Of a stretch of 64,000 bases of DNA, positions 1 to 64,000 are shown piece after piece (position 1 is the stretch's first letter; every line of letters starts with the position of its first letter). The position numbers and the translations under genes are program-made. The DNA comes from Pontibacter litorisediminis (lineage in GTDB: Bacteria; Bacteroidota; Bacteroidia; Cytophagales; Hymenobacteraceae). The notes under the pieces are model-generated. The model worked only from the letters and a program-made list of their open reading frames with translations, ran no database searches and was not told the DNA's origin. Where the stretch lies: positions 372,001-436,000 of the forward strand of contig NZ_JARDUA010000001.1 of assembly GCF_029360645.1 (NCBI RefSeq), given 5' to 3'.

Positions 1-2427
1 ATCATAGCTAAAGTTCAGGTACTGCAAACGCAAGAAAGCCCCCTTCTCTAAATAGTGGTCCGTTCTGGAGTGCAGAACCCTGTACTCATTCTCAACAAAG
101 CTTTCTGTCGCATTTTTAAGGTATCCGTTATCAAAGTTTGGTGCAGCATAATTGGTGATACCATTGGCATAATTGTACACATGGTGCCCTAGCGCACCGT
201 TCAGCAGCAAACTTGCCTCTATTCTTTTATACCTGATGTCTGTGCTAAAACCGACCAGGGCAGAGGGGTCTGCAGAGCGTGACAACCGCGGAACGACATG
301 GCCATACTCATTCGGCTTATGCTTCCCCGGTAAGGGCAATCCTTTTTCGTCGTAAAGCTGCTCAAAGAGGTAAAAGGCATGCGCAGCAGAACCTTTCTGT
401 AACCCCAAGGCAAACATGTCATCCGGATACTGGACATAGGAGAAACCATCCACAAGCGCTACCACCTCATTCGCAATGGTGGTTAAATGGGCGCCAATTT
501 CCCACCGCCAAGAACCAGCATCCTTAAGTACATAGCCTAGGCTTGCCTCTACCCCAGAGGCTTTATACTTACCCATGTTCAAAGGCACCCGGAAACGGCT
601 AGTGGCAATGGATACAAGCGGGTACAGCAGCAAGTCCTCGGTTAAAGAGCTGTAATAATTCAGGTTGACTTGCAGCTTTCCTTGCAGCACCTCTCCGTGC
701 AGACCGGCATTCCATTTTGACGTGGTTTCAGCTGTTGATCTTTCGCCCCGCAATGTCTTACTCCCAATCGCATCCGGATTGGCATGCCTGCTATAGTTAG
801 CGTACGCCCTTAGCTCTGACAGCCAGGGATTCCCTTTCAAAAAAGCTTCTTTGGAAATATTCCAGAATCCTCCCACGCCTCCGGAGAGCAGTGGACTGGC
901 CGCGGGAAAACCTGACACCTCCTGGCGTGAGGCGGCAGCACTCAGGCTATACTTGTCCTTTACAGAAACAGCAGCATTTCCGAACATGCCTGCCGAAACT
1001 ATTTTTTCCCAGTAGTGGCTTTCCCGCGCATGCTCCATTATGATACTGCCATCCACGTCAAAGGGAGAAAAATCGTCACGCGACAGCTCTGTTTCTTTAC
1101 CTAAAGTGCCAAGCGTAATGGTTAGCTTGCTGCTGATGGATTTTACCTCGTGGTCCAGGTTTAGAAACAGCTCATTCTGTTTCCAGTTCTGCTCCCGCGT
1201 ATACCGCTGCACCCAACCGTTGTTGTGTGGTACAGCAGCCATGTCAGCGGGCCTGAAAGTAATAAACTCATTATCCTGCCTCTGGAAAGCATGCCGGAAA
1301 TTGATGCTAAGCGAAGGGAGGAAATGCAGCCTGTATTGTAGGTGCGCTTGCCCCAGCAGGTGCCTGGTCTCGTCTGTGTCCTGGCGCTGCTCAAGCATAC
1401 TTAGCGGATTAGGGGCATAAGTGGCGTACTTCTCATAGGTAAAATACCCCCCGTACTTATTATCTGCGTGCACCGGCTGCGTAGGGTCAAACGCCCAGGC
1501 ACTGGTGATGGCCTTTTCATCTGCTACCAATAGCTTTTGGTTCACATTGCTGAAGTGGAGGTTCAGGTTGAGGTGATGCTTCCAAAAGCTGGGGTTGAGC
1601 GATACTGCAAGAGAGTTTCTCCGGTTGCTCGACTCCTTTAAGATGCCGTTCTCCTTCAGATGACCAAGTGACACACTGTAGGGCACTGCCTGAAGGATAG
1701 CACCGCTCATCCGTAAATGCTGGTCGTGGCTGAAGGCTTTACCAAAAATAACATCCTGCCAGTCTGTGTTGTGTTCGCCAAGCAGGTGCGCCTGATCAGG
1801 GTAAAGCTCCCCCACAAGTTCTCTGAACCTGCCGGCATCCAGCACAGGCGCTTTCTTGCGCAGTATGGAAATACCTGCCGTGGTATTATAGTTAAGCCTT
1901 ACTTTTTCTCCAGTACCCCCTATTTTGGTGGTGATGTACAGGACACCGTTTGCAGCCCTGCCCCCATACATAGCCGCGAGCGGGTCATCTTTCAGCAGTG
2001 TAATTGAGGCAATGTCCGCAGGGTTTAGAAAAGCGAGTACACCCGCATGCCCGGAGGCAGTATGCATAGAAAGCGGAACCCCGTCTAATACAACCAAGGG
2101 AGAGGTGCTGGCTGTAAGGGACCCTCCGGCTCTCAGTACCATAGTGGCACCGGCACCAGGCGCACCGCCGTTCGATACAACCCTTAGCCCTGGTATCCTT
2201 CCCGTTAGCAACTGCTCTGGGGAGGAAATCAGCCCTTTGTTCAGCCTGTCAGGCAGCAGTTGCTCCGCAGCTTCTGTTAGTTCACTTAGTTTCCGGGCAC
2301 CGTAACCTGTCTGAAGGCTGTCCGCGGCTTCTGTCTGTGCCATGGCATTAAAAGAAAGCAGATGCGCACAAATCGAGAAGCTGACGGCAATTTTGCGGGA
2401 AGTTGATGAGGGTAAAGTTTGTTTCAA
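1..2427 (-). CDS. SusC/RagA-family TonB-dependent outer membrane receptor (3' end outside window)
   Basis: The reading frame is open from a TTG at 2425-2427 to the left window edge, 809 codons, so the C-terminus is missing. An in-frame TGA lies shortly upstream and no ATG precedes the conserved part. The TTG start is supported because it gives a complete signal peptide ending in AMA-Q. A TonB plug follows, with LLTGRIPGLRVVSNGGAPG and a TSPLVVLDGVP stretch, LNPADIASITLLKDDPLAAMYG, then aromatic-rich beta-barrel sequence that reaches the FLRLQYLNFSYD type of motif near the SusC C-terminus. The N-terminal carboxypeptidase-regulatory-like domain (about 80-100 residues) usual in SusC proteins is absent: the signal peptide is followed by about 40 residues and then the plug. 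The family imports glycans, peptides or siderophores with a SusD lipoprotein, which would lie left of the window. The substrate cannot be told. Confidence 0.9.
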   Translation of the reverse strand, partial: MKQTLPSSTSRKIAVSFSICAHLLSFNAMAQTEAADSLQTGYGARKLSELTEAAEQLLPDRLNKGLISSPEQLLTGRIPGLRVVSNGGAPGAGATMVLRAGGSLTASTSPLVVLDGVPLSMHTASGHAGVLAFLNPADIASITLLKDDPLAAMYGGRAANGVLYITTKIGGTGEKVRLNYNTTAGISILRKKAPVLDAGRFRELVGELYPDQAHLLGEHNTDWQDVIFGKAFSHDQHLRMSGAILQAVPYSVSLGHLKENGILKESSNRRNSLAVSLNPSFWKHHLNLNLHFSNVNQKLLVADEKAITSAWAFDPTQPVHADNKYGGYFTYEKYATYAPNPLSMLEQRQDTDETRHLLGQAHLQYRLHFLPSLSINFRHAFQRQDNEFITFRPADMAAVPHNNGWVQRYTREQNWKQNELFLNLDHEVKSISSKLTITLGTLGKETELSRDDFSPFDVDGSIIMEHARESHYWEKIVSAGMFGNAAVSVKDKYSLSAAASRQEVSGFPAASPLLSGGVGGFWNISKEAFLKGNPWLSELRAYANYSRHANPDAIGSKTLRGERSTAETTSKWNAGLHGEVLQGKLQVNLNYYSSLTEDLLLYPLVSIATSRFRVPLNMGKYKASGVEASLGYVLKDAGSWRWEIGAHLTTIANEVVALVDGFSYVQYPDDMFALGLQKGSAAHAFYLFEQLYDEKGLPLPGKHKPNEYGHVVPRLSRSADPSALVGFSTDIRYKRIEASLLLNGALGHHVYNYANGITNYAAPNFDNGYLKNATESFVENEYRVLHSRTDHYLEKGAFLRLQYLNFSYD

Positions 2428-2485
2428 GATAGTATAGGTTATAACTGATCACTAGCTAAAGGGGCCTGAAGATACTATAAATCAA

Positions 2486-2515
2486 TAAAAAAGCACAGAC
2501 CCAACGGCCTGTGCT
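2486..2515 (-). terminator. Rho-independent terminator of the MBL-fold gene
   Basis: AGCACAG (2509-2515 read on minus) pairs with CTGTGCT (2492-2498) around a 10-nt loop and is followed on the minus strand by a T run. It lies 24 bp after the stop at 2540 and separates that gene from the SusC-like gene. Confidence 0.85.
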
Positions 2516-2539
2516 CTCCTAGTGCCTCAGAAGCACCGT

Positions 2540-3304
2540 TTACTTTTGCGGGTACCACTCCTTCAGGCGCACCTCAATGTTTTTGTTTTTGCTGCTTACC
2601 AGCTGCTTAAACCGCTCCACATCGCTAAGGCCGTCCGTACCGCGGTAGTGGTAGGGGTACACCATCTTCGGCTGAAACTCCAGCACAGCATCGGCGGCCT
2701 GGTCCACATCCATAGTGTAGGGCAGGTTCATACTTACAAAGGCCACATCGATGTTCTCCAGTCGGCGCATTTCAGGTATGCCTTCGGTGTCGCCGGAGAT
2801 GTAGATGCGCTTATCACCCGTTTGCAGCACATAGCCATTGCCCCTGCCTTTTGTGTGGAAGGCGCCAGCGCTATCGGGCAGGTTGTACATGGGCATGGCA
2901 AGTATGTTGATGCCTTGCTGCATGCTCTGCCCGCCGTTATCCAGCACTACCAGTTGCTGCTTATACTTTTCCGGTAGCTGCTCAGCCACAGCACGCGGCA
3001 CCACCATTTTCACCTTCGCCAGGTCCAGAGCGCCCAGTGTGGCTGTGTCCAGGTGATCGGGATGGATGTCGGTGATCAGCACGAGGTCCGGCTTCGGCAG
3101 GTTCTGAAAAGCCTCCGCTCCTCCATAAGGATCCACAAAAATGGTTTTACCCTTAAACGTGAGCGCCAGTGTCCCGTGCGTGATCGGCTGTATCACCAAA
3201 GGGCCGCCGCTCGTCCGCAGGGTATCTGGCGTAGCCAGCTGCTGGGCCTGCACCTGCGCAAAAGCAAGTATAAAAGCCAGCAAAAGTATGGGTTTCAGTT
3301 TCAT
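2540..3304 (-). CDS. Secreted metallo-beta-lactamase-fold hydrolase (UlaG-like)
   Basis: 254 residues. A signal peptide of about 20 residues (hydrophobic, ending AQVQA-QQ) sends it to the periplasm. The MBL fold is seen in the FVDPYGG segment (about 57-63), the metal motif region TDIHPDHLD (78-86), the SGDTEG loop (about 171) and a late YPYHYRG (about 216). The first His of the usual HxHxDH motif is Asp (D79), a variant I believe is common in this Bacteroidota subgroup. The substrate is unknown. UlaG relatives are lactonases or phosphodiesterase-like enzymes, but nothing here fixes a reaction. It stands alone with its own terminator downstream, and thyA is 69 bp upstream on the same strand. 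Confidence 0.85.
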   Translation of the reverse strand: MKLKPILLLAFILAFAQVQAQQLATPDTLRTSGGPLVIQPITHGTLALTFKGKTIFVDPYGGAEAFQNLPKPDLVLITDIHPDHLDTATLGALDLAKVKMVVPRAVAEQLPEKYKQQLVVLDNGGQSMQQGINILAMPMYNLPDSAGAFHTKGRGNGYVLQTGDKRIYISGDTEGIPEMRRLENIDVAFVSMNLPYTMDVDQAADAVLEFQPKMVYPYHYRGTDGLSDVERFKQLVSSKNKNIEVRLKEWYPQK

Positions 3305-3373
3305 AAGTGTAAGGTTAAGATGAATGGATAATAACCGACATACTTACGAGTTTTATCCAATTCCGGCTACATC

Positions 3374-4168
3374 TTACACGGCCACCGGCGCCTTGATACC
3401 TGGGTGCGGGTTATAGTTGACTAGCTCAAAGTCCTCAAACTTAAAATCGAAGATGTCTTTCACCTCCGGGTTCAGCTTCATTTGCGGCAACTCGCGTGGT
3501 TCGCGGCTAAGTTGCAGTTGGGCCTGCTCCAGGTGGTTCAGGTACAGGTGCGTGTCGCCGCCGGTCCAGATAAACTCGCCAGGCTCCAGCCCGGTTACCT
3601 GCGCCATCATCAGCACCAGCAGCGCATAGGAGGCGATGTTGAACGGCACGCCCAGGAACAAATCAGCCGAGCGCTGGTAGAGCTGGCAGCTCAGTTTGCC
3701 ATCGGCCACGTAAAACTGGAAAAAGGCATGGCATGGCGGCAGCTTCATGTGCTCGATCTCCGCCACGTTCCAGGCGCTCACAATGATGCGGCGCGAGTCG
3801 GGGTTGTGCTTCAGCTGGTGCACCACCTGCGTGATCTGGTCAATGTGGCGGCCGTCGGGCGTAGGCCAGTTGCGCCACTGCGAGCCGTAGACCGGCCCCA
3901 GGTCTCCGTTCTCATCAGCCCATTCATCCCAAATGCTCACGCCGTTCTCTTTTAGGTACTTAATGTTGGTGTCACCCTTCAGGAACCACAGCAGCTCGTG
4001 TATGATGGAGCGCAAGTGCACTTTTTTGGTGGTGACCAAAGGAAAGCCCTGCTGCAGGTCGAAGCGCATCTGGTAACCGAATACACTCAGGGTGCCGGTG
4101 CCGGTACGGTCTTCTTTTTTCACACCTGTATCCAGGATGTGCTGCATTAAGTCTAAATATTGCTTCAT
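3374..4168 (-). CDS. thyA: Thymidylate synthase
   Basis: 264 residues, exactly the length of E. coli ThyA, with the catalytic Cys at the same position (PPCHAFFQ, C146). It methylates dUMP to dTMP using methylenetetrahydrofolate, which becomes dihydrofolate. Other family marks are [12 protein letters not shown] (20-31), the paired arginines SRRI (125-128) that bind phosphate in the partner subunit, [18 protein letters not shown] (about 165-182) and the C-terminal PVAV tail that closes on the substrate. No dihydrofolate reductase gene is beside it. The start ATG at 4168 gives the standard N-terminus MKQYLDLMQ. Confidence 0.99.
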
Positions 4169-4295
4169 GGTATGGCTCGTTTGTTATGGAGGGTTAAAGA
4201 TAGGAATTTTGTGATTTGGCTAAAGGAAGAAATCTTCCCTTCGGCAAAGTATAGCTCCATCAATACGCCATTGGCTTGATTTAGAATCTGCTAAA

Positions 4296-4328
4296 ATAAA
4301 AAAGCCCTCTACCAGTATAGCAGAGGGC
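4296..4328 (-). terminator. Rho-independent terminator of the small Cys-rich gene
   Basis: GCCCTCT (minus-strand 5' arm at 4322-4328) pairs with AGAGGGC (4304-4310), loop 11 nt, followed by TTTTTTATTT on the minus strand. It lies 22 bp after the stop at 4350. Confidence 0.85.
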
Positions 4329-4349
4329 GATATTAGACGATGTATGCTG

Positions 4350-4604
4350 CTACTGCGCCTTTTCCTCTTTGGCAGGCTGCGATGTTTTAGCAGCATCCTT
4401 TTTCGCGCAGCAGGATTTAGTTTCCTTGGCAGCTGTCATGTGGCAACTCTCTGCCTTCGTGGATGCCTTTTTATCTTTCCTGTTCTTGCCGTCCTGCTGC
4501 GTGTGCTCTTTCGTGCATTTGCCGCCTTCGCAGGCATACGCCGGCGACACCAATCCGGCTCCCAGGAAGCAGGCCATTGCCAGGGTTAAAGCTGTTCTCT
4601 TCAT
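4350..4604 (-). CDS. Small secreted Cys/Lys-rich protein
   Basis: 84 residues with a clear signal peptide (MKRTALTLAMACFLGAG, cleavage near AYA-C). The mature part is about 60 residues, highly charged, with CEGGKC, SCHM and SCCAKK. Five or six Cys plus His could bind a metal or form disulfides. I do not recognise a named family. It has its own strong terminator and is divergent from the RND transporter gene at 4716, with 111 bp between them. Coding potential is supported by the signal peptide, by the terminator placed just after the stop and by biased codon use. The function is unknown. Confidence 0.75.
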   Translation of the reverse strand: MKRTALTLAMACFLGAGLVSPAYACEGGKCTKEHTQQDGKNRKDKKASTKAESCHMTAAKETKSCCAKKDAAKTSQPAKEEKAQ

Positions 4605-4715
4605 TGTACAGGGTATTTTTATTTAAACAAAATGATCTGTTGTCCAGTTGTTTCAGGCGTAAATGTACATGCTTGATGTACAACACGAAATGACTTTCAT
4701 CAGCTTTACATTGCC

Positions 4716-6974
4716 TTGAAATACAGAAAACTAAGTTATCTGGTGTTGTTATCGGTGGGGCTGCTTACGGCCCTTAGTTTATACTATGCCTCTCACCTGC
4801 GTTTCGACTATAACTTCGATAACTTTTTCCCGAAGGGGGATCCGGACCTGGCCTATTACTTCAGCTACCGCGACAAGTTTGGCAACGACAACGATTACCT
4901 GCTCATTGGCCTGGAAAACCAAGGCAGGACCCTTTTTAACCAGGGTTTCCTGACTAAAGTAGACAGCCTGACTAATTTTTTACAGCGGCAGCCCCACGTG
5001 GAGGCGGTGCTCTCTCCCACCACTGTTAAAAGCCCGGTGATCGAGCAGTTTGGTTACTTTGAGATACCCTACCTGCACCCTTACGAGCCGGAGCGATACG
5101 AGCAGGACTCCAGCAACATTTATACTTCCCGCGAGCTGATCGGCACCTTGTTCTCTGAAGATGCCACGGCCGTGTCGCTTTTTGTGCAGACAACAGACAA
5201 CCTGGGCAAGGGCGCCAGCGACACACTGATGGCCGCTTTGAACTCGAAGCTAGAGCAACTGCAGCTGCCGCAAACGCACGTGGCCGGCAAGGCGCTGGCA
5301 CAGTCAGTGTTCGTGGACCGGATGCAGGTGGAGCTGGCCATTTTCATGTCGGCGGCCATCGTGCTGGTGGTCCTGTTTCTGTGGATAGCCTTCCGTACTG
5401 CATGGGGGGTGCTGGTGCCGCTGGTAGTGGTGCTTTTGTCAGTGGTTTGGGCCATGGGGGTCATGGGCCTCTTTAATAAACCCATTGATCTAATGACGGT
5501 GCTGCTGCCAACGATCATGTTCGTGGTGGGCATGTCGGATGTGGTGCACATCCTGTCGCGTTACATCACAGAAGTGGGCAGAGGCGTGCCCAAGCTGCCT
5601 GCGTTAAAACTGACGGTGAAAGAGGTAGGCATGGCCACCTTCCTCACTTCCTTTACCACCGCCATTGGCTTCCTGACGCTGCTGACTACTGCCATCGTGC
5701 CTATACGGAACTTCGGCCTCTACACCGCTATCTCCATCGGGTTGGCGTACCTGCTGGCCTTTTCGGTGCTGCCGGCCATACTTTTACTTATCAAGGAGCC
5801 GAATAAGGCGCGGGCGCGTAAGGCAAGTTTTTCTTGGCCGGTGATGCTGCGCAACCTGCTGCGGTTCGTGCTGCTGCACCCCAAAGCCATACTTGCCTCC
5901 AGCGCAATTGTCGTGCTTTTAAGCCTGGCAGGCATCAGCCAAATCAGAGTGGATACCACCATGCTGGAGGACTTGGGGGATGAGGACCCGATCATCCAAG
6001 ACTTTCTGTACTTTGAGGACAAGTTCTCCGGTGTGAGGCCTTTTGAGCTTCACCTGATCGCTGGTGAAGGCAAGACAATGTTCGACGCCGAGGTGCTGCA
6101 GGAGCTGGCTGAGCTGGAAAATTACCTGCACAACACGTACCGCCTCAACTTTATCACCTCCCCTGCCACGGTCGTGAAAACACTGAACCGGGCACAGAAC
6201 GGTGGGCTGAAAGAGTATTATGCTTTACCGGAGACGGAGGCTGAGCTGCAGCGTGTGAAGCGCCGGCTGCAGGCCTTCCGCAACCGCAGCGAATTGCGCA
6301 GCCTGGTTACCCCAGATGCCACAGAAGGCCGGCTGAGCGGTAAAATGAAAGATTTTGGCAGCGCGCGGGCCACGGCTCTCAACGACTCGCTACAGGAGTT
6401 CATCAGCCAAAACATAGACCCTCGCCTGCTGCAGACGCGCCTGACGGGCAGTGCCCCGCTTATGGATAAGAACAACGAGTACGTGACGGCCAACATGATG
6501 CAGGGGCTCCTGATTGCTTTCGCCGTGATTGCCGTAATCGTGGGCCTGATTTTCCGCTCCTTCCGGATGGTTGTCATTTCACTCATCCCCAACATTATCC
6601 CGCTTTTGATGATCGGGGGCATGATGGGCTTTATGGGGGTGAAGCTGACGGTATCTGTCTCCATTATCTTCACCATCGCCTTCGGCATTGCCGTAGACGA
6701 CACCATTCACTTCCTGAGCAAGCTCAAGCTGGAGCTAATGGCCGGCAAGTCGCTGCCCTATGCGGTGAAAAGCACGTTTATCTCGGCAGGCAAGGCCATT
6801 ATCATCACCTCCTGCATCCTGGTGGGCGGCTTCCTGACGCTCGTGCTCTCCACCTTCGACGCCACCTACTATGTTGGCCTGTTTGTGAGCCTGACGCTGA
6901 TTTTTGCCGTGGTAGCCGACCTGCTTTTGCTTCCGGTGCTGCTGCTGTACTTTTACCGCCATCCTCAAAAATAA
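4716..6974 (+). CDS. RND/MMPL-family membrane transporter
   Basis: 752 residues with the duplicated RND layout: TM1 (about 8-25), a periplasmic domain (about 30-210), a block of five TMs (about 212-360), TM7 (about 392-412), a second periplasmic domain, then a final five-TM block (about 595-745). The second block carries IFTIAFGIAVDDTIHFLSK, the TM4-type motif with the proton-relay acidic pair (DD), and the first block has MFVVGMSDVVHIL at the equivalent place. This is the short MMPL/Patched-like class that exports lipids or hydrophobic compounds. No membrane fusion or outer membrane channel gene is adjacent. The substrate is unknown. The start is TTG at 4716 and no in-frame ATG precedes the first TM. 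Confidence 0.88.
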   Translation: MKYRKLSYLVLLSVGLLTALSLYYASHLRFDYNFDNFFPKGDPDLAYYFSYRDKFGNDNDYLLIGLENQGRTLFNQGFLTKVDSLTNFLQRQPHVEAVLSPTTVKSPVIEQFGYFEIPYLHPYEPERYEQDSSNIYTSRELIGTLFSEDATAVSLFVQTTDNLGKGASDTLMAALNSKLEQLQLPQTHVAGKALAQSVFVDRMQVELAIFMSAAIVLVVLFLWIAFRTAWGVLVPLVVVLLSVVWAMGVMGLFNKPIDLMTVLLPTIMFVVGMSDVVHILSRYITEVGRGVPKLPALKLTVKEVGMATFLTSFTTAIGFLTLLTTAIVPIRNFGLYTAISIGLAYLLAFSVLPAILLLIKEPNKARARKASFSWPVMLRNLLRFVLLHPKAILASSAIVVLLSLAGISQIRVDTTMLEDLGDEDPIIQDFLYFEDKFSGVRPFELHLIAGEGKTMFDAEVLQELAELENYLHNTYRLNFITSPATVVKTLNRAQNGGLKEYYALPETEAELQRVKRRLQAFRNRSELRSLVTPDATEGRLSGKMKDFGSARATALNDSLQEFISQNIDPRLLQTRLTGSAPLMDKNNEYVTANMMQGLLIAFAVIAVIVGLIFRSFRMVVISLIPNIIPLLMIGGMMGFMGVKLTVSVSIIFTIAFGIAVDDTIHFLSKLKLELMAGKSLPYAVKSTFISAGKAIIITSCILVGGFLTLVLSTFDATYYVGLFVSLTLIFAVVADLLLLPVLLLYFYRHPQK

Positions 6975-7040
6975 ATTAGGCCTAATCCAATAAGGTTGGC
7001 CATATTTGCGTGTAAATTGAAGGATAAGTACAGAAGAGAG

Positions 7041-7622
7041 ATGATGAAGAAGCTATTTGCCGTGGCCATACTTTGCCTTTCAATGGCTGGTGCGCAGGCA
7101 CAAAACCAGGTTCAGCAAGAGGATAAGTTGGCTGCGTTGATGAATGAGCGGGAACAGCTGATTTTAGAGTACCAGTACCTGAAACAGCAGAACAGCAGCT
7201 TCTGGGGCACACAATCTAAAAAAGACCTGCTCAGCGTTATCGAAACGCTAAAAAAAATCATTAACCTGGATACGGAGCTTGTGGCTGCCGTGAAAGAGAA
7301 CAGCCTGCGGGAGTATGCCAAAAATACCGTGCAGAGCAAGCGCGAAGGCAAACTGACCCTGGAGGACCAGCGCAATTTCGAAAAGCAGATCAGTAGCCTG
7401 AAAAGCGAGGTAAAAACGCTGGAGAGCACCATCCGCAAGAAAGACCGGGATATGGCCGAGCTGCAGACGCAGGTTAAAGCAAGCTATGATGTGAAGTATG
7501 GCAAGGATAAGGTGATTACGGTATTGGCCGTAGGTGCTTTTATACTCCTGCTCTATGCCGTTTTCCTGCAGATACGCCTGAACAAGGCTAACACGAAGGT
7601 GCGTAAGAAAAAGAAAGTATAA
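7041..7622 (+). CDS. Secreted or membrane-anchored coiled-coil protein, unknown function
   Basis: 193 residues from ATG 7041. I chose this start because it gives a clean signal peptide (MMKKLFAVAILCLSMAGAQAQ); an upstream in-frame start at 6996 would spoil it. The mature part is a long charged coiled coil (about 25-150), followed by one TM helix near the C-terminus (VITVLAVGAFILLLYAVFL) and a very basic tail (KVRKKKKV), predicting a periplasmic coiled coil and a cytoplasmic tail. No domain is recognised. A CATATTTG box at 7008-7015 resembles a -7 element. The gene ends 164 bp before the helicase start. Confidence 0.75.
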   Translation: MMKKLFAVAILCLSMAGAQAQNQVQQEDKLAALMNEREQLILEYQYLKQQNSSFWGTQSKKDLLSVIETLKKIINLDTELVAAVKENSLREYAKNTVQSKREGKLTLEDQRNFEKQISSLKSEVKTLESTIRKKDRDMAELQTQVKASYDVKYGKDKVITVLAVGAFILLLYAVFLQIRLNKANTKVRKKKKV

Positions 7623-7746
7623 ACTTATGCTTTGCTGTGGCAGGCGTGAATCATCGGGGGATGAAAATTGTTATATCTTCTGCTACAGACACATAGAACA
7701 TTGCAGGAAACAAAACGCACCTGCACAACATATATTTAAAAGTATA

Positions 7747-7779
7747 AAGGCTGGGGCAACACGACCAGCCTTTCTTTTT
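7747..7779 (+). terminator. Terminator-like hairpin immediately before the helicase start codon
   Basis: AAGGCTGG (7748-7755 region) pairs with CCAGCCTT (to about 7772), loop about 10 nt, followed by TTCTTTTTA. It lies 125 bp after the coiled-coil gene and ends only about 8 nt before the helicase ATG at 7787. No promoter fits between the hairpin and the ATG. It is either the terminator of the upstream gene with helicase expression by readthrough, or a leader attenuator. Confidence 0.7.
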
Positions 7780-7786
7780 ATCCTAC

Positions 7787-9730
7787 ATGAGCGAAATAAT
7801 ATTTGAACTGAAGCAGGTACAGGAACTGCTTAAGATAGAACAGGAAGAGGACCGCCAGCAGTACAAGATCAAAAGCCTGAAAAGCACCATAACTGAGCGC
7901 AAGGAGATGGGCTTCTGCTGGTATCCGGTCACCATATCCAAAGAAGAGATCGGCTTCGGCAACAAGGTGGTGGTGGAGCTGGAGCGCACTAAAGACCGTG
8001 ACCAGCTGCACCTGTTCCAGGTAGGCAAGACGGCCGCACTTTTTAGCAACCAAGGCGAGCGCCAAAGTATAAACGGGGTGATTGTGGGGCTAAAGCGCAA
8101 CAAGGTACAGCTGGCCACGAACCGTGAGGACCTTCCCGACTGGATTGACGAAGGGCGCCTGGGCATTGACCTCACCTTTGATGAAATGAGCTACCGCGAA
8201 ATGGAGATAGCCATGAAGAAGGTGATTGAGGCTTACAAAACTCGCCTGGCAGAGCTGCGCGACATCCTTCTGGGTGACATGCCGGCCCGTTTCACCGAGG
8301 CTACCATGAGCGATATCCCGGCGCTGAACCCCTCGCAGAACGAGGCGGTGCGCAAGATTGTGCAGGCCAAGGATGTGGCTATCATTCACGGTCCTCCGGG
8401 CACGGGCAAAACTACCACGCTGGTACAGGCTATCCTCAAAACGCTGGAGACACAGAAGCGTCTGCTGGTAACGGCTCCTTCCAATACGGCGGTAGATTTG
8501 CTGACCGAGAAACTAGCCAACGAGGGTGTGAACGTGATACGTATCGGTAACCCGTCGCGGGTATCAGACGTGCTGCTGGAGCACACGCTGGATGCGCAGA
8601 TCATGGAGCACCGGTCTTACAAGAACCTGAAGGATTTCCGGAAAACAGCAGAGGAGTATAAGCGCATGGCTGGGCAGTACAAGCGAAAGTTCGGCCATGA
8701 GGAGAGGATGCAGCGCCAGTTTTTCCGGTCCGAGAGCAAACGCTTGTTGGATGAGGCCGACCGTGTGGAGGAATACATTACGGAGGACCTGCTCAATAAC
8801 GTGCAGGTAATTACCTGCACCCTGGTAGGCGCGGCCAACAAAGCCATACGCCACCTGGAGTATGACACGGTGTTTATCGATGAGGCGGCGCAGGCGCTGG
8901 AGCCCGCCTGCTGGATCCCTATCTCCCGCGCCAAGCGCGTGGTGCTGGCCGGCGACCACTGCCAGTTGCCCCCTACCGTAAAATCGTTTGAGGCAGAGCA
9001 GAAAGGCTTGGGCAAGACATTGTTTGAAAAATGCATTGAGCGGCAGCAGGATGTTTCGGTGATGCTGAAGACGCAGTACCGCATGCACCACCACATCATG
9101 GAGTTCTCGAACCAGCAGTTTTACAAGGGTGAGCTGATGGCGCACGAGAGCGTGCACAGCAGCGATTTGCACCAGTACAACCCGCACTTCGCCCCTGGCC
9201 TGGCCGTGGAGTTTGTGGATACGGCTGGTTGCGGCTACAACGAGGTGGAGACGCCAGAGAGCACCAGCTCGGCTAACCCCGATGAGGCGAATCTGCTTCT
9301 CAACCACCTGGCGCACCTGCTCAAAGACTACAGCCATGCCGATGAAGAAGTAGAGCACCTGCGCATCGGGGTGATCGCCCCTTACCGCGCCCAGATCAAC
9401 TACCTGGAGGACCGCGTGGAGCACATGCCGCAACTGCACGAGCTAAGGCAACTGCGGCACCTGTCGGTGGGCACGGTAGACAGTTTCCAGGGCCAGGAGC
9501 GCGACATCATCTACATCAGCATGACGCGCAGCAATGAGCAGGGGGAGATAGGCTTTTTGGCAGACATGCGCCGCATGAACGTGGCCATGACAAGGGCCAA
9601 GAAAAAAATGGTCATTGTAGGCGACAGCGCTACACTTAGCCAGCACCCATTCTACGCGGCCTTCCTGAATTACGTAGAAAGTATACATGCCTACCGCAGT
9701 GCCTGGGAGCTGCAGGAACTAATGGCCTAA
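7787..9730 (+). CDS. Superfamily 1 helicase of the IGHMBP2/UPF1-like (AAA_11/AAA_12) group
   Basis: 647 residues. An N-terminal beta-rich region (about 1-180) precedes the helicase core: Walker A HGPPGTGKTT (about 201-210), Walker B FIDEAAQAL (about 363-371), motif III AGDHCQLPPT, QYRMHHHIMEFSN (motif IV region), VDSFQGQERDIIYIS (motif V) and MNVAMTRAKKKMVIVGD (motif VI). The DEAA box and arrangement match the eukaryote-like Upf1/SMUBP-2 branch found widely in Bacteroidota. It probably unwinds DNA or RNA 5' to 3', but its cellular job is unknown. The next gene is slyD. A terminator-like hairpin sits in its leader. Confidence 0.93.
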   Translation: MSEIIFELKQVQELLKIEQEEDRQQYKIKSLKSTITERKEMGFCWYPVTISKEEIGFGNKVVVELERTKDRDQLHLFQVGKTAALFSNQGERQSINGVIVGLKRNKVQLATNREDLPDWIDEGRLGIDLTFDEMSYREMEIAMKKVIEAYKTRLAELRDILLGDMPARFTEATMSDIPALNPSQNEAVRKIVQAKDVAIIHGPPGTGKTTTLVQAILKTLETQKRLLVTAPSNTAVDLLTEKLANEGVNVIRIGNPSRVSDVLLEHTLDAQIMEHRSYKNLKDFRKTAEEYKRMAGQYKRKFGHEERMQRQFFRSESKRLLDEADRVEEYITEDLLNNVQVITCTLVGAANKAIRHLEYDTVFIDEAAQALEPACWIPISRAKRVVLAGDHCQLPPTVKSFEAEQKGLGKTLFEKCIERQQDVSVMLKTQYRMHHHIMEFSNQQFYKGELMAHESVHSSDLHQYNPHFAPGLAVEFVDTAGCGYNEVETPESTSSANPDEANLLLNHLAHLLKDYSHADEEVEHLRIGVIAPYRAQINYLEDRVEHMPQLHELRQLRHLSVGTVDSFQGQERDIIYISMTRSNEQGEIGFLADMRRMNVAMTRAKKKMVIVGDSATLSQHPFYAAFLNYVESIHAYRSAWELQELMA

Positions 9731-9809
9731 AGCCCGGAAAAGTTATACAAAATTTAGAGGTCTGGAGATTATTCCTTACCTTTCTTAAAACAGAACAAAA
9801 CACGAAGAC

Positions 9810-10322
9810 ATGAAGATTGAAAAAAACAGCGTAGTCACGCTTACCTATGAGCTACGCATCATGGACGAGCAGGGCGAGCCTAATCTGATAGAAACAGCCG
9901 ACAAAGAGCACCCTATGGTGTTTATCTTTGGCATGAGCGGTCTTCCGGAGCAGTTTGAGGAGAAGCTGGACGGACTGTCGGCTGGTGATACTTTTGACTT
10001 TACACTGGACGCAGAAGAAGGCTACGGCAGCCAGGACGAGAATGCTATTGTGGACCTGCCAAAGAATGCGTTTGAAGTAGAAGGCGCTGTGCCTGAGAAC
10101 ATGCTGGAGATCGGTAATTTCATCCCCATGACGGACACCGAAGGCAATCAGTTGCAGGGCCGTGTGGTAGATGTGACCGCAGATACTGTGAAGATGGACT
10201 TCAACCACCCATTGGCTGGCAAAGCGCTCTCCTTCAAAGGCAAAGTGGAGAGTGTGCGTGAAGCTACCAAAGATGAGTTGGACCACGGCCATGTGCACGG
10301 CGAAGGTGGTGTACACCACTAA
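9810..10322 (+). CDS. slyD: FKBP-type peptidyl-prolyl isomerase, SlyD-like
   Basis: 170 residues, cytoplasmic (no signal peptide). The first FKBP strand is VTLTYELRIMDEQG. The family segment FIFGMSGLPEQFEEKLDGLSAGD (about 33-55) is followed by the inserted IF (insert-in-flap) domain, then DFNHPLAGKALSFKGKVESVREAT. The C-terminal tail is His-rich (DHGHVHGEGGVHH), shorter than in E. coli SlyD but likely able to bind Ni or Zn. It catalyses proline isomerisation and acts as a chaperone. TACCTTTC at 9777-9784 is a candidate -7 element, 25 nt before the ATG. A strong terminator follows. Confidence 0.93.
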   Translation: MKIEKNSVVTLTYELRIMDEQGEPNLIETADKEHPMVFIFGMSGLPEQFEEKLDGLSAGDTFDFTLDAEEGYGSQDENAIVDLPKNAFEVEGAVPENMLEIGNFIPMTDTEGNQLQGRVVDVTADTVKMDFNHPLAGKALSFKGKVESVREATKDELDHGHVHGEGGVHH

Positions 10323-10343
10323 GAAGCATTAACCTATACTACC

Positions 10344-10382
10344 AAAGGCGCGACAGAAGCTATTCTGCCGCGCCTTTCTATT
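10344..10382 (+). terminator. Terminator after slyD
   Basis: AAAGGCGCG(A)CAGAA and TTCTG(C)CGCGCCTTT form a long, almost perfect stem with a 4-nt loop, followed by CTATTTT. Confidence 0.88.
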
Positions 10383-10595
10383 TTGGTGCTTCCCTTCAAA
10401 CTTCATTCCCAAAGAAAGGCTTGAATAATAGCTGCATCATAAGTATTAATCAATTATTTTCTGAGGCTGCTTATCCTCTCTTACCACATCAGGCCCCACA
10501 GATGTTAACCCATATCCAGAGAGCTTCTCTCGCTAGCTCAAAACTGGCTTTTTGGCTAGTCCAGAGGAGGAAATTCTGCAGTTCCGGTTCCAACA

Positions 10596-10970
10596 CCCCC
10601 TGCCTCTCCTTGTATAAGGAGGGGAATTTGGCTGAAGCTCCGTAAGCGGTGGCTATCGAAATGATACCCAGTCTTCGGGTTGAGCGCCTATGCGAGTTTT
10701 TCCGGTGCCGAGCCGGAGGCGAGGCAGCCCGAGGCACGAGGGCAGGATAAGCTCCCAGCGCGATGCCCTTATCGAGGGCCCCTACCCCCAAGACGAGCCC
10801 TCTCGGGCTAGAGAGCACCAAAGCCAGAAGTGAGACGAGCAGGTTGTAAAGCCAGGGATGAACAGCAGCTAGTAAGAATAGCTTGCATCAAGTTGCAGAA
10901 AGCCGAGGCTATGAGAGGCACAAGCGGACGCTTGCGCCAGAAAAGACTTGCAGAGTGAAGTATAGCCCAT
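10596..10970 (+). repeat. Structured dispersed intergenic repeat, copy 1
   Basis: This block is homologous to the reverse complement of 16562-16990. Conserved blocks in the same order are: a CT-rich hairpin (10603-10624 versus 16982-16959); GCTATCGAAATG through GGGTTGAGCGCC (10652-10690 versus 16931-16893); CGCGATGCCCTTATCGAGGG through the CAAAGCCAG and ACGAGCAGG words (10758-10850 versus about 16830-16738); CAGCAGCTAG through TTGCAG (10862-10900 versus about 16729-16690); and GAGAGGCACAAGCGG through GCGCCAGA (10913-10941 versus 16620-16592). Small hairpins are preserved, including AGCCC-TCTC-GGGCT at 10796-10809. The open frames inside differ between copies, so it is unlikely to be coding. 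I do not recognise the element. Confidence 0.85.
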
Positions 10971-11210
10971 GTATAGGATATACCTTTTTCAGCCTCTCAG
11001 AAAAAAATCTGAGAGTATCGTAAGGCACGAGTTAAAAACTCGCGCCAGCGGAGGAGAGAATGAAAACCGCGTATCTGGAAATCCGCAGCAGAAAAGCTCC
11101 GGACAAGGATGTCCGGAATAGCTCGAATACTAATCCAAGAGAATAGCAAGCCACCGGCTATAAGCCCGCGTCAGCTATAACGAGCAGCCGCTGTAATAAG
11201 AGCACCTAAG
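10971..11210. other. Non-coding tail of repeat region with several perfect short hairpins
   Basis: No gene is seen. There is a row of hairpins: CTCTCAG/CTGAGAG (10994-11015), CGAGTT/AACTCG (about 11028-11043) and TCCGGAC/GTCCGGA (11098-11117). Copy 2 of the repeat also carries hairpins at the matching end but with other sequences (GGCTT/AAGCC, GCCGG/CCGGC). It may be part of the same structured element. Confidence 0.5.
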
Positions 11211-12392
11211 CTATACCTTAATCTCCACCCGCTTACCGGTATCAGCAGCCTCGTAAATTGCCTCCAGAATCTGTACATCCCGCAAGCCCATCTCGCCAGG
11301 CACGCGCGTTTCTTTGTTATCTTTAATGCATTGGGCAAATGCATCCATTTGGCGGGCCTGCTGGTTCACCTGGGGCAGGTTCATAGGCCCTTCACTGGTT
11401 TGGCCTTTTATGCCGGAATAGCTGTAAGCAGGCTCTAACCGCCACCAGCCCTTCGCCGCTTTGCCCGATAAAAGACCCGCATTTTCGTTATAACTGGTAC
11501 GGCAGTTAGCTTTGGCACCACTCGGAAACTCCAGCACCCACTCAATCGACTGCTCCACCTCATCAAAGTACTCCGGCCGCGTCACTTCCCCATACTTGGC
11601 AGTCACAGCTACCGGGTTCTCACCCATGGTATAAAGGGCGCCCTGCACGCAATAAATACCCAGGTCCATCAAGGGGCCGCCGCCCGCTAACTTTTTATCC
11701 AATCGCCACGCCTCAGGGTCGCCGCTGAACACAAAGCTGTCGGCAGCCTCTATCTCCTGCACCGGCCCATACACCTGCTGCTGCCCCAGCTCCATTACCC
11801 GCTGGTTGTGCGGCTCAAAGTGCAGCCGATACCCGATCGAGAGGCGCACCTTGTTTTCTTTGCAGGCCGCTATCATGCGGCGGCAGTCTTCGGCAGAGGT
11901 AGCCATGGGCTTTTCAGAGATGATGTGCTTTTTAGCTTTCGCCCCTCTTATGCTATATTCAGCATGCATGCTGTTGGGCAGCACAATGTAAATGATGTCG
12001 ATGTCCGGGTTATCGGCAATCCGGTCATAAGTGTCGTAGTTGTAGATGTTCTTGTCTGGAATGCTGTACTTGCGCTTCCACTCTTCGGCCTTGGAGGGCG
12101 TGCCGGTAACGATGCCGGCCAGATAGCAATGCTCTGTTTCCTGAAGGGCTGGTGCCAATTGGTTCGTGGCATATCGGCCCAAACCTACCAGGGCTATGCC
12201 TAGCTTCTTTTTTGGGGCAACCTGCTGCCCCGCCTGCTGCGCCTGTTCTGCGTTCTTTTCTGATCCGGACGATTGGCACGAGGCGGCAAATGAAACCAAG
12301 GGTAGGCCCATGGCCGTTGCCCCGAAGGCCAGCGATACTTCTTTTAGAAATCTGCGGCGGTTGTGCCGGAAAAGGAGGTTTGTCTGTATCAT
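11211..12392 (-). CDS. Gfo/Idh/MocA-family oxidoreductase with Tat-type signal
   Basis: 393 residues. The N-terminus has a twin-arginine motif (HNRRRFLKE) and a hydrophobic run ending FAASCQSSG, so the protein is probably exported folded with its NAD(P) cofactor, perhaps as a lipoprotein through that Cys. The Rossmann motif is GIALVGLGRYATNQLAPAL (about 64-82). The family EKP motif (ISEKPMATS, about 154-162) carries the catalytic Lys. The C-terminal alpha/beta domain includes GGGPLMDLGIYCVQGA. It resembles glucose-fructose oxidoreductase-type sugar dehydrogenases. The substrate is unknown. It is a single gene with the structured repeat on its downstream side. Confidence 0.9.
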   Translation of the reverse strand: MIQTNLLFRHNRRRFLKEVSLAFGATAMGLPLVSFAASCQSSGSEKNAEQAQQAGQQVAPKKKLGIALVGLGRYATNQLAPALQETEHCYLAGIVTGTPSKAEEWKRKYSIPDKNIYNYDTYDRIADNPDIDIIYIVLPNSMHAEYSIRGAKAKKHIISEKPMATSAEDCRRMIAACKENKVRLSIGYRLHFEPHNQRVMELGQQQVYGPVQEIEAADSFVFSGDPEAWRLDKKLAGGGPLMDLGIYCVQGALYTMGENPVAVTAKYGEVTRPEYFDEVEQSIEWVLEFPSGAKANCRTSYNENAGLLSGKAAKGWWRLEPAYSYSGIKGQTSEGPMNLPQVNQQARQMDAFAQCIKDNKETRVPGEMGLRDVQILEAIYEAADTGKRVEIKV

Positions 12393-12477
12393 AGCGATGT
12401 GCGCGAAAGTGTTTCTTCTATACTTCAGAAGTATAAGTAGAAGAAGATAAAAGGTTTAGCACACCGTCACCGCAGTT

Positions 12478-13062
12478 TTAAAGCTGCTCCTTTACCTCTG
12501 CCACATAACGCTCCAACTCCGGGAAGAAAACCTGAAAATCTGCCAGGTATAACTCATACTGCTCTACCAGTTCCTCGCCAGCCGTCTCCATACCTGATAC
12601 GAACTTAGTACGCCGGCTCATGCCCTCCAGTGCTTGCGCGATTCCGTGTACCTGGGCGTAAGACTCCAGCCAATTCTGGCGCTGCATGTAAGTAAACAGA
12701 TGCTGCACGCGCGGGGGCAAGATGCCATAGTGCCGCCGGATCAGGCCGTAAGTCTTTTGCACAAAATTACCTAGGGGCTCCCGGGCGTACTGCTCAAAGT
12801 TGCGGGCCAGGAAATGGTCGTAATACATATCGGCGATAACCGGAGAGAACTTTCTATACCTTGGGCGCAGACGGGCTTTAGTTTCAGCCACGATGGGGTG
12901 GGTGTCAGTATAGGTATCGATGAGGCGGTGCAGGTAAATACCCTTTGCTACGCCGGGTTCGTATTGCTCTGCCTGCCGGCCCTTCACTGCATCGGCGATA
13001 AAATTGCCCAGCAACAGCTCATCGTCTGTTCCGGAAAGGTAAATGTGTGCCAGGTAGTTCAA
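12478..13062 (-). CDS. acpH: Acyl carrier protein phosphodiesterase
   Basis: 194 residues matching the AcpH family from the first residue: MNYLAHIYLS, then GNFIADAVKG (about 20-29), GIYLHRLIDTYTDTHPIV (about 41-58) and FSPVIADMYYDHFLA (about 72-86), an HD-like metal site. AcpH removes the phosphopantetheine arm from acyl carrier protein. It is divergent from the gene at 13210, and the 147 bp between them must hold both promoters. Confidence 0.92.
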   Translation of the reverse strand: MNYLAHIYLSGTDDELLLGNFIADAVKGRQAEQYEPGVAKGIYLHRLIDTYTDTHPIVAETKARLRPRYRKFSPVIADMYYDHFLARNFEQYAREPLGNFVQKTYGLIRRHYGILPPRVQHLFTYMQRQNWLESYAQVHGIAQALEGMSRRTKFVSGMETAGEELVEQYELYLADFQVFFPELERYVAEVKEQL

Positions 13063-13209
13063 AAGGCTGTGTTAGGGTTAGGTGAAAAGTATAAACCGGC
13101 TGCTGCGCCTATTGTTTTAGCGCACTCTGCTAGACTTTAGTTGCAACGGGCGAGCCAGGAACCCTAAGCCGTAGAGCCGCGTAATCAAACACAAACAAGA
13201 TATAAAGCT

Positions 13210-13710
13210 ATGAATAACGACCCAAATACAAAGGAAAACCTTTCCAAGCTGGTAGATAAGATAAAAGACGTAAAGATTGCCATGATGACCACGGTGGACG
13301 ATGACGGCACCCTGCGCAGTCGGCCCATGAAGACACAAAAGACAGAGGCTGACGGCGATTTGTGGTTCTTCACAGGCTTTGAGTCTGGCAAGTCGCACGA
13401 GATTGCGCACGACTCGCACGTGAACCTCAGCTACGCAGACCCGAACGATAACCTGTATGTTTCTGTGTCTGGAAGGGCACAGGTACTGCGCGACCAGCAA
13501 AAGATAGACGAACTCTGGAGTGCTGATATGAAGGCTTGGTTCCCGGGCGGCAAAGAAGATAAGAATATTGGCCTAGTGCGTGTCAGAATTGAGAAGGCAG
13601 AGTACTGGGACACCCCAAGCAACACCATGGTGACGCTGTTCGGCATGGTGAAGGCTGCCATTACCGGAGAGCCAGCCAAAGGCGGCGAAAACAAAAAAAT
13701 CAATCTGTAG
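13210..13710 (+). CDS. Pyridoxamine 5'-phosphate oxidase-like general stress protein (GsiB/Ydag-type, 'general stress protein 26')
   Basis: 166 residues in a split-barrel flavin-binding fold: KIAMMTTVDDDGTLRSRPM (about 21-39), DLWFFTGFESGKSHEI (about 50-65), VNLSYADPNDNLYVSVSGRAQV (about 70-91) and the C-terminal RIEKAEYWDTPSN segment typical of stress protein 26. It probably binds FMN or FAD. The reaction is unknown. The gene stands alone and has its own terminator. Confidence 0.88.
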   Translation: MNNDPNTKENLSKLVDKIKDVKIAMMTTVDDDGTLRSRPMKTQKTEADGDLWFFTGFESGKSHEIAHDSHVNLSYADPNDNLYVSVSGRAQVLRDQQKIDELWSADMKAWFPGGKEDKNIGLVRVRIEKAEYWDTPSNTMVTLFGMVKAAITGEPAKGGENKKINL

Positions 13711-13738
13711 TGTTACAGATATAAAAATCTCTCTGCAG

Positions 13739-13777
13739 CACCTGCCGAACATTTTGTTTTGGCAGGTGTTCTTTTTT
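13739..13777 (+). terminator. Terminator after the general stress protein gene
   Basis: CACCTGCC (13739-13746) pairs with GGCAGGTG (13761-13768), followed by TTCTTTTTT. Confidence 0.88.
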
Positions 13778-13795
13778 GAGAGCTACAAAAAAACA

Positions 13796-13803
13796 TACCT
13801 TTA
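13796..13803 (+). promoter_or_regulatory. Candidate -7 element (TACCTTTA) of the CrtA-like gene
   Basis: TACCTTTA is close to the Bacteroidota -7 consensus TAnnTTTG and lies 24 nt before the ATG at 13828, directly after the upstream terminator. I see no clear -33 TTG. Confidence 0.5.
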
Positions 13804-13827
13804 AGCATAAGCAGCATACAGAACCAC

Positions 13828-14559
13828 ATGCACATGCCCTCCCCCCGCCTCACCACCCTTACCCTGTTCGGTATCCGCAGCGGCCACATCCGTTGGGGCT
13901 TGGCCCAAATGGGTACCTCCGGCCCGAAATTGCAGCAGGTGCCTGGGCTAAAATTCTATAAGTTGCTGGGGAGCGGACACGGCAAAGGCTTTAGTATGAA
14001 GCCAAACTTCCGGCGCTATGGCATGCTGTGCACCTGGGAGAGTGAAGCTGCCGCCGATGCCTTTCTTCAGGAGTCTGAGTTGATGCAGGAGTACAGCACC
14101 CACACCGATGAGGCCTGGACTGTTAAGCTGCTTCCTTACCAAGCACATGGGCGGTGGGACGGGCAGGAGCCTTTCTCCCCCACCCTTCCTGATAAACATG
14201 AGAGCGGCCCCATCGCCGTCCTGACACGGGCAAGTATAAACTGGCTCGCCTTACCCAGCTTCTGGCGATTCGTACCTAAAACAAGTATCGCCTTGGATAC
14301 AGCAGAAGGCCTGATTTGCTCCATAGGCTTAGGCGAACTTCCTTTGGTGCGGCAGGCGACGTTTAGTGTATGGGAGTCGGGGGATGCGATGAAGGAGTAT
14401 ACCTATAAAAATCCGCTGCACCGGGAGGTAATGCGCCGCACCCGTGCCGAGAACTGGTACAGCGAAGAACTTTTCGCCCGCTTTAAACCCATCAGCAGCC
14501 ACGGCACCTGGGCTGGCGCGGACCCACTACAGCAGGTACTGGCGCAGGCGATTCTCTAG
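13828..14559 (+). CDS. Spheroidene monooxygenase (CrtA)-like protein
   Basis: 243 residues. CrtA-family marks are GLKFYKLLGSGHGKGFSMKPN (about 39-59, GSGxGxGF), RYGMLCTWES (about 62-71), GRWDGQEPF (about 110-118), GPIAVLTRASI (about 127-137) and the tail WYSEELFARFKP...GTWAGADPL. CrtA introduces keto groups at C-2 of acyclic carotenoids in phototrophs. In Cytophagales the homologues accompany pigmented, non-phototrophic strains, so carotenoid oxidation is a likely but unproven role. No other carotenoid gene is adjacent. Starts at 13828 or 13834 (ATG-CAC-ATG) are both possible. Confidence 0.85.
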   Translation: MHMPSPRLTTLTLFGIRSGHIRWGLAQMGTSGPKLQQVPGLKFYKLLGSGHGKGFSMKPNFRRYGMLCTWESEAAADAFLQESELMQEYSTHTDEAWTVKLLPYQAHGRWDGQEPFSPTLPDKHESGPIAVLTRASINWLALPSFWRFVPKTSIALDTAEGLICSIGLGELPLVRQATFSVWESGDAMKEYTYKNPLHREVMRRTRAENWYSEELFARFKPISSHGTWAGADPLQQVLAQAIL

Positions 14560-14887
14560 ATCATCCCTCTCAGATCAACAGGTTAAGCTTCAACCACTCT
14601 CCTTGCCTTCTTAAACACCCCACTACACCTACAGCAAAAGCGAAAAGTATTTGTGGGGGAAATATCTCGCCATCCTGCTCAAGCAAGCCAGTAAGTACAG
14701 GGCCACACAGCCAAAGCTCTGACAACGCCCCAAGTCCAACAATCCCATACAGCTCTTCAATTAATGGCCATGTGGATGTTATGTGTAATCAGGCGCTACC
14801 TTATTGGGCAAATGTTTGAAATGTTTCCATACCTTATCATGTGTTTACGGGACGCAGGAAAACTTAAGGAGGTGCAGGTTGTTAAAG
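14560..14887. other. 328-bp intergenic region without a recognised feature
   Basis: It lies between a plus-strand gene end and the end of a minus-strand gene. I see no convincing open frame, no T-run hairpin and no similarity to the structured repeat. Confidence 0.5.
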
Positions 14888-15610
14888 TCAGCTATGGTTC
14901 TTTTTCTTTAGCTGCTCCATAATGTCCTCTAATAGGTCTAGCTGCAGCTGCTGTATCTCTACCAGGTGCTGGTTCTGGTGCATCAGCAGGTGGTCTACCT
15001 TCTCGTGCAGCAGCCTGATCTCCAGCTCGGCCTTCAGGTTTACCTTATAGTCATGCTCGGACCGAAGTCGGTCTTTGGCCTCCTGCCGGTTCTGGCTCAT
15101 CATGATTATTGGCGCCTGTATGGCGGCCAGGCAGGAAAGTATAAGATTCAGTAGGATGAACGGATAAGGGTCGAAAGGCCTGGCAGCCAGCATGTACACG
15201 TTTACCGCCATCCAGAGCAGCAGAAATGAAAAGAAGAGGAGAATGAAGGTCCAGCTGCCGCCAAAAGTGGCTATACGATCGGCCATGCGGTCGCCGAGGC
15301 TTATCTGCTCCTTCAGGTTAGCCTCTACGTTAGAAGAGAGTAGCTCTTCCCGGTTTATGCTTCTCACCACCTCCTCTTCCAGCTCGGTTAGCTCACCCAG
15401 CTCCTGCCGCAACAGCCGTTCTAGGTATAATTTCCGGTACTTGGCCAGCACATCAGAGGCGACAAACTGCTCCTCGTCAAACTAAGGGTAGTCTGCCTGT
15501 ATCAACTTAAGCACACTATCCCGTATGGCTTTGCCAGGCACCAGCAGGTGCTGCGGCAGTCGTCTTTTTGTTATTTGGCAAAGGCCAAACGGCTCGCGGT
15601 GGTGGCTCAT
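14888..15610 (-). pseudogene. DUF1003 membrane protein gene interrupted by an in-frame amber codon
   Basis: Read from ATG 15610, the frame gives the N-terminal DUF1003 domain (LCQITKRRLPQHLLVPG...IRDSVLKLIQADYP, 42 residues), then TAG at 15484-15482, then FDEEQFVASDVLAKYRKLYLERLL without any frame change, on to the rest of DUF1003: GELTELEEEVVRSI, FGGSWTFILLFF (first TM) and LILSCLAAIQAPIIMMSQNRQE (second TM), stop at 14888. Both sides of the amber codon match the normal, continuous family layout. An open frame of 187 residues could still start at GTG 15451, lacking the N-terminal domain. Possible causes are a nonsense mutation (GAG to TAG would suffice), a sequencing error or readthrough. 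Confidence 0.85.
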
Positions 15611-15645
15611 AGGAAGGGATTGGGGCTTTTCGTCCTTCTACAGGT

Positions 15646-16323
15646 TTACTCCCCTGAAGGGTTTTGGTCTGGGGCCAACTGCTGCAACACACGCTCTAGG
15701 TGTGCTTTCATGCCATCGTAAGGCCTGTAGCCACGGCTAATAAGGTGGATGCTGGTACCGTTGAGCAAGTACAGGCTCGGGAATGCGGAGGCTTGCAGGT
15801 GACGGGCAATGGTGAAATCCTGCTGCGTTTTCTCCTTCATTTCCTCCGAGTGGTACTTCTCCAGAAAAGATTCTTCCTCCACGCCAAACGTAGACGCTAT
15901 ACTTGCCAGTACCTCGGGCTTTGTTACATCGTTGTTGTTTGCGTAGAAAGCGCTTTGTACCGCCTCCGCCATCTCAAACTCCTTTTCTGGCTGCAGGTAG
16001 CGCATGGTAACCACGGCACGGCAGCTAGGCTCGGTATCATAAACAAAATCCTCCCGATCAAAGAAAGTGTAGTCAAATGGCTGCTCGGTTATCTTCTCCA
16101 CATCCTGCCAGTGGTGCCGTATCCCCTCTTTCATTTGCTCCTCCAACGGCTTCTCCGTGCCGGGGCGCAAACCGCCCATAATCAGCTTAAATTGCATCTT
16201 TCCCTCCTGCTCTGCCACCAGCTGCTTGATTACCGGTGCAAAGCCATAGCACCAGGAGCACATCGGGTCCATCACATAGATCAGGTGGATGATATCCAGT
16301 AAGTCGTGTTTCTTCTGTTCCAT
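15646..16323 (-). CDS. DsbA-family (FrnE-like) thiol oxidoreductase
   Basis: 225 residues from ATG 16323. The thioredoxin-fold redox motif is MDPMCSWCYGF (CxxC, about residues 22-25), followed by the family signature KLIMGGLRPG and a late cis-Pro loop ASAFPSLYLLNG. No signal peptide is present, so it is cytoplasmic like FrnE and HCCA isomerase relatives. A longer frame runs upstream to 16431, but I chose 16323 because a -7 box (TACCTTTG) sits just before it and conservation begins there. It probably catalyses disulfide exchange or isomerisation. The substrate is unknown. Confidence 0.9.
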   Translation of the reverse strand: MEQKKHDLLDIIHLIYVMDPMCSWCYGFAPVIKQLVAEQEGKMQFKLIMGGLRPGTEKPLEEQMKEGIRHHWQDVEKITEQPFDYTFFDREDFVYDTEPSCRAVVTMRYLQPEKEFEMAEAVQSAFYANNNDVTKPEVLASIASTFGVEEESFLEKYHSEEMKEKTQQDFTIARHLQASAFPSLYLLNGTSIHLISRGYRPYDGMKAHLERVLQQLAPDQNPSGE

Positions 16324-16327
16324 GGCG

Positions 16328-16335
16328 CAAAGGTA
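16328..16335 (-). promoter_or_regulatory. -7 promoter element TACCTTTG abutting the dsbA-like start codon
   Basis: On the minus strand the sequence is TACCTTTG-CGCC-ATG. The box matches TAnnTTTG exactly and only 4 nt separate it from the start codon, so transcription is expected to begin at or next to the A of ATG (leaderless mRNA). Confidence 0.65.
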
Positions 16336-16473
16336 GAAATTTGGTGGATTTATACTTTGTTTTACGAGGAAGCCAAGGTTCATGTAATGGGTAAATGGAA
16401 TGGGACTTACAGCCATTCGGACGTTACCCAAACGTTTTTTAGGTGTGTTTTATCCTAGCGTATGTGTCCGCTA

Positions 16474-16497
16474 GTGACAATTTCATTTTCTTGTCAC
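16474..16497. repeat. Perfect inverted repeat GTGACAA-N10-TTGTCAC
   Basis: Arms are 16474-16480 and 16491-16497. A second small inverted repeat, CTAGC (16455-16459) with GCTAG (16470-16474), overlaps its left end. It is about 150 bp upstream of the dsbA-like gene and near the edge of repeat copy 2. It could be an operator or part of the repeat element. Confidence 0.5.
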
Positions 16498-16561
16498 AGG
16501 CCTGGAGAATCTTTGTACTACAGTAGCGCCGGCTCTCCGGCTTAACTGGCTTGAAAAGCCA

Positions 16562-16990
16562 TACATATACTTTGGCTATACTTTATACTTCTCTGGCGCA
16601 AGCCTCCGCTTGTGCCTCTCTTAGTTTCTGCTCCCGCTGCCTAAACTGAGTTTGTAGCTCGTGCTTTCCCTATTGCAACTGCTTCCTGCAATCTGAACCA
16701 AGCTGTCCTTGCTAGCTACTGCTTATCCATAACCTTACCACCTGCTCGTTTCATCTCTGGCTTTGGCTCCCTCCAGGCCGGGAGGCCTCGCCTTGGGGGT
16801 AGGGGCCCTCGATAAGGGCATCGCGCGGTGTACATTTCCTTTGCTTGACCTGCGGTCTCCGCAATTTCGCTAAAGCGAAACCGTAAATCTACAAGGCGCT
16901 CAACCCAAAGGCTGTGTAACATTTCGATAGCTACTTGCTATGCAACATGAACCAAGCTCCCTCTCCTGTTTTTAGGAGAGGGCTGGGGTG
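16562..16990 (-). repeat. Structured dispersed intergenic repeat, copy 2 (inverted)
   Basis: This is the reverse-complement homologue of 10596-10970, with the same order of conserved blocks but diverged, and with about 60 bp extra (about 16622-16680) that copy 1 lacks. The CT-rich hairpin is CCCTCTCCT/AGGAGAGGG at 16959-16982. The small hairpin matching AGCCC-TCTC-GGGCT of copy 1 here reads AGGCC-TCCC-GGCCT (minus strand, 16788-16775), so one C-G pair has become G-C while pairing is kept. The rest of the gap to leuS (16991-17253) holds low-complexity AT words (AATTTAACAATCC, AACAATTAACAATT) and no gene. Confidence 0.85.
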
Positions 16991-17253
16991 AGGTGAATCC
17001 CCTCCTGGGCGGAGTTGGGGTGGGTCTATACTTCTGCTGACACTTCGCCTGTTGCCATGAAACTTATACTTTGCAAAAAGCATACTCCTGCCTTTCTACT
17101 CCAGGTGAAGCCTAACCTTCTTCCCGAAATAAGAAGCACCAAAACCGCTCCACCGCCCGCGATTTACATTTTAGCCATTCCGCAATTTAACAATCCAACA
17201 ATTAACAATTATCTTAGCAGCTTAACTAGGAACAAGCGAACACACGATACACT

Positions 17254-20022
17254 ATGTCAGAGTATAATTTCAATAAAATTGAGAAGAAGTGGCAGCGTTA
17301 CTGGGAAGAAAACCAGACTTTTAAAGCCACCGCTACCAGCGACAAGCCAAAATACTATGCCCTCGACATGTTTCCGTACCCTTCCGGTGCCGGATTGCAT
17401 GTAGGTCACCCACTCGGCTACATCGCCTCTGACATCGTGAGCCGCTACAAGCGCCTGAAAGGCTTTAACGTGCTGCACCCTATGGGTTTCGACGCCTTCG
17501 GATTGCCCGCGGAGCAGTATGCCATTCAAACAGGGCAGCACCCGGCTATCACCACCGAGCAGAACATCCAGCGCTATGTGGAGCAACTGAAGAATATCGG
17601 CTTCTCCTTTGATTGGGAGCGAGAGATCCGCACTTCCGAGCCGAACTACTACAAGTGGACGCAGTGGATCTTTATGCAGCTGTTTAACAGCTACTACAAC
17701 TACAGCACAGATAAAGCCGAGCCGATAGACGCCCTGGTGCGCGTGTTTGAGCTGAGTGGAAACGAGCAGGTAAACGCCGCCTGTGATGAGGATACACCGG
17801 CTTTCTCCTCAGTTGACTGGAATAATTTTAACGAGCAGCAGAAGTCTGAAATCCTGCTCAAGTATAGATTGACTTATGTAGCCGAAGCCGTGGTGAACTG
17901 GTGCCCTGCCCTGGGCACAGTACTGGCCAACGACGAAGTAGTGGGCGGCGTGTCAGAGCGTGGCGGTTACCCGGTGGAACGCAAGAAAATGCGCCAGTGG
18001 ATGATGCGCATCACGGCTTATGCCGAGCGTTTGCTGCAAGGTCTGGAGCAAATCGACTGGCCGGAGCCGATCAAGGAAATGCAGCGCAACTGGATCGGCA
18101 AATCCGTGGGTGCCGAGCTTGACTTTACCGTGGAAGGTGCGGAGGATAAGATCAAAGTCTTTACAACGCGCATTGATACGATTTATGGGGCTACGTTTGT
18201 GGTGCTGGCACCGGAGCACGAGTTGGTGGAGCAGATTACCACCGATGCACAGCGCCAGGCAGTCGAGGAATACATAACCATCGCCAAAAACCGCTCGGAG
18301 CGTGAGCGCATGACGGACGTAAAGACCGTAAGCGGTGTGTTTACCGGTGCATACGCCATCAACCCCATCTCGAAAGAAAAAGTACAGATATGGATTGCCG
18401 ATTACGTATTGGCCGGCTATGGCACGGGTGCCGTTATGGCCGTACCAGGGCATGACAGCCGCGACTACGCCTTTGCCAAACATTTTAAACTGCCGATAAA
18501 GCAAGTAGTAGAAGGTGGCAACCTGGAAGAAGAGGCTTATGCGGGCAAAGAGGGCAAGATCATCAACTCCGGTTTCCTGAACGGGCTGGAGGTAAAAGAC
18601 GCGATCAAAGCAGGCATTGCTAAGGCTGAGGAACTAGGCGTGGGCAAAGGCCGCACGCAGTACCGCATGCGCGACGCTGTGTTCAGCCGCCAGCGTTATT
18701 GGGGAGAGCCGGTGCCAGTATACTTCAAAGATGGTGTGCCGCACCTGATCAAAGAAACTGAGTTGCCACTGGAGCTGCCAAAGATAGACGCCTACCTGCC
18801 CACCGAAACTGGAGAGCCGCCATTGGGCCGTGCCGTAGATTGGAAGTATGAGAACCAATACGAGTATGAATTGAGCACTATGCCGGGCTGGGCAGGCAGC
18901 AGCTGGTACTGGTACCGTTACATGGACCCGCAGAACGACAGCGCCTTTGCCGATGCAGATATCGTGAAGTACTGGCGCAACGTGGATTTATACATTGGAG
19001 GTTCGGAGCATGCTACCGGTCACCTGCTGTACTCCCGCTTCTGGAACAAGTTCATGTTCGACATGGGGCTGGTGGTGGAGCAGGAGCCGTTCAAGAAGCT
19101 CATCAACCAGGGCATGATCCAGGGCCGCTCCAACTTTGTATACCGCATCAACGGCACGAACAAGTATGTGTCCTTTGGGTTGAAAGATCAGTACGAGACC
19201 TCGCAGCTGCACGTGGACGTGAACATCGTGGAGAACGACGTGCTGGACCTGGAGGCTTTCAAAAACTGGCGACCGGAGAATGCTGATGCCGAGTTTATAC
19301 TCGAAGACGGCAAGTATATCTGCGGCGTGGAGATCGAGAAGATGTCGAAGTCGAAGTATAACGTGGTGAACCCGGATGACATTGTAGAGCGCCAGGGAGC
19401 TGACACGTTGCGCATGTACGAGATGTTCCTGGGTCCGCTCGAGCAGTTCAAGCCTTGGAACACCAACGGTATGGATGGCGTGCACAAGTTCCTGAAGAAG
19501 TACTGGAAGCTGTTCTTCGACAAAGAGGGCAACCTGCAGATAACCGATGAGCAGCCAACGGCAGAGGAGCTTAAATCGCTGCACAAGACGATCAAGAAAG
19601 TAGAGGAAGACATCGAGCGCTTCTCGTTCAATACCTCCGTTTCCACCTTTATGATCTGCGTGAACGAACTGAGCCAACTCAAGTGCCACAAACGCGCGAT
19701 CCTGGAGCCGCTCACGGTGATCCTCTCCCCTTACGCGCCGCACATTACCGAGGAGCTGTGGCAGCAACTGGGGCACACGGAGAGCATCAGCTATGCAGAG
19801 TTCCCGCAATGGAAGGAAGAGTACCTGGTAGAGAATACCTTTGAGTATCCGGTGTCTGTTAACGGAAAGATGCGCGCCAAACTCACCTTTGCGCTGGATG
19901 CCCCGCGCGAGGAGATCGAGAAGGCTGTGCTGGCTGAAGAGCAGGTCACGAAGTTTTTTGATGGGAAAGCACCAAAGAAAATAATTATTGTGCCTAACAA
20001 AATCATTAACGTGGTAGTATAA
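17254..20022 (+). CDS. leuS: Leucyl-tRNA synthetase
   Basis: 922 residues, class I synthetase that charges tRNA-Leu. The N-terminal [16 protein letters not shown] holds the HIGH-type motif (HVGH, about 49-52). The editing domain (about 245-440) contains [13 protein letters not shown] and [13 protein letters not shown]. The KMSKS loop is [16 protein letters not shown] (about 695-710). The anticodon-binding and C-terminal domains end with the usual [11 protein letters not shown]...[15 protein letters not shown]. Extra segments near 150-190 and before KMSKS make it longer than E. coli LeuRS (860), which I believe is usual for Bacteroidota. ATG 17254 fits the family N-terminus [11 protein letters not shown]. 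Confidence 0.99.
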
Positions 20023-20049
20023 ACTATCCCCACATACCAACTAACTAGC

Positions 20050-20086
20050 AAAAAGCCGCTGCAGCCTACGTGCTGGGCGGCTTTTT
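20050..20086 (+). terminator. Terminator after leuS
   Basis: AAAAAGCCGC (20050-20059) pairs with GCGGCTTTTT (20077-20086), with an inner GCAGC/GCTG stem. Confidence 0.88.
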
Positions 20087-20131
20087 GACATAAATGGACT
20101 CGGCAGAACATCTTCGTCCGTATTTTGCGTA

Positions 20132-21001
20132 GTGAAGAGAAAACCCTCTGCTATGTTGCGATTACTTGTAGCCACAGATTTTTCGGATAATGCTGCCGCT
20201 GCGATGCGCACCGCGCTGCTGCTAGGCCGAAGCTATACCGCTGAGGTGATCTTTTTGCATGCCATGGACCGCCCTCTGGTGCCAGCCACCTCGCCGCCTG
20301 AAATTTACAATAGCATTTATCAGGCTGAGCAACAGGAGCTGGAGCAAAGACTACAGCAGCAGGTGCAAGAGCTGTCTCAGGAACTGGACCTGCGGCCCCG
20401 GGAGGTGCTTAAAAGCGTTCAGATCTTGCCCACCCCTGTTGCCCTTTCAGTTTTACAGCTCATCAGTAGACGAAACATCAGGTTGGTTATAATGGGCAGC
20501 AGCGGCGTGAGCGGTTTTAAGCGCTTGCTTATGGGCAGCAACACCACCGAAATGATCCGCCTTACACCAGTACCGTTACTGATCGTTCCGGGAGGATATA
20601 ATTTCAGGGGCTTCCAGAAGATAACTGTGGTGATAAGGATGAAGCGCTTCGGAAACAGGCCAGGCTTATCTATTCTGGACAGGCTCTCCCACACCTACAG
20701 CGCCTCTGTATACTTCCTTTTTATACTTGATGAGGAAGACAGCGAACCTGAGGCTGTAGCTTTTGCGCAAACGGAGGAGTTGGCGAAGGGGCTGCCCCAT
20801 GAGGTGATCACCATCCGGAGAAGAGACAAGAATGAGGAGCTGGAGCGGCATCTGCAAAAAACGCGTACCGACCTGCTGGTTTGGCTGCCTATGCCGGGTG
20901 GTTTCTGGAGAGACTCCATGTCGGAGAGCTTTACGGAGGAGATAGCCGCTGAGGCTGGCCTGCCCCTGCTGGTTATCCCCCACTTAAAGGAAGACGATTG
21001 A
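20132..21001 (+). CDS. Universal stress protein, tandem UspA domains
   Basis: 289 residues from GTG 20132, or 282 from ATG 20153 (MLRLLVATDFSDNAAAAMRTA), the more usual family start. The first UspA domain (about 7-155) keeps the ATP-binding pattern VIMGSSGVSGFKRLLMGSNTTEMIRLTPVPLLIVP (GxxG-9x-GS). The second (about 165-289) is degenerate and lacks the full glycine motif but ends in LPLLVIPHLK. The likely role is nucleotide-binding stress adaptation in the cytoplasm. A TATTTTG box at 20121-20127 lies 4 nt before the GTG. It is convergent with marR. Confidence 0.88.
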   Translation: MKRKPSAMLRLLVATDFSDNAAAAMRTALLLGRSYTAEVIFLHAMDRPLVPATSPPEIYNSIYQAEQQELEQRLQQQVQELSQELDLRPREVLKSVQILPTPVALSVLQLISRRNIRLVIMGSSGVSGFKRLLMGSNTTEMIRLTPVPLLIVPGGYNFRGFQKITVVIRMKRFGNRPGLSILDRLSHTYSASVYFLFILDEEDSEPEAVAFAQTEELAKGLPHEVITIRRRDKNEELERHLQKTRTDLLVWLPMPGGFWRDSMSESFTEEIAAEAGLPLLVIPHLKEDD

Positions 21002-21014
21002 GCTAAAACAGAAA

Positions 21015-21064
21015 GGTGACAAGATCAGCAGCAGCCAATCCTGTCACCAATACTTGTTTGTTTT
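21015..21064 (+). terminator. Possible terminator between the convergent usp and marR genes
   Basis: GGTGACA (21015-21021) and TGTCACC (21042-21048) form a 7-bp stem around a 20-nt loop, followed by an imperfect T-rich stretch (TACTTGTTTGTTTT). Confidence 0.5.
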
Positions 21065-21099
21065 AAGGTGTAAGGTTAGGTAATGTTTAGAGGATGTTA

Positions 21100-21600
21100 T
21101 TAAGCGCTCACCGCCTCAGGGGAAGCTAGCCGTACTTCTGCAGATGCGATGGAATCCCGCACCTTGGTAAGCAGCTCTACCAGGGTGGCGGCTTCTTCCT
21201 CGGTAAGGCCCTGCATCAGTGAGTCAAGCTGATACAATTCATCATCAACCTTGGCTAATAATGCAAGCCCCTTCTCAGAGATCAGAATATTCACCAGGCG
21301 CTTGTCAGTTGCGTTCTGTGCTACAGTAACAAAGCCTTTCGCGTTAAGACGGCTTACCAGTCGCGAGGCGTCAGACATTCTATCGAGCATTTTCTCGCGC
21401 AGCAGAGAAGTGGAGATTGGTTTCGGAAACTGGTCCCTCAGAATTCGCATAGCGTTATACTGCTGGCTTGTGAGAGAGAATTTCTTAAAGAAACCATCGT
21501 ACCCATTGCTCAGAAAGCCATGGGTGTACAAGAGGCTTATACTGGCCTTTTGCCACTCATTCCGAAAGGAAAGGATGCTAAGTTGATCGTTAAGGTTCAT
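21100..21600 (-). CDS. MarR-family transcriptional regulator
   Basis: 166 residues from ATG 21600; a start at 21627 would add nine residues and is less likely. The winged-helix region includes LTSQQYNAMRILRDQF (about 42-57), the recognition part ISTSLLREKMLDRMSDASRLVSRLNAKGFV and the wing AQNATDKRLVNILISEKG (the DKR of MarR wings). An antiparallel helical dimer domain closes the protein. It probably binds a palindrome as a dimer and responds to small ligands or oxidants. No obvious target operon is adjacent, so it may act in trans. The 3' neighbour usp is convergent. Confidence 0.9.
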   Translation of the reverse strand: MNLNDQLSILSFRNEWQKASISLLYTHGFLSNGYDGFFKKFSLTSQQYNAMRILRDQFPKPISTSLLREKMLDRMSDASRLVSRLNAKGFVTVAQNATDKRLVNILISEKGLALLAKVDDELYQLDSLMQGLTEEEAATLVELLTKVRDSIASAEVRLASPEAVSA

Positions 21601-21824
21601 AGTTTGTGTTAAGGTGAGTTTCATCAATTATAAGAAAAATAACGCAAACAATAAACTCTTAACACAATAAAATAATGGCAAAATCGTTTGAAAAGAGCGA
21701 AACATGTGAATGGCAACAAGTTAGCAGGGCAACATCGATGTAGTTACACCGGAAAGTTATCCTTCCTGCCCCCTACTCCACAGCGCCTGTCCTGCATTCT
21801 TAAAAAAGAGGAGCGCAGACAAGA

Positions 21825-22181
21825 TCACAGCATGCCAAGCTCCTGCCTCTTCGCCTTCTTTAATTTGGCTGCCACTAACGTATAAGAATCCTCTATCCAT
21901 TGCCTTAGTAGCGCATCGGGTAAGCCTGCCTCCGGCAGCACCGCATTCCAGTGCAGCTTATTCATGTGATAGCCCGGCTTTACCTGTAAGTAAGTTTCCC
22001 GAAGCTCCACTGCCTTTTCCGGGTCACATTTCAAGAGAATACCTTTGTTGAACTCAGAGATACTGCACAGCGCAAACATCTTACCGCAGACCTTGAAAAC
22101 GAGTGTATCCTCATCAAAGGGCGTCTCCTCGGTAGTGCCTGCCTTTGCCAGGCAGTAGTCCCTGAACTCCTCTATGTGCAT
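21825..22181 (-). CDS. MmcQ/YjbR-family protein
   Basis: 118 residues matching the family: MHIEEFRDYCLAKAGTTEETPFDEDTLVFKVCGKMFAL (1-38), LLKCDPEKAVELRE (about 49-62), KPGYHMNKLHWNAV (about 68-81) and WIEDSYTLVAAKLKKA at the end. The fold is CyaY-like and double-wing proposals of DNA binding exist, but the function is not established. The DUF6728 gene lies 6 bp upstream on the same strand, which suggests an operon. Confidence 0.88.
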   Translation of the reverse strand: MHIEEFRDYCLAKAGTTEETPFDEDTLVFKVCGKMFALCSISEFNKGILLKCDPEKAVELRETYLQVKPGYHMNKLHWNAVLPEAGLPDALLRQWIEDSYTLVAAKLKKAKRQELGML

Positions 22182-22187
22182 GTTGCT

Positions 22188-22355
22188 TTAAATGTGCTTG
22201 ATGATAAAGTAAACGAGACCTGCTAAAAACATCAGGATAGATATTTTATTGATGGTATGCATCGTGCGCAGGTTAAAGTTGGTTTTGCGGTTAGGGTCCT
22301 TTTTACGAAAAAAATAGGTAGCCACTTCCGTCAGGTCAAAAAGTCCCTTCTTCAT
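22188..22355 (-). CDS. DUF6728-type small membrane protein
   Basis: 55 residues from ATG 22355 (MKKGLFDLTEVATYFFRKKDPNRKTNFNLRTMHTINKI then one TM helix). The RKKDPNRxTNFNLRxMHxIN core is the signature I recognise as the Bacteroidota DUF6728 family. A longer frame upstream to 22439 has no conserved content. It probably sits in the inner membrane with a basic cytoplasmic N-terminus. The function is unknown. It is cotranscribed with the YjbR gene 6 bp downstream. Confidence 0.8.
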   Translation of the reverse strand: MKKGLFDLTEVATYFFRKKDPNRKTNFNLRTMHTINKISILMFLAGLVYFIIKHI

Positions 22356-22470
22356 AATACATGGTGTTTTGTTGTAAAAAGAAGTATAAAGCCCTCTTTC
22401 GGAAGGTTTATACTTGTGTAATAGGTGCATCAGGTACACCGGTTCCCTAACCAGAAGCTAGCAAACAGAC

Positions 22471-24447
22471 TTATGCTTCCTCCTCCAGCCCCACCGGCTC
22501 TATCCACCTGTTATCTTCTCTGATCAATTCAATCAACTCGTCGACGGCACGCTCGGCAGCCACCGCTTTCTTGACTACCGTCTGCCCGCGGTAAAGCGCG
22601 ATCTTGTCTTTGCCTACGCCCACGTACCCGTAGTCGGCGTCAGCCATTTCGCCAGGTCCGTTTACAATGCAGCCCATGATGCCGATCTTCACTCCTTTCA
22701 AGTGATCGGTGCGTTTGCGGATCATGGCTGTGGTTTCCTGCAGGTCGAAAAGGGTGCGGCCGCAGCTTGGGCAACTGATGTACTCTGTTTTGCTCATGCG
22801 CGTGCGGGCAGCCTGCAGAATGCCGAAGCTTAACTTGTTCAGGGTGTCTATGGTCTGCAGTTCCTCCTGCTTCTCCTGTGCCGGCAGCAGCTCTGTGCCC
22901 AGCAGCACACCGTCACCTAAACCGTCTACCAGCAAGCCTCCAACATCCGTTGCCGCGTACAGCTGCACCTGGTCTGGCGTGAGCTGCCCAAATGCCCGTT
23001 TAATGATGCATGGTGTTGGCACCCCATTGTTCATCAGGCGGATAAAGCACTTGCGCAGCTCCGGCATCGCATGTTCGTTGTGCGTGTGCAGCACCAGCAC
23101 GGCCGTCTTGTCCTGCTTCAGCGCCTCCATCAGCTCCGGCGTAATATCGTGCACCGTGGCAAGTATAAAATTCAGCTTATGGTGCCGTTCCGCACTGCTC
23201 AGGTATTCCTGGGTATGCATCAACGGGTGGCGGTCCTCCCGCTGCTCCGCCTGCTGCCACGCCTGATGGTTCACGATCTCCTTGAGGCCGTTTGGCAGCA
23301 TAAATGAAATGGGGCTGTCTCCGGTGTAAATGTAGTCAGCACCCAGGTCGTTCATGTTGAACTTATCGAGCAGCATGGAGTACAAATGTCCTACAGCTTT
23401 TAAGTCAGCATACTTTACATCCGTGAGCCGGCTCAGGTCGGCCACCACGCGTGGCACATTCAGCCCGCCCAGATTCTCCACTTCCATCGTCTCACGGCGG
23501 TGGTACTGAAACGGATTGATCGGGTTTTGACATATCGGCTTGATCGGCTGCGCCTTCTCTGCCCGGTGCGTATAGCGGTCGATCAAGGCCTGTGCCACGG
23601 GAGCCTCCGCCTCCGGGGCCTCCGTCAGCGACACCCGCACGGTATCACCCAGGCCGTCTTCCAGCAGGGTGCCGATGCCAACCGCAGACTTAATGCGACC
23701 ATCCTCTGCCTCTCCGGCTTCCGTTACGCCCAGGTGCAGCGGGTACGGCTGCAGACCTTCCTCCTCCAGCTTCTGCACCAGCAAGCGGTAGGCCTGCACC
23801 ATCACCTGCGTGTTCGATGCTTTCATCGAAATCACGATATCATAGTAGCCTTCGTCCTCGCAGATGCGGATAAACTCCAGTGCGCTCTCCACCATGCCCA
23901 GCGGCGTATCGCCATAGCGGCTCAGGATGCGGTCTGACAAGGAGCCGTGGTTGGTGCCGATGCGCATGGCGGTGCCATGCTCTTTGCAGATGCGCACCAG
24001 CGGCACAAATCGCTCGCGAATACGATCCAGCTCGGCCTGGTAAGAGGCATCGTCATACTCAATCACCTGGAATTTCTTCTTGTCGGCATAATTGCCCGGG
24101 TTCACGCGCACCTTCTCCACGATATGGGCAGCCACCTCAGCGGCATTCGGGGTAAAGTGGATGTCGGCAATGAGCGGCACATTATAGCCGCGCCTGCGCA
24201 GCTCATCCTTGATGTTTTGCAGGTTTTCCGCCTCTTTTATACTTGGCGCTGTGATGCGGATGTACTCGCAGCCGGCCTCGATCATGCGGATGCACTGCTC
24301 CACCGAGCCCAGGGTGTCCATGGTATCCACCGTGGTCATCGACTGCACCCGAATGGGGTTGTCGCCCCCCACCGGGACGCCCCCAATGTTTACCACGCGT
24401 GTTTTACGGCGCTCATACGCTATCAGGCTCGGGCAGTATGAATTCAT
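22471..24447 (-). CDS. ispG: 4-hydroxy-3-methylbut-2-enyl diphosphate synthase (flavodoxin/ferredoxin), large type
   Basis: 658 residues from ATG 24447 (MNSYCPSLIAYERRKTRVVNIGGVPVGGDNPIRVQSMT). The TIM barrel has VPLIADIHFTPNAAEVAAH (about 85-103) and VRVNPGNYADKKKF. A large insert (about 260-540) is typical of the three-domain IspG of Bacteroidota, Chlamydiae and plants. The C-terminal 4Fe-4S domain has SCPSCGRTLFD, IGIMGCIVNGPGEM with three Cys and a Glu as ligands. It makes HMBPP from MEcPP in the MEP isoprenoid pathway. It stands alone in the minus direction. Confidence 0.97.
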   Translation of the reverse strand: MNSYCPSLIAYERRKTRVVNIGGVPVGGDNPIRVQSMTTVDTMDTLGSVEQCIRMIEAGCEYIRITAPSIKEAENLQNIKDELRRRGYNVPLIADIHFTPNAAEVAAHIVEKVRVNPGNYADKKKFQVIEYDDASYQAELDRIRERFVPLVRICKEHGTAMRIGTNHGSLSDRILSRYGDTPLGMVESALEFIRICEDEGYYDIVISMKASNTQVMVQAYRLLVQKLEEEGLQPYPLHLGVTEAGEAEDGRIKSAVGIGTLLEDGLGDTVRVSLTEAPEAEAPVAQALIDRYTHRAEKAQPIKPICQNPINPFQYHRRETMEVENLGGLNVPRVVADLSRLTDVKYADLKAVGHLYSMLLDKFNMNDLGADYIYTGDSPISFMLPNGLKEIVNHQAWQQAEQREDRHPLMHTQEYLSSAERHHKLNFILATVHDITPELMEALKQDKTAVLVLHTHNEHAMPELRKCFIRLMNNGVPTPCIIKRAFGQLTPDQVQLYAATDVGGLLVDGLGDGVLLGTELLPAQEKQEELQTIDTLNKLSFGILQAARTRMSKTEYISCPSCGRTLFDLQETTAMIRKRTDHLKGVKIGIMGCIVNGPGEMADADYGYVGVGKDKIALYRGQTVVKKAVAAERAVDELIELIREDNRWIEPVGLEEEA

Positions 24448-24580
24448 TGTATGTTCAAGTTGACAATCCATGTGTATCTTTAACTAAAGTAGCGGCTGCT
24501 TTGTTCAATTGGCAAAATACGTAATTTTCCGGGCAACCCGCAGCATCAAATTGCCTTTCAATGTATGGCAGCTAACAATA

Positions 24581-24588
24581 TACCTTTA
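24581..24588 (+). promoter_or_regulatory. Candidate -7 element TACCTTTA for the flavodoxin-fold reductase gene
   Basis: TACCTTTA, in the context ATATACCTTTAAC, lies 28 nt before ATG 24617. It is close to TAnnTTTG. Confidence 0.5.
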
Positions 24589-24616
24589 ACTTCAGGTTTA
24601 ACACCAAAATACAGGT

Positions 24617-25135
24617 ATGCTACCGATTTCCGCTAAAGAACCCCTTATTATACTTGCCAGCGCCCGTCGTCACGGCGACACGGAATCGCTGGTAAAAAGA
24701 CTCTTCTCAGGTAAGGATCATAAACTGGTTAACCTTTTGGACCACCACATCAGCCCTTACTCCTACTCGGGCAAGTATGGCGCAGAAGACTGCTTTCCAA
24801 GTATAGCCGACCAGCTGCTGCAGCAGGACCGCATCATATTGGCGACGCCTGTCTACTGGTACAGCATGAGCGGCTTGCTCAAGACCTTCTTTGACCGGCT
24901 AACGGACCTGGTGACGATCGACAAGCCCAGCGGGAGGCGGATGGCGGGAAGAAAAGTATATGTGGTGGCGGTGGGAAGCGACCCGGAATGGCCCTTAGGC
25001 TTTGAAGAACCTTTTAAACTGACAGCGGCCTACTTTGGGATGGAGTACTGCGGCGGCTACTACTGCCCCACCTCAGATCTAACACTGCAAAAGCTACCGA
25101 AGGCAGCTTCTTTCGTAGAACAAGTATACAGCTGA
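24617..25135 (+). CDS. Flavodoxin-fold NAD(P)H-dependent oxidoreductase
   Basis: 172 residues. The phosphate-binding loop of FMN is SARRHGDTESLVKRLF (about 14-29), followed by RIILATPVYWYSMSGLLKTFFDRLTDL (about 73-99, the PVYW substrate and flavin loop) and a GRKVYVVAVGSDPEWP strand. It belongs to the NADPH-dependent FMN reductase group (multimeric flavodoxin WrbA-like). The likely role is quinone, flavin or nitro-compound reduction in the cytoplasm. The next gene begins 7 bp after the stop and is probably cotranscribed. Confidence 0.88.
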   Translation: MLPISAKEPLIILASARRHGDTESLVKRLFSGKDHKLVNLLDHHISPYSYSGKYGAEDCFPSIADQLLQQDRIILATPVYWYSMSGLLKTFFDRLTDLVTIDKPSGRRMAGRKVYVVAVGSDPEWPLGFEEPFKLTAAYFGMEYCGGYYCPTSDLTLQKLPKAASFVEQVYS

Positions 25136-25142
25136 TATACAG

Positions 25143-25508
25143 ATGATCTACATGCACCAATTTTTACCTCGGAACACTGCAGAAAGGCTACAGAAACTGC
25201 AGCACTGGGGCCGGCTGCGGCAGGGGCAGCTTGGCCAGGCCTATTACCTCACCAAAGACACGGTGTTGCAGTACCTGCGCCACCAGATAGAGCGCGGCAA
25301 CTGGCGCGAGGTGCAGGAGGTACTCAGGGGGAAGCCCATGACTAGCACAGGCAGGTTTATCTTTCGTGAGCTGCGCGACCGGGTGGTTGGCAAGCTGATC
25401 ATGCGGCTGGCCCTGCGAAAAATCATCGCCGTGGGGCTGGCACTGGTGCTGCTCCCGGTCATACTGGCCCAGGTAACGGGGGAGCTCCTCCGAAAAGTAA
25501 GGCACTAA
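25143..25508 (+). CDS. Small basic protein with one C-terminal TM helix, unknown
   Basis: 121 residues, unrecognised. The first 90 residues are basic and helical (RLQKLQHWGRLRQGQLGQAY...), followed by a hydrophobic helix (IIAVGLALVLLPVILAQV, about 95-112). No signal peptide, so the N-terminus is probably cytoplasmic. It follows the flavodoxin-fold gene by 7 bp. Its end overlaps the A-run of the glnN terminator on the other strand. Confidence 0.65.
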   Translation: MIYMHQFLPRNTAERLQKLQHWGRLRQGQLGQAYYLTKDTVLQYLRHQIERGNWREVQEVLRGKPMTSTGRFIFRELRDRVVGKLIMRLALRKIIAVGLALVLLPVILAQVTGELLRKVRH

Positions 25509-25542
25509 AAAAGCGAAGGCACCCTGCTACAGGTGCCTTCGC
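25507..25542 (-). terminator. Terminator of glnN
   Basis: GCGAAGGCACC (minus 5' arm 25542-25532) pairs perfectly with GGTGCCTTCGC, loop 8 nt, followed on the minus strand by TTTTTT. Confidence 0.9.
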
Positions 25543-25568
25543 CCCAACCTAAATAAAACATCTATCGC

Positions 25569-27758
25569 TTAGTGACGGAACAGCAGTTCGCGGTACTTTA
25601 CCAGCGGCCAGTCCTCGTCGTCCACCATTAGCTCCAGCTTGTCTACGGCGTAGCGGATAGGCTCAAAATAACTTAGCACCTGCTCGTTATACATGATGGC
25701 ACGCTCACGGGCATCCTCTTCTTTATTGGCCACCTTGCGGGCATTTACCATGTCGCGCACATTTTTCTGGATAGAGGTGATGTGGTTTGACATTTTCTTG
25801 ATGCCTTCAACGGTGGTCTGGCTATACTCATCCTCCAGACCTAGCTCTTTCAGGCCGCGTACGTTCTGGATCAGCTTGTTCTGATAGTCTATTGCCGTCG
25901 GGATAACGTGGTTCATGGCCAGGTCGCCCATGATGCGCGACTCGATCTGAATTTTCTTCACATACTCCTCCAGCAGGATTTCGTGGCGGGCCTCCAGTTC
26001 CACCTCAGTAAAGATGCCGTGCTTGATGAATACCTCTTTTACCGCTTCGCTGGCATACACATCCAGGGCACGCGGGGTAGATTTAATATTAGAAAGGCCG
26101 CGACGGGCTGCTTCCTCCTCCCACTCCTGCGAGTATCCATTGCCCTCAAAGCGAATAGCCTTGGAAGCCGCCACATACTCACGCAGAATCTGAATGATGG
26201 CCAGTTCTTTCTTCATGCCAGACTCGATCAGCTCATCCACAGACTTGCGGAACTCCAGCAGTTGATCCGCCACAATAGTGTTTAGCACCGTCATCGGAGA
26301 AGATGAATTTGCTGTAGAACCAACCGCCCGGAACTCGAACTTATTGCCCGTAAAAGCAAACGGAGAAGTACGGTTGCGGTCAGTGTTGTCGCGTAATACC
26401 TCTGGGATGCGGTCGATGCCCAGCTTCAGGTACATGTTGTCGCCTTTCTCTATAGGCACTTTGGAGGTGCGCTCAAACTCATCCAGCACCGCCGTTAGTT
26501 GCTGCCCGATAAACACCGACATAATAGCCGGAGGAGCCTCGTTGGCGCCCAGGCGGTGGTCGTTGCTGGCAGAGGCAATGCTGGCACGCAGCAGGTCGGC
26601 GTGGGTATAAACCGCTTTAATGGTGTTGATGAAGAAAGTCAGGAACTGCAGGTTCTCCTTCGGCTTCTTACCCGGACTCAACAGGTTTACACCTGTATTG
26701 GTGCTCATGGCCCAGTTGTTATGCTTTCCGCTGCCATTTACACCCTTGAATGGTTTTTCATGCAGCAGCACCTTAAAATTATGGCGCTCGGCCACGCGGT
26801 CCATGATGTCCATCAACAGCTGGTTGTGGTCCACGGCCAGGTTGGCATCCTCAAAGGTAGGGGCGCACTCAAACTGGTTTGGGGCCACCTCGTTGTGGCG
26901 TGTTCTCAGCGGAATGCCCAGGCGCAGCGCCGTTTTCTCGAAATCCACCATAAAGGCATGCACCCGGCTCGGGATGCTGCCGAAGTAGTGGTCTTCCAGC
27001 TGCTGCCCTTTGGCCGGGGAGTGGCCAAACACGGTACGGCCGGAGATCACCAGGTCAGGGCGCGCCTCATACAGGGCTTTGTCTACCAGGAAATACTCCT
27101 GCTCGATGCCCAGTGTGGTATTCACTTTCGTTACATCTTTATCAAAGAACTGGCAAACCGGTACAGCCGCATCGTTCAGGAGCTTGAGCGACTTCAGAAG
27201 AGGTGTTTTATAGTCGAGCGCCTCACCGGTATAAGACACAAATATAGTTGGGATACAAAGGGTGCGGGTTCCGGCGTTTTCAATCAGGAAGGCCGGAGAA
27301 GACGGGTCCCAGGCGCTATAGCCGCGGGCTTCAAACGTGTTGCGGATACCGCCGCTCGGGAAAGAGGAAGCATCCGGCTCCTGCTGCACCAGTGCGCTGC
27401 CCTTAAAGCTTTCAATCGCTTCCCCATCGCCGGATAGATCAAAGAAGGAGTCGTGTTTCTCGGCAGTGGAGCCTGTAAGGGGCTGGAACCAGTGCGTATA
27501 ATGCGTGGCCCCTTTGCTCATGGCCCAGGTTTTCATAGCGGCGGCTACAGCGTCTGCCAGGTCGCGGTCTACTTTCTCACCGGCCTCGATTGTGCGCTGC
27601 AGGCGCTTGTAGTTTTCGTTAGACATGGTGGAGCGAAGCGCGGCGTTGCCAAACACGTTCTCTCCAAAATAGTCTGAAATGATGTGGGAAGGCAGCACCA
27701 CCTCTCCGGGTTTGTGCTGGCTTGCCTGCTCCAGCGCTTTGAATCTAAGAATTGCCAT
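25569..27758 (-). CDS. glnN: Glutamine synthetase, class III
   Basis: 729 residues from ATG 27758 (MAILRFKALEQASQ), the usual size of GSIII; the upstream frame to 27824 is AT-rich leader. Class III marks are the N-terminal VLPSHIISDYFGENVFG, the glutamate and ammonia-site region TRHNEVAPNQFECAPTFEDANLAVDHNQL (about 297-325), LLHEKPFKGVNGSGKHNNWAMSTNTGVNLL (ATP and substrate site) and ANEAPPAIMSVFIG. It makes glutamine from glutamate, ammonia and ATP as a dodecamer with a fold permuted relative to GSI. No PII or amt gene is adjacent. The -7 box TATATTTG lies 34 nt upstream. Confidence 0.97.
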   Translation of the reverse strand: MAILRFKALEQASQHKPGEVVLPSHIISDYFGENVFGNAALRSTMSNENYKRLQRTIEAGEKVDRDLADAVAAAMKTWAMSKGATHYTHWFQPLTGSTAEKHDSFFDLSGDGEAIESFKGSALVQQEPDASSFPSGGIRNTFEARGYSAWDPSSPAFLIENAGTRTLCIPTIFVSYTGEALDYKTPLLKSLKLLNDAAVPVCQFFDKDVTKVNTTLGIEQEYFLVDKALYEARPDLVISGRTVFGHSPAKGQQLEDHYFGSIPSRVHAFMVDFEKTALRLGIPLRTRHNEVAPNQFECAPTFEDANLAVDHNQLLMDIMDRVAERHNFKVLLHEKPFKGVNGSGKHNNWAMSTNTGVNLLSPGKKPKENLQFLTFFINTIKAVYTHADLLRASIASASNDHRLGANEAPPAIMSVFIGQQLTAVLDEFERTSKVPIEKGDNMYLKLGIDRIPEVLRDNTDRNRTSPFAFTGNKFEFRAVGSTANSSSPMTVLNTIVADQLLEFRKSVDELIESGMKKELAIIQILREYVAASKAIRFEGNGYSQEWEEEAARRGLSNIKSTPRALDVYASEAVKEVFIKHGIFTEVELEARHEILLEEYVKKIQIESRIMGDLAMNHVIPTAIDYQNKLIQNVRGLKELGLEDEYSQTTVEGIKKMSNHITSIQKNVRDMVNARKVANKEEDARERAIMYNEQVLSYFEPIRYAVDKLELMVDDEDWPLVKYRELLFRH

Positions 27759-27791
27759 GGGGGTTATCGGGTTAGGATTGAATAACAGCAG

Positions 27792-27799
27792 CAAATATA
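27792..27799 (-). promoter_or_regulatory. -7 element TATATTTG of glnN
   Basis: Read on the minus strand, TATATTTG matches TAnnTTTG exactly. The predicted leader is about 30 nt. Confidence 0.6.
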
Positions 27800-27980
27800 T
27801 GCATAAATGATAAAACCTAAACACACCCCCTTAAAAAATAGGGGGTGTAACGAGGAAATTTATCCATTCTTAACAAGACCCCTCAATTTGCAATACCCCT
27901 TTTAAGAGTTGGCTACCTCAAACTATGGAACCCCCTTCCTGAAGCGCACCCTACTCTGAAGAAGCAGAAACTAACTCTTT

Positions 27981-28021
27981 CCATAAACTGTTATGGAGGG
28001 CTGACATATACTTTATATTTG
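27981..28021 (+). promoter_or_regulatory. Promoter with palindrome in the -33 region of the LTA-synthase-like gene
   Basis: CCATAA-actg-TTATGG (27981-27996) is a perfect 6-bp inverted repeat 18 nt before the -7 box TATATTTG (28014-28021). The box is followed by CGCC and the GTG start at 28026, so the mRNA is predicted to be leaderless. The palindrome overlaps the -33 position and could be an operator. Confidence 0.55.
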
Positions 28022-28025
28022 CGCC

Positions 28026-29867
28026 GTGAAAAACCGCGTCCTTTATCAACCCTTATACTTCCTGTTCTGGATACTATACTTTATAGTCGCCAGGGCCATT
28101 TTCCTGGTGTACCACCTCGACAGAAGCTCGGAACTCGCCTCCTCAGATGTTCTCCATACCTTTGCCTATGGACTGCGGCTCGATGCCTCTTTTGCGGCTT
28201 ACATCAGCATACTGCCGTTCCTGCTGCTGCTCGTTTCCGCTTTGTGGCAGCGCTTACCAGTAATCAAAATCATCCGCTACTATACTATTGCGCTGCTCGT
28301 GCTCTTATCTACCCTGCTCAGTGTGGATTTGGAACTGTACAGCCACTGGGGATTCCGGTTAGATGCCTCTCCCCTGCAGTACCTCAACTCGCCTGCCGAA
28401 ATGGCTGCCTCTGCCGCCACTGCGCCTGTCTTTATACTTTCATTGGTAACGCTGGCGGTCTCGGCTATCTTTATACTGCTGTACCGCCGTTTCTTTGATC
28501 TGGCCACGTATAAGCTGCGGCTGAACAAGTGGTTGATGGCAGGAGCATCCCTGCTGTTTGCCGCTTTGCTGGTGCTGCCGCTGCGCGGGGGCTGGCAACA
28601 GATCCCGATCAACCAGAGCGTGGTATACTTTTCAGACAAGCCTTTTGCCAACCATGCTGGCTTAAACATGCCCTGGAACCTGATGCACGCCCTGCTGAAG
28701 TATGAAAAGTCGGCCAGCAACCCCTATCACTATATGCCAGAGGAGGAGGCTGCGGAAATGGTGCAGGCGCTTTATGCTGCCACTGAGCCAGACTCAGCCG
28801 CAAACCTGCTGCGGGTGCAGAAGCCGAATGTGCTCTTCATTATCCTGGAGAGTTATACCGCTAAGTTCGTGGAAAGCCTGGGTGGCGAGAAAGGCATCAC
28901 GCCCAACCTCGATAAACTGGCCGCCGAGGGTGTAAACTTCACCAGCATCTACGCCGCCGGTGAGCGCAGCGAAAAGGGCATGGTGGCGCTGCTAAGCGGC
29001 TACCCCGTACAGACCACCACCTCTATCATCAAATACCCGCAGAAAACAGAGAAACTGCCCCAGCTAAGCCAGGTGTTTGAGGCCCAGGGTTACAGCACCA
29101 GCTACTACTACGGTGGCGAGCTAGAGTTTGCCAACATCAAGTCTTACCTCCGCAACGGTGGCTACGACAGGTTGATCGACAAGTATGATTTCGACCCGAG
29201 CTCTTATAACTCGAAGTGGGGCGCACACGACCATGTGTTGTTTGAGCGGGTGCAGCAGGACCTGAAAAAAGAAAAACAGCCCTTTTTTACCACGGTTTAT
29301 ACCCTGAGCAGCCACGAACCCTTCGAGATCCCGATACCGGCGAAGTTCCCCGGCACCGATGAGGAAGCCTTGTTCCGCAACAGTGTGTACTATACTGACT
29401 GGGCTTTGGGCAAGTTTATAGAGGAGGCAAAGCAGCAGGACTGGTGGCAAAACACTATTGTGGTATTGGCCGCTGACCACGGTCACCGCCTCCCTGGCAA
29501 CGACCCAAATCATGCCCCGGCAAAGTTCAGGATGCCTTTTGTACTTACAGGCGGGGCCTTGGCCAAAGGAGGCGTAACAGTAGAGGGTATCGGCAGCCAG
29601 ACCGATATTGCCGGCACACTCCTGGCACAGCTGCAGCTGCCGCACCAGCAGTTCTCGTGGAGCCGCAATTTGCTGGCCCCAAGCTCCTCTCCTTTCGCGT
29701 TTTATGTATACAACGATGGCTTTGGCTATATCACCCCAAAAGGTACCCTGGTATATGACAACGTGGCCAAACAACCTGTTATCAGGGAAGAAGGCGTAAC
29801 AGAGGAGCAGCTGAAGGCAGGGCAAGCTTACATGCAGGCCTCTTTCGAAGACTTTGTAAGGAAATAG
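28026..29867 (+). CDS. LTA-synthase-like sulfatase-superfamily membrane enzyme
   Basis: 613 residues. Five TM helices fill about 1-190, then a periplasmic alkaline-phosphatase-fold domain from about 265: KPNVLFIILESYTAKFVE (metal Glu and the catalytic Thr of the LTA synthase motif), AAGERSEKGMVALLSGYP, YYYGGELEFANIKSYL, WGAHDHVLFERV and VVLAADHGHRLPG (metal D/H). LTA synthase-type enzymes transfer phosphoglycerol or phosphoethanolamine. A Gram-negative has no lipoteichoic acid, so the likely job is headgroup decoration of an envelope glycan or lipid. GTG 28026 is the start: it gives an immediate basic N-terminus and first TM and abuts the promoter. Confidence 0.9.
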   Translation: MKNRVLYQPLYFLFWILYFIVARAIFLVYHLDRSSELASSDVLHTFAYGLRLDASFAAYISILPFLLLLVSALWQRLPVIKIIRYYTIALLVLLSTLLSVDLELYSHWGFRLDASPLQYLNSPAEMAASAATAPVFILSLVTLAVSAIFILLYRRFFDLATYKLRLNKWLMAGASLLFAALLVLPLRGGWQQIPINQSVVYFSDKPFANHAGLNMPWNLMHALLKYEKSASNPYHYMPEEEAAEMVQALYAATEPDSAANLLRVQKPNVLFIILESYTAKFVESLGGEKGITPNLDKLAAEGVNFTSIYAAGERSEKGMVALLSGYPVQTTTSIIKYPQKTEKLPQLSQVFEAQGYSTSYYYGGELEFANIKSYLRNGGYDRLIDKYDFDPSSYNSKWGAHDHVLFERVQQDLKKEKQPFFTTVYTLSSHEPFEIPIPAKFPGTDEEALFRNSVYYTDWALGKFIEEAKQQDWWQNTIVVLAADHGHRLPGNDPNHAPAKFRMPFVLTGGALAKGGVTVEGIGSQTDIAGTLLAQLQLPHQQFSWSRNLLAPSSSPFAFYVYNDGFGYITPKGTLVYDNVAKQPVIREEGVTEEQLKAGQAYMQASFEDFVRK

Positions 29868-30073
29868 TAGTGATTCAGGTGTATGAAAATGACTTATTAA
29901 AAAGCGTGTCAAAGTCCTTGCATAGTCATCAGGCACTGATGTACAATAAGCCTTTCACTGTACTGCTTTCATCAGTGTAACCCCGCTACTACTTTCATTA
30001 TCAAGCCTTAAGCATCTTTACATTCTCCTGCATCTTCCAATCTTCAAACCCGAACTTCTCCAAAATTATTTTG

Positions 30074-30081
30074 TACCTTTG
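30074..30081 (+). promoter_or_regulatory. -7 element TACCTTTG of mtaB
   Basis: Exact TAnnTTTG match 10 nt before ATG 30092, which leaves a leader of only a few nt. The 206-bp gap before it (29868-30073) has AT-rich simple words and no gene. Confidence 0.6.
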
Positions 30082-30091
30082 CCCCCTGATT

Positions 30092-31411
30092 ATGAAGAAA
30101 GTAGCTTTTTATACCTTAGGATGTAAGCTTAACTACTCTGAAACCAGCACCATTGGCCGTATTTTCCAGGAGCGGGGGTTTGAGAAGGTAGAGTTTACTG
30201 AAAAACCGGACATCTACATTATCAATACCTGCTCGGTTACCGATAATGCCGACAAGAAGTGCCGTAAGATCGTGAAGGAGGCGCAGAAGCACTCTCCGAA
30301 TGCTTTTATCGCCATACTTGGTTGCTATGCCCAGCTGAAGCCGAAAGAAATATCCGAGATCCCGGGTGTGGACGCCGTACTGGGTGCTGCCGAGAAATTT
30401 CAGTTGGTAGATATACTGGAGACCTTTGAAAAGAAGGACAAGGCGGAAATCTACGCCAGCCCTATATCAGAGGCAAACACCTTCCACAACTCCTACTCTT
30501 TCGGCGACCGCACCCGCACGTTCCTGAAGGTACAGGATGGCTGCGACTATTCCTGCACCTTCTGCACCATTCCCCTGGCCCGCGGCAACAGCCGCTCCGA
30601 CAGCATTGCCAATGTAGTGCGATCTGCCAATGAGATCGCCGAATCAGGCGTGAAGGAGATTGTGCTGACTGGCGTAAACACCGGCGACTTCGGCCTGCAG
30701 GACGGCGAGCGTGTAGAAACCTTCTTTGGGCTGGTACAGGAGCTGGATAAAGTGGAACGAATCGAGCGCTTCCGCATCTCCTCTATCGAGCCCAACCTGC
30801 TGAAAGACGAGATTATTGAATTTGTGGCCGGCAGCCAGCGCTTTATGCCGCACTTCCACGTGCCGCTGCAATCTGGCTCTAACAAGATTCTGAAGCTGAT
30901 GCGCCGCCGCTACCTGCGCGAGCTGTACGCAGACCGCGTGGCCAAGATAAAAGCGCTGATGCCGCACTGCTGCATTGGGGTGGATGTGATTGTGGGATTC
31001 CCGGGCGAGACGGAAGAAGACTTCCTGGAGACGTATAACTTCATTAACGGATTGGACGTGAGTTACCTGCACGTGTTCCCTTACTCGGAGCGCGAGAACA
31101 CGCTAGCTCCCGAGATGGAAGGCAAGGTAAGTATAAAAGACCGCAACCGCCGCGCCGACATGCTCCGCATCCTGTCTGAAAAGAAAAAGCGCCACTTCTA
31201 TGAGCAGAACATTGGCCGTGAGTTTACGGTGCTGTTTGAGGATGACGTGAAAGACGGGCAGATGGAAGGCTGGACGGAGAATTACGTGCGCGTGGTGGCC
31301 AAGTATGATCCGGTACTGGTAAACGAGCTGAAGCACGTACGCCTCACGCAGATCGACGCCCAGGGACTGATGGAAGCAGAGGAAACTTTCCAGGAGGTGC
31401 TCAAGCATTAG
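30092..31411 (+). CDS. mtaB: tRNA (N6-L-threonylcarbamoyladenosine(37)-C2)-methylthiotransferase
   Basis: 439 residues from ATG 30092 (MKKVAFYTLGCKLNYSET); the frame extends to 30071 but the promoter lies inside that extension. The N-terminal UPF0004 domain binds the second 4Fe-4S cluster (C11, a Cys in INTCSVTDNADKKCR and one in LGCYAQ). The radical SAM motif is GCDYSCTFCTIP (C151, C155, C158). A TRAM-like C-terminal domain closes it. It converts t6A37 to ms2t6A37 in ANN-decoding tRNAs. YTLGCKLN and the overall length distinguish MtaB from MiaB, which is separately present at 43678. Confidence 0.96.
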   Translation: MKKVAFYTLGCKLNYSETSTIGRIFQERGFEKVEFTEKPDIYIINTCSVTDNADKKCRKIVKEAQKHSPNAFIAILGCYAQLKPKEISEIPGVDAVLGAAEKFQLVDILETFEKKDKAEIYASPISEANTFHNSYSFGDRTRTFLKVQDGCDYSCTFCTIPLARGNSRSDSIANVVRSANEIAESGVKEIVLTGVNTGDFGLQDGERVETFFGLVQELDKVERIERFRISSIEPNLLKDEIIEFVAGSQRFMPHFHVPLQSGSNKILKLMRRRYLRELYADRVAKIKALMPHCCIGVDVIVGFPGETEEDFLETYNFINGLDVSYLHVFPYSERENTLAPEMEGKVSIKDRNRRADMLRILSEKKKRHFYEQNIGREFTVLFEDDVKDGQMEGWTENYVRVVAKYDPVLVNELKHVRLTQIDAQGLMEAEETFQEVLKH

Positions 31412-31479
31412 GATTTTGCCTGAGAAATACTTTATATTTAAGCTGCGAAATCTTCCAACAAAACAAATTAAGATAAAGC

Positions 31480-32100
31480 GTGAAAGTTTTAAAAATGACA
31501 TTAGGTTTGGCTGCCGCCTCTGCCATGATGGTAGCCTGCAACCAAAAGGGTGGCGAAACCACTGCCGCCTCTTCCAACACTGAGATTGCTGCTGGCAAGC
31601 CGGACATCGTGTATGTGAACTCAGACTCCCTGCTGGCCAACTACGAATATTTTAAGGATGTGCGTGACCGCCTGCAGAAAAAAGCAGAGCAGAAAGAGAA
31701 AGACCTGCGCACACAAGCGGAGTCTTTCCAGAAAGAAGTACAGCGTTTCCAGCAGAATGCCGCTACCATGTCGCAGCAGCAGGCGCAGGCCACTGAGCAG
31801 CGTCTGATGCAAAAGCAGCAGCAACTGCAGGCCCTGCAGCAGAGCTCTGGCAATGAGCTGATGAGCGAGGAATCGGAAGAGATGAAGAAGATCTACGACC
31901 GCGTGGAGGAGTACCTGAAGCAGCTGAGCAACGAGGAAGGTTACAAAATGGTGCTGACGTACCAGCGTGGCAACAGCGCTATCCTGTACGGCGACTCAAC
32001 GTTAGACATTACCACTAGCGTAGTATCTGCCCTGAACAAAAACTATGAGTCTGAGAAAGCCGAGGCTGGCAAGAAAAAAGAAGAGGAAAAGAAGAAGTAA
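31480..32100 (+). CDS. OmpH/Skp-family periplasmic chaperone-like lipoprotein
   Basis: 206 residues from GTG 31480. The signal sequence ends in a lipobox (SAMMVAC, Cys about 22), so it is a lipoprotein, unlike classical Skp. The OmpH core follows: IVYVNSDSLLANYEYFKDVRDRLQKKAEQ (about 47-75), long glutamine-rich helices (about 75-135), YLKQLSNEEGYKMVLTYQRGNSAILYGDSTLDITTSVVSALNK (about 145-190) and a Lys/Glu tail. Skp holds unfolded outer membrane proteins as a trimer. It follows mtaB by 68 bp, and the leader has TATATTTA at 31433-31440. Confidence 0.9.
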   Translation: MKVLKMTLGLAAASAMMVACNQKGGETTAASSNTEIAAGKPDIVYVNSDSLLANYEYFKDVRDRLQKKAEQKEKDLRTQAESFQKEVQRFQQNAATMSQQQAQATEQRLMQKQQQLQALQQSSGNELMSEESEEMKKIYDRVEEYLKQLSNEEGYKMVLTYQRGNSAILYGDSTLDITTSVVSALNKNYESEKAEAGKKKEEEKKK

Positions 32101-32120
32101 ACTTCTGACAAGTATAAAAC

Positions 32121-32154
32121 AAAAAGCCTGCAGCATTCGAGCTGCAGGCTTTTT
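32121..32154. terminator. Bidirectional terminator between convergent genes
   Basis: AAAAAGCCTGCAGC (32121-32134) pairs perfectly with GCTGCAGGCTTTTT (32141-32154), with T runs on both strands. It serves the Skp-like gene (+) and the ABC permease gene (-). Confidence 0.92.
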
Positions 32155-32176
32155 GTTTTATAGTATAGTTAAACCG

Positions 32177-33421
32177 CTACTCATACCGCAGCGATTCTAT
32201 CGGATCGAGTTTAGAGGCTTTGTAGGCCGGGTAGTAACCCGACACCACCCCCACCAGCACACAGATTGTAAGGCCGGTGATGATCCAGAACCACGGTACA
32301 AAGAAACCGCCTCCCTCCGCAATCAAGGTGGCAATGCCATTCCCCATCAAGATGCCAAGCAGTATGCCTACTAACCCGCCAAGCAAGCAGATCACGATTG
32401 CCTCGATCAGGAACTGCTGGCGGATCTGAAACGAGGTAGCGCCCATGGCTTTCCGCACACCAATCTCGCGCGTGCGCTCGTTCACGGACACCATCATGAT
32501 GTTCATCAGGCCCACAGAGGCACCCAGCAGTGTAATAAAGCCGATCACGCCTCCCCCCAGCTTCAGGTAGCCTGAGATCTCGTCCAGGCTTTGCACCAGC
32601 GAGTCGGAGCGGCGAATCTCAAAAGAGTCTTCCTGCCCTAAAGGGTCCTGGCGGATGCTGCGCATCTTACCGGTAGCCTCTCCCATAACGTAGTTCAGCT
32701 CATCGGCCCTGTAAATGGCCGTTTTAATATCGTAATTTAGCTCTGAATTACCGTTGCGCGGTATTTGACGCCCGGTTTCCAGCGGTATCAGAATGCGCCT
32801 GTCGCTACTGCCGCCCATGCTGCTGCCCCGCTTCTCCATCTGCCCCACAATCTTGAACCGTCGGCCCAGAAACGTGATGTAGCCCCCCAGGGGATCCTTG
32901 TTCTTGAAAAGAGTACTCGAAATCTCATCCCCTACAATGGCTACATTGGCGCCTTGCTCCTGCTCAAAGGAAGAGAAGTCGCGGCCATTGGCCAGGTTTA
33001 GGTTGTTGTTGAGCATGTAGTTTTCGTCCACCCCTACCACGCTGATGTTAGGGTTCGTTTTCTCTGTCTCGCTCTTTACCACCGTAGCCCCTGAAACGAA
33101 GGCAGAAAGGCTGACGCGGGCCTCGTCCTCCATCAGGCTCTTGTACTGCATGGCCTGCTCGTAGGAAATAGTGGGGTATACTTTATCTGCCCGCCCGCCC
33201 TGGCTGCCGCGGTTGTCCATGCCTTTCCGGCGGATGTCAAAGGAGTTGGCGCCGAGGTTGGAGAAGGTCTGCGTGAGAGACTGCTTCATGCCATCCACCG
33301 CCGTCAGGATACCCACCAACGACATGATGCCGATAGAGATGATCAAACCGGTAAGTATGGTGCGGAGCAAATTGCTTTGAATGGCTCGCAGGCCCTCTAA
33401 AATATTTTCGAGTAGGTTCAT
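32177..33421 (-). CDS. MacB/FtsX-type ABC transporter permease
   Basis: 414 residues with the four-TM MacB layout. TM1 is near 20-42 ([18 protein letters not shown]), a large periplasmic domain spans about 45-285 (Mac[43 protein letters not shown]), and three TMs follow ([83 protein letters not shown]). The coupling motif [14 protein letters not shown] is typical. No ATPase gene is adjacent, so the partner is encoded elsewhere. Export of a peptide, lipoprotein or drug is likely but unspecified. Confidence 0.93.
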
Positions 33422-33554
33422 CGGTTGAAAAGATGTGCGCTTTTGTTATCTTTTACGTTAAGTATAAAAATCGGCACGCTGCTTCTAAGATAGTCGCATT
33501 TTCTGAAAAAAGAACCACTTTTATACAGTTGATTACTTTTTAAAGACAAATCAG

Positions 33555-34820
33555 ATGTTTTTCCGTACCACCGCTCTTGTACTCTGTTTCCTTGCTTTAT
33601 ACTTGCCGGCCCTGGCGAGCACGATTTTGGTTCCGATGGACGAATCGCAGAAGGACCACCTAAAGTCTTATGGCATTGCCTATTGGGTGCTGGAGCAGAA
33701 TGTGCCGGTGGATTGGCTCCTGAACTACCGCGGCGGGAGCTTTGCCTTTAACCACATGCCCCAACTGGAGAATGAGCTGATCGTGCGGGGTGTAAGCTAT
33801 ACGGTTATCTCAGATGCCCAGTACAACAGCATCCTGACCGAGATCGGCAACCCGGAGGCGAACATGGACATCATGAAGCTGGAGAAAGTGCCGAAGGTGG
33901 CGGTGTACTCCCCCAAATCCAAAATGCCTTGGGATGACGCCGTAACGCTGGTGCTGACCTATGCGGAGATCCCTTATGATGTGATCTATGACAAGGAGAT
34001 TATACAGGAGGCCTTGCCAAAGTATGACTGGCTGCACCTGCACCACGAAGATTTTACCGGGCAGTACGGCAAGTTCTACGCCAGCTACCGCCATTACCCC
34101 TGGTACCAGGAGCAGCAGCGCGAGTCGGAGGAGTCTGCCGCTGAGCTGGGTTTTCAGAAAGTGTCCCAGCTGAAGCTGGCGGTAGTAAACAAGATAAAGG
34201 ATTTCACGGCCGGAGGCGGCTTTTTGTTTGCCATGTGCTCTGCCACCGACACCTACGACATTGCCCTGGCTGCAGAGGGAGTAGACATTGTGGAGGCAAT
34301 GTTTGATGGCGATGCCGCCGACCCTAATGCGCAGGAAAAGCTGGATTTCAGCAAAACCTTTGCCTTTCAGGATTTCAGGATCTCACGCAACCCCCTGGAG
34401 TATGAGTACTCCAATATCGACATGCAGCCGCAGGAGCGCCCTGTAACCGAAGCCAACGATTACTTCCAGTTATTCACTTTTTCCGCTAAGTGGGATCCTA
34501 TCCCGACGATGCTGACGCAAAACCACGTGAAAACCATCAAGGGCTTCATGGGCCAGACCACGGCGTTCCGCAAAGGTTTGGTGAAGCCGGAGGTAGTGGT
34601 AATGGGCGAGAATAAAGAGCTGGGTGAAATTCGCTACATGCACGGTACCTACGCGCGCGGCACCTGGACCTTCTACGGCGGCCACGACCCGGAAGACTAC
34701 CAGCACCTGGTGGGCGAAGACCCCACTGACCTGGCGCTGCACCCGAACTCACCCGGTTACCGCCTTATCCTAAACAACATCCTCTTCCCGGCTGCCAAAA
34801 AGAAAAAGCAGAAAACTTGA
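33555..34820 (+). CDS. Secreted protein of the Bacteroidota family usually named 'asparagine synthetase B' (name not supported)
   Basis: 421 residues with a signal peptide (about 1-21, ending ALA-S). The body begins ILVPMDESQKDHLKSYGIAYWVL and NYRGGSF, and I recall this N-terminus carrying the name asparagine synthetase B in related genomes. It has neither an N-terminal Cys nucleophile glutaminase domain nor the PP-loop synthetase motif (SGGLDS) and it is exported. What is seen resembles a class I glutamine-amidotransferase-like fold: DWLHLHHEDFTGQYGKFYASY (about 157-177) and a nucleophile-elbow-like GGGFLFAMCSATDTYD (about 218-233). A basic KKKKQK tail closes it. The function is unknown. It is convergent with miaE. 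Confidence 0.85.
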   Translation: MFFRTTALVLCFLALYLPALASTILVPMDESQKDHLKSYGIAYWVLEQNVPVDWLLNYRGGSFAFNHMPQLENELIVRGVSYTVISDAQYNSILTEIGNPEANMDIMKLEKVPKVAVYSPKSKMPWDDAVTLVLTYAEIPYDVIYDKEIIQEALPKYDWLHLHHEDFTGQYGKFYASYRHYPWYQEQQRESEESAAELGFQKVSQLKLAVVNKIKDFTAGGGFLFAMCSATDTYDIALAAEGVDIVEAMFDGDAADPNAQEKLDFSKTFAFQDFRISRNPLEYEYSNIDMQPQERPVTEANDYFQLFTFSAKWDPIPTMLTQNHVKTIKGFMGQTTAFRKGLVKPEVVVMGENKELGEIRYMHGTYARGTWTFYGGHDPEDYQHLVGEDPTDLALHPNSPGYRLILNNILFPAAKKKKQKT

Positions 34821-34831
34821 TTTTCGTTATT

Positions 34832-34992
34832 CGTTGCTGGTTGTTCGTTATTCGGGTGCGGGTGGTAGACAGTCTTTAGAAGCTTAGCTCACTCTACTAC
34901 GTTGATCGTTTAACTATGTGCCAATGCTTGAGCAAGAGAAGATACCTAATTCCTGTAGAGGACTAATAGCTAATAACGAACAACCAGCTACG
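34832..34992. repeat. Long inverted repeat between convergent genes
   Basis: CGTTGCTGGTTGTTCGTTATT (34832-34852) is the reverse complement of 34972-34992 with one mismatch, 119 bp apart. Both arms are built from the degenerate word GTTATTCGTTGTTCG. It could fold into a hairpin that ends transcription of both flanking genes. Confidence 0.75.
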
Positions 34993-34995
34993 AAA

Positions 34996-35607
34996 TCAAT
35001 GCATCCTATCCGGGCGTGGCTCCAGGTTGCGGATGATATCGGCCTCAATGGCCAGCAGCTCCTTCAGGCGGGCATCCACCTCCTCAGCGGGCATATACTC
35101 CTTGGCCAGCTTTACGAAGCTAACATAATGCCCCGCCTCTGACACCATCAGCTCGTAGTAGAACTTCTGCAGCTCCTCGTCCTGGATGTTCTTCCAGAGC
35201 AGTTTAAAGCGCTCGCAGCTGCGGGCCTCTATCAGGGCGTTCACCAGCAGGTGGTCCATGAGCTGCCGCTCACGCTTATTGCCTTTGCGGATGTGCTTCG
35301 TTAGCTGAACCACATACTCATCGGGGCGGTTGCGGCCCAGGCCATAACCACGCTTCTTGAGCTGCTCCATCACCCGCTCAAAATGGCTCCACTCCTCTGC
35401 CACCAGCTCGGTCATTTCCTCCACCAGGCGCTCCTTGTCGGGGTACTTCACGATCAGCGAGATGCCGGAAGTAGCGGCTTTCTGCTCGCAGTAGGCGTGG
35501 TCTACCAGTATCTCCTCAATGTTTTTTTCTGCAATGTTCACCCAGCGCGGGTCGGTAGGCAGCTCCAGGCGAAGTATGGTTTTAGTAGGTTGCTGAGTCG
35601 TGGACAT
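34996..35607 (-). CDS. miaE: tRNA-(ms[2]io[6]A)-hydroxylase
   Basis: 203 residues. It is a ferritin-like non-haem diiron monooxygenase: DHAYCEQKAATSGISLI (first-half E), LVAEEWSHFERVMEQLKKRG (ExxH, about 68-87), LLVNALIEARSCERFKLL (about 120-137) and YYELMVSEAGHYVSFVKLA (ExxH, about 150-168). It hydroxylates the isopentenyl group of ms2i6A37 to give ms2io6A37, with O2. The substrate is made by MiaB, encoded at 43678. The flanking genes are unrelated and it is transcribed alone. Confidence 0.94.
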   Translation of the reverse strand: MSTTQQPTKTILRLELPTDPRWVNIAEKNIEEILVDHAYCEQKAATSGISLIVKYPDKERLVEEMTELVAEEWSHFERVMEQLKKRGYGLGRNRPDEYVVQLTKHIRKGNKRERQLMDHLLVNALIEARSCERFKLLWKNIQDEELQKFYYELMVSEAGHYVSFVKLAKEYMPAEEVDARLKELLAIEADIIRNLEPRPDRMH

Positions 35608-35679
35608 GGGTAATCTAATGTTGCTTGGGTAATAAAGCGTATGGAATAATTGTGGTTATACTTGTAAAGGATGCTGCCT

Positions 35680-37638
35680 TTAATCAAAGAACCTCCACAT
35701 AACGCCAAACACAAAGCTGCGGCGCAGGCCCGGATAAAGCGGCGTCTGGAAATACACGGGATCTGAAAGGCCCTGGTTCACGTGGCTCATCTTCAGGAAA
35801 ACGTTCACAGTTTTAATGTCGGCATTCATGAAGACTTCGGCCACAGGATAGCCCTGCACCAGGAAATCATTCTGCACATAGAACTGCTGCGTTACCGGCA
35901 TGTAGCCATAGCCATAGTACTCGGAGGCATAATTGCCCTGCACACCCAACTGCACAAAGAGGGCATTCTTAAACAGCGGCCCCTGCACGTATACTTTAGA
36001 CTCCACCAGCCACTCCGGCATCGGAATGTTATTGGCCTCGTCGGTATTGGTATAAACAACGAGATTATCGAAATACAGCGGCCCGAAGTTGATCTTGTGG
36101 GAGATGCTGCCGCCCCAGAAGCGCTGGCTACCGCTTGCCTGCACCGGTACTGCCGCTTCGTTAAAGTATACCCAGCGCTTCACGTTAGTATAGTGGCCGT
36201 CGAGCTTGAGGTACTGGCGTTTTCCGATTTTCTGATGCAGGCCAGCACCGATGCGGTCCACCACAATGTTACCGAAATCTTTACTCCAGGAATAGTGGTT
36301 GCCGAGCATGTAGTCCTGCACACGTGAGGGGGAGTAGAGAACGCGTTGCAGGGTGCCATAAGCGCCACCAAGCCTGGCTGTTCCTTTAATGCGGTAGTCC
36401 CCCGCCAGCTGGTATTCGGCGCTACCCGTAATCTCTGCCAGATCTTTATAGAAAAACCGTATATCACCACCCAAAAACACCTGGTCATAGCCGCCGCTTG
36501 CACTAATTGTTTTAAAAACGTTTCCTCTGGTCAAGACCGAGTCTGGAATATTGTTGGCTGTGTCGATAGAATCTATGGCGCTGTACATAATATTGGCATT
36601 CCGCAACTTCACGTAGGCCTTGTAGGATGACAGCTTATTATTTCCGGTCAGGCCAAAGGTGTTCTCCAGCTCTTTATACTCAGTAGCATCGTTCGTGCGG
36701 CCATAGCTGTACTTAAACGTGGGGTACAGGTATGTAGCACGAGCAACAGTGGTGTCCCGATCACCTACACGATCAGTAGTGGTAGGGATCGCGTCATCCA
36801 AATAGGCATTGCGCTGGCGGTAATAGTCAAAGGTGTGGTATACTTTCAGGTTTTCCTGGGCAAGCCGGTAAATATGCGTCAGGTGCAGGTTATTCCTGGA
36901 TTCCTCGTTCAGCGCCTGGTTCAGGTACACGGGTGCCTCCTCGTACGCCCTCAGCTCGATTTCGCCTCTGGCTGTTGTGTCAATGCCGCCCGTCTCTACC
37001 TGCTCCACCTTCATAAAGGTATAGTTAAAAAACAGGTCGTACTTCTCGTTCTTGGAGCGGTAGTGGGTAAAGGCCTTTATCGCCTGGTTGTCGATGAAGT
37101 CGCGGGTTTGCCTTCTGCGGGCGGCGGGGCCTATTTGCTGGTCGGCTGAGAGGATCTGGTAAGCCACGCCAAAATTCCAGCGCTCGTTAATGTTGCGCGT
37201 GTGCAGGGCCTCAAACGCTATTTCGCCACGGCCTCCCTGTACGTAATCCAGGTAAGTATAGGGCGAGCGCGTGTTGTAATAGGTTACTTTCTGCGGGTCA
37301 TAGGCATATCGGTCGAAGATGTTCTTGCCCAGCCTCACCCCGATTTTGTCGGGCAGTTGAAACAGCATGGGAGTGGCTGCCGTGCCGATGTTGCCCAAGT
37401 GCTGGTAAAAGCTCGTGTCGTTATACCAGTAGCGCTCGTTGTGGTGGTTGTTCAGTGATGTATCGATCGGCGTGGCAGTGTAACGCCCCATTAGCACATC
37501 CTGCTCATAAAGTTTCAGCACTGTTTTCGGGCCATAGAGCATCTTTGTGGTGTCATCTATGATCTGGGCATAACTTTCCGTGTTTACCAGCAGCAAACTC
37601 AGTAGTAACAGTATAAAGACAGATAGTTTTCTCTTCAC
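35680..37638 (-). CDS. Putative porin (DUF4289-type outer membrane beta-barrel)
   Basis: 652 residues with a signal peptide (about 1-24, ending SYA-Q). It opens with the family stretch DDTTKMLYGPKTVLKLYEQDVL and continues with amphipathic strands rich in Tyr and Asn (YNTRSPYTYLDYVQGGRGEIAFEALHTRNI), ending with strand VFGVMWRFFD with the C-terminal aromatic usual for outer membrane barrels. The pore function is inferred from the family. lpxK lies 20 bp upstream on the same strand, so the two are probably one operon. Confidence 0.88.
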   Translation of the reverse strand: MKRKLSVFILLLLSLLLVNTESYAQIIDDTTKMLYGPKTVLKLYEQDVLMGRYTATPIDTSLNNHHNERYWYNDTSFYQHLGNIGTAATPMLFQLPDKIGVRLGKNIFDRYAYDPQKVTYYNTRSPYTYLDYVQGGRGEIAFEALHTRNINERWNFGVAYQILSADQQIGPAARRRQTRDFIDNQAIKAFTHYRSKNEKYDLFFNYTFMKVEQVETGGIDTTARGEIELRAYEEAPVYLNQALNEESRNNLHLTHIYRLAQENLKVYHTFDYYRQRNAYLDDAIPTTTDRVGDRDTTVARATYLYPTFKYSYGRTNDATEYKELENTFGLTGNNKLSSYKAYVKLRNANIMYSAIDSIDTANNIPDSVLTRGNVFKTISASGGYDQVFLGGDIRFFYKDLAEITGSAEYQLAGDYRIKGTARLGGAYGTLQRVLYSPSRVQDYMLGNHYSWSKDFGNIVVDRIGAGLHQKIGKRQYLKLDGHYTNVKRWVYFNEAAVPVQASGSQRFWGGSISHKINFGPLYFDNLVVYTNTDEANNIPMPEWLVESKVYVQGPLFKNALFVQLGVQGNYASEYYGYGYMPVTQQFYVQNDFLVQGYPVAEVFMNADIKTVNVFLKMSHVNQGLSDPVYFQTPLYPGLRRSFVFGVMWRFFD

Positions 37639-37658
37639 GCTTCAAAAATAGTGAAATA

Positions 37659-38732
37659 TTAACGGATTTTCGCAGCCTCAGGCCGTAGCATCTGCCCCTG
37701 CACATGCTGCAGCACCAATTGGTCGAATTTTTCCCCGTCCGCCATAAACTGTACTTTGATCGGCACAAAAAAGATCGGCAGCTGGCTCGTTAAGGGCCCC
37801 AAATTAGCGTCAGTCAGCTTAACAGCATCTTTACGGGTGGTTATCACAGAGGCACCTGCATATCCTGGCTGCAGCAGCAGGTTTTGCAGCTCTTCCAGGT
37901 TGCCCTGGGTGTAGTGATGGTGATCAGGGTAAGCGATATGCTTCAGCAATGTATAACCTTCCTTTTCCAAATGTTCCTTCAGCGGTTCAGCATTAGCGAT
38001 GCCTGTCAGCAGTACCACCTTTTTTTCAGGTGTGGCAGCCTCACCCATCGCCACAAAGGCTCCGTAGGCAAAGGAAGAGAAAAAGACAGGGATCCCTGGG
38101 GCACTATACTGCCTCACCAGCTTTTGGATGCTTTCCCGCTCCTGAGGCCCCATTGTAGCAGGGCATTTGCTCACCACCACGGCGTCCGCACGTTTGGCCC
38201 CGTTGCGTGGTTCCCGAAGCCGGCCAGCTGGCAGCACATAATCTTTATAAAAGGGACGGTTGTAGTCTGTGATGAGCAGGTTGAGAGAGGGTTGTACCGG
38301 CCTGTGCTGCATCGCGTCATCCAGCACCACCACCTCTAGCTGTGGCAAACGTTCCAGCAACTGCTCAATCCCCTTCACGCGATCCTCGCACACAGCCACG
38401 GCAACCTGGTTAAAGTCAAGGTGGTATTGATACGGCTCATCCCCAAGTAGCGCAGCTGTGGAGCAGTCATTTGCCAATATGAATCCTTTGCTCTGCCGCT
38501 TGTAGCCACGGCTGAGTGTCGCCACGTTGTAAGCGTGCAGCAAGCGCAGCAGGTACTCCACGTGCGGCGTTTTGCCGGTACCCCCTACCGTGAGGTTTCC
38601 CACGGCAATAACTGGAAGGCTGAAGCGCCTGGAGGGAAGCATGCCTTTGTCGTAGCCCAGGTTGCGGAGCCGCATGATGCCTCCGTAGAGCTGCGAAAAG
38701 GGCCAGAGCGGTATGTGCAGATAGTGGTGCAT
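37659..38732 (-). CDS. lpxK: Tetraacyldisaccharide 4'-kinase
   Basis: 357 residues. A membrane-associated N-terminus ([22 protein letters not shown]) is followed by the P-loop [19 protein letters not shown] (44-62), [11 protein letters not shown] (about 75-85), [37 protein letters not shown] (Walker B-like) and [17 protein letters not shown]. It phosphorylates the lipid A precursor at the 4' position on the inner face of the inner membrane. The porin gene follows after 20 bp. It is divergent from the Nif3-like gene. Confidence 0.97.
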
Positions 38733-38804
38733 GGTTTTGTAACGCGTGCAAATTACGTTAATTTTAGCGAGCCGAAGCTAACCACTGAACGAAAGAGAGA
38801 AACT

Positions 38805-39905
38805 ATGGCAAAAATAAAGGAAGTAACCGCCCTGCTGGATCAACTCGCGCCGCTCCGTTACCAGGAGAGCTACGATAACGCCGGCCTGCAAACAGGTGAC
38901 GCCAACGCCGAAGTAACCGGCGTGCTGGTAACGCTGGATTGCACCGAGGCCGTGCTGGAAGAGGCAATGGCCAAGGGCTGTAACCTGGTGGTGGCGCACC
39001 ACCCGGTTATCTTCAAAGGGTTAAAGCAGCTAACGGGGCGCAGCTATGTGGAGCGCACCATCATAAAGGCTATACAGAACAACATCGCCATATATGCCAG
39101 CCATACCAACCTGGACAATGTACTGAACGGCGTGAATACCAAAATTGCGACTAAATTGGGCCTGCAGCAGCAGCGTATCCTGGTAAATAAGCCCTCTACC
39201 CTCATGCAGCTGGTTACCTTCGTGCCCGTAGAAAGCACGGATGCTGTGCTGGAGGCGCTGCACAAGGCTGGGGCCGGCAACGTGGGAGAATACAGCGGCT
39301 GCAGCTTCAGTGTTACCGGCACCGGACGCTTCACGCCTTCGGAGCAGGCTGACCCTACCATTGGCAGCGCCAATAAAGCGGAGCAGGTGCAGGAGAACCG
39401 TCTGGAGCTGCTCTTTCCGGCAGTGCTGCAGGGCAAGATCATGGCGGCACTTAAGCAGGCACACCCTTACGAGGAAGTGGCGCATTACCTCTACACCCTG
39501 GAGAACCAGAACCAGGAAGTGGGGATTGGAGTGATCGGCGAATTGGAGCGGGAGCTAACAGAGCAGGAATTTCTGGCTTACCTGAAGGAGCGTATGGGGC
39601 TGCAGGGCCTGCGCTATACGAGCATCGGAGGCAAGAAGGTGCAGCGCGTGGCGGTTTGTGGCGGAGCCGGTAGTTTCCTGATAAAAGACGCGCTGCGGCA
39701 GGGTGCAGATGCCCTGGTGACGGGCGATGTGAAGTACCATGAGTTCTTTGATGCCGAAGGGCAACTGATGATAGCCGATATCGGCCATTACGAAAGCGAG
39801 GTATACACAAAGGAGATATTTTATGACGTAATTTCAAAAAGTTTTCCTAATTTTGCAGTCTTAATATCGCAAGTAAACACTAACCCCGTCAGATACACTT
39901 TTTAA
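38805..39905 (+). CDS. Nif3-like dinuclear metal centre protein (YqfO/YbgI type)
   Basis: 366 residues from ATG 38805 (MAKIKEVTALLDQLAPLRYQESYDNAGLQTGD); the frame is open upstream over lpxK but this is antisense sequence. Metal ligands are in NLVVAHHPVIFKG (HH, about 60-72) and IYASHTNLDN, with GDVKYHEFFDA (H) and DIGHYESE (H, E) near the end. The middle PII/CutA-like insert (about 120-240) is usual for the 360-residue type. The biochemical role is unsettled; GTP cyclohydrolase-like or NIF3 names are used. The zinc-ribbon gene follows 3 bp after the stop. Confidence 0.93.
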   Translation: MAKIKEVTALLDQLAPLRYQESYDNAGLQTGDANAEVTGVLVTLDCTEAVLEEAMAKGCNLVVAHHPVIFKGLKQLTGRSYVERTIIKAIQNNIAIYASHTNLDNVLNGVNTKIATKLGLQQQRILVNKPSTLMQLVTFVPVESTDAVLEALHKAGAGNVGEYSGCSFSVTGTGRFTPSEQADPTIGSANKAEQVQENRLELLFPAVLQGKIMAALKQAHPYEEVAHYLYTLENQNQEVGIGVIGELERELTEQEFLAYLKERMGLQGLRYTSIGGKKVQRVAVCGGAGSFLIKDALRQGADALVTGDVKYHEFFDAEGQLMIADIGHYESEVYTKEIFYDVISKSFPNFAVLISQVNTNPVRYTF

Positions 39906-39908
39906 TAC

Positions 39909-40640
39909 ATGGAAAGTACTGTAGCCAGCAAACTGGAAGCACTGTCAAAGCTTCAAAACATCGATTCGCAGCTTGATGAGATTAAACGAGTTAGAGGAGA
40001 CCTGCCTGAAGAGGTTCAGGACCTGGAAGATGAGATTGAAGGCTATGAGGTAAGGGTTCGTAAGTTTGATGATGAGGTAGCTGCCCTGAATGACACCATT
40101 GCTCAGCGCAAGCAAGCTATCAAAGATTCTGAAAGCCTGATTCGCAAGTACGAAGATCAGCAGCAGAACGTCCGCAACAACCGCGAGTACGACGCCATCA
40201 CCAAAGAAGTTGAACTTCAGAAACTGGAAATACAGATCTCTGAGAAAAAAATAAAAGAAGCTAACTTCCAGATCGAGCAGAAGATCAACGAGATCGAGGA
40301 CACCAAGCACCGCTTGGAGGAGCGCCGCAAAGACCTGGACAACAAGCAGAAAGAGCTGGAGCAGATCGTGGCAGAAAGCCAGGAAGAAGAAAGAAAGCTG
40401 GAGGAAGAGCGTCAGAATGCTGCCTCTGTGGTAGAAGACCGCCTGCTGAGCGCTTACAACCGTATCCGCAAAAACGTGCGTAACGGGCTGGCTGTGGTAT
40501 CGGTGAAGCGTGACGCCTGCGGTGGCTGCTTTAACACGGTTCCGCCACAGCGCCAGGCTGATATCGCTGCACAGAAGAAAATCATCGTTTGCGAGCACTG
40601 CGGCCGCATCCTGGCGGGCGTTGAGCAGCGTGTGTACTAA
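39909..40640 (+). CDS. Coiled-coil protein with C4 zinc ribbon
   Basis: 243 residues. A long antiparallel coiled coil occupies about 1-190, ending in EERQNAASVVEDRLLSAYNRIRKNVRNGLAVVSV. The zinc ribbon follows: RDACGGCFNTVPPQRQADIAAQKKIIVCEHCGRIL (CxxC ... CxxC). It starts 3 bp after the Nif3-like gene, a pairing I recognise as common in bacteria. A role in RNA or nucleic-acid handling has been proposed for the family, but I would leave it open. A strong terminator begins 40 bp after the stop. Confidence 0.92.
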   Translation: MESTVASKLEALSKLQNIDSQLDEIKRVRGDLPEEVQDLEDEIEGYEVRVRKFDDEVAALNDTIAQRKQAIKDSESLIRKYEDQQQNVRNNREYDAITKEVELQKLEIQISEKKIKEANFQIEQKINEIEDTKHRLEERRKDLDNKQKELEQIVAESQEEERKLEEERQNAASVVEDRLLSAYNRIRKNVRNGLAVVSVKRDACGGCFNTVPPQRQADIAAQKKIIVCEHCGRILAGVEQRVY

Positions 40641-40680
40641 TTAGAATCAATCTTGAGCGAATACCGCTTTCATACAAACC

Positions 40681-40714
40681 AAAAAAGGATGGCTAAACCC
40701 CATCCTTTTTTTTT
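40681..40714. terminator. Strong bidirectional terminator overlapping the start codon of the next gene
   Basis: AAAAAAGGATGG (40681-40692) and CCATCCTTTTTT (40700-40711) form a 12-bp perfect stem with a 7-nt loop and a run of nine T. The best ATG of the TPR gene (40689-40691) is inside the 5' arm. Confidence 0.88.
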
Positions 40715-42155
40715 GCTGCCGGTTTTATGGTTGTTTTGCCATGCCCTGGCCGCCTCCCCTGCTTTGCCCCCGCCCCAAATGGCCGCTTACCAGGAGCTAC
40801 TCAAACTGAGGGTTGAACCGGGCCGCGCCATGCTCAAGCAGCAGCCACAAAACAGTGCCACCGTATTGCTGCTTGCCAACTATGGCGACTTCCTGGAGCT
40901 GTGCGTGCAGCAGAATCAACTGAAGTATGAACAGCTTGTGGCGCTGCAGGAAGAGCGCCTAGAGAAGCTGGAAGCCTTGCCAATGGGCGTGTGGCGCGAT
41001 TACGCCTTAGCCGAAGGGAAACTGCAGGTAGCAATGGCTAAACTATTATTTGGCAACCGTTTATCTGCTGCCTGGGACTTCCGAAAAGCTTATCTGCAGT
41101 ACACCCGCAACGCGCAAGAGTACCCCGACTTTATCCCCAATAAGAAGAACCTCGGCGTGTTGCAGGTTCTGATCGGGTCTGTGCCAGACAAGTATAAATG
41201 GTTCCTGGGGATCATTGGCCTGCAGGGAAGCACAAAGCAAGGCATGGCGAATCTGAGGCAAGCGACTTCTCTGGAAAACCCCTTCCAGCTGGAGGCGCGC
41301 CTGCTGTACACGGTGCTTCTTCACCTGACAGACCCGAAGAGCAAAGAGCAGGCCTTACGGCAGGCGAAGGCCATGGCTAAAGATGAACCGGACAACCTGC
41401 TGCTCCAGTTCATGGCGATGCACCTGCTCAAAAAATCCCAAGCCAGCGAAGAGGCCCTGCAAGTATACCTGCACCGCCCTAAGGGCAATGGCTACCTTAC
41501 GTTTCCGTACCTGCACCACATGGCCGCCGATCTCTACCTCTTCCGCGCAGACTTTGACAAATCCATACAGGAAAACCAGCGTTTTCTTGAACTGCACCAT
41601 GGGCAACATTACCTGAAGTCCGCTAACTACAAGCTGCACCTGGCTTACGCCCTGAGCAACCATACACCACAGGCGCAATGGTTCTTACAGCAAATACCTA
41701 AAGCAGGCATTGAGGAAAGTGAGGAAGACAAATATGCCGCCAGGTATGCACTGAAACAGAAGCAGGAGCCGCTCGTAAAGCCGCTGATGCAGGCCCGCCT
41801 CCACTCCGACGGCGGGTATTACCAGCAGGCATTACAGGCCCTGCAGCGCCTGCAGCTCACGCAAGCCACTCCCACAGCGGTGCAGGCCGAGTACTACTAC
41901 CGCAAGGCCCGCATCTACCAAGGCATTGACTCGCTGCAGCAGGCACTACCCTTGTACCAAAAAGCCATCAGCCTTTGCCAAGGCACAGATTTATACTTTG
42001 CCCCAAGCGCTGCCTTGCAATCTGGGTACATTTATCAGGAGCTGGGGTTGCCAGCGAAAGCAAAGCTCTGCTTTAAGCAGGCGCTAAGCTATAGGCAGCA
42101 CGCGTATAAAAATAGTATAGACGCCAAGGCCAAGCTGGCACTGTCGACTTTATAG
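40689..42155 (+). CDS. TPR-repeat protein with signal peptide
   Basis: 488 residues from ATG 40689 (MAKPHPFFLLPVLWLFCHALAASPALPPPQ, signal peptide cut near ALA-A). Alternatives are TTG 40653, before the terminator hairpin, and TTG 40713, just after it. Tetratricopeptide-like helical pairs fill the rest, clearest at AAWDFRKAYLQYTRNAQEYPDFIPNKKNLGVLQVLIG, the 300-340 region and the tail YYRKARIYQGIDSLQQALPLYQKAISLC...GYIYQELGLPAKAKLCFKQAL. Probably periplasmic. The partner is unknown. pabB begins 6 bp after the stop, so the two are likely cotranscribed. Confidence 0.8.
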   Translation: MAKPHPFFLLPVLWLFCHALAASPALPPPQMAAYQELLKLRVEPGRAMLKQQPQNSATVLLLANYGDFLELCVQQNQLKYEQLVALQEERLEKLEALPMGVWRDYALAEGKLQVAMAKLLFGNRLSAAWDFRKAYLQYTRNAQEYPDFIPNKKNLGVLQVLIGSVPDKYKWFLGIIGLQGSTKQGMANLRQATSLENPFQLEARLLYTVLLHLTDPKSKEQALRQAKAMAKDEPDNLLLQFMAMHLLKKSQASEEALQVYLHRPKGNGYLTFPYLHHMAADLYLFRADFDKSIQENQRFLELHHGQHYLKSANYKLHLAYALSNHTPQAQWFLQQIPKAGIEESEEDKYAARYALKQKQEPLVKPLMQARLHSDGGYYQQALQALQRLQLTQATPTAVQAEYYYRKARIYQGIDSLQQALPLYQKAISLCQGTDLYFAPSAALQSGYIYQELGLPAKAKLCFKQALSYRQHAYKNSIDAKAKLALSTL

Positions 42156-42161
42156 AGCATC

Positions 42162-43451
42162 ATGCATAAAGAAGAGATACCGTACAGCGAGTTGCCAATT
42201 AGTGCAGCGGAGTTTCGGCTGAAGGCGCTGGCTTGGGCGGATGCCCACGTGCTGGCAGCCTACTATACTTCCAATAACATTGCTTACCCGCACGAGGGGT
42301 TTGAGGAGTTGCTGGCAGTGTCCAATAGAGAGGTGTTGCCCTTGCCAGAGGAAAATGCATACAAGAACCTGCGCCAGATTTTAAGGCAGCCAAACCCGCT
42401 GCTTTGCGGCTATCTGGGCTACGACCTGAAGAACCAGACCGAGAAACTAAGCAGCCATAACCATGACGGGCTTGGTTTCCCCCTGTTGACATTTTTCGTT
42501 CCGGAAGCATACTTATACTTTAATACCACAAGTATAAGTATCTATGATTATGAAGCCTATGCCCTAACAATTCTTAGCGCCATCCTGGCCACACCCACTC
42601 CTGCTCCCGCTGCCCCGGCAAGTATAATGCTAGAGCAACGGGTTACGAAGGAGCAGTACATCCGGCAAGTGGAGCAGATCCGGCAGCATATCTTGGAGGG
42701 AGATGTGTACGAACTCAATTACTGCATGGAGTTCTTTGCCGAGCAGGTGCAGTTACAGCCCCTCCCCCTCTACCTGGCCTTGAACGAGGCCTCTCCCACG
42801 CCATTCTCCGGCTACCTGAAGCTGCAGGACAAATACCTGCTCTGCGCCTCACCGGAGCGGTTCTTGAAAAAAGAAAATACTACATTAATCTCCCAGCCAA
42901 TTAAAGGCACCATTCGCCGTGGCAACACCCCGGAAGAGGACCGTCAGCTCCAGCACCAGCTCCGAAACGATGAAAAAGAATTGGCTGAGAATATGATGAT
43001 CGTGGACCTGGTTCGCAATGATTTGAGCCGCTCCTGCGCCACCGGAACCGTGCAGGTAGAAGAAATGTTCGGGATTTACGGCTTCAGGCAGGTGTCACAG
43101 ATGATCTCTACCGTGGTAGGTACCTTAAGGCCGGAAAAGGACTTGGTGGATGCGCTAATAGGCGCTTTCCCGATGGGGAGCATGACCGGAGCCCCCAAGA
43201 TCAGCGCCATGCAACTGATAGAGGAGCTGGAGAACACCAAGCGCGGGCTTTACTCGGGAGCCTTCGGCTACATCAAACCCAGTGGCGACTGCGATTTTAA
43301 CGTTGTGATCCGGAGCATGCAGTATAATGCCAGCAGCGGCTACTTAAGCTTTATGGTTGGAAGCGCCATTACCTATGACTCTGACCCGGAGCGAGAGTAT
43401 GAGGAATGCCTGTTGAAAGCAAAGGCTATGTTTAAGGTACTGGGAGTTTAG
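42162..43451 (+). CDS. pabB: Aminodeoxychorismate synthase component I (PabB-like chorismate-binding enzyme)
   Basis: 429 residues. The chorismate-binding domain has EGDVYELNYCMEFFAEQ (about 184-200), YLLCASPERFLK, QPIKGTIRRG (about 246-255, the PIKGT motif of PabB rather than the PIAGT of TrpE), MIVDLVRNDLSRSC and GAFPMGSMTGAPKISAMQLIEELE with YSGAFGYIKPSGDCDFNVVIRS. It makes 4-amino-4-deoxychorismate for folate. No PabA or lyase gene is adjacent. It follows the TPR gene by 6 bp. Confidence 0.9.
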   Translation: MHKEEIPYSELPISAAEFRLKALAWADAHVLAAYYTSNNIAYPHEGFEELLAVSNREVLPLPEENAYKNLRQILRQPNPLLCGYLGYDLKNQTEKLSSHNHDGLGFPLLTFFVPEAYLYFNTTSISIYDYEAYALTILSAILATPTPAPAAPASIMLEQRVTKEQYIRQVEQIRQHILEGDVYELNYCMEFFAEQVQLQPLPLYLALNEASPTPFSGYLKLQDKYLLCASPERFLKKENTTLISQPIKGTIRRGNTPEEDRQLQHQLRNDEKELAENMMIVDLVRNDLSRSCATGTVQVEEMFGIYGFRQVSQMISTVVGTLRPEKDLVDALIGAFPMGSMTGAPKISAMQLIEELENTKRGLYSGAFGYIKPSGDCDFNVVIRSMQYNASSGYLSFMVGSAITYDSDPEREYEECLLKAKAMFKVLGV

Positions 43452-43650
43452 CAATATAGGGGCGATCAGTGTGCTTGCGTACGGATGGTCCTAAACCAAT
43501 CCTGCTCTATACGATAGCATGTATTTTTTGCCGCCATATGATTTTGCTGAGCGTCAGCGGCTAACAGCCACATGCCCAACCGCCTGTTCCATACTTCAAA
43601 ATTTACCAAGAGTCTCCTGCCATTCTGTCACGTTTTTGAATACATTATAG

Positions 43651-43658
43651 TATATTTG
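43651..43658 (+). promoter_or_regulatory. -7 element TATATTTG of miaB
   Basis: Exact TAnnTTTG match 19 nt before ATG 43678. The 226-bp gap after pabB otherwise holds a small GCTGA/TCAGC hairpin and no gene. Confidence 0.6.
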
Positions 43659-43677
43659 CAGCTACAATTGAGGTAAT

Positions 43678-45108
43678 ATGGATCCTATAGTAGATTTAGA
43701 TTTTATAGATAACCGCACGCCGGAGCAAGCCGCCGCCTGCGATACCAAGGTTACAGAGGAGACAAACACAGGCAAAAGCCGCAAGCTTTACATCGAGAGC
43801 TATGGCTGCCAGATGAACTTCTCTGACAGTGAGATTGTGTCTTCGATCATGTTTGAGCAAGGCTTTGATACCACCTCTGACATTGAGCAGGCCGACCTTG
43901 TGTTCTTAAACACCTGCTCCATACGCGAGAAGGCCGAGCAAACGGTCCGTAACCGCCTGGGCCAGATCAACTACTATAAAAAGAAAAAGCCCGAGATGAT
44001 GATCGGCATACTCGGCTGTATGGCCGAGCGCCTGAAGAAGTCCCTGCTGGAGGAAGAAAAGATCGTGGACCTGGTGGTGGGCCCGGATGCTTACCGCGAC
44101 CTGCCGAACCTGATCAATGAAGTGGATGGGGGGCAGAAAGCTGTGAATGTGCTGCTTTCACGCGAGGAGACCTATGCCGACATCAACCCGATCCGCCTGA
44201 ACAGCAACGGCGTGAGCGCCTTCATCTCCATCATGCGTGGCTGCGACAACATGTGCTCGTTCTGCGTGGTGCCGTTTACCCGTGGCCGTGAGCGCAGCCG
44301 CGATGCATACTCCATTGTGCGGGAGGCGGAGGCACTGGTGGCGCAAGGCTATAAGGAAGTAACGCTACTGGGCCAGAACGTGGACTCTTACAAATGGGCC
44401 GCAGCAGACGGAACGGAGTCTGTGAACTTTGCACAGCTGCTGGAAAAAGTGGCACTGGTGGATCCGAACCTGCGCGTGCGCTTCTCTACCTCCCACCCGA
44501 AAGATATCACGGATGAGGTGTTGTACACGATGAAGAAGTATGACAACATTTGTAAGTACATCCACCTGCCGGCACAAAGCGGCAACTCCCGCGTGCTGGA
44601 GCTGATGAACCGCACCTACGACCGTGCCTGGTACCTGAACCGCGTGGATGCCATCCGGAACATACTAGGGGAAGATTGCGGCATCTCTTCTGACATGATC
44701 GCCGGTTTCTGCTCAGAAACCGAGGAAGAGCACCAGGATACGCTGTCGCTGATGGATTATGTGCAGTACGACTATTCTTATATGTTCTTCTATTCTGAGC
44801 GCCCAGGCACATTGGCTGCCCGGAAACTGGAGGATGACGTGCCGCTGGAGGTAAAAAAACGCCGTCTGGCTGAAATCATTGAGAAGCAGCGTGAGACCTC
44901 GTTTGCACGAAACAAGCGCGACGTGGGCAAAGTGCACAAAGTGCTGGTGGAAGGCTTTTCCAAGAAATCCGAAGAGCAACTGAGCGGCCGCAACGACCAA
45001 AACAAAGTGGTGATCTTTGACAAAAAGCATTATAAGAAAGGCGACTACGTGAACGTTTTTGTACACGATTGCAGCGTAGGCACCTTGTTTGGCGAGGCGG
45101 TTGATTAG
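43678..45108 (+). CDS. miaB: tRNA-2-methylthio-N6-dimethylallyladenosine synthase
   Basis: 476 residues. The UPF0004 domain has [28 protein letters not shown] and LGCMAERLK (three Cys for the auxiliary 4Fe-4S). The radical SAM motif is [21 protein letters not shown] (C189, C193, C196). The TRAM domain near the C-terminus contains [29 protein letters not shown]. It adds the methylthio group to i6A37 in tRNAs reading UNN codons, and its product is the substrate of MiaE encoded at 34996. It begins the miaB-activator-lptE-secG-groESL run. Confidence 0.98.
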
Positions 45109-45115
45109 ATTTGGA

Positions 45116-45183
45116 GATTTGGAAATGTGAAGGTTTGAAAATGCTAAAGTCTTCACATCACCTCATCTTCGAATTTCCAAATC
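45116..45183. repeat. Imperfect inverted repeat of AT-rich words between miaB and the activator gene
   Basis: GATTTGGAAATGTGAAG (45116-45132) pairs with CTTCGAATTTCCAAATC (45167-45183), 15 of 17 positions. Neighbouring words (TTTGAAAATG, AATCTTCAAATC) are variants of the same phrase. It could act as a hairpin between the two genes. Confidence 0.65.
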
Positions 45184-45205
45184 TTTTAATCTTCAAATCT
45201 TGAAA

Positions 45206-46483
45206 ATGCGCAATATCGATATCCAAAGTATAAAACAGCGCTTCGGCATCATCGGGAACTCGCCGCTGTTGAACCACGCCATACAGGTGGCGGCGCAGGT
45301 GGCCCCTACCGACATGACGGTGCTGATCACCGGGGAGAGCGGCAGCGGTAAGGAGTCTTTTTCCAAGATCATCCATCAGCTTAGCCCACGCAAGCATGGC
45401 CAGTTCATTGCCATCAACTGCGGCGCCATACCGGAAGGCACTATCGACTCGGAGTTGTTCGGGCACGAAAAAGGCTCTTTTACAGGTGCCCACGATACCC
45501 GCAAGGGGTATTTTGAGGTGACGGATGGCGGCACGATTTTCCTGGATGAGATTGGCGAGATGCCACTGGGCACACAGGCGCGCCTGCTGCGCGTACTGGA
45601 GAATGGCGAATTTATCAAAGTAGGCTCCTCTAAGGTACAGAAAACCGATGTGCGCGTCGTGGCCGCCACCAACGTGAACCTAATCAAGGCCGTTGAGAAA
45701 GGCACCTTCCGCGAGGACCTTTATTATCGCTTGAATACGGTTCCGATCACGGTTCCGTCCCTGCGCGAGCGCGGCGATGACATTCACCTGTTGTTCCGCA
45801 AATTTGCCGCAGATTTCTCAGAAAAATATAAGGTACAGGCCATACAGCTCACACCAGATGCCGTGCAGGAGTTGCAGGCATACCGCTGGCCAGGCAACAT
45901 CCGCCAGCTAAAGAACATCGTGGAGCAGATTTCGGTGCTGGAGTACGATCGTGAAATAAGTGCAGAGGGACTCCGCCGCTACCTTCCCCGCGAAACCACT
46001 TCCTCGTTACCGGCCATCCAATCCAAGGAAGGCTCTCCGGAAGGGCCCATCTCTGAAAGGGACCTGCTTTATAAGGTGCTTTTTGACATGCGGCGCGATG
46101 TATCAGAGCTTAAAAAGCTGGTGTTTAACATGCTCACCCATCAGCCTGAGGACGAGGATTTGCTGCGCGAGCACAGGCACTTGTTCGAAAACATGGAGCA
46201 GCAGCAGTATAACGGCCGCTCCTACAAGCAGGAGCCGGTACCTAGCGAGCCTTATTACCTGCCGATCAAGCACAACCAGCCGCAGGAGTATGAAGAGGAG
46301 AAAGTAGAAGACATCCCGCACGAAACCGAGGAAGAAAGCTTATCTTTAGAAGACAAGGAGCGGGAGCTGATACTGAAGGCCCTGAAGAAACACAACAACA
46401 AGCGCAAGTACGCAGCCCAGGATTTGGGTATTTCGGAACGCACCCTGTACCGCAAATTAAAGCAGTATGACATTGAAGATTAG
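45206..46483 (+). CDS. Sigma-54-interacting AAA+ transcriptional activator without receiver domain
   Basis: 425 residues from ATG 45206. The AAA+ domain starts almost at once: Walker A GESGSGKE (43-50), the sigma-54 loop ELFGHEKGSFTGAH (the GAFTGA motif as GSFTGA, about 84-97), Walker B GGTIFLDEIGEM (about 109-120) and LLRVLENGEFIKVGSSK, with the arginine finger REDLYYRLNTVPI. A linker rich in Glu and Gln spans about 265-380, and a Fis-type HTH (LKKHNNKRKYAAQDLGISERTLYRKLKQY) ends it. The lack of a receiver or GAF domain suggests control by level or by a protein partner. The next gene, lptE, starts 17 bp before this stop, so translation may be coupled. Confidence 0.95.
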   Translation: MRNIDIQSIKQRFGIIGNSPLLNHAIQVAAQVAPTDMTVLITGESGSGKESFSKIIHQLSPRKHGQFIAINCGAIPEGTIDSELFGHEKGSFTGAHDTRKGYFEVTDGGTIFLDEIGEMPLGTQARLLRVLENGEFIKVGSSKVQKTDVRVVAATNVNLIKAVEKGTFREDLYYRLNTVPITVPSLRERGDDIHLLFRKFAADFSEKYKVQAIQLTPDAVQELQAYRWPGNIRQLKNIVEQISVLEYDREISAEGLRRYLPRETTSSLPAIQSKEGSPEGPISERDLLYKVLFDMRRDVSELKKLVFNMLTHQPEDEDLLREHRHLFENMEQQQYNGRSYKQEPVPSEPYYLPIKHNQPQEYEEEKVEDIPHETEEESLSLEDKERELILKALKKHNNKRKYAAQDLGISERTLYRKLKQYDIED

Positions 46484-46994
46484 GACCCGCTTATTTGGCT
46501 GTATGCTGCTGTTGCTGCTACTTGTCAGTGGAGGCTGCGGCATTTACTCTTTTACCGGCACCAACCTTTCTCCGGATATTCGCACGATCTCTATCCAAAA
46601 CATAGAGAACAGCACCGGAGAGGGACCTTCTAACCTGACGCAGGTGGTAACCGATAACATGAAAGACTACTACCGCCGCAACACCAACCTGACCATTGTG
46701 CAGGGCGAAGGTGACTTGCAAATAGCCGGTCAGATTGTTAGCTTTACTTACTCGCCTGCCGCCATTCAGCGCGAGGGGCAGCAGGACATTGCCGCGCTGA
46801 ACCGCCTGACGCTGGGGGTGCAAATCCGCTATGCCAACGTGAAGCAGCCGGAGAAGGATTTTGAGCGAACATTCACCATCTCGCAGGATTTCCCGCAGAA
46901 CGTGGACGTAACCCAACTCTCCACGGCTCAGATCGAGCAGCTTACGGAGCAACTAGTGGTAGATGTGTTCAATAAAACCGTGGCAGATTGGTAA
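46467..46994 (+). CDS. lptE: LptE-family LPS-assembly lipoprotein
   Basis: 175 residues. The signal peptide ends in the lipobox LVSGGC (Cys about 24), followed by GIYSFTGTNLSPDIRTISIQNIENSTGEGPSNLTQVVTDNMKDYY, the Bacteroidota LptE pattern. LptE plugs the LptD barrel and helps move LPS to the cell surface. Its ATG lies inside the 3' end of the activator gene (17-bp overlap) and the acidic TPR gene follows after 24 bp, so this is one operon. Confidence 0.92.
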   Translation: MTLKIRTRLFGCMLLLLLLVSGGCGIYSFTGTNLSPDIRTISIQNIENSTGEGPSNLTQVVTDNMKDYYRRNTNLTIVQGEGDLQIAGQIVSFTYSPAAIQREGQQDIAALNRLTLGVQIRYANVKQPEKDFERTFTISQDFPQNVDVTQLSTAQIEQLTEQLVVDVFNKTVADW

Positions 46995-47018
46995 CGCCGT
47001 CTTTTACAGAAACTGAGT

Positions 47019-48470
47019 ATGAATAAATCGGCTTTCCTAGAACTGATACAGCAAGCAGCCAGCATCACGGACCAGCAAACAGAGGAGCTGGAGAAGGTGG
47101 CCGCTACGTTTCCGTATTGCCAGACGGCGCACCTGCTACTGGCAAAATCAGCCTATGACAAGGGCAGCATGCTGTCTACGCAGCGCTTGCGCCGTGCCTC
47201 AGCCTACGCCACCAACCGCCAACTGCTAAAGCGCATCATTTATACTTCGCCGGTTGCGGCCCCTGTCTTTGACCCAACCGTTGTAGAGGAAACAAGTATA
47301 GCCCCGGCAGAAGAGCCAACCTCCCCCGCTCCACTTACAGTTCCCCTGGATCTCAGTAGAGATACAACACCTTTAACAGAAGAAGTTATACTTGGAGAGG
47401 AAGTAGAAGAGCCGGCCTTGCCAGATGCAACAACTTCTGTTGAAGCGGAGGAAGCGGAAACCGAAGAAGCTGTACCAGAACAACTGCAGCCGAGCATGGA
47501 TGCAGAGCCTGAAGCAGAAGCAGAGGAGGCTCTGGAAGTTGATCTTAGTGCCGAGGAGACAGATGTGGTACAGGAAAGCACTGACACTTTCCCTTCGGAT
47601 AAAGACATTCTGGAGCAGCCAATGGAGAAGCTGGACTCTGAACTTGCCCTGCTCCTGACCATCAAAAGCCTCAGCCCTTCTTTTACCGACCTGCTGGCTC
47701 AAAAGCCTGATGTAGAACCTGCGCAAGAACTACAGGAGCCTGCCGAAGAAGGCACAGCGCTGGCAACAGCCGACCAGGAGCCTCAGGAGGCGGCAGAGCC
47801 GCAGCAGGACGAGGCCCCGGAAGTATACCAGCCAAAAGATGAACTGGCAGACGTTATCGCGGCAGAAGCCGCCACAGCTGCAAGCCTATATTATAGTATA
47901 AATGGCCTTTTAGAGGACAACGGGGAGATAGCAGGAGATGCTCCTGCTTCCGAAGCCACAGCGGCCCCGGGAGAGACAGAGGTAACGTATGTCTTTGATG
48001 AGGTAGAGCAGATGTATCAGCAGGACGTGCTGGGCTACTGGATGGCCTCGAGCCGCATGGGCGAAGCGCTGCAGCTAAAAGAGGAAGGCGGGCTTGCCCG
48101 CCAAAAACCTGCGGCCTTCCATCCGGAGTTGATCCTGGAGTACAGCAAAACACACGAACTGGCTAAGGCAGAAGCGCCCGCCGCCCCGGCCCTGCACGAG
48201 CAGCAGGACATTATCGACCAGTTCCTGAAGATAAACCCAAGGCTTAAAGCGCTAAACAATATCAAGATGAAGCCGGAGCCGCAGGAAGACCTCTCTTTGA
48301 AGAGCACGAAAATAAAGCGCGGCATCGCCTCTGAGAGCCTAGCCAACATCTTTGTGAAGCAGGGGAAGGCAAAGAAAGCGGTTAAAATATATGAGCAACT
48401 CATTTTGAAATATCCGGAAAAAAAGAGTTACTTTGCTGAACAGATCGAAAAATTACAAAACCTAAGTTAA
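47019..48470 (+). CDS. Acidic low-complexity protein with N- and C-terminal helical repeats (pre-secG gene)
   Basis: 483 residues with no signal peptide. The N-terminal 75 residues form a helical domain (FLELIQQAASITDQQTEELEKVAATFPYCQTAHLLLAKSAYDKGSMLSTQRLRRASAYATNRQLL), which I recognise as the start of a Bacteroidota family encoded just before secG. The centre (about 90-320) is very rich in Glu, Ala and Pro and probably disordered. The C-terminus has a TPR-like unit (ESLANIFVKQGKAKKAVKIYEQLILKYPEKKSYFAEQIEKLQ). The function is unknown. secG begins 1 bp after the stop, so translation is likely coupled. Confidence 0.82.
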   Translation: MNKSAFLELIQQAASITDQQTEELEKVAATFPYCQTAHLLLAKSAYDKGSMLSTQRLRRASAYATNRQLLKRIIYTSPVAAPVFDPTVVEETSIAPAEEPTSPAPLTVPLDLSRDTTPLTEEVILGEEVEEPALPDATTSVEAEEAETEEAVPEQLQPSMDAEPEAEAEEALEVDLSAEETDVVQESTDTFPSDKDILEQPMEKLDSELALLLTIKSLSPSFTDLLAQKPDVEPAQELQEPAEEGTALATADQEPQEAAEPQQDEAPEVYQPKDELADVIAAEAATAASLYYSINGLLEDNGEIAGDAPASEATAAPGETEVTYVFDEVEQMYQQDVLGYWMASSRMGEALQLKEEGGLARQKPAAFHPELILEYSKTHELAKAEAPAAPALHEQQDIIDQFLKINPRLKALNNIKMKPEPQEDLSLKSTKIKRGIASESLANIFVKQGKAKKAVKIYEQLILKYPEKKSYFAEQIEKLQNLS

Positions 48471-48471
48471 C

Positions 48472-48852
48472 ATGTATATCGCCCTTATCAGTGTCATTAT
48501 TTTTATCTGCGTGCTGCTTATATTGGTTGTATTAGCTCAGAACCCGAAGGGTGGCGGCCTCTCAAGCCAGTTTGGCGGCAGCACCAGCCAGCTAATGGGC
48601 GTGAAACGCACCGGCGACCTGCTGGAGAAATTAACCTGGGGCTTCGCAATTGCCCTAGTTGTACTGACACTTGCCACACACATGATCGGAAGCTCTGGTG
48701 ACGGAGCCGTAAGAAGCGTAAACGAAGAGCGCGCACGTCAGTCTCAGATGCCAGCTGCCCCAGCCGGAGCATTGCCAGGTGCTGACACAACAGCTGCCAT
48801 TCCGGATGCCGGTGAGATACCTACTATGGTGGACACTGCCACGCAAGAATAA
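48472..48852 (+). CDS. secG: Preprotein translocase subunit SecG
   Basis: 126 residues. TM1 is MYIALISVIIFICVLLILVVLAQNPKGGGLSSQFGGS, with the SecG hallmark QNPKGGGLSxxFGG, then TSQLMGVKRTGDLLEKLTW and TM2 FAIALVVLTLATHM. A long polar tail (about 70-126) is usual in Bacteroidota. It is part of the SecYEG channel in the inner membrane and the last gene before a strong terminator. Confidence 0.96.
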   Translation: MYIALISVIIFICVLLILVVLAQNPKGGGLSSQFGGSTSQLMGVKRTGDLLEKLTWGFAIALVVLTLATHMIGSSGDGAVRSVNEERARQSQMPAAPAGALPGADTTAAIPDAGEIPTMVDTATQE

Positions 48853-48870
48853 CATATTCCCGTTATGGGT

Positions 48871-48905
48871 AAAAGCCGGTCCTCGTCAGGGCCGGCTTTT
48901 TTGTT
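48871..48905 (+). terminator. Terminator after secG
   Basis: AAAAGCCGG (48871-48879) pairs with CCGGCTTTT (48892-48900), followed by TTGTTT. Confidence 0.9.
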
Positions 48906-48927
48906 TCCCTCCTCCTGCGCCCCAGCA

Positions 48928-49041
48928 TGACAGATTTGCAAAAAAGTTCCGATCGGTGGCAGAAAGTGACAAACCTGGCAGAAAAAGAAGCGTTAGACAC
49001 TGAAAAATTGGCTTAAAGTGGCACCTTCTGCGTATTGGCAC
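48928..49041 (+). promoter_or_regulatory. Cluster of TGRCA words upstream of groES
   Basis: TGACAG 48928, TGGCAG 48957, TGACAA 48967, TGGCAG 48976, TGGCAC 49019 and TGGCAC 49036, all on the plus strand, between the secG terminator and groES. Three of them (48957, 48967, 48976) are spaced 9-10 bp, about one helical turn. No CIRCE element (TTAGCACTC-N9-GAGTGCTAA) is present. They may be heat-shock control sites. Confidence 0.5.
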
Positions 49042-49111
49042 AGGAAATGATAAGGCACAGGTGTTATTGCAGATTTCATAACAACAAAACATAACTAAAT
49101 AACCAAAAACT

Positions 49112-49402
49112 ATGTCAATCAACATCAAACCATTAGCAGACAGAGTAATCGTGGCTCCTGCTGCAGCAGAAGAAAAGACTAAGTCTGGTATCATTATTCC
49201 TGACACTGCTAAAGAAAAACCTCAGCGTGGTGAGGTGGTAGCCGTTGGCGAAGGCAAAGTATCGGAGCAAGGCGCCCTGATGAAGCCACAAGTAAGCGTT
49301 GGCGACACTGTGTTGTATGGCAAGTATGCCGGTACAGAGATCTCCATCGACGGTAACGATTACCTGATCATGCGTGAGTCTGACATCCTGGCTGTTCTTT
49401 AA
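49112..49402 (+). CDS. groES: Co-chaperonin GroES
   Basis: 96 residues: [48 protein letters not shown], the mobile loop ([12 protein letters not shown], about 18-29) and [33 protein letters not shown]. It caps the GroEL cage as a heptamer. groEL follows after 42 bp with no terminator. Confidence 0.99.
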
Positions 49403-49441
49403 GCTTATCCAAAATTTAAACCTAATCCATAAAATTTATAA

Positions 49442-51079
<1,638 letters not shown>

Positions 51080-51100
51080 TCAGCCCCCGCACTAAAGTAT

Positions 51101-51132
51101 AAAAGGCCTGAGCTTCACAGCTCAGGCCTTTT
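51101..51132. terminator. Bidirectional terminator after groEL
   Basis: AAAAGGCCTGAGC (51101-51113) pairs perfectly with GCTCAGGCCTTTT (51120-51132), loop 6 nt. It is shared with the convergent lipoprotein gene. Confidence 0.92.
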
Positions 51133-51171
51133 GCTTTGTACAAGTTTAAGTTGTTGAGCAGTAACTATACT

Positions 51172-51768
51172 TTACTCTACATCCTTGATGCGGATAGTGA
51201 TATCATGCGGGGCTGTCTCGTCCCCACCAAAGTATGGGTAAAGTTGGTAGCCCTCTGCGGCTCCGGTACAGGCGCGCGGCATGCTTACCTCCTGGCCGTT
51301 CATCCTGAAAATATACTGGCCATCTTCCATACGCAACTCCAGCGGCACCTTCTGCCCTATTGGCACAGCGCCCAAAAGCTTGTAGTCCCACTTCTTATCC
51401 AAGTAAGTATAAGCTATCAACTCCAACCTGTTGTTGTACCAGCGCCAGCCAAAGCGGGCACTGTTGGTATGATGGCTGGTATTACAGTCCGATAGCCCAT
51501 ATAGTTTGTTGATATCCGCCTGGTTGTTGGCCTTGGCCGAAGTATAAATTGCGGTGCTATCGAACGTAACCTCGAAACGGATAAGGTGCGTGGTTCGCTT
51601 CCTGACGTTGTTCTTGTCAGAGTAGTGCGCTCCCTGTTTGATCGTGTAAACAGTTACAGGCTCCTCCTCTACCTTTGGGGCTACTTCCGCTACAGTATTA
51701 CAGGCCGTAACAGAAAGGCCCAGCATGCACAGCCACAACAGCTGCCGCGCCCGAACAGAAAAAAACAT
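51172..51768 (-). CDS. Lipoprotein of unknown function, beta-rich
   Basis: 198 residues. The signal peptide ends in the lipobox LSVTAC (Cys about 23). The mature part looks like an all-beta, jelly-roll-like domain (THLIRFEVTFDSTAIY, RFGWRWYNNRLELIAYTYLDKKWDYKLLG, VPLELRMEDGQYIFRMNGQEVSM, LYPYFGGDETAPHDITIRIKD), the pattern of polysaccharide-lyase-7 or LamG-type concanavalin folds. That assignment is an inference from strand pattern only. It is a single gene between terminators. Confidence 0.75.
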   Translation of the reverse strand: MFFSVRARQLLWLCMLGLSVTACNTVAEVAPKVEEEPVTVYTIKQGAHYSDKNNVRKRTTHLIRFEVTFDSTAIYTSAKANNQADINKLYGLSDCNTSHHTNSARFGWRWYNNRLELIAYTYLDKKWDYKLLGAVPIGQKVPLELRMEDGQYIFRMNGQEVSMPRACTGAAEGYQLYPYFGGDETAPHDITIRIKDVE

Positions 51769-51870
51769 TGGCTAAAAGTATAATTTGGCTAAAAGTTACA
51801 TACTCTGGCAACAACACAAATTTACTGCTCCATGGTTCTCTGCCAAAGCATAAATCATAAGATAAGTCAC

Positions 51871-51902
51871 AAAAAAAGCCCCTGATGAAAAGCATCAGGG
51901 GC
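51871..51902 (-). terminator. Terminator of the peptide symporter gene
   Basis: GCCCCTGATG and CATCAGGGGC (51878-51887 and 51893-51902) form a perfect 10-bp stem, followed on the minus strand by seven T. Confidence 0.92.
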
Positions 51903-51932
51903 CTGTTTAAAATCCTAATTCAATGATAAGGG

Positions 51933-53384
51933 TTAGCTAACCTCAGCCTCAAGCAACTGGCCGGTTTGTGCCTGCTCCTCATCCATTTTCTTGTCCTCCA
52001 TGCCATGCGTCAGCTTATTGATACGCCTGGTCAGCACCATGAGTACGATTCCCAGGAAGATAGTGAAGCCCGCGATATACATGAATACTTCCAACTCGCC
52101 CAGGCGTACAGCCCATATACCGATCAGGGAGGCCAGTTTGTTAGCCAGGCCAGTTACGGCAAAGTATAAACCCATCATGGAAGCTACAATACGCTTCGGT
52201 GCCACTTTCGTGATGAAAGAAAGCGACACAGGCGATAGCGCCAGCTCACCGATAGTATGGAACATATAGGCAAACACCAGCCAGTGCAGCGACGAAAGCC
52301 CGTCAGGGGAAGAAGTACGCTGCAATGAGGCAAACACCATAAAGATGAAGCCAATACCCAGAATAGAGGTACCTAAGCCCATTTTAAAGATCGAAGGAAG
52401 GTTTATTCCTTTTCTTGCCAAAGCTACCCAGATAGCAGCCACAATACCTCCCAGCGTCAGGATAAAGAAGGAGTTAAGGCCCTGTAGCCATGCCGTAGGA
52501 ATTTCCCAGCCAAAAACTACACGGTCAGTGTACTGCTGCGCAAACAGGTTCATGAGGCCACCCGCCTGCTCAAAGGAAGCCCAGAACACCAGTACAATGA
52601 TGAAGGAGATCAGGATAACGATGATGCGGTCCCACTCATGCTTGGTGAAACCCATAAAGCCTGTGGCCTCGCGCTGGCCATCTTGCCCCTTGGTAAAGAT
52701 TCTGTCCTCATCCTTAGCCGTGTCTTTCTCCAGGTTACCAACTCCGTGCAGGAATTTTCGGCCCCAGATAAACACGATTTGGCCTAACACCATACCAAAA
52801 CCGGCAAGGCTAAAGCCATAATGCCAACCGTAAACTTCACCCACATATCCCACGATCAGGGAAGCCAGAAGGGCACCCAGGTTAATACCCATGTAGAAGA
52901 TGGTAAAGCCAGAGTCGCGGCGGCTATCGCCCTCTCTGTACAGGCCACCCACCATGGTAGAGATATTTGGCTTAAGCAAGCCTGTACCTGCCACAATTAA
53001 GCACAAGGCCGTATAAAATGCCCATTCAGGCGGATAAGCCATCAGCAAGTGGCCGGCCACCAGCGTAAAGCCACCAATGATAACGGCCTTCTTCTGCCCC
53101 AGGAATTTGTCTGCCAGAATACCTCCCGGGATAGACATGAGGTAAACGAACATGGTGTATGTACCATACAGTTGCAGAGCCTGCTCATCCGTCCAGCCAT
53201 ACCCGCCCTTGGTGTTAGATACCAGGAACAGCACCAAAATGCCGCGCATGCCATAGTAGCTGAAGCGCTCCCACATTTCGGTAAAAAAAAGTACCATCAA
53301 TCCTTTCGGATGACCGAACAGGGTACCTTGCTTCTCCATGAAACTTGGTGCCCTGCCTCCAGAGATATTCTGAGATGTTGACAT
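51933..53384 (-). CDS. POT/PTR-family proton-dependent oligopeptide transporter
   Basis: 483 residues with 12 or more TM helices. POT signatures are GLMVLFFTEMWERFSYYGMRGILVLFLV (the ExxERFxYY proton-site motif, about 28-55), GGILADKFLGQKKAVIIGG and FTIFYMGINLGALLASLIVGYVGE (the FYxxINxG motif, about 160-183). It imports di- and tripeptides by proton symport across the inner membrane. It is a single gene. Upstream is a 557-bp region without genes. Confidence 0.96.
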   Translation of the reverse strand: MSTSQNISGGRAPSFMEKQGTLFGHPKGLMVLFFTEMWERFSYYGMRGILVLFLVSNTKGGYGWTDEQALQLYGTYTMFVYLMSIPGGILADKFLGQKKAVIIGGFTLVAGHLLMAYPPEWAFYTALCLIVAGTGLLKPNISTMVGGLYREGDSRRDSGFTIFYMGINLGALLASLIVGYVGEVYGWHYGFSLAGFGMVLGQIVFIWGRKFLHGVGNLEKDTAKDEDRIFTKGQDGQREATGFMGFTKHEWDRIIVILISFIIVLVFWASFEQAGGLMNLFAQQYTDRVVFGWEIPTAWLQGLNSFFILTLGGIVAAIWVALARKGINLPSIFKMGLGTSILGIGFIFMVFASLQRTSSPDGLSSLHWLVFAYMFHTIGELALSPVSLSFITKVAPKRIVASMMGLYFAVTGLANKLASLIGIWAVRLGELEVFMYIAGFTIFLGIVLMVLTRRINKLTHGMEDKKMDEEQAQTGQLLEAEVS

Positions 53385-53941
53385 AAATTGGTTGTTTCTG
53401 TTTATACGGTTTAGCGCATTCTAAAACTAAAAATACGACTCAGTAATGAGTTATACAAATTTGACGCCTCTCCTGTGTTACAGAAAAGTGAGTGGCGAAT
53501 CATCAATGGTTTCCGTAACCGCTGTGCCCCCATGTCCTTTTTACGTTTGCGACTATGGTTTTAGCTCATTATCAAGGCAAAAGCAAGAACAACGCTGCCA
53601 AAACAATAGTATAACAATATAGACGCTCGGGCGACGCGCTTAATTAATCACCAAAACCGACCTAGAGGCGACAATTTTTATTCCCAGCGGCGTTCGAACT
53701 TGGGACGCCTTATCTCGTAGTAAGCGATAAAGGAATACCCTGCTGCTAAAGAAGCTAGCGCTCATCCCGATCAGTAACCAAGTTGCTATCAGCTAGTTAA
53801 ATACTAAACAAACACTTCTTTTGCAGAAAGTTAAAAATTTGCGTGCTCTAAGAATTTGACGGTGCAAATATTTTACCAAATAAAAGACGTGAGTAACCAC
53901 TTAAAAAGTGATTAGCTTCTATAGGAATATACTATTTTTTA
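53385..53941. other. 557-bp non-coding region between divergent transporter and pckA genes
   Basis: No open frame of note. There are short hairpin-forming parts: TCCCA/TGGGA with GGCGT/ACGCC around 53682-53709, and CACTTAAAAAGTG (53889-53901). A GTTCGAAC core near 53691 recalls a tRNA T-loop, but the arms do not pair as a T-stem. It must hold the promoters of both divergent genes. A small RNA is possible but not demonstrated. Confidence 0.4.
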
Positions 53942-53949
53942 TACTTTTG
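53942..53949 (+). promoter_or_regulatory. -7 element TACTTTTG of pckA
   Basis: Exact TAnnTTTG match in the context TTTATACTTTTGTGTC, about 50 nt before the pckA ATG at 54000. Confidence 0.6.
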
Positions 53950-53999
53950 TGTCATTGTTGCAGAAAACCTATCAATTCAATCAAACCCATACAATTTCA

Positions 54000-55616
54000 A
54001 TGAAACAATCTGGAGATAAATCTAACGCAGTAGGTCTCGAGAGCATCGGCATTAAAGAGGCACAGGAAGTGCTTTGGAACCTGACTCCTGCTGAGTTGGT
54101 GGAGGAAGCCATCAAAAACGGCGAAGGAGTGCTGACAGACAATGGGGCGCTGATGTGCGATACCGGCAAGTTTACAGGCCGCTCGCCAAAAGATCGCTTT
54201 ATTGTAAAGGACGCAAAAACAGCTGACTCTGTGTGGTGGGGGGATATCAACATCCCGTTCGACCAGGAGAAGTTCGACAGGCTGCATGCCAAGATGGTGG
54301 ACTTCCTGAAGGATAAGAAGCTGTACGTGCGCGACGCCTACGCAGGTGCGCACCCGGACTACCGCCTGAACCTGCGCATCGTGAACACACAGGCTTGGCA
54401 GAACCTTTTCTGCAACAATATGTTCCTGCGCTTAACGAAAGACGAGATTCAAAACCACAGGCCTGAGTTCACCATCATCTGCGCCCCAGAGTTTGAGGCG
54501 GCCCCTGCTGAGGATGGAACGCGTCAGAGCAATTTCGCGATCATTAACTTCACCAAGAACATGATCTTAATCGGCGGCACAGGCTATGCCGGCGAAATGA
54601 AAAAAGGAATTTTTGGTGTGCTGAATTATATTCTCCCGCACGAGAAGAACACCCTGTCGATGCACTGCTCTGCCAACGTAGGCAAAGATGGCGACACAGC
54701 CATCTTCTTTGGGCTTTCAGGCACAGGCAAGACAACACTCTCTGCTGACCCGAACCGTGGATTGATCGGCGACGACGAGCATGGCTGGACAGCGGACAGT
54801 GTGTTTAACTTTGAGGGTGGCTGCTACGCCAAGGTAATCGACCTGACCAGGGAGAAAGAGCCGCAGATCTGGGACGCCATAAAGTTTGGTTCTATTGTGG
54901 AGAACACCCGCTTCTATCCTGGCACCCGCACCGTAGATTATACCAACAACGCTGTAACGGAAAACACCCGAACAGCCTATCCGATCAGCTACATCGATAA
55001 CGCGATTGAGCCTTCAAGAGCTGACATTCCAAAAAACATCTTTTTTCTGACGGCGGATGCTTTTGGGGTGCTGCCTCCAATCTCCAAGCTGAACTCAAGC
55101 CAGGCTATGTACCACTTCATCTCCGGCTACACAGCCAAGGTGGCTGGCACTGAGGTGGGCGTGACGGAGCCGCAAACAACTTTCTCAGCCTGCTTTGGCG
55201 CGGCCTTCCTGCCGCTTCACCCAACCAAGTATGCCGAAATGCTGGGCAAGAAGATGCAGGAAAACAACGTGAACGTATGGTTGGTGAACACAGGTTGGAC
55301 AGGTGGCCCTTACGGTGTAGGACACCGCATGAAATTGCCATATACCCGCGCCATGATTACGGCCGCCCTAAATGGGGAGCTAAACAACGTGCAGTACATC
55401 AAGCACCCTATTTTTGGTGTTGAAATGCCTTCCTCTTGCCCCAATGTTCCGGCTGAGATACTGAACCCGCGCAACACCTGGGCAAGCAAAGAGGAATACG
55501 ATGCCAAGGCCACTGACCTTGCCTCTAAGTTTATCAGAAACTTCCAGAAATTTGCGGACTACGCAAATGATGAGATTCTGGCAGGCGCACCGCAGGTAGA
55601 AGTTACCATAGACTAA
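54000..55616 (+). CDS. pckA: Phosphoenolpyruvate carboxykinase (ATP)
   Basis: 538 residues from ATG 54000; an in-frame GTG at 53949 overlaps the promoter box. It has TGKFTGRSPKDRFIVKD (about 55-71, oxaloacetate Arg), the kinase P-loop GLSGTGKTTLSADPNR (about 238-253), DDEHGW (metal Asp) and FEGGCYAKVIDL, then NTGWTGGPYGVGHRMKLPYTRAMI. It converts oxaloacetate and ATP to PEP, CO2 and ADP for gluconeogenesis. A strong terminator follows and overlaps the 3' end of the next, convergent gene. Confidence 0.98.
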   Translation: MKQSGDKSNAVGLESIGIKEAQEVLWNLTPAELVEEAIKNGEGVLTDNGALMCDTGKFTGRSPKDRFIVKDAKTADSVWWGDINIPFDQEKFDRLHAKMVDFLKDKKLYVRDAYAGAHPDYRLNLRIVNTQAWQNLFCNNMFLRLTKDEIQNHRPEFTIICAPEFEAAPAEDGTRQSNFAIINFTKNMILIGGTGYAGEMKKGIFGVLNYILPHEKNTLSMHCSANVGKDGDTAIFFGLSGTGKTTLSADPNRGLIGDDEHGWTADSVFNFEGGCYAKVIDLTREKEPQIWDAIKFGSIVENTRFYPGTRTVDYTNNAVTENTRTAYPISYIDNAIEPSRADIPKNIFFLTADAFGVLPPISKLNSSQAMYHFISGYTAKVAGTEVGVTEPQTTFSACFGAAFLPLHPTKYAEMLGKKMQENNVNVWLVNTGWTGGPYGVGHRMKLPYTRAMITAALNGELNNVQYIKHPIFGVEMPSSCPNVPAEILNPRNTWASKEEYDAKATDLASKFIRNFQKFADYANDEILAGAPQVEVTID

Positions 55617-55638
55617 ACAGGCTTTTTGAGCTTTTTCA

Positions 55639-55675
55639 AACAAAAGCCCTTCTGCTACATGCAGAAGGGCTTTTG
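55639..55675. terminator. Bidirectional terminator after pckA
   Basis: CAAAAGCCCTTCTGC (55641-55655) pairs perfectly with GCAGAAGGGCTTTTG (55661-55675), loop 5 nt, T runs on both strands. The last codons and the stop of the minus-strand gene (55655-55657) lie in its arm and loop. Confidence 0.92.
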
Positions 55676-57184
55676 TTTTAGTTTTAGCCACAGAATTACA
55701 CCATCAGAAAATTCTTTTTTTCTATCAACAGTATACTTTGTTAAAACTTTACCTATTAATTCTTCCAAGTTAGTCTTATCGCCAATCCATATAATTAACT
55801 TCTCTTCACTCTCCTTTTCAAACTGCTCACTTAGATGATTTCTGAAGCCCTTTGTGATTTTCAAAGTGCCATATATGTTCCTAAAGTATAATATTTCGGG
55901 AAGGTTGGAGAAGGCAGTTTGATTATTTGTGTAATTAGGCAGCCAATTAGCAGATTGTAAATCACTTATAATTTCCGATTCATAAAAAGCTTGATCTGTT
56001 AGCCCTTCAACTCCAACATCAAACGATTGCTTTGAGTATGAATAGTAGCGGTTAAAATTATATATAGCTGTTACTCCAAAAAATAACAGCAAAGCCCCGA
56101 TTCCCACCCTGCTTTTAACAGAAACTAGATGATCTGCTATACAAACTAATATGAGCAAGAAAGAAAAAAAGGCAGGGGAGGTTAATCTAGCATCTGGAAA
56201 ATCACTTGACTGAAATAGCGAGGAGAAGAAGATTAAAAGAAGCGAAAGAACAGAGTTAATCAGTAATATCAAAAGCAGTGCTTTCTTTGCCTTATTTTGT
56301 TTAAAATTAAGATAGACAAAGTAACCAATGCCAGCTATTGCGATTCCCAATAGTATTATCGTCAATATTCCAGCATGAGGATGTTGTGGGTAGGGTAAAA
56401 ACCATTCCCACACAGCTTTCGCAACCATTACAAGGGAATACTTTAGGTGAGCAAATTCCACTGTTCTACCCTCTCCTGTGAAGGTAGAGCTAATCAGGAA
56501 ATTTCTAATTAGCCACAGAAGAAGAGGAATACAGGAGAGAATACCGAACAACAAAGTCCTTTTTAGTTTGTTAAAAGCACTTTCATTTCCGTAAAAGAAA
56601 AGAATCAGACAACCTGTCGCAATATTTACAATACCAGCATACCTTACCAAGATGCTTAGTGCTGCCATTGTTATACAGAAAAAGAGCATGTACCTTCCCT
56701 GGCCTGTAAGATACCTATCCAAGCCAACAACAAACATGATTGTAAATAAAATAAAGTAGGTTTCAGTCCATAAATATGAAAAGGGGAAAAAAGTTGGTGG
56801 GGCTGTAATAAACAAGATTAGAGTGATGACAGAAAATAGCCTTGATTTTGTAAATTGATACGCCAATGTACCAATAATGCAGAGAACTGTGAAGTATACA
56901 CCCACAACTTGGAGGCTATAAAAAAACAGTTTATTGTCAATTTGCAAAAAATGTGCTGTGGACAAAAAAATGCTGAATAATGGAGGCCAATCCGTGAAAT
57001 AGGTGTCCCGATAGGGTAAAAAAAAGATACCTTCAGAATAAAAACTGTTTGCAGCTGCCCAATATGCTACTGAGTCATTAGACAAGCCAATCCCATAGGT
57101 AGAAACTGAAAGTGCCAATACGGCAGCTGCTAACAACGACATGGTAAAAACCTCTGAGGGACACCAACTATCTTTTAAAGCCAT
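55655..57184 (-). CDS. AT-rich polytopic membrane protein, probable GT-C/PMT-like glycosyltransferase
   Basis: 509 residues with about ten TM helices in the first 400, then a C-terminal soluble part of about 110. The acid-bearing first loop after TM1 (YGIGLSNDSVAYWAAANSFYSEG, then DTYFTDWPPLFSIFL) matches the general shape of GT-C dolichyl/undecaprenyl-phosphate-sugar transferases (ArnT/PMT-like), where the first loop carries catalytic Asp. I cannot name a subfamily. Base composition is much more AT-rich than both neighbours, with AT-ending codons, suggesting horizontal gain. Its C-terminal residues KQKPFCM are encoded by the terminator stem of pckA. It is divergent from rsmE with only 51 bp between. 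Confidence 0.75.
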   Translation of the reverse strand: MALKDSWCPSEVFTMSLLAAAVLALSVSTYGIGLSNDSVAYWAAANSFYSEGIFFLPYRDTYFTDWPPLFSIFLSTAHFLQIDNKLFFYSLQVVGVYFTVLCIIGTLAYQFTKSRLFSVITLILFITAPPTFFPFSYLWTETYFILFTIMFVVGLDRYLTGQGRYMLFFCITMAALSILVRYAGIVNIATGCLILFFYGNESAFNKLKRTLLFGILSCIPLLLWLIRNFLISSTFTGEGRTVEFAHLKYSLVMVAKAVWEWFLPYPQHPHAGILTIILLGIAIAGIGYFVYLNFKQNKAKKALLLILLINSVLSLLLIFFSSLFQSSDFPDARLTSPAFFSFLLILVCIADHLVSVKSRVGIGALLLFFGVTAIYNFNRYYSYSKQSFDVGVEGLTDQAFYESEIISDLQSANWLPNYTNNQTAFSNLPEILYFRNIYGTLKITKGFRNHLSEQFEKESEEKLIIWIGDKTNLEELIGKVLTKYTVDRKKEFSDGVILWLKLKQKPFCM

Positions 57185-57235
57185 ATTTTTGCAAGATTGA
57201 CAAAATGTTAAGCAACTACATCAATTAGTAAAATT

Positions 57236-57952
57236 ATGCATCTATTCTTTACTCCCGACATTTCAGGCGAAACTTATACATTAAGTGAAGAAGAGTCAAA
57301 GCATTGCACCCGCGTGCTGCGTCTGAGCCAGGGGGACACAGTTTACTTGGTGGATGGCGTTGGAGGCATGTATACCGCTATCATCCAGGATGCACACCAG
57401 AAACGCTGCCAGCTACAGGTTGTCGAAAAGCAGAAAGAGTATGGTAAGCTTCCTTATGTCTCGCACATCGCTGTGGCTCCCACTAAAAACCTGGACCGCA
57501 TGGAGTGGTTTGTGGAGAAGGCGGTAGAGATTGGTGTGAGCGAGATCACGTTTTTGCTTTGCGAGCACTCGGAACGACGCAATCTGCGCCTGGATAGGCT
57601 AGAGAAAATAGCCATCAGCGCTATGAAGCAATCCAAGAAAGGCTACCTGCCCCTGCTACACGACATGACTTCTTTTCAACATTTTCTACAGCAGCCCCTT
57701 CCGAAGCAAACATTTATTGCTCATTTAGAAGATGATGCCACTAAAAGTATAAAGGATCACTACAAGTATGGAGAGCCGCACTGCATTTTAATCGGCCCCG
57801 AGGGCGACTTCTCCTCCTCTGAAATTGCTGCTGCCTATGAGGCTGGTATTAGGCCCGTCACGCTGGGCCAAAGCAGGCTCCGCACCGAGACTGCTGCCCT
57901 AGTAGCTTGCCATACCCTAAACATACTCCACGATATCTTTGAAACGTTGTAG
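57236..57952 (+). CDS. rsmE: 16S rRNA (uracil(1498)-N(3))-methyltransferase
   Basis: 238 residues. A PUA-like N-terminal domain (HLFFTPDISGETYTLSEEESKHCTRVLRLSQGDTVYLVDGVGGMY) precedes a SPOUT knot: VAPTKNLDRMEWFVEKAVEIGVSEITFLLCEHSER, AISAMKQSKKGYLP, CILIGPEGDFSSSEIAAAYEAG and TLGQSRLRTETAALVACHTLN, which bind SAM. It methylates U1498 in the decoding region of 16S rRNA. The DUF4159 gene follows after 17 bp. Confidence 0.97.
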   Translation: MHLFFTPDISGETYTLSEEESKHCTRVLRLSQGDTVYLVDGVGGMYTAIIQDAHQKRCQLQVVEKQKEYGKLPYVSHIAVAPTKNLDRMEWFVEKAVEIGVSEITFLLCEHSERRNLRLDRLEKIAISAMKQSKKGYLPLLHDMTSFQHFLQQPLPKQTFIAHLEDDATKSIKDHYKYGEPHCILIGPEGDFSSSEIAAAYEAGIRPVTLGQSRLRTETAALVACHTLNILHDIFETL

Positions 57953-57969
57953 AAGTATACTCTTTGCCT

Positions 57970-58632
57970 ATGAAACGACTGCTGCTTTTCCTGCTGATTG
58001 TGTGGCTAGCCCCCACCGCAAGTATAGCCCAAACCCAAAGCTTTAAAATAGCCAAGCTTAAGTATGGCGGCGGCGGCGATTGGTACGCCAATAAAACTTC
58101 GCTGCCTAACTTAATCAGGTTCTGCAACCAGAACTTGAACATGAACATCGCTAGCGAGGAAGAGACTGTGGAAGTAGGGAGCCCGGAGCTGTTTTCTTAT
58201 CCTTTCGTGCACATGACGGGCCATGGAAACGTTGTTTTTTCAGATGCCGAGGCTCAAAACCTGCGGAATTACCTGCTCAGCGGCGGCTTTCTTCACATTG
58301 ATGACAACTATGGCCTTGATCAGTATATCCGCAAGGAAATGAAGAAGGTTTTTCCAGAGCATGAGTTCGTGGAGCTCCCCTTTGATCATCCGATCTATAG
58401 GCAGAAGTACAGCTTTCCGAGAGGCTTGCCAAAAGTGCACGAGCATGACAACAAGCCGCCACGAGGATTTGGGATAATACACGAGGGACGCCTGGTGTGC
58501 TTTTATTCGTATGAAACAGACTTGGGGAATGGCTGGGAAGACCAGGAGATATACAACGACCCGGAGCCAATACGGCAGCAGGCATTACGCATGGGCGCCA
58601 ACATACTCACTTTCGCCCTGACGCAGGAGTAA
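57970..58632 (+). CDS. DUF4159 domain protein, secreted
   Basis: 220 residues from ATG 57970. Signal peptide of about 19 residues (ending SIA-Q). The DUF4159 body is KLKYGGGGDWYANKTSLPNLIRFC, FSYPFVHMTGHGNVVFSDAEAQNLRNYLLSGGFLHIDDNYGLDQYIRKEM, then LPFDHPIYRQKY and GRLVCFYSYETDLGNGWED. The LSGGFLHIDDNYG part resembles the flavodoxin or ThuA-like glutamine-amidotransferase fold. The function is unknown. The likely operon partner is rsmE. Confidence 0.9.
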   Translation: MKRLLLFLLIVWLAPTASIAQTQSFKIAKLKYGGGGDWYANKTSLPNLIRFCNQNLNMNIASEEETVEVGSPELFSYPFVHMTGHGNVVFSDAEAQNLRNYLLSGGFLHIDDNYGLDQYIRKEMKKVFPEHEFVELPFDHPIYRQKYSFPRGLPKVHEHDNKPPRGFGIIHEGRLVCFYSYETDLGNGWEDQEIYNDPEPIRQQALRMGANILTFALTQE

Positions 58633-58764
58633 ACTTGCCACTTGATTTTGATATTGTCTAGCACAAGGCAATGCGAAGGCTGTTTTGCTTTCCTGCTCAG
58701 ATTCATAACGCTAGAAACTAACTTCGTCTAGGCTTGGCTCGATCACAAACCCACACCTCCAGGA

Positions 58765-59283
58765 CTAATTATACTTTCGGTTAAAGATCTCGGTCAGAAT
58801 GATGGCCTCGCGGGCAGAGGCAGGGTTGCGCAGCATTTCTGCATAGCGGCTGGTGTTTATAGGGTGCTGTTGCGCATAGGGTTTGAACACGTCCTGCCTG
58901 CGCAACTTAGCCTGTTTGGCAGCTTCTATGGCCTCTGCCTTCTTCTCCCAGGATAACACTTTCGGAGATATGTTTTCATAACTTCTATACTTGGGTGCCG
59001 TCTCTGCAACAGGGGGCATTAGGGGCTGCACCTGTTCACGCGTACGCTCTTTAGCCTGCTGCACCACCTCCTGCCCCTTCCGCCGTGCTTCATTCATTTT
59101 AGGCTGCAGCTCCCGCAGTATGTCTTCAAATGAAGTAACCGGTGTCGAAGTCTGCTGTCGTGGCCTTCGGCTTTCTACATCTACGTCCTCATCCTCACCA
59201 CCTTTAAAGGCTTTGCGCCACTGGGTTAGCAGAAAATAAGCTACTGCGGCCAGAATGTATATTATGATTTTAAAATCGTCCAT
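58765..59283 (-). CDS. Single-TM protein of unknown function
   Basis: 172 residues. It has an N-terminal TM helix (FKIIIYILAAVAYFLLTQW, about 4-22), then a charged, probably disordered and helical cytoplasmic part (RRKGQEVVQQAKERTREQVQPL) and a conserved-looking end (INTSRYAEMLRNPASAREAIILTEIFNRKYN). No family recognised beyond being hypothetical. It is divergent from smc, with 143 bp between. Confidence 0.7.
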   Translation of the reverse strand: MDDFKIIIYILAAVAYFLLTQWRKAFKGGEDEDVDVESRRPRQQTSTPVTSFEDILRELQPKMNEARRKGQEVVQQAKERTREQVQPLMPPVAETAPKYRSYENISPKVLSWEKKAEAIEAAKQAKLRRQDVFKPYAQQHPINTSRYAEMLRNPASAREAIILTEIFNRKYN

Positions 59284-59350
59284 GGTATCAGCGTCTTAAC
59301 CAAAGATAGCAAAATATATACATCATTTTATGGCTTATAATCATTAATTA

Positions 59351-59358
59351 TACCTTTA
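59351..59358 (+). promoter_or_regulatory. Candidate -7 element TACCTTTA of smc
   Basis: TACCTTTA in TTATACCTTTACAAG, about 68 nt before ATG 59427. Confidence 0.45.
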
Positions 59359-59426
59359 CAAGAGGTGTAGGATTGAAAATTCATCTTATTTTTGAAGATA
59401 GAACATAGAGTTTCCGCAACACGCGA

Positions 59427-62400
59427 ATGCAAGTTTCAAAATTAGAGATTAAAGGGTTCAAAAGTTTTGGCGACCGCGTCGTCATTAACTTCGACAACGG
59501 GATTACAGGTATTGTGGGGCCGAACGGCTGTGGCAAATCCAACATTGTGGACGCCATACGCTGGGTACTGGGCGAGCAGAAGACCCGCAACCTGCGCTCC
59601 GACAAGATGGAGAACGTTATCTTTAACGGCTCCAAAACCCGCAAGCCGGTGCAGATGGCCGAAGTGTCTATCACCTTCGACAATAACAAAGGCATCCTGC
59701 CGACGGAGTACTCACAGGTGACCGTGACTCGCAAATACTACCGCTCCGGTGAGAGCGAGTACATGCTGAACGGAGTGACCTGCCGATTAAAAGATATCAA
59801 TGAGCTTTTCCTGGATACAGGCATCGGCTCTGACAGCTATGCCATCATTGAGCTGAAAATGGTGGACGAGATCCTCAACGACAAGGAAAACTCTCGCCGC
59901 TTGCTGTTTGAGGAGGCTGCCGGTATCTCTAAATTCCGGGTGCGCAAAAAGCAGACGCTGAAGAAGCTGGAGGAAACGGATGCCGACCTGGAGCGCGTGG
60001 AGGACTTGCTGCACGAGATCGGCAAGAACATGAAGACGCTGGAACGACAGGCAAAACAGGCAGTTAAGTACTTCAACTTAAAAGATGACTACAAGAAGCA
60101 CAGCCTGGAGTTTGCCCGCCGTAACATTGCCCAGTACCAGCAAACACTGGAGCGCCTGGAGCAGGACGTGCAGCAGGAAACAAACCTCAAGGAAAACTAC
60201 ATTGCAGTCGTAACAGAGGCCGAAGACGCCATTGCCGGCCAAAAGGAGGAGCTGAACGAGACGCAGGAAAGGCTGTCGGAGATGCAGCGCACCATGCAGG
60301 TACAAACTGCCAAACTGCGTCAGCTGGAAAACGACATTAAGCTTAAATCCGAGCGCAGCACCTACCTGAAAGAGCGCCTGCAGCAGTTACGCCAGCAGAT
60401 TAGCCAGGATACGGCCAACGTGGAGCATACGCAGGAAAGTATACTGGAGCTGCGCGATGAACTGATGACGGTGCAGGATAGCTTTGCCGAGGCGGAAGAG
60501 CAGGTTGCCACCATGAAAGAGCAGCTGCAGGAGGCCAATGAGCAGAAGGCAGAGCTGCAGGAGGCTTATCAGGACCTGGTGCAGCAGCAGAAAACTAAGC
60601 AGAACGAAGTATACCAGCTGAGTAAGTCGCTGGAGATAAGCCAGGTACAGATTCAGAACATTAATCAGGAACTGGAGCGCCTACAGCAGCAGCAGCTTAC
60701 CGCCGATGAAGATGGCCGTGTGCTGCAGGAGCAATTGCAGGAGGCGCAGCAGGTGCTGGAGGAGCGCACTTCGGAGATGGTGCGCCTGCAGGCAAAGGAA
60801 GAAACGCTGCAGCAAAGCATAGAGGCTACGGAGGCTAATATTATTGACCTGAAGGGGCAGCTGGTAGAGCTGAACCGCACCCTTGATTCCAAGCAGAACC
60901 AGTATAACCTCACCAAGTCTCTGGTAGAGAACATGGAGGGTTTTCCGGAGGCGATCAAGTTCCTGAGCAAGTCAGAGAGTTGGGCCAAGCCGGCTCCTCT
61001 CCTATCCGATATCCTGGTTTGCAAAGCTGATTACAAGCCGCTTATAGAGAGTTATCTGGAGCAGTACATGAACTACTTTGTAGTGGATGAGCTGCAGGAT
61101 GCCATAGATGCCATTGCGCTTCTGAAAGAGGAAAACAAAGGCCGGGCTAACTTCATTGTGCTGTCGGAGATCGAGGACCTGGAGCCCACCGCCACCTTTA
61201 GCGAAGGCTGCCTGGAGGCAGCTTACGAAATGGTGTCAGCTGATAAAAAGTACGGTAACCTGCTCAAGTACATGCTCCGCAACGTCTACATCACCGATGA
61301 TGCGGAGGAAGAGCTGTACGGCCATGAGTACAAGACGATCATACTGAAAGATGGCAGCGCTATTCGTAAGCCGCTAAGCCTGACGGGTGGCTCTGTGGGC
61401 GTGTTTGACGGCAACCGCCTCGGCCGCAAGCAGAACCTGGAGAAGCTGGCTGAGGAAGTGGCCGAACTGCAGGAACAAGTGGAGCTGCTGCAGAGCCGTA
61501 TTAACACACAGAATCAGATCCTCCAGAACCACAGAAACGACTCCGAGAAGGAAACGATAAAAGGGCTGGAGAAAGAGGTGAGCAAGCTACAGCAGGACCT
61601 GCTCACCGTGCGTATCAAACATGAGCAGCACCAGCAGAACATCCGCAACTTCGACCAGAAGCGGGATGAGCTACACGAGCGCCTCTTAGAGCTGCGCGAG
61701 CAAAGTATGGAGGTGTCGCCGCAGGCCGAGGCAGATATGAAAGAGCTGCAGCGCCTGGAGGAGGAAATGGCCGTGTATACTGCTAACCTGGAGCGCCAGC
61801 AGGAGCAAATCTCCGTGATTTCCGGCAGGTATAACCAGGAGAACATCCAATACCACCAACTCAAGAACCGCTTCGCCAGCCTGCAGCAGGAAATTAGCTA
61901 TAAGCAGAAGTCGGTGGAGACAAACCAGGAGCGCATTGAGGGGCTGAAGCAGGAACTGGTAAAATCGGAGCAGGAAATAACAGAGGCAGAAGCGTTTATA
62001 CTTGAGAACCAGGAAGTGGTGGAAAGTATGAACGAGGCCCGCCGTGAGTATGGCGAGCAACTGGAAGAGATCGAAAAGGAATACTTTACGCTACGCGGTG
62101 ACCTGGATGAGAAAGAGAAAAGCATCCGCGAGATGCAGCGCAAGCGCCAGAACTCCGATGAGCTCCTGATGCGCATGCAGCAGGCCAAAACGGATACACA
62201 GCTGAAGCTGGTGGCTATTAAAGAGCGACTGGCGGCAGAATTTAACATCTCAGATGAAGATTTTGCCAGCCCTGTACCGGAAGAAGAACTGCTGATCCCA
62301 TTGTCAAATGAGGAGCTGAGCCAACATATTGCCACAGTTAGATCTCAACTGGATAAAATGGGGCCGGTTAACGCAATGGCCGCTGAGGCCTATGCCGAGA

Positions 62401-62963
62401 TCGAGGAGCGCGAAAAGTTCATCACTGAGCAGCGCAACGACCTGGTAAACGCCAAGAACTCCCTCATCGACACGATCAATGAGATAGACACGGTAGCGAA
62501 AGAGAAATTTATGGACTCTTTCAATCAGATCAAGGACAACTTTAAACACGTGTTCCGCAGCCTGTTTACAGAGGAGGACAACTGCGACTTGGTTATCTCT
62601 GACCCGAAAAATCCGCTGGAGGCAAAGATAGAGATCATGGCACAACCAAAAGGCAAACGCCCGCTCACCATCAACCAGTTGTCTGGTGGGGAGAAAACGT
62701 TGACGGCCATTTCACTTCTGTTTGCCATCTACCTGCTGAAACCAGCTCCGTTCTGTATTTTCGACGAGGTGGATGCGCCGCTGGATGATGCCAATATTGA
62801 CAAGTTCAACAACATCATCCGAAAGTTCTCAAACGATTCGCAGTTCATCGTTGTAACGCATAACAAGCGTACCATGTCCTCTACTGACGTGATGTACGGC
62901 ATCACGATGATTGAGGCTGGTATTTCTCGTGTCATACCGGTTGACCTGCGCCAAATCGCTTAA
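59427..62963 (+). CDS. smc: Chromosome segregation protein SMC
   Basis: 1178 residues. The N-terminal ATPase lobe has Walker A GPNGCGKSNIVDAIRWVLGEQ (31-51) and the Q-loop region. Coiled coil 1 spans about 165-505, the hinge about 510-680 (SDILVCKADYKPLIESYLEQYMNYFVV, and KPLSLTGGSVGVFDGNRLGRK at its end), and coiled coil 2 about 680-1020. The C-terminal lobe has the signature LSGGEKTLTAISLLFAIYL and Walker B PFCIFDEVDAPLDDANI. It is the core of the condensin that organises and segregates the chromosome. scpA and scpB are not in the window. Confidence 0.98.
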   Translation: MQVSKLEIKGFKSFGDRVVINFDNGITGIVGPNGCGKSNIVDAIRWVLGEQKTRNLRSDKMENVIFNGSKTRKPVQMAEVSITFDNNKGILPTEYSQVTVTRKYYRSGESEYMLNGVTCRLKDINELFLDTGIGSDSYAIIELKMVDEILNDKENSRRLLFEEAAGISKFRVRKKQTLKKLEETDADLERVEDLLHEIGKNMKTLERQAKQAVKYFNLKDDYKKHSLEFARRNIAQYQQTLERLEQDVQQETNLKENYIAVVTEAEDAIAGQKEELNETQERLSEMQRTMQVQTAKLRQLENDIKLKSERSTYLKERLQQLRQQISQDTANVEHTQESILELRDELMTVQDSFAEAEEQVATMKEQLQEANEQKAELQEAYQDLVQQQKTKQNEVYQLSKSLEISQVQIQNINQELERLQQQQLTADEDGRVLQEQLQEAQQVLEERTSEMVRLQAKEETLQQSIEATEANIIDLKGQLVELNRTLDSKQNQYNLTKSLVENMEGFPEAIKFLSKSESWAKPAPLLSDILVCKADYKPLIESYLEQYMNYFVVDELQDAIDAIALLKEENKGRANFIVLSEIEDLEPTATFSEGCLEAAYEMVSADKKYGNLLKYMLRNVYITDDAEEELYGHEYKTIILKDGSAIRKPLSLTGGSVGVFDGNRLGRKQNLEKLAEEVAELQEQVELLQSRINTQNQILQNHRNDSEKETIKGLEKEVSKLQQDLLTVRIKHEQHQQNIRNFDQKRDELHERLLELREQSMEVSPQAEADMKELQRLEEEMAVYTANLERQQEQISVISGRYNQENIQYHQLKNRFASLQQEISYKQKSVETNQERIEGLKQELVKSEQEITEAEAFILENQEVVESMNEARREYGEQLEEIEKEYFTLRGDLDEKEKSIREMQRKRQNSDELLMRMQQAKTDTQLKLVAIKERLAAEFNISDEDFASPVPEEELLIPLSNEELSQHIATVRSQLDKMGPVNAMAAEAYAEIEEREKFITEQRNDLVNAKNSLIDTINEIDTVAKEKFMDSFNQIKDNFKHVFRSLFTEEDNCDLVISDPKNPLEAKIEIMAQPKGKRPLTINQLSGGEKTLTAISLLFAIYLLKPAPFCIFDEVDAPLDDANIDKFNNIIRKFSNDSQFIVVTHNKRTMSSTDVMYGITMIEAGISRVIPVDLRQIA

Positions 62964-62981
62964 AGGTGTATTAAGAGTAAA

Positions 62982-63022
62982 ACAGGAAGGGCCGCTTTTT
63001 CTTAGCGGCCCTTCCTGTTTTT
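62982..63022. terminator. Terminator after smc, shared with the convergent acyltransferase gene
   Basis: ACAGGAAGGGCCGC (62982-62995) pairs perfectly with GCGGCCCTTCCTGT (63005-63018), loop 9 nt, followed by TTTTA. Confidence 0.92.
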
Positions 63023-63065
63023 AGATATAGTCTGAGAACAAAAAATGAGAACAAAAAAACAGCTC

Positions 63066-63617
63066 CTACCTTACCCCCTGCTCCGGATACTTAGCGGTTT
63101 TGGTACGGTAAAACGCCATTATCTTTTCGATGTCAGCTTCTACATCACCTGATGGTATAATGGTGGGGCCAATACCAGCTTCTTTCTTAGCATAGTCCAG
63201 GTAGCCGAGCACAATCGGCACGTTTGCGCCTAGCGCCACATAGTAAAAGCCTCTACGCCACCGTGGTTGGTATTTTCTTGTACCTTCTGGGGTTACCATC
63301 ACACACATGTCACCAGGTGTTTCTTCAAAGATACGGATCATGGCGTCTACCATACGTGTGTTCCGGGAGCGATCAATAGGAAGTGCACCCATGGCCTTTA
63401 AGATGGGCCCAAAGGGAAACTTCATGAATTCTTTCTTAATCGTATACTTGATGGGAGCCTCCATCAGGTAAAAAGCGGCACGGGCGTACACAAAATCCCA
63501 GTTGCTTGTATGTGGTGCAGCAACCATTACGCATCGGCGGTCTTGCGGCGCCAGGGTGCCATTCAACTTCCAGCCGGTTGCCTTGAAGAACAGCTTCGAA
63601 ATAATCTTTCCGATCAT
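63066..63617 (-). CDS. 1-acyl-sn-glycerol-3-phosphate acyltransferase-like protein
   Basis: 183 residues. The PlsC motif HX4D is seen in APHTSNWDF (H36, D41), with GALPIDRSRN (about 87-96) and VTPEGTRKYQPRWRRGFYYVA (EGTR, about 110). It is shorter than typical PlsC (about 240) and belongs to a compact family in Bacteroidota. It probably acylates a lysophospholipid or glycolipid at the inner face of the inner membrane. It is a single gene, convergent with smc. Confidence 0.88.
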   Translation of the reverse strand: MIGKIISKLFFKATGWKLNGTLAPQDRRCVMVAAPHTSNWDFVYARAAFYLMEAPIKYTIKKEFMKFPFGPILKAMGALPIDRSRNTRMVDAMIRIFEETPGDMCVMVTPEGTRKYQPRWRRGFYYVALGANVPIVLGYLDYAKKEAGIGPTIIPSGDVEADIEKIMAFYRTKTAKYPEQGVR

Positions 63618-63640
63618 CTACAGTTAAGGGTGTATAAAGT

Positions 63641-63674
63641 AAAAAAGTAGGCTATAGTATAAACTAGCCTACTT
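63641..63674 (-). terminator. Terminator of the partial beta-barrel gene
   Basis: AAGTAGGCTA (63645-63654) and TAGCCTACTT (63665-63674) form a perfect 10-bp stem, followed on the minus strand by a T run (63646-63641). It lies 46 bp after the stop at 63720. Confidence 0.85.
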
Positions 63675-63719
63675 TATAGGGTAAAACGTGGATGTATAGT
63701 TACGCACTTCCGCGCTGTT

Positions 63720-64000
63720 TTACAAGGCCTCCTTTATAATTTGAGACGTTCTTCTTAGCAAATAGGCCTGTATGCCCACTCCTATCATCGGGCCAAAAGA
63801 CACGTTAGCGTCATTTCCCTGCCACTCGCGCGTATAACGGAAAGACAGCATCGGTTCAACAGCTATTTTCTCATTCACAAAAATAGCATAGCCTACCCCC
63901 AATGTCCCCTGGGCAATATCAGTTTTATCGCCAGTAGAAAAGTTTAGCAGACCGCCTTTAAGGTTTAGCTCCCCGAAGATGCCATTGTCCAAGTAATAGC
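63720..64000 (-). CDS. Outer membrane beta-barrel protein, C-terminal part (5' end outside window)
   Basis: The frame is open to the right edge (about 93 codons seen). Strands alternate with turns: GIFGELNLKGGLLNF, DIAQGTLGVGYAIFVNEKIAVEPMLSFRYTREW, SFGPMIGVGIQAYLL, the pattern of an OmpX/OmpA-like small barrel in Bacteroidota. The last strand is followed by a short basic tail (RRTSQIIKEAL). A TTG at 63992 is unlikely to be the start. The function is unknown. Confidence 0.75.
   Translation of the reverse strand, partial: YYLDNGIFGELNLKGGLLNFSTGDKTDIAQGTLGVGYAIFVNEKIAVEPMLSFRYTREWQGNDANVSFGPMIGVGIQAYLLRRTSQIIKEAL

Follow-up and report, generated by a model that had tools for sequence, protein, structure and literature searches.

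In the sections of the literature drawn on here, the systems closest to the element described below belong to two classes. Mobile/repeat sequence candidates (MRSCs) combine a covarying structure with dozens of copies per genome and are thought to be selfish, whether in RNA or DNA form being left open (PMC11109978). Genes for transposases, integrases, nucleases or helicases often accompany members of the class. One such member, MRSC-65-2, comes from diverse phyla and consists of one long stem with a UYCCGG repeat, located in some instances near a transposase gene (PMC11109978). REPs are palindromes of 20-40 bp, lying mostly between unidirectional and convergent genes and beside their RAYT gene (PMC3116915, PMC3733652).

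The element reported here from Pontibacter (Hymenobacteraceae, Cytophagales in the NCBI taxonomy) shares covarying structure and multiple copies per genome with the MRSCs. It differs from MRSC-65-2 in being a rod with a junction and a pseudoknot, in having been searched for and found within its order only, and in having no transposase among the neighbours searched; the gene association typical of MRSCs was not found, one DeaD RNA helicase being present among ten ORFs beside copies in genera g3 and g6 (the latter Rufibacter). Like REPINs, it is non-autonomous and intergenic, occupies mostly tandem and convergent gaps, carries palindromes at its ends and is present in each genome as a population, whereas its core of about 200 nt with a pseudoknot lay beside none of 15 RAYT genes and displayed no replication-strand bias. 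Short palindromes of 20-40 bp, single or in inverted pairs as in REPs, do not describe this core, and inverted pairs of whole cores were found in g3. Of the features of DDE-transposon MITEs, terminal inverted repeats were not visible by eye and target-site duplications gave no signal in 17 Rufibacter copies. The element is best placed beside mobile/repeat structured nucleic acids and REPINs, with a more complex anatomy and no match in the libraries searched. With moderate confidence, it is regarded as a new non-autonomous, probably selfish, dispersed structured-RNA repeat acting through its fold, for which we infer transcription and a mobiliser.

The window (the whole stretch of 64,000 nt analysed here, from Pontibacter litorisediminis) contained two copies of the element (Table 1). 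The original prediction of a diverged repeat in two inverted copies was confirmed by BLAST of 10590-11010, which matched 16990-16681 (71.7% identity over 310 nt) and 16624-16548 (74.4% over 86 aligned columns) on the opposite strand and in the same order; a separate repeat search of the window listed these blocks among its inverted repeats (I1, I2, I3 and I7). The range first given for copy 1, 10596-10970, did encompass the repeat unit, but its outer parts (10596-10650 and 10942-10970) were end modules rather than core. Genes neighbouring the two copies were ordinary and mutually unrelated: an FKBP-type isomerase and a GFO/IDH/MocA oxidoreductase for copy 1, a DsbA-like protein and a leucyl-tRNA synthetase for copy 2.

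Table 1. Positions in the window of the two element copies and of their structural parts. E-values of the covariance models R1 and R2, here and in the text, are rough.
Feature	Position	Strand	Evidence or remark
Copy 1 repeat unit (GGCTATCGAA box to 3' hairpin)	10651..10941	+	Unit ends from pairwise matches of 99 genome copies
Copy 1 structured core	10667..10866	+	Covariance model R1, 163.5 bits, E 1.9e-42; copy 1 (L001) in R1 training set
P1 5' strand GTCTTcGGG, partner 10786-10794	10671..10679	+	96.5% of cells paired; two-sided changes in 7/8 pairs
P2 5' strand GCGC, partner 10758-10761	10684..10687	+	99.5% paired; all 4 pairs changed on both sides in some copies
P3 5' strand (GAGTTTTTCC module), partner 10745-10754, one mismatch in copy 1	10694..10703	+	Alternative modules change on both sides together
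P4 hairpin TGCC...GGCA	10706..10726	+	96.0% paired; two-sided changes in 4/4 pairs
P5 hairpin GCCC...GGGC (other copies TTGC...GCAA)	10727..10743	+	Three pairs: UA 56/GC 48, UA 54/CG 40, CG 55/GC 44
Nested ~20-nt mini-repeat between P2 and P1	10766..10785	.	Edges ambiguous by a few nt
P6 hairpin AGCCC-TCTC-GGGCT	10796..10809	+	98.6% paired
Pseudoknot C10802-T10803-C10804 (P6 loop) with G10813-A10814-G10815	10802..10815	+	96.5% paired
3' hairpin GGCACAAGCGGACGCTTGCGCCAG	10918..10941	.	Same position in the majority of 31 aligned copies
Copy 2 repeat unit	16593..16931	-	BLAST and alignment
Copy 2 structured core	16718..16916	-	R1, 142.8 bits, E 8.1e-37; copy 2 outside R1 training set
Copy 2 P6 (AGGCC-TCCC-GGCCT) and pseudoknot partner GGG	16768..16788	-	Sequence and 111-copy alignment
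Stretch missing from the orthologous site in G020 (17 nt there): element and flanking palindrome arrays	10378..11216	.	

The unit, of about 200-265 nt, is a rod of three helices (P1-P2-P3) capped by the hairpins P4 and P5, which close the junction, and followed by an H-type pseudoknot (P6/PK). P1 pairs GTCTTTGGG with CCCAAGAC, P2 pairs GCGC with GCGC, and the sequence of P3 consists of alternative modules, each matched on both sides of the stem. P6 is a hairpin of 4-5 bp whose 4-nt loop covaries too, pairing with a GAGA, GGGA or GCGA just downstream to form the pseudoknot, a part that the original prediction did not include. The compensatory change that had drawn attention to this stem (AGCCC-TCTC-GGGCT at 10796-10809, AGGCC-TCCC-GGCCT at 16788-16775) was present and was one among many, the middle pair of P6 (264-299) being GC in 80, CG in 18, UA in 4 and GU in 2 of 108 rows with letters, and unpaired in 4. 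The phenomenon is larger than first reported.

This fold is almost certainly genuine and conserved. In 43 copies aligned without structure (alignment A1), 90.4% of the cells were paired, and two-sided changes numbered 122 against 42.6 after shuffling. A1 retained 43 of 53 prepared stretches, nine copies from the P. litorisediminis genome and L044 being omitted for balance and to avoid the nested insert; L021 and L028 (no motif match), L038 (second anchor failed) and L046 and L061 (skipped) had been left out beforehand. In 111 copies from four genera and one outside the family (alignment A2, drawn from 98 sources among the window and 237 loci), standard pairs occupied 91.2% of 4,075 cells, a count into which the sequences used to draw the structure also entered. 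Two-sided changes amounted to 703 against 225.7 in shuffled alignments, and the covariation score was 0.451, compared with 0.149; in 500 shuffles the observed value was never reached. With partners slid along the alignment, pairing fell to 38-49%. The 111 copies were fitted to a model containing P1, P2, inner P3 and P4-P6, so that the counts for outer P3 and the pseudoknot, both absent from that model, are free of fitting bias. Inner P3 was paired in 90.4% of cells and outer P3, the weakest helix, in 65.5%, and the middle pair of the pseudoknot was GC in 57, CG in 36 and UA in 11 of 105 copies.

Within the helices, G-T combinations were much more frequent than A-C ones (84 against 15 among 3,390 cells), and the strand that folds is therefore a single one, named + here. 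Folding of one strand fits RNA, and would also fit single-stranded DNA (ssDNA) of one strand; that the element acts as RNA is supported, not proven. Predicted minimum-energy folds of both window copies recovered only part of the model, which counts against the explanation favoured here. Copy 1 was predicted to misfold with its nested insert and, once the insert was removed in silico, to form P1, P2, P6 and most of P3, with P4 and P5 not as modelled; for copy 2, P1, P2 and most of P3 were predicted, a different hairpin replacing P6.

Proposed as a conserved hairpin, GCCCT-tatcg-AGGGC turned out not to belong to the conserved RNA, and corresponds to a nested mini-repeat of about 20-24 nt (GGGGGTAGGGGCCCTC-n-ATAAGGG or its complement; 10766-10789 in copy 1 and about 16818-16799 in copy 2). 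It occupied one fixed place in 40 of the 99 copies from the same genome, was found in none of ten copies from the closest relative (G020), and was missing from most rows of other species in A1. In other species, mini-repeats occupied different loops or joints of the RNA, in both orientations (L118, L119, L121, L043, L044, L057).

Among the 99 copies of the P. litorisediminis genome, 8,302 pairwise matches were obtained, most commonly starting 21-30 nt before the core motif (3,161 matches) and with 4,704 of them ending 200-249 nt after it. Of 104 pairwise matches between Rufibacter copies, 78 started 1-20 nt before the motif and 75 ended at 180-199 nt, with weaker conservation up to about 250 nt; the Rufibacter unit ends in CAGCACAAGCGGACTA, similar to the 3' hairpin of copy 1. 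From these start and end points, which define the unit ends to about 10 nt, the repeated unit approximates the folded RNA plus a 3' tail. Terminal inverted repeats were not seen by eye, and the flanks of 17 Rufibacter copies scored like mispaired flanks for target duplication (2.12 against 2.17). Flanks often contained further palindromes of several kinds, some of them like those adjoining RAYT genes. Arrays of several kinds of small palindromes flanked copy 1 (10378-10595 and 11020-11210) and were missing together with it from G020.

The core 15-mer, allowing up to one mismatch, had 109 matches in the 5.0-Mb P. litorisediminis genome (97 of them exact), compared with one for a reversed control. 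In a comparison of copy 1 with that genome, the best 40 of 156 candidates matched, copy 1 itself included, the other 39 being 72-87% identical to it. Because no two of the 99 copies were more than 0.93 identical, no fresh burst of copying is visible, a point against the favoured explanation. The exact 15-mer occurred in 37 of 148 genomes, P. litorisediminis included; 32 of the 50 Pontibacter genomes carried it, with 0 to 129 copies each, and some genomes with a count of 0 contained diverged copies. Outside the genus, five single exact matches were obtained, of which L034 was a homolog by profile. A motif pattern matched at least 111 stretches of named genomes among the matches listed, all in Pontibacter or Rufibacter, the two genera from which the pattern was derived.

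Covariance model matches were found in 69 of 204 genomes of the family, in four of six genera, and in 43 of the 50 Pontibacter genomes (P. litorisediminis included). The element is thus known in Pontibacter (g1), Rufibacter (g6) and two further genera; in the three genera other than Pontibacter, 16 genomes displayed from 20 to at least 70 matches, such genome-wide counts coming from the best-scored candidates only and being lower bounds. A second model, R2, was built from the 111 copies and matched 37 of 390 genomes of the order at an E cut-off of 0.05, ten of them outside the family. These were located in family f11 (G099, G359, G366 and G479, one match each), f19 (G107 and G412), f5 (G141, five matches) and f15 (G312, two matches), while the matches in G434 and G097 (E 0.01-0.03, calculated for one genome with 390 searched) were at chance level.

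Whole-window comparison with Rfam 15 at gathering scores gave no match. With E up to 5, Rfam matched nothing over the core in 10300-17200 and nine loci of other genomes, group II intron domain V and intron core included; the 3' tail of copy 2 (16627-16692) gave a chance-level mir-1202 score of 20.1 bits (cut-off 80, E 3). FopS (RF04319), a paralogous sRNA family whose name implies several related RNAs per Bacteroidetes genome, had its sole match at E = 3.9 and outside the element (L195, 1695-1756). Phage and plasmid collections (blastn) and IMG/VR (exact pattern) yielded no match. A shared coding frame was considered and rejected, as the 3' part of copy 1 can be read as codons and stops interrupt the frame in other copies (by eye).

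No title or abstract opening retrieved in literature searches, whose broad result sets were sampled in part, dealt with the Pontibacter element. Pontibacter combined with noncoding RNA returned a genome announcement (PMC6742788) and an alga genome, and combined with repetitive extragenic a plant review. The main texts of PMC11109978 and PMC8632094 name neither Pontibacter nor Hymenobacter, and an unnamed motif in their supplements could be the element.

That the window holds an undescribed structured element, as originally proposed, is supported by the abundance of the motif, by covariation far above the shuffled and slid controls and by the fact that the core matched no Rfam family. An element that is spread over four genera, reaches 129 exact motif copies in a genome and has no Rfam 15 match represents a large gap in the catalogue, and the range of copy number within one genus offers a natural experiment in which presence and absence could point to a protein partner. 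The element would also open two questions on bacterial repeats to ordinary tools: do the structured ones work in RNA form or as single-stranded DNA, and by what route can non-autonomous ones spread, and remain similar, with no transposase nearby?

Copies were strongly oriented with respect to genes. The upstream ORF was co-oriented with the copy in 79 of 99 placed copies from the P. litorisediminis genome. Of all 99, 37 lay in convergent and 7 in divergent gaps; in tandem gaps, 42 copies were sense and 13 antisense (p 1e-4), with similar results at other ORF cut-offs. These counts cover 99 of 101 loci (L021 and L028 unplaced) and follow ORF length rules rather than annotation. Sense and antisense copies in tandem gaps numbered 26 and 8 at other Pontibacter loci, a set including one P. 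litorisediminis locus (L051), and 12 and 4 at loci of named genomes (p 0.08 alone).

IS200/IS605-type ssDNA elements display a lagging-strand orientation bias. Here, 17 of 38 copies were sense on the leading strand (p 0.63), which indicates no bias in the two genomes considered (skew from 20 samples each); the count included 26 of 28 positions in G001, where two close to the origin were omitted and 27 of 34 exact matches were among those listed, and 12 G030 positions among the matches listed. Lagging-strand insertion was ruled against by this absence of replication-strand bias, and the orientation pattern favours an effect of transcription over such insertion. In the explanation favoured here, read-through from the upstream gene would transcribe the element, and a trans-acting factor would recognise its fold. 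The fold would then be needed for the element to be copied, or for one copy to overwrite another, so that structure would be kept as sequence drifts.

The same data bear on the possibility that the conserved fold is one of ssDNA, like that of REPINs or the ends of IS200/IS605, and that a RAYT-type Y1 (HUH) transposase moves the element. Genomes with many copies did tend to encode such enzymes: Y1_Tnp was found in 43 of 50 Pontibacter genomes, the seven without it all having 0-2 copies, and its abundance followed the exact-motif count (Spearman 0.54, ignoring ancestry, which relatives share). More than five model matches were found in 37 genomes of the genus, all with Y1_Tnp, and seven of the 13 others lacked it, which is a correlation only. 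The absence of a target-duplication signal in Rufibacter and the resemblance of the end palindromes to those beside RAYT genes point the same way. However, R2 had no match to the core at E up to 1 in 15 RAYT neighbourhoods (2.8-3.0 kb, four genomes), the strong bias was one of transcription rather than replication, and a pseudoknot with a junction is far more complex than a REP hairpin. This origin is accordingly considered improbable. RAYT as the cognate transposase was rejected, the association being a correlation without any flanking counterpart. Pontibacter genomes carried several distinct RAYT-like Y1 transposases, many of them beside a palindrome family of their own, such as GGCACGAGCTGCAAGCTCGCGCCAGCGG (L469, L474, L482, L478, L480).

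An autonomous master copy was sought among inverted or close pairs and contig-end copies from g3, g6 and one Pontibacter. Of the ten ORFs beside the g3 and g6 copies, eight were ordinary host genes, of the EamA, pyrophosphatase, amidohydrolase, VWA, FixG-like, DeaD RNA helicase, TPR and GrpE families, and two had no family; neither transposase nor nuclease was among them (Pfam). Ten ORFs of the window region likewise contained no transposase; a helicase-like AAA gene (7787-9727) did not adjoin a copy.

HEARO, the omega RNA of IscB, is a pseudoknotted multi-copy RNA linked to mobile elements, and its family is included in Rfam. By this parallel, a pseudoknotted multi-copy RNA without an ORF could be an omega RNA, the guide scaffold of a TnpB or IscB nuclease, left orphaned in dispersed remnants of IS605-like or HEARO-like elements. 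Rfam searches at E up to 5 gave no HEARO match for the Pontibacter element, and the Pfam survey of its ten neighbouring ORFs revealed no nuclease, making such a scaffold very unlikely.

An RNA-like unit with a sense-orientation bias and without visible terminal inverted repeats would fit retroposition by a resident reverse transcriptase. RVT_1 (E <= 1e-5) was absent from seven of the ten genomes with at least 80 exact copies, and this candidate was rejected. The RVT_1-free genomes included P. litorisediminis and the one- and two-contig assemblies G030 and G020, some others being drafts, and reverse transcriptase and motif counts were uncorrelated (Spearman 0.005, ignoring ancestry). Retroposition is contradicted for an RVT_1 enzyme encoded there today and is held to be extremely unlikely overall. 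Neither target duplication, a resident reverse transcriptase nor a neighbouring transposase explains the element.

Sites were gained or lost between species. Both flanks of copy 1 aligned with locus L062 of G020, up to 10377 (82.6% identity) and again from 11217 (79.7%), the 10378-11216 stretch being reduced there to 17 nt. At a second site (A), the element was present in G015 and G016, a short gap in G011, G014, G040 and G048, another short sequence in G009, G028, G047 and G005, and a different neighbour in G010 and G003. At a third (B), it was present in G010 and G015; the stop codon ran straight into the terminator in G009, G028, G014 and G016 and nearly so in G047 and G005, about 45 nt were found in G011, a longer unrelated stretch in G003, and related palindromes without the core in G048 and G040. 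The original choice between an RNA gene family, a non-autonomous mobile element and a regulatory repeat was only partly settled by this gain or loss of sites.

A role as a domesticated 3'-UTR RNA must be weighed against these observations. Each copy would then serve its mRNA through stability, processing, small-RNA release or protein binding, and host selection would keep the fold copy by copy. Copies did lie downstream of genes in sense orientation with a structure kept over 111 aligned copies, and six of ten G020 copies, chosen among the highest-scoring ones and compared with 101 P. litorisediminis loci, were at common sites, a long residence that leaves room for a host function. One match per genome was also obtained in four f11 genomes (of seven candidates scored in each; in G099, also one of the best 70 scored), matches that are not independent because the f11 copy L204 from G099 was in the R2 training set. 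In three close genomes (L204, L494, L495), the architecture was kept with largely different sequence, and the start codon of a 473-aa gene common to all three, with a twin-arginine-like leader (by eye), lay 46-68 nt beyond the end of the structured part. A single f11 copy close upstream of the same gene fits a resident cis-regulatory RNA and is not decisive. Against a host role stand the spread in exact motif matches between genomes of a single genus (0 to 129), the absence of copy 1 and of the copies at sites A and B from sister genomes, the ordinary and unrelated neighbours of the window copies, and the existence of a relic with a broken helix (L119, one copy in G016, in which a nested insert breaks P6). 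Domestication is thus judged rather unlikely, and the selfish repeat remains the preferred reading.

At the six common sites, cores were 0.63-0.77 identical between the two genomes, ranking 64th, 20th, 52nd, 85th, 58th and 19th of 99, while the same G020 cores had a mean identity of 0.74-0.84 to other G020 copies. Cores at orthologous sites therefore resembled each other hardly more than randomly chosen copies do, or no more. P3-P5 cassettes and some P6 types differed between the members of common-site pairs, with stems changed on both sides, and the 20-nt insert was present in four of the six P. litorisediminis copies and in none from G020. At one site (L286/L315), the upstream flank was 80-95% identical as far as the core, where such identity ended; at most other common sites the intergenic flanks were unalignable as well, and replacement of the whole gap or repeated insertion into the same gap is possible. 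The argument for replacement in place comprises six sites, two of them ranking 19th and 20th of 99.

A bolder version of the selfish repeat, considered doubtful, is a bacterial selfish RNA without its own reverse transcriptase or transposase, whose spread would be coupled to transcription and whose copies would be overwritten in place, P3-P5 cassettes being exchanged between conserved anchors. If so, about 100 diverged and structurally equivalent RNAs would persist as a population in each genome. The portions of the REP and MRSC literature consulted do not describe bacterial repeats that move or are homogenised in this way. In two copies (L007 and L030), the 5' and 3' modules of P3 were of different types, as recombination would give.

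Head-to-head inverted pairs of cores, a few hundred nt apart and resembling a giant REPIN, were seen in g3 and some Rufibacter (L219, L218, L223, L193). In one g3 genome (G064), three contigs each had a copy of the element (L220, L221, L222) 240-470 nt from their start and were 84-90% alike there; from these contig starts, a longer repeat may surround some copies.
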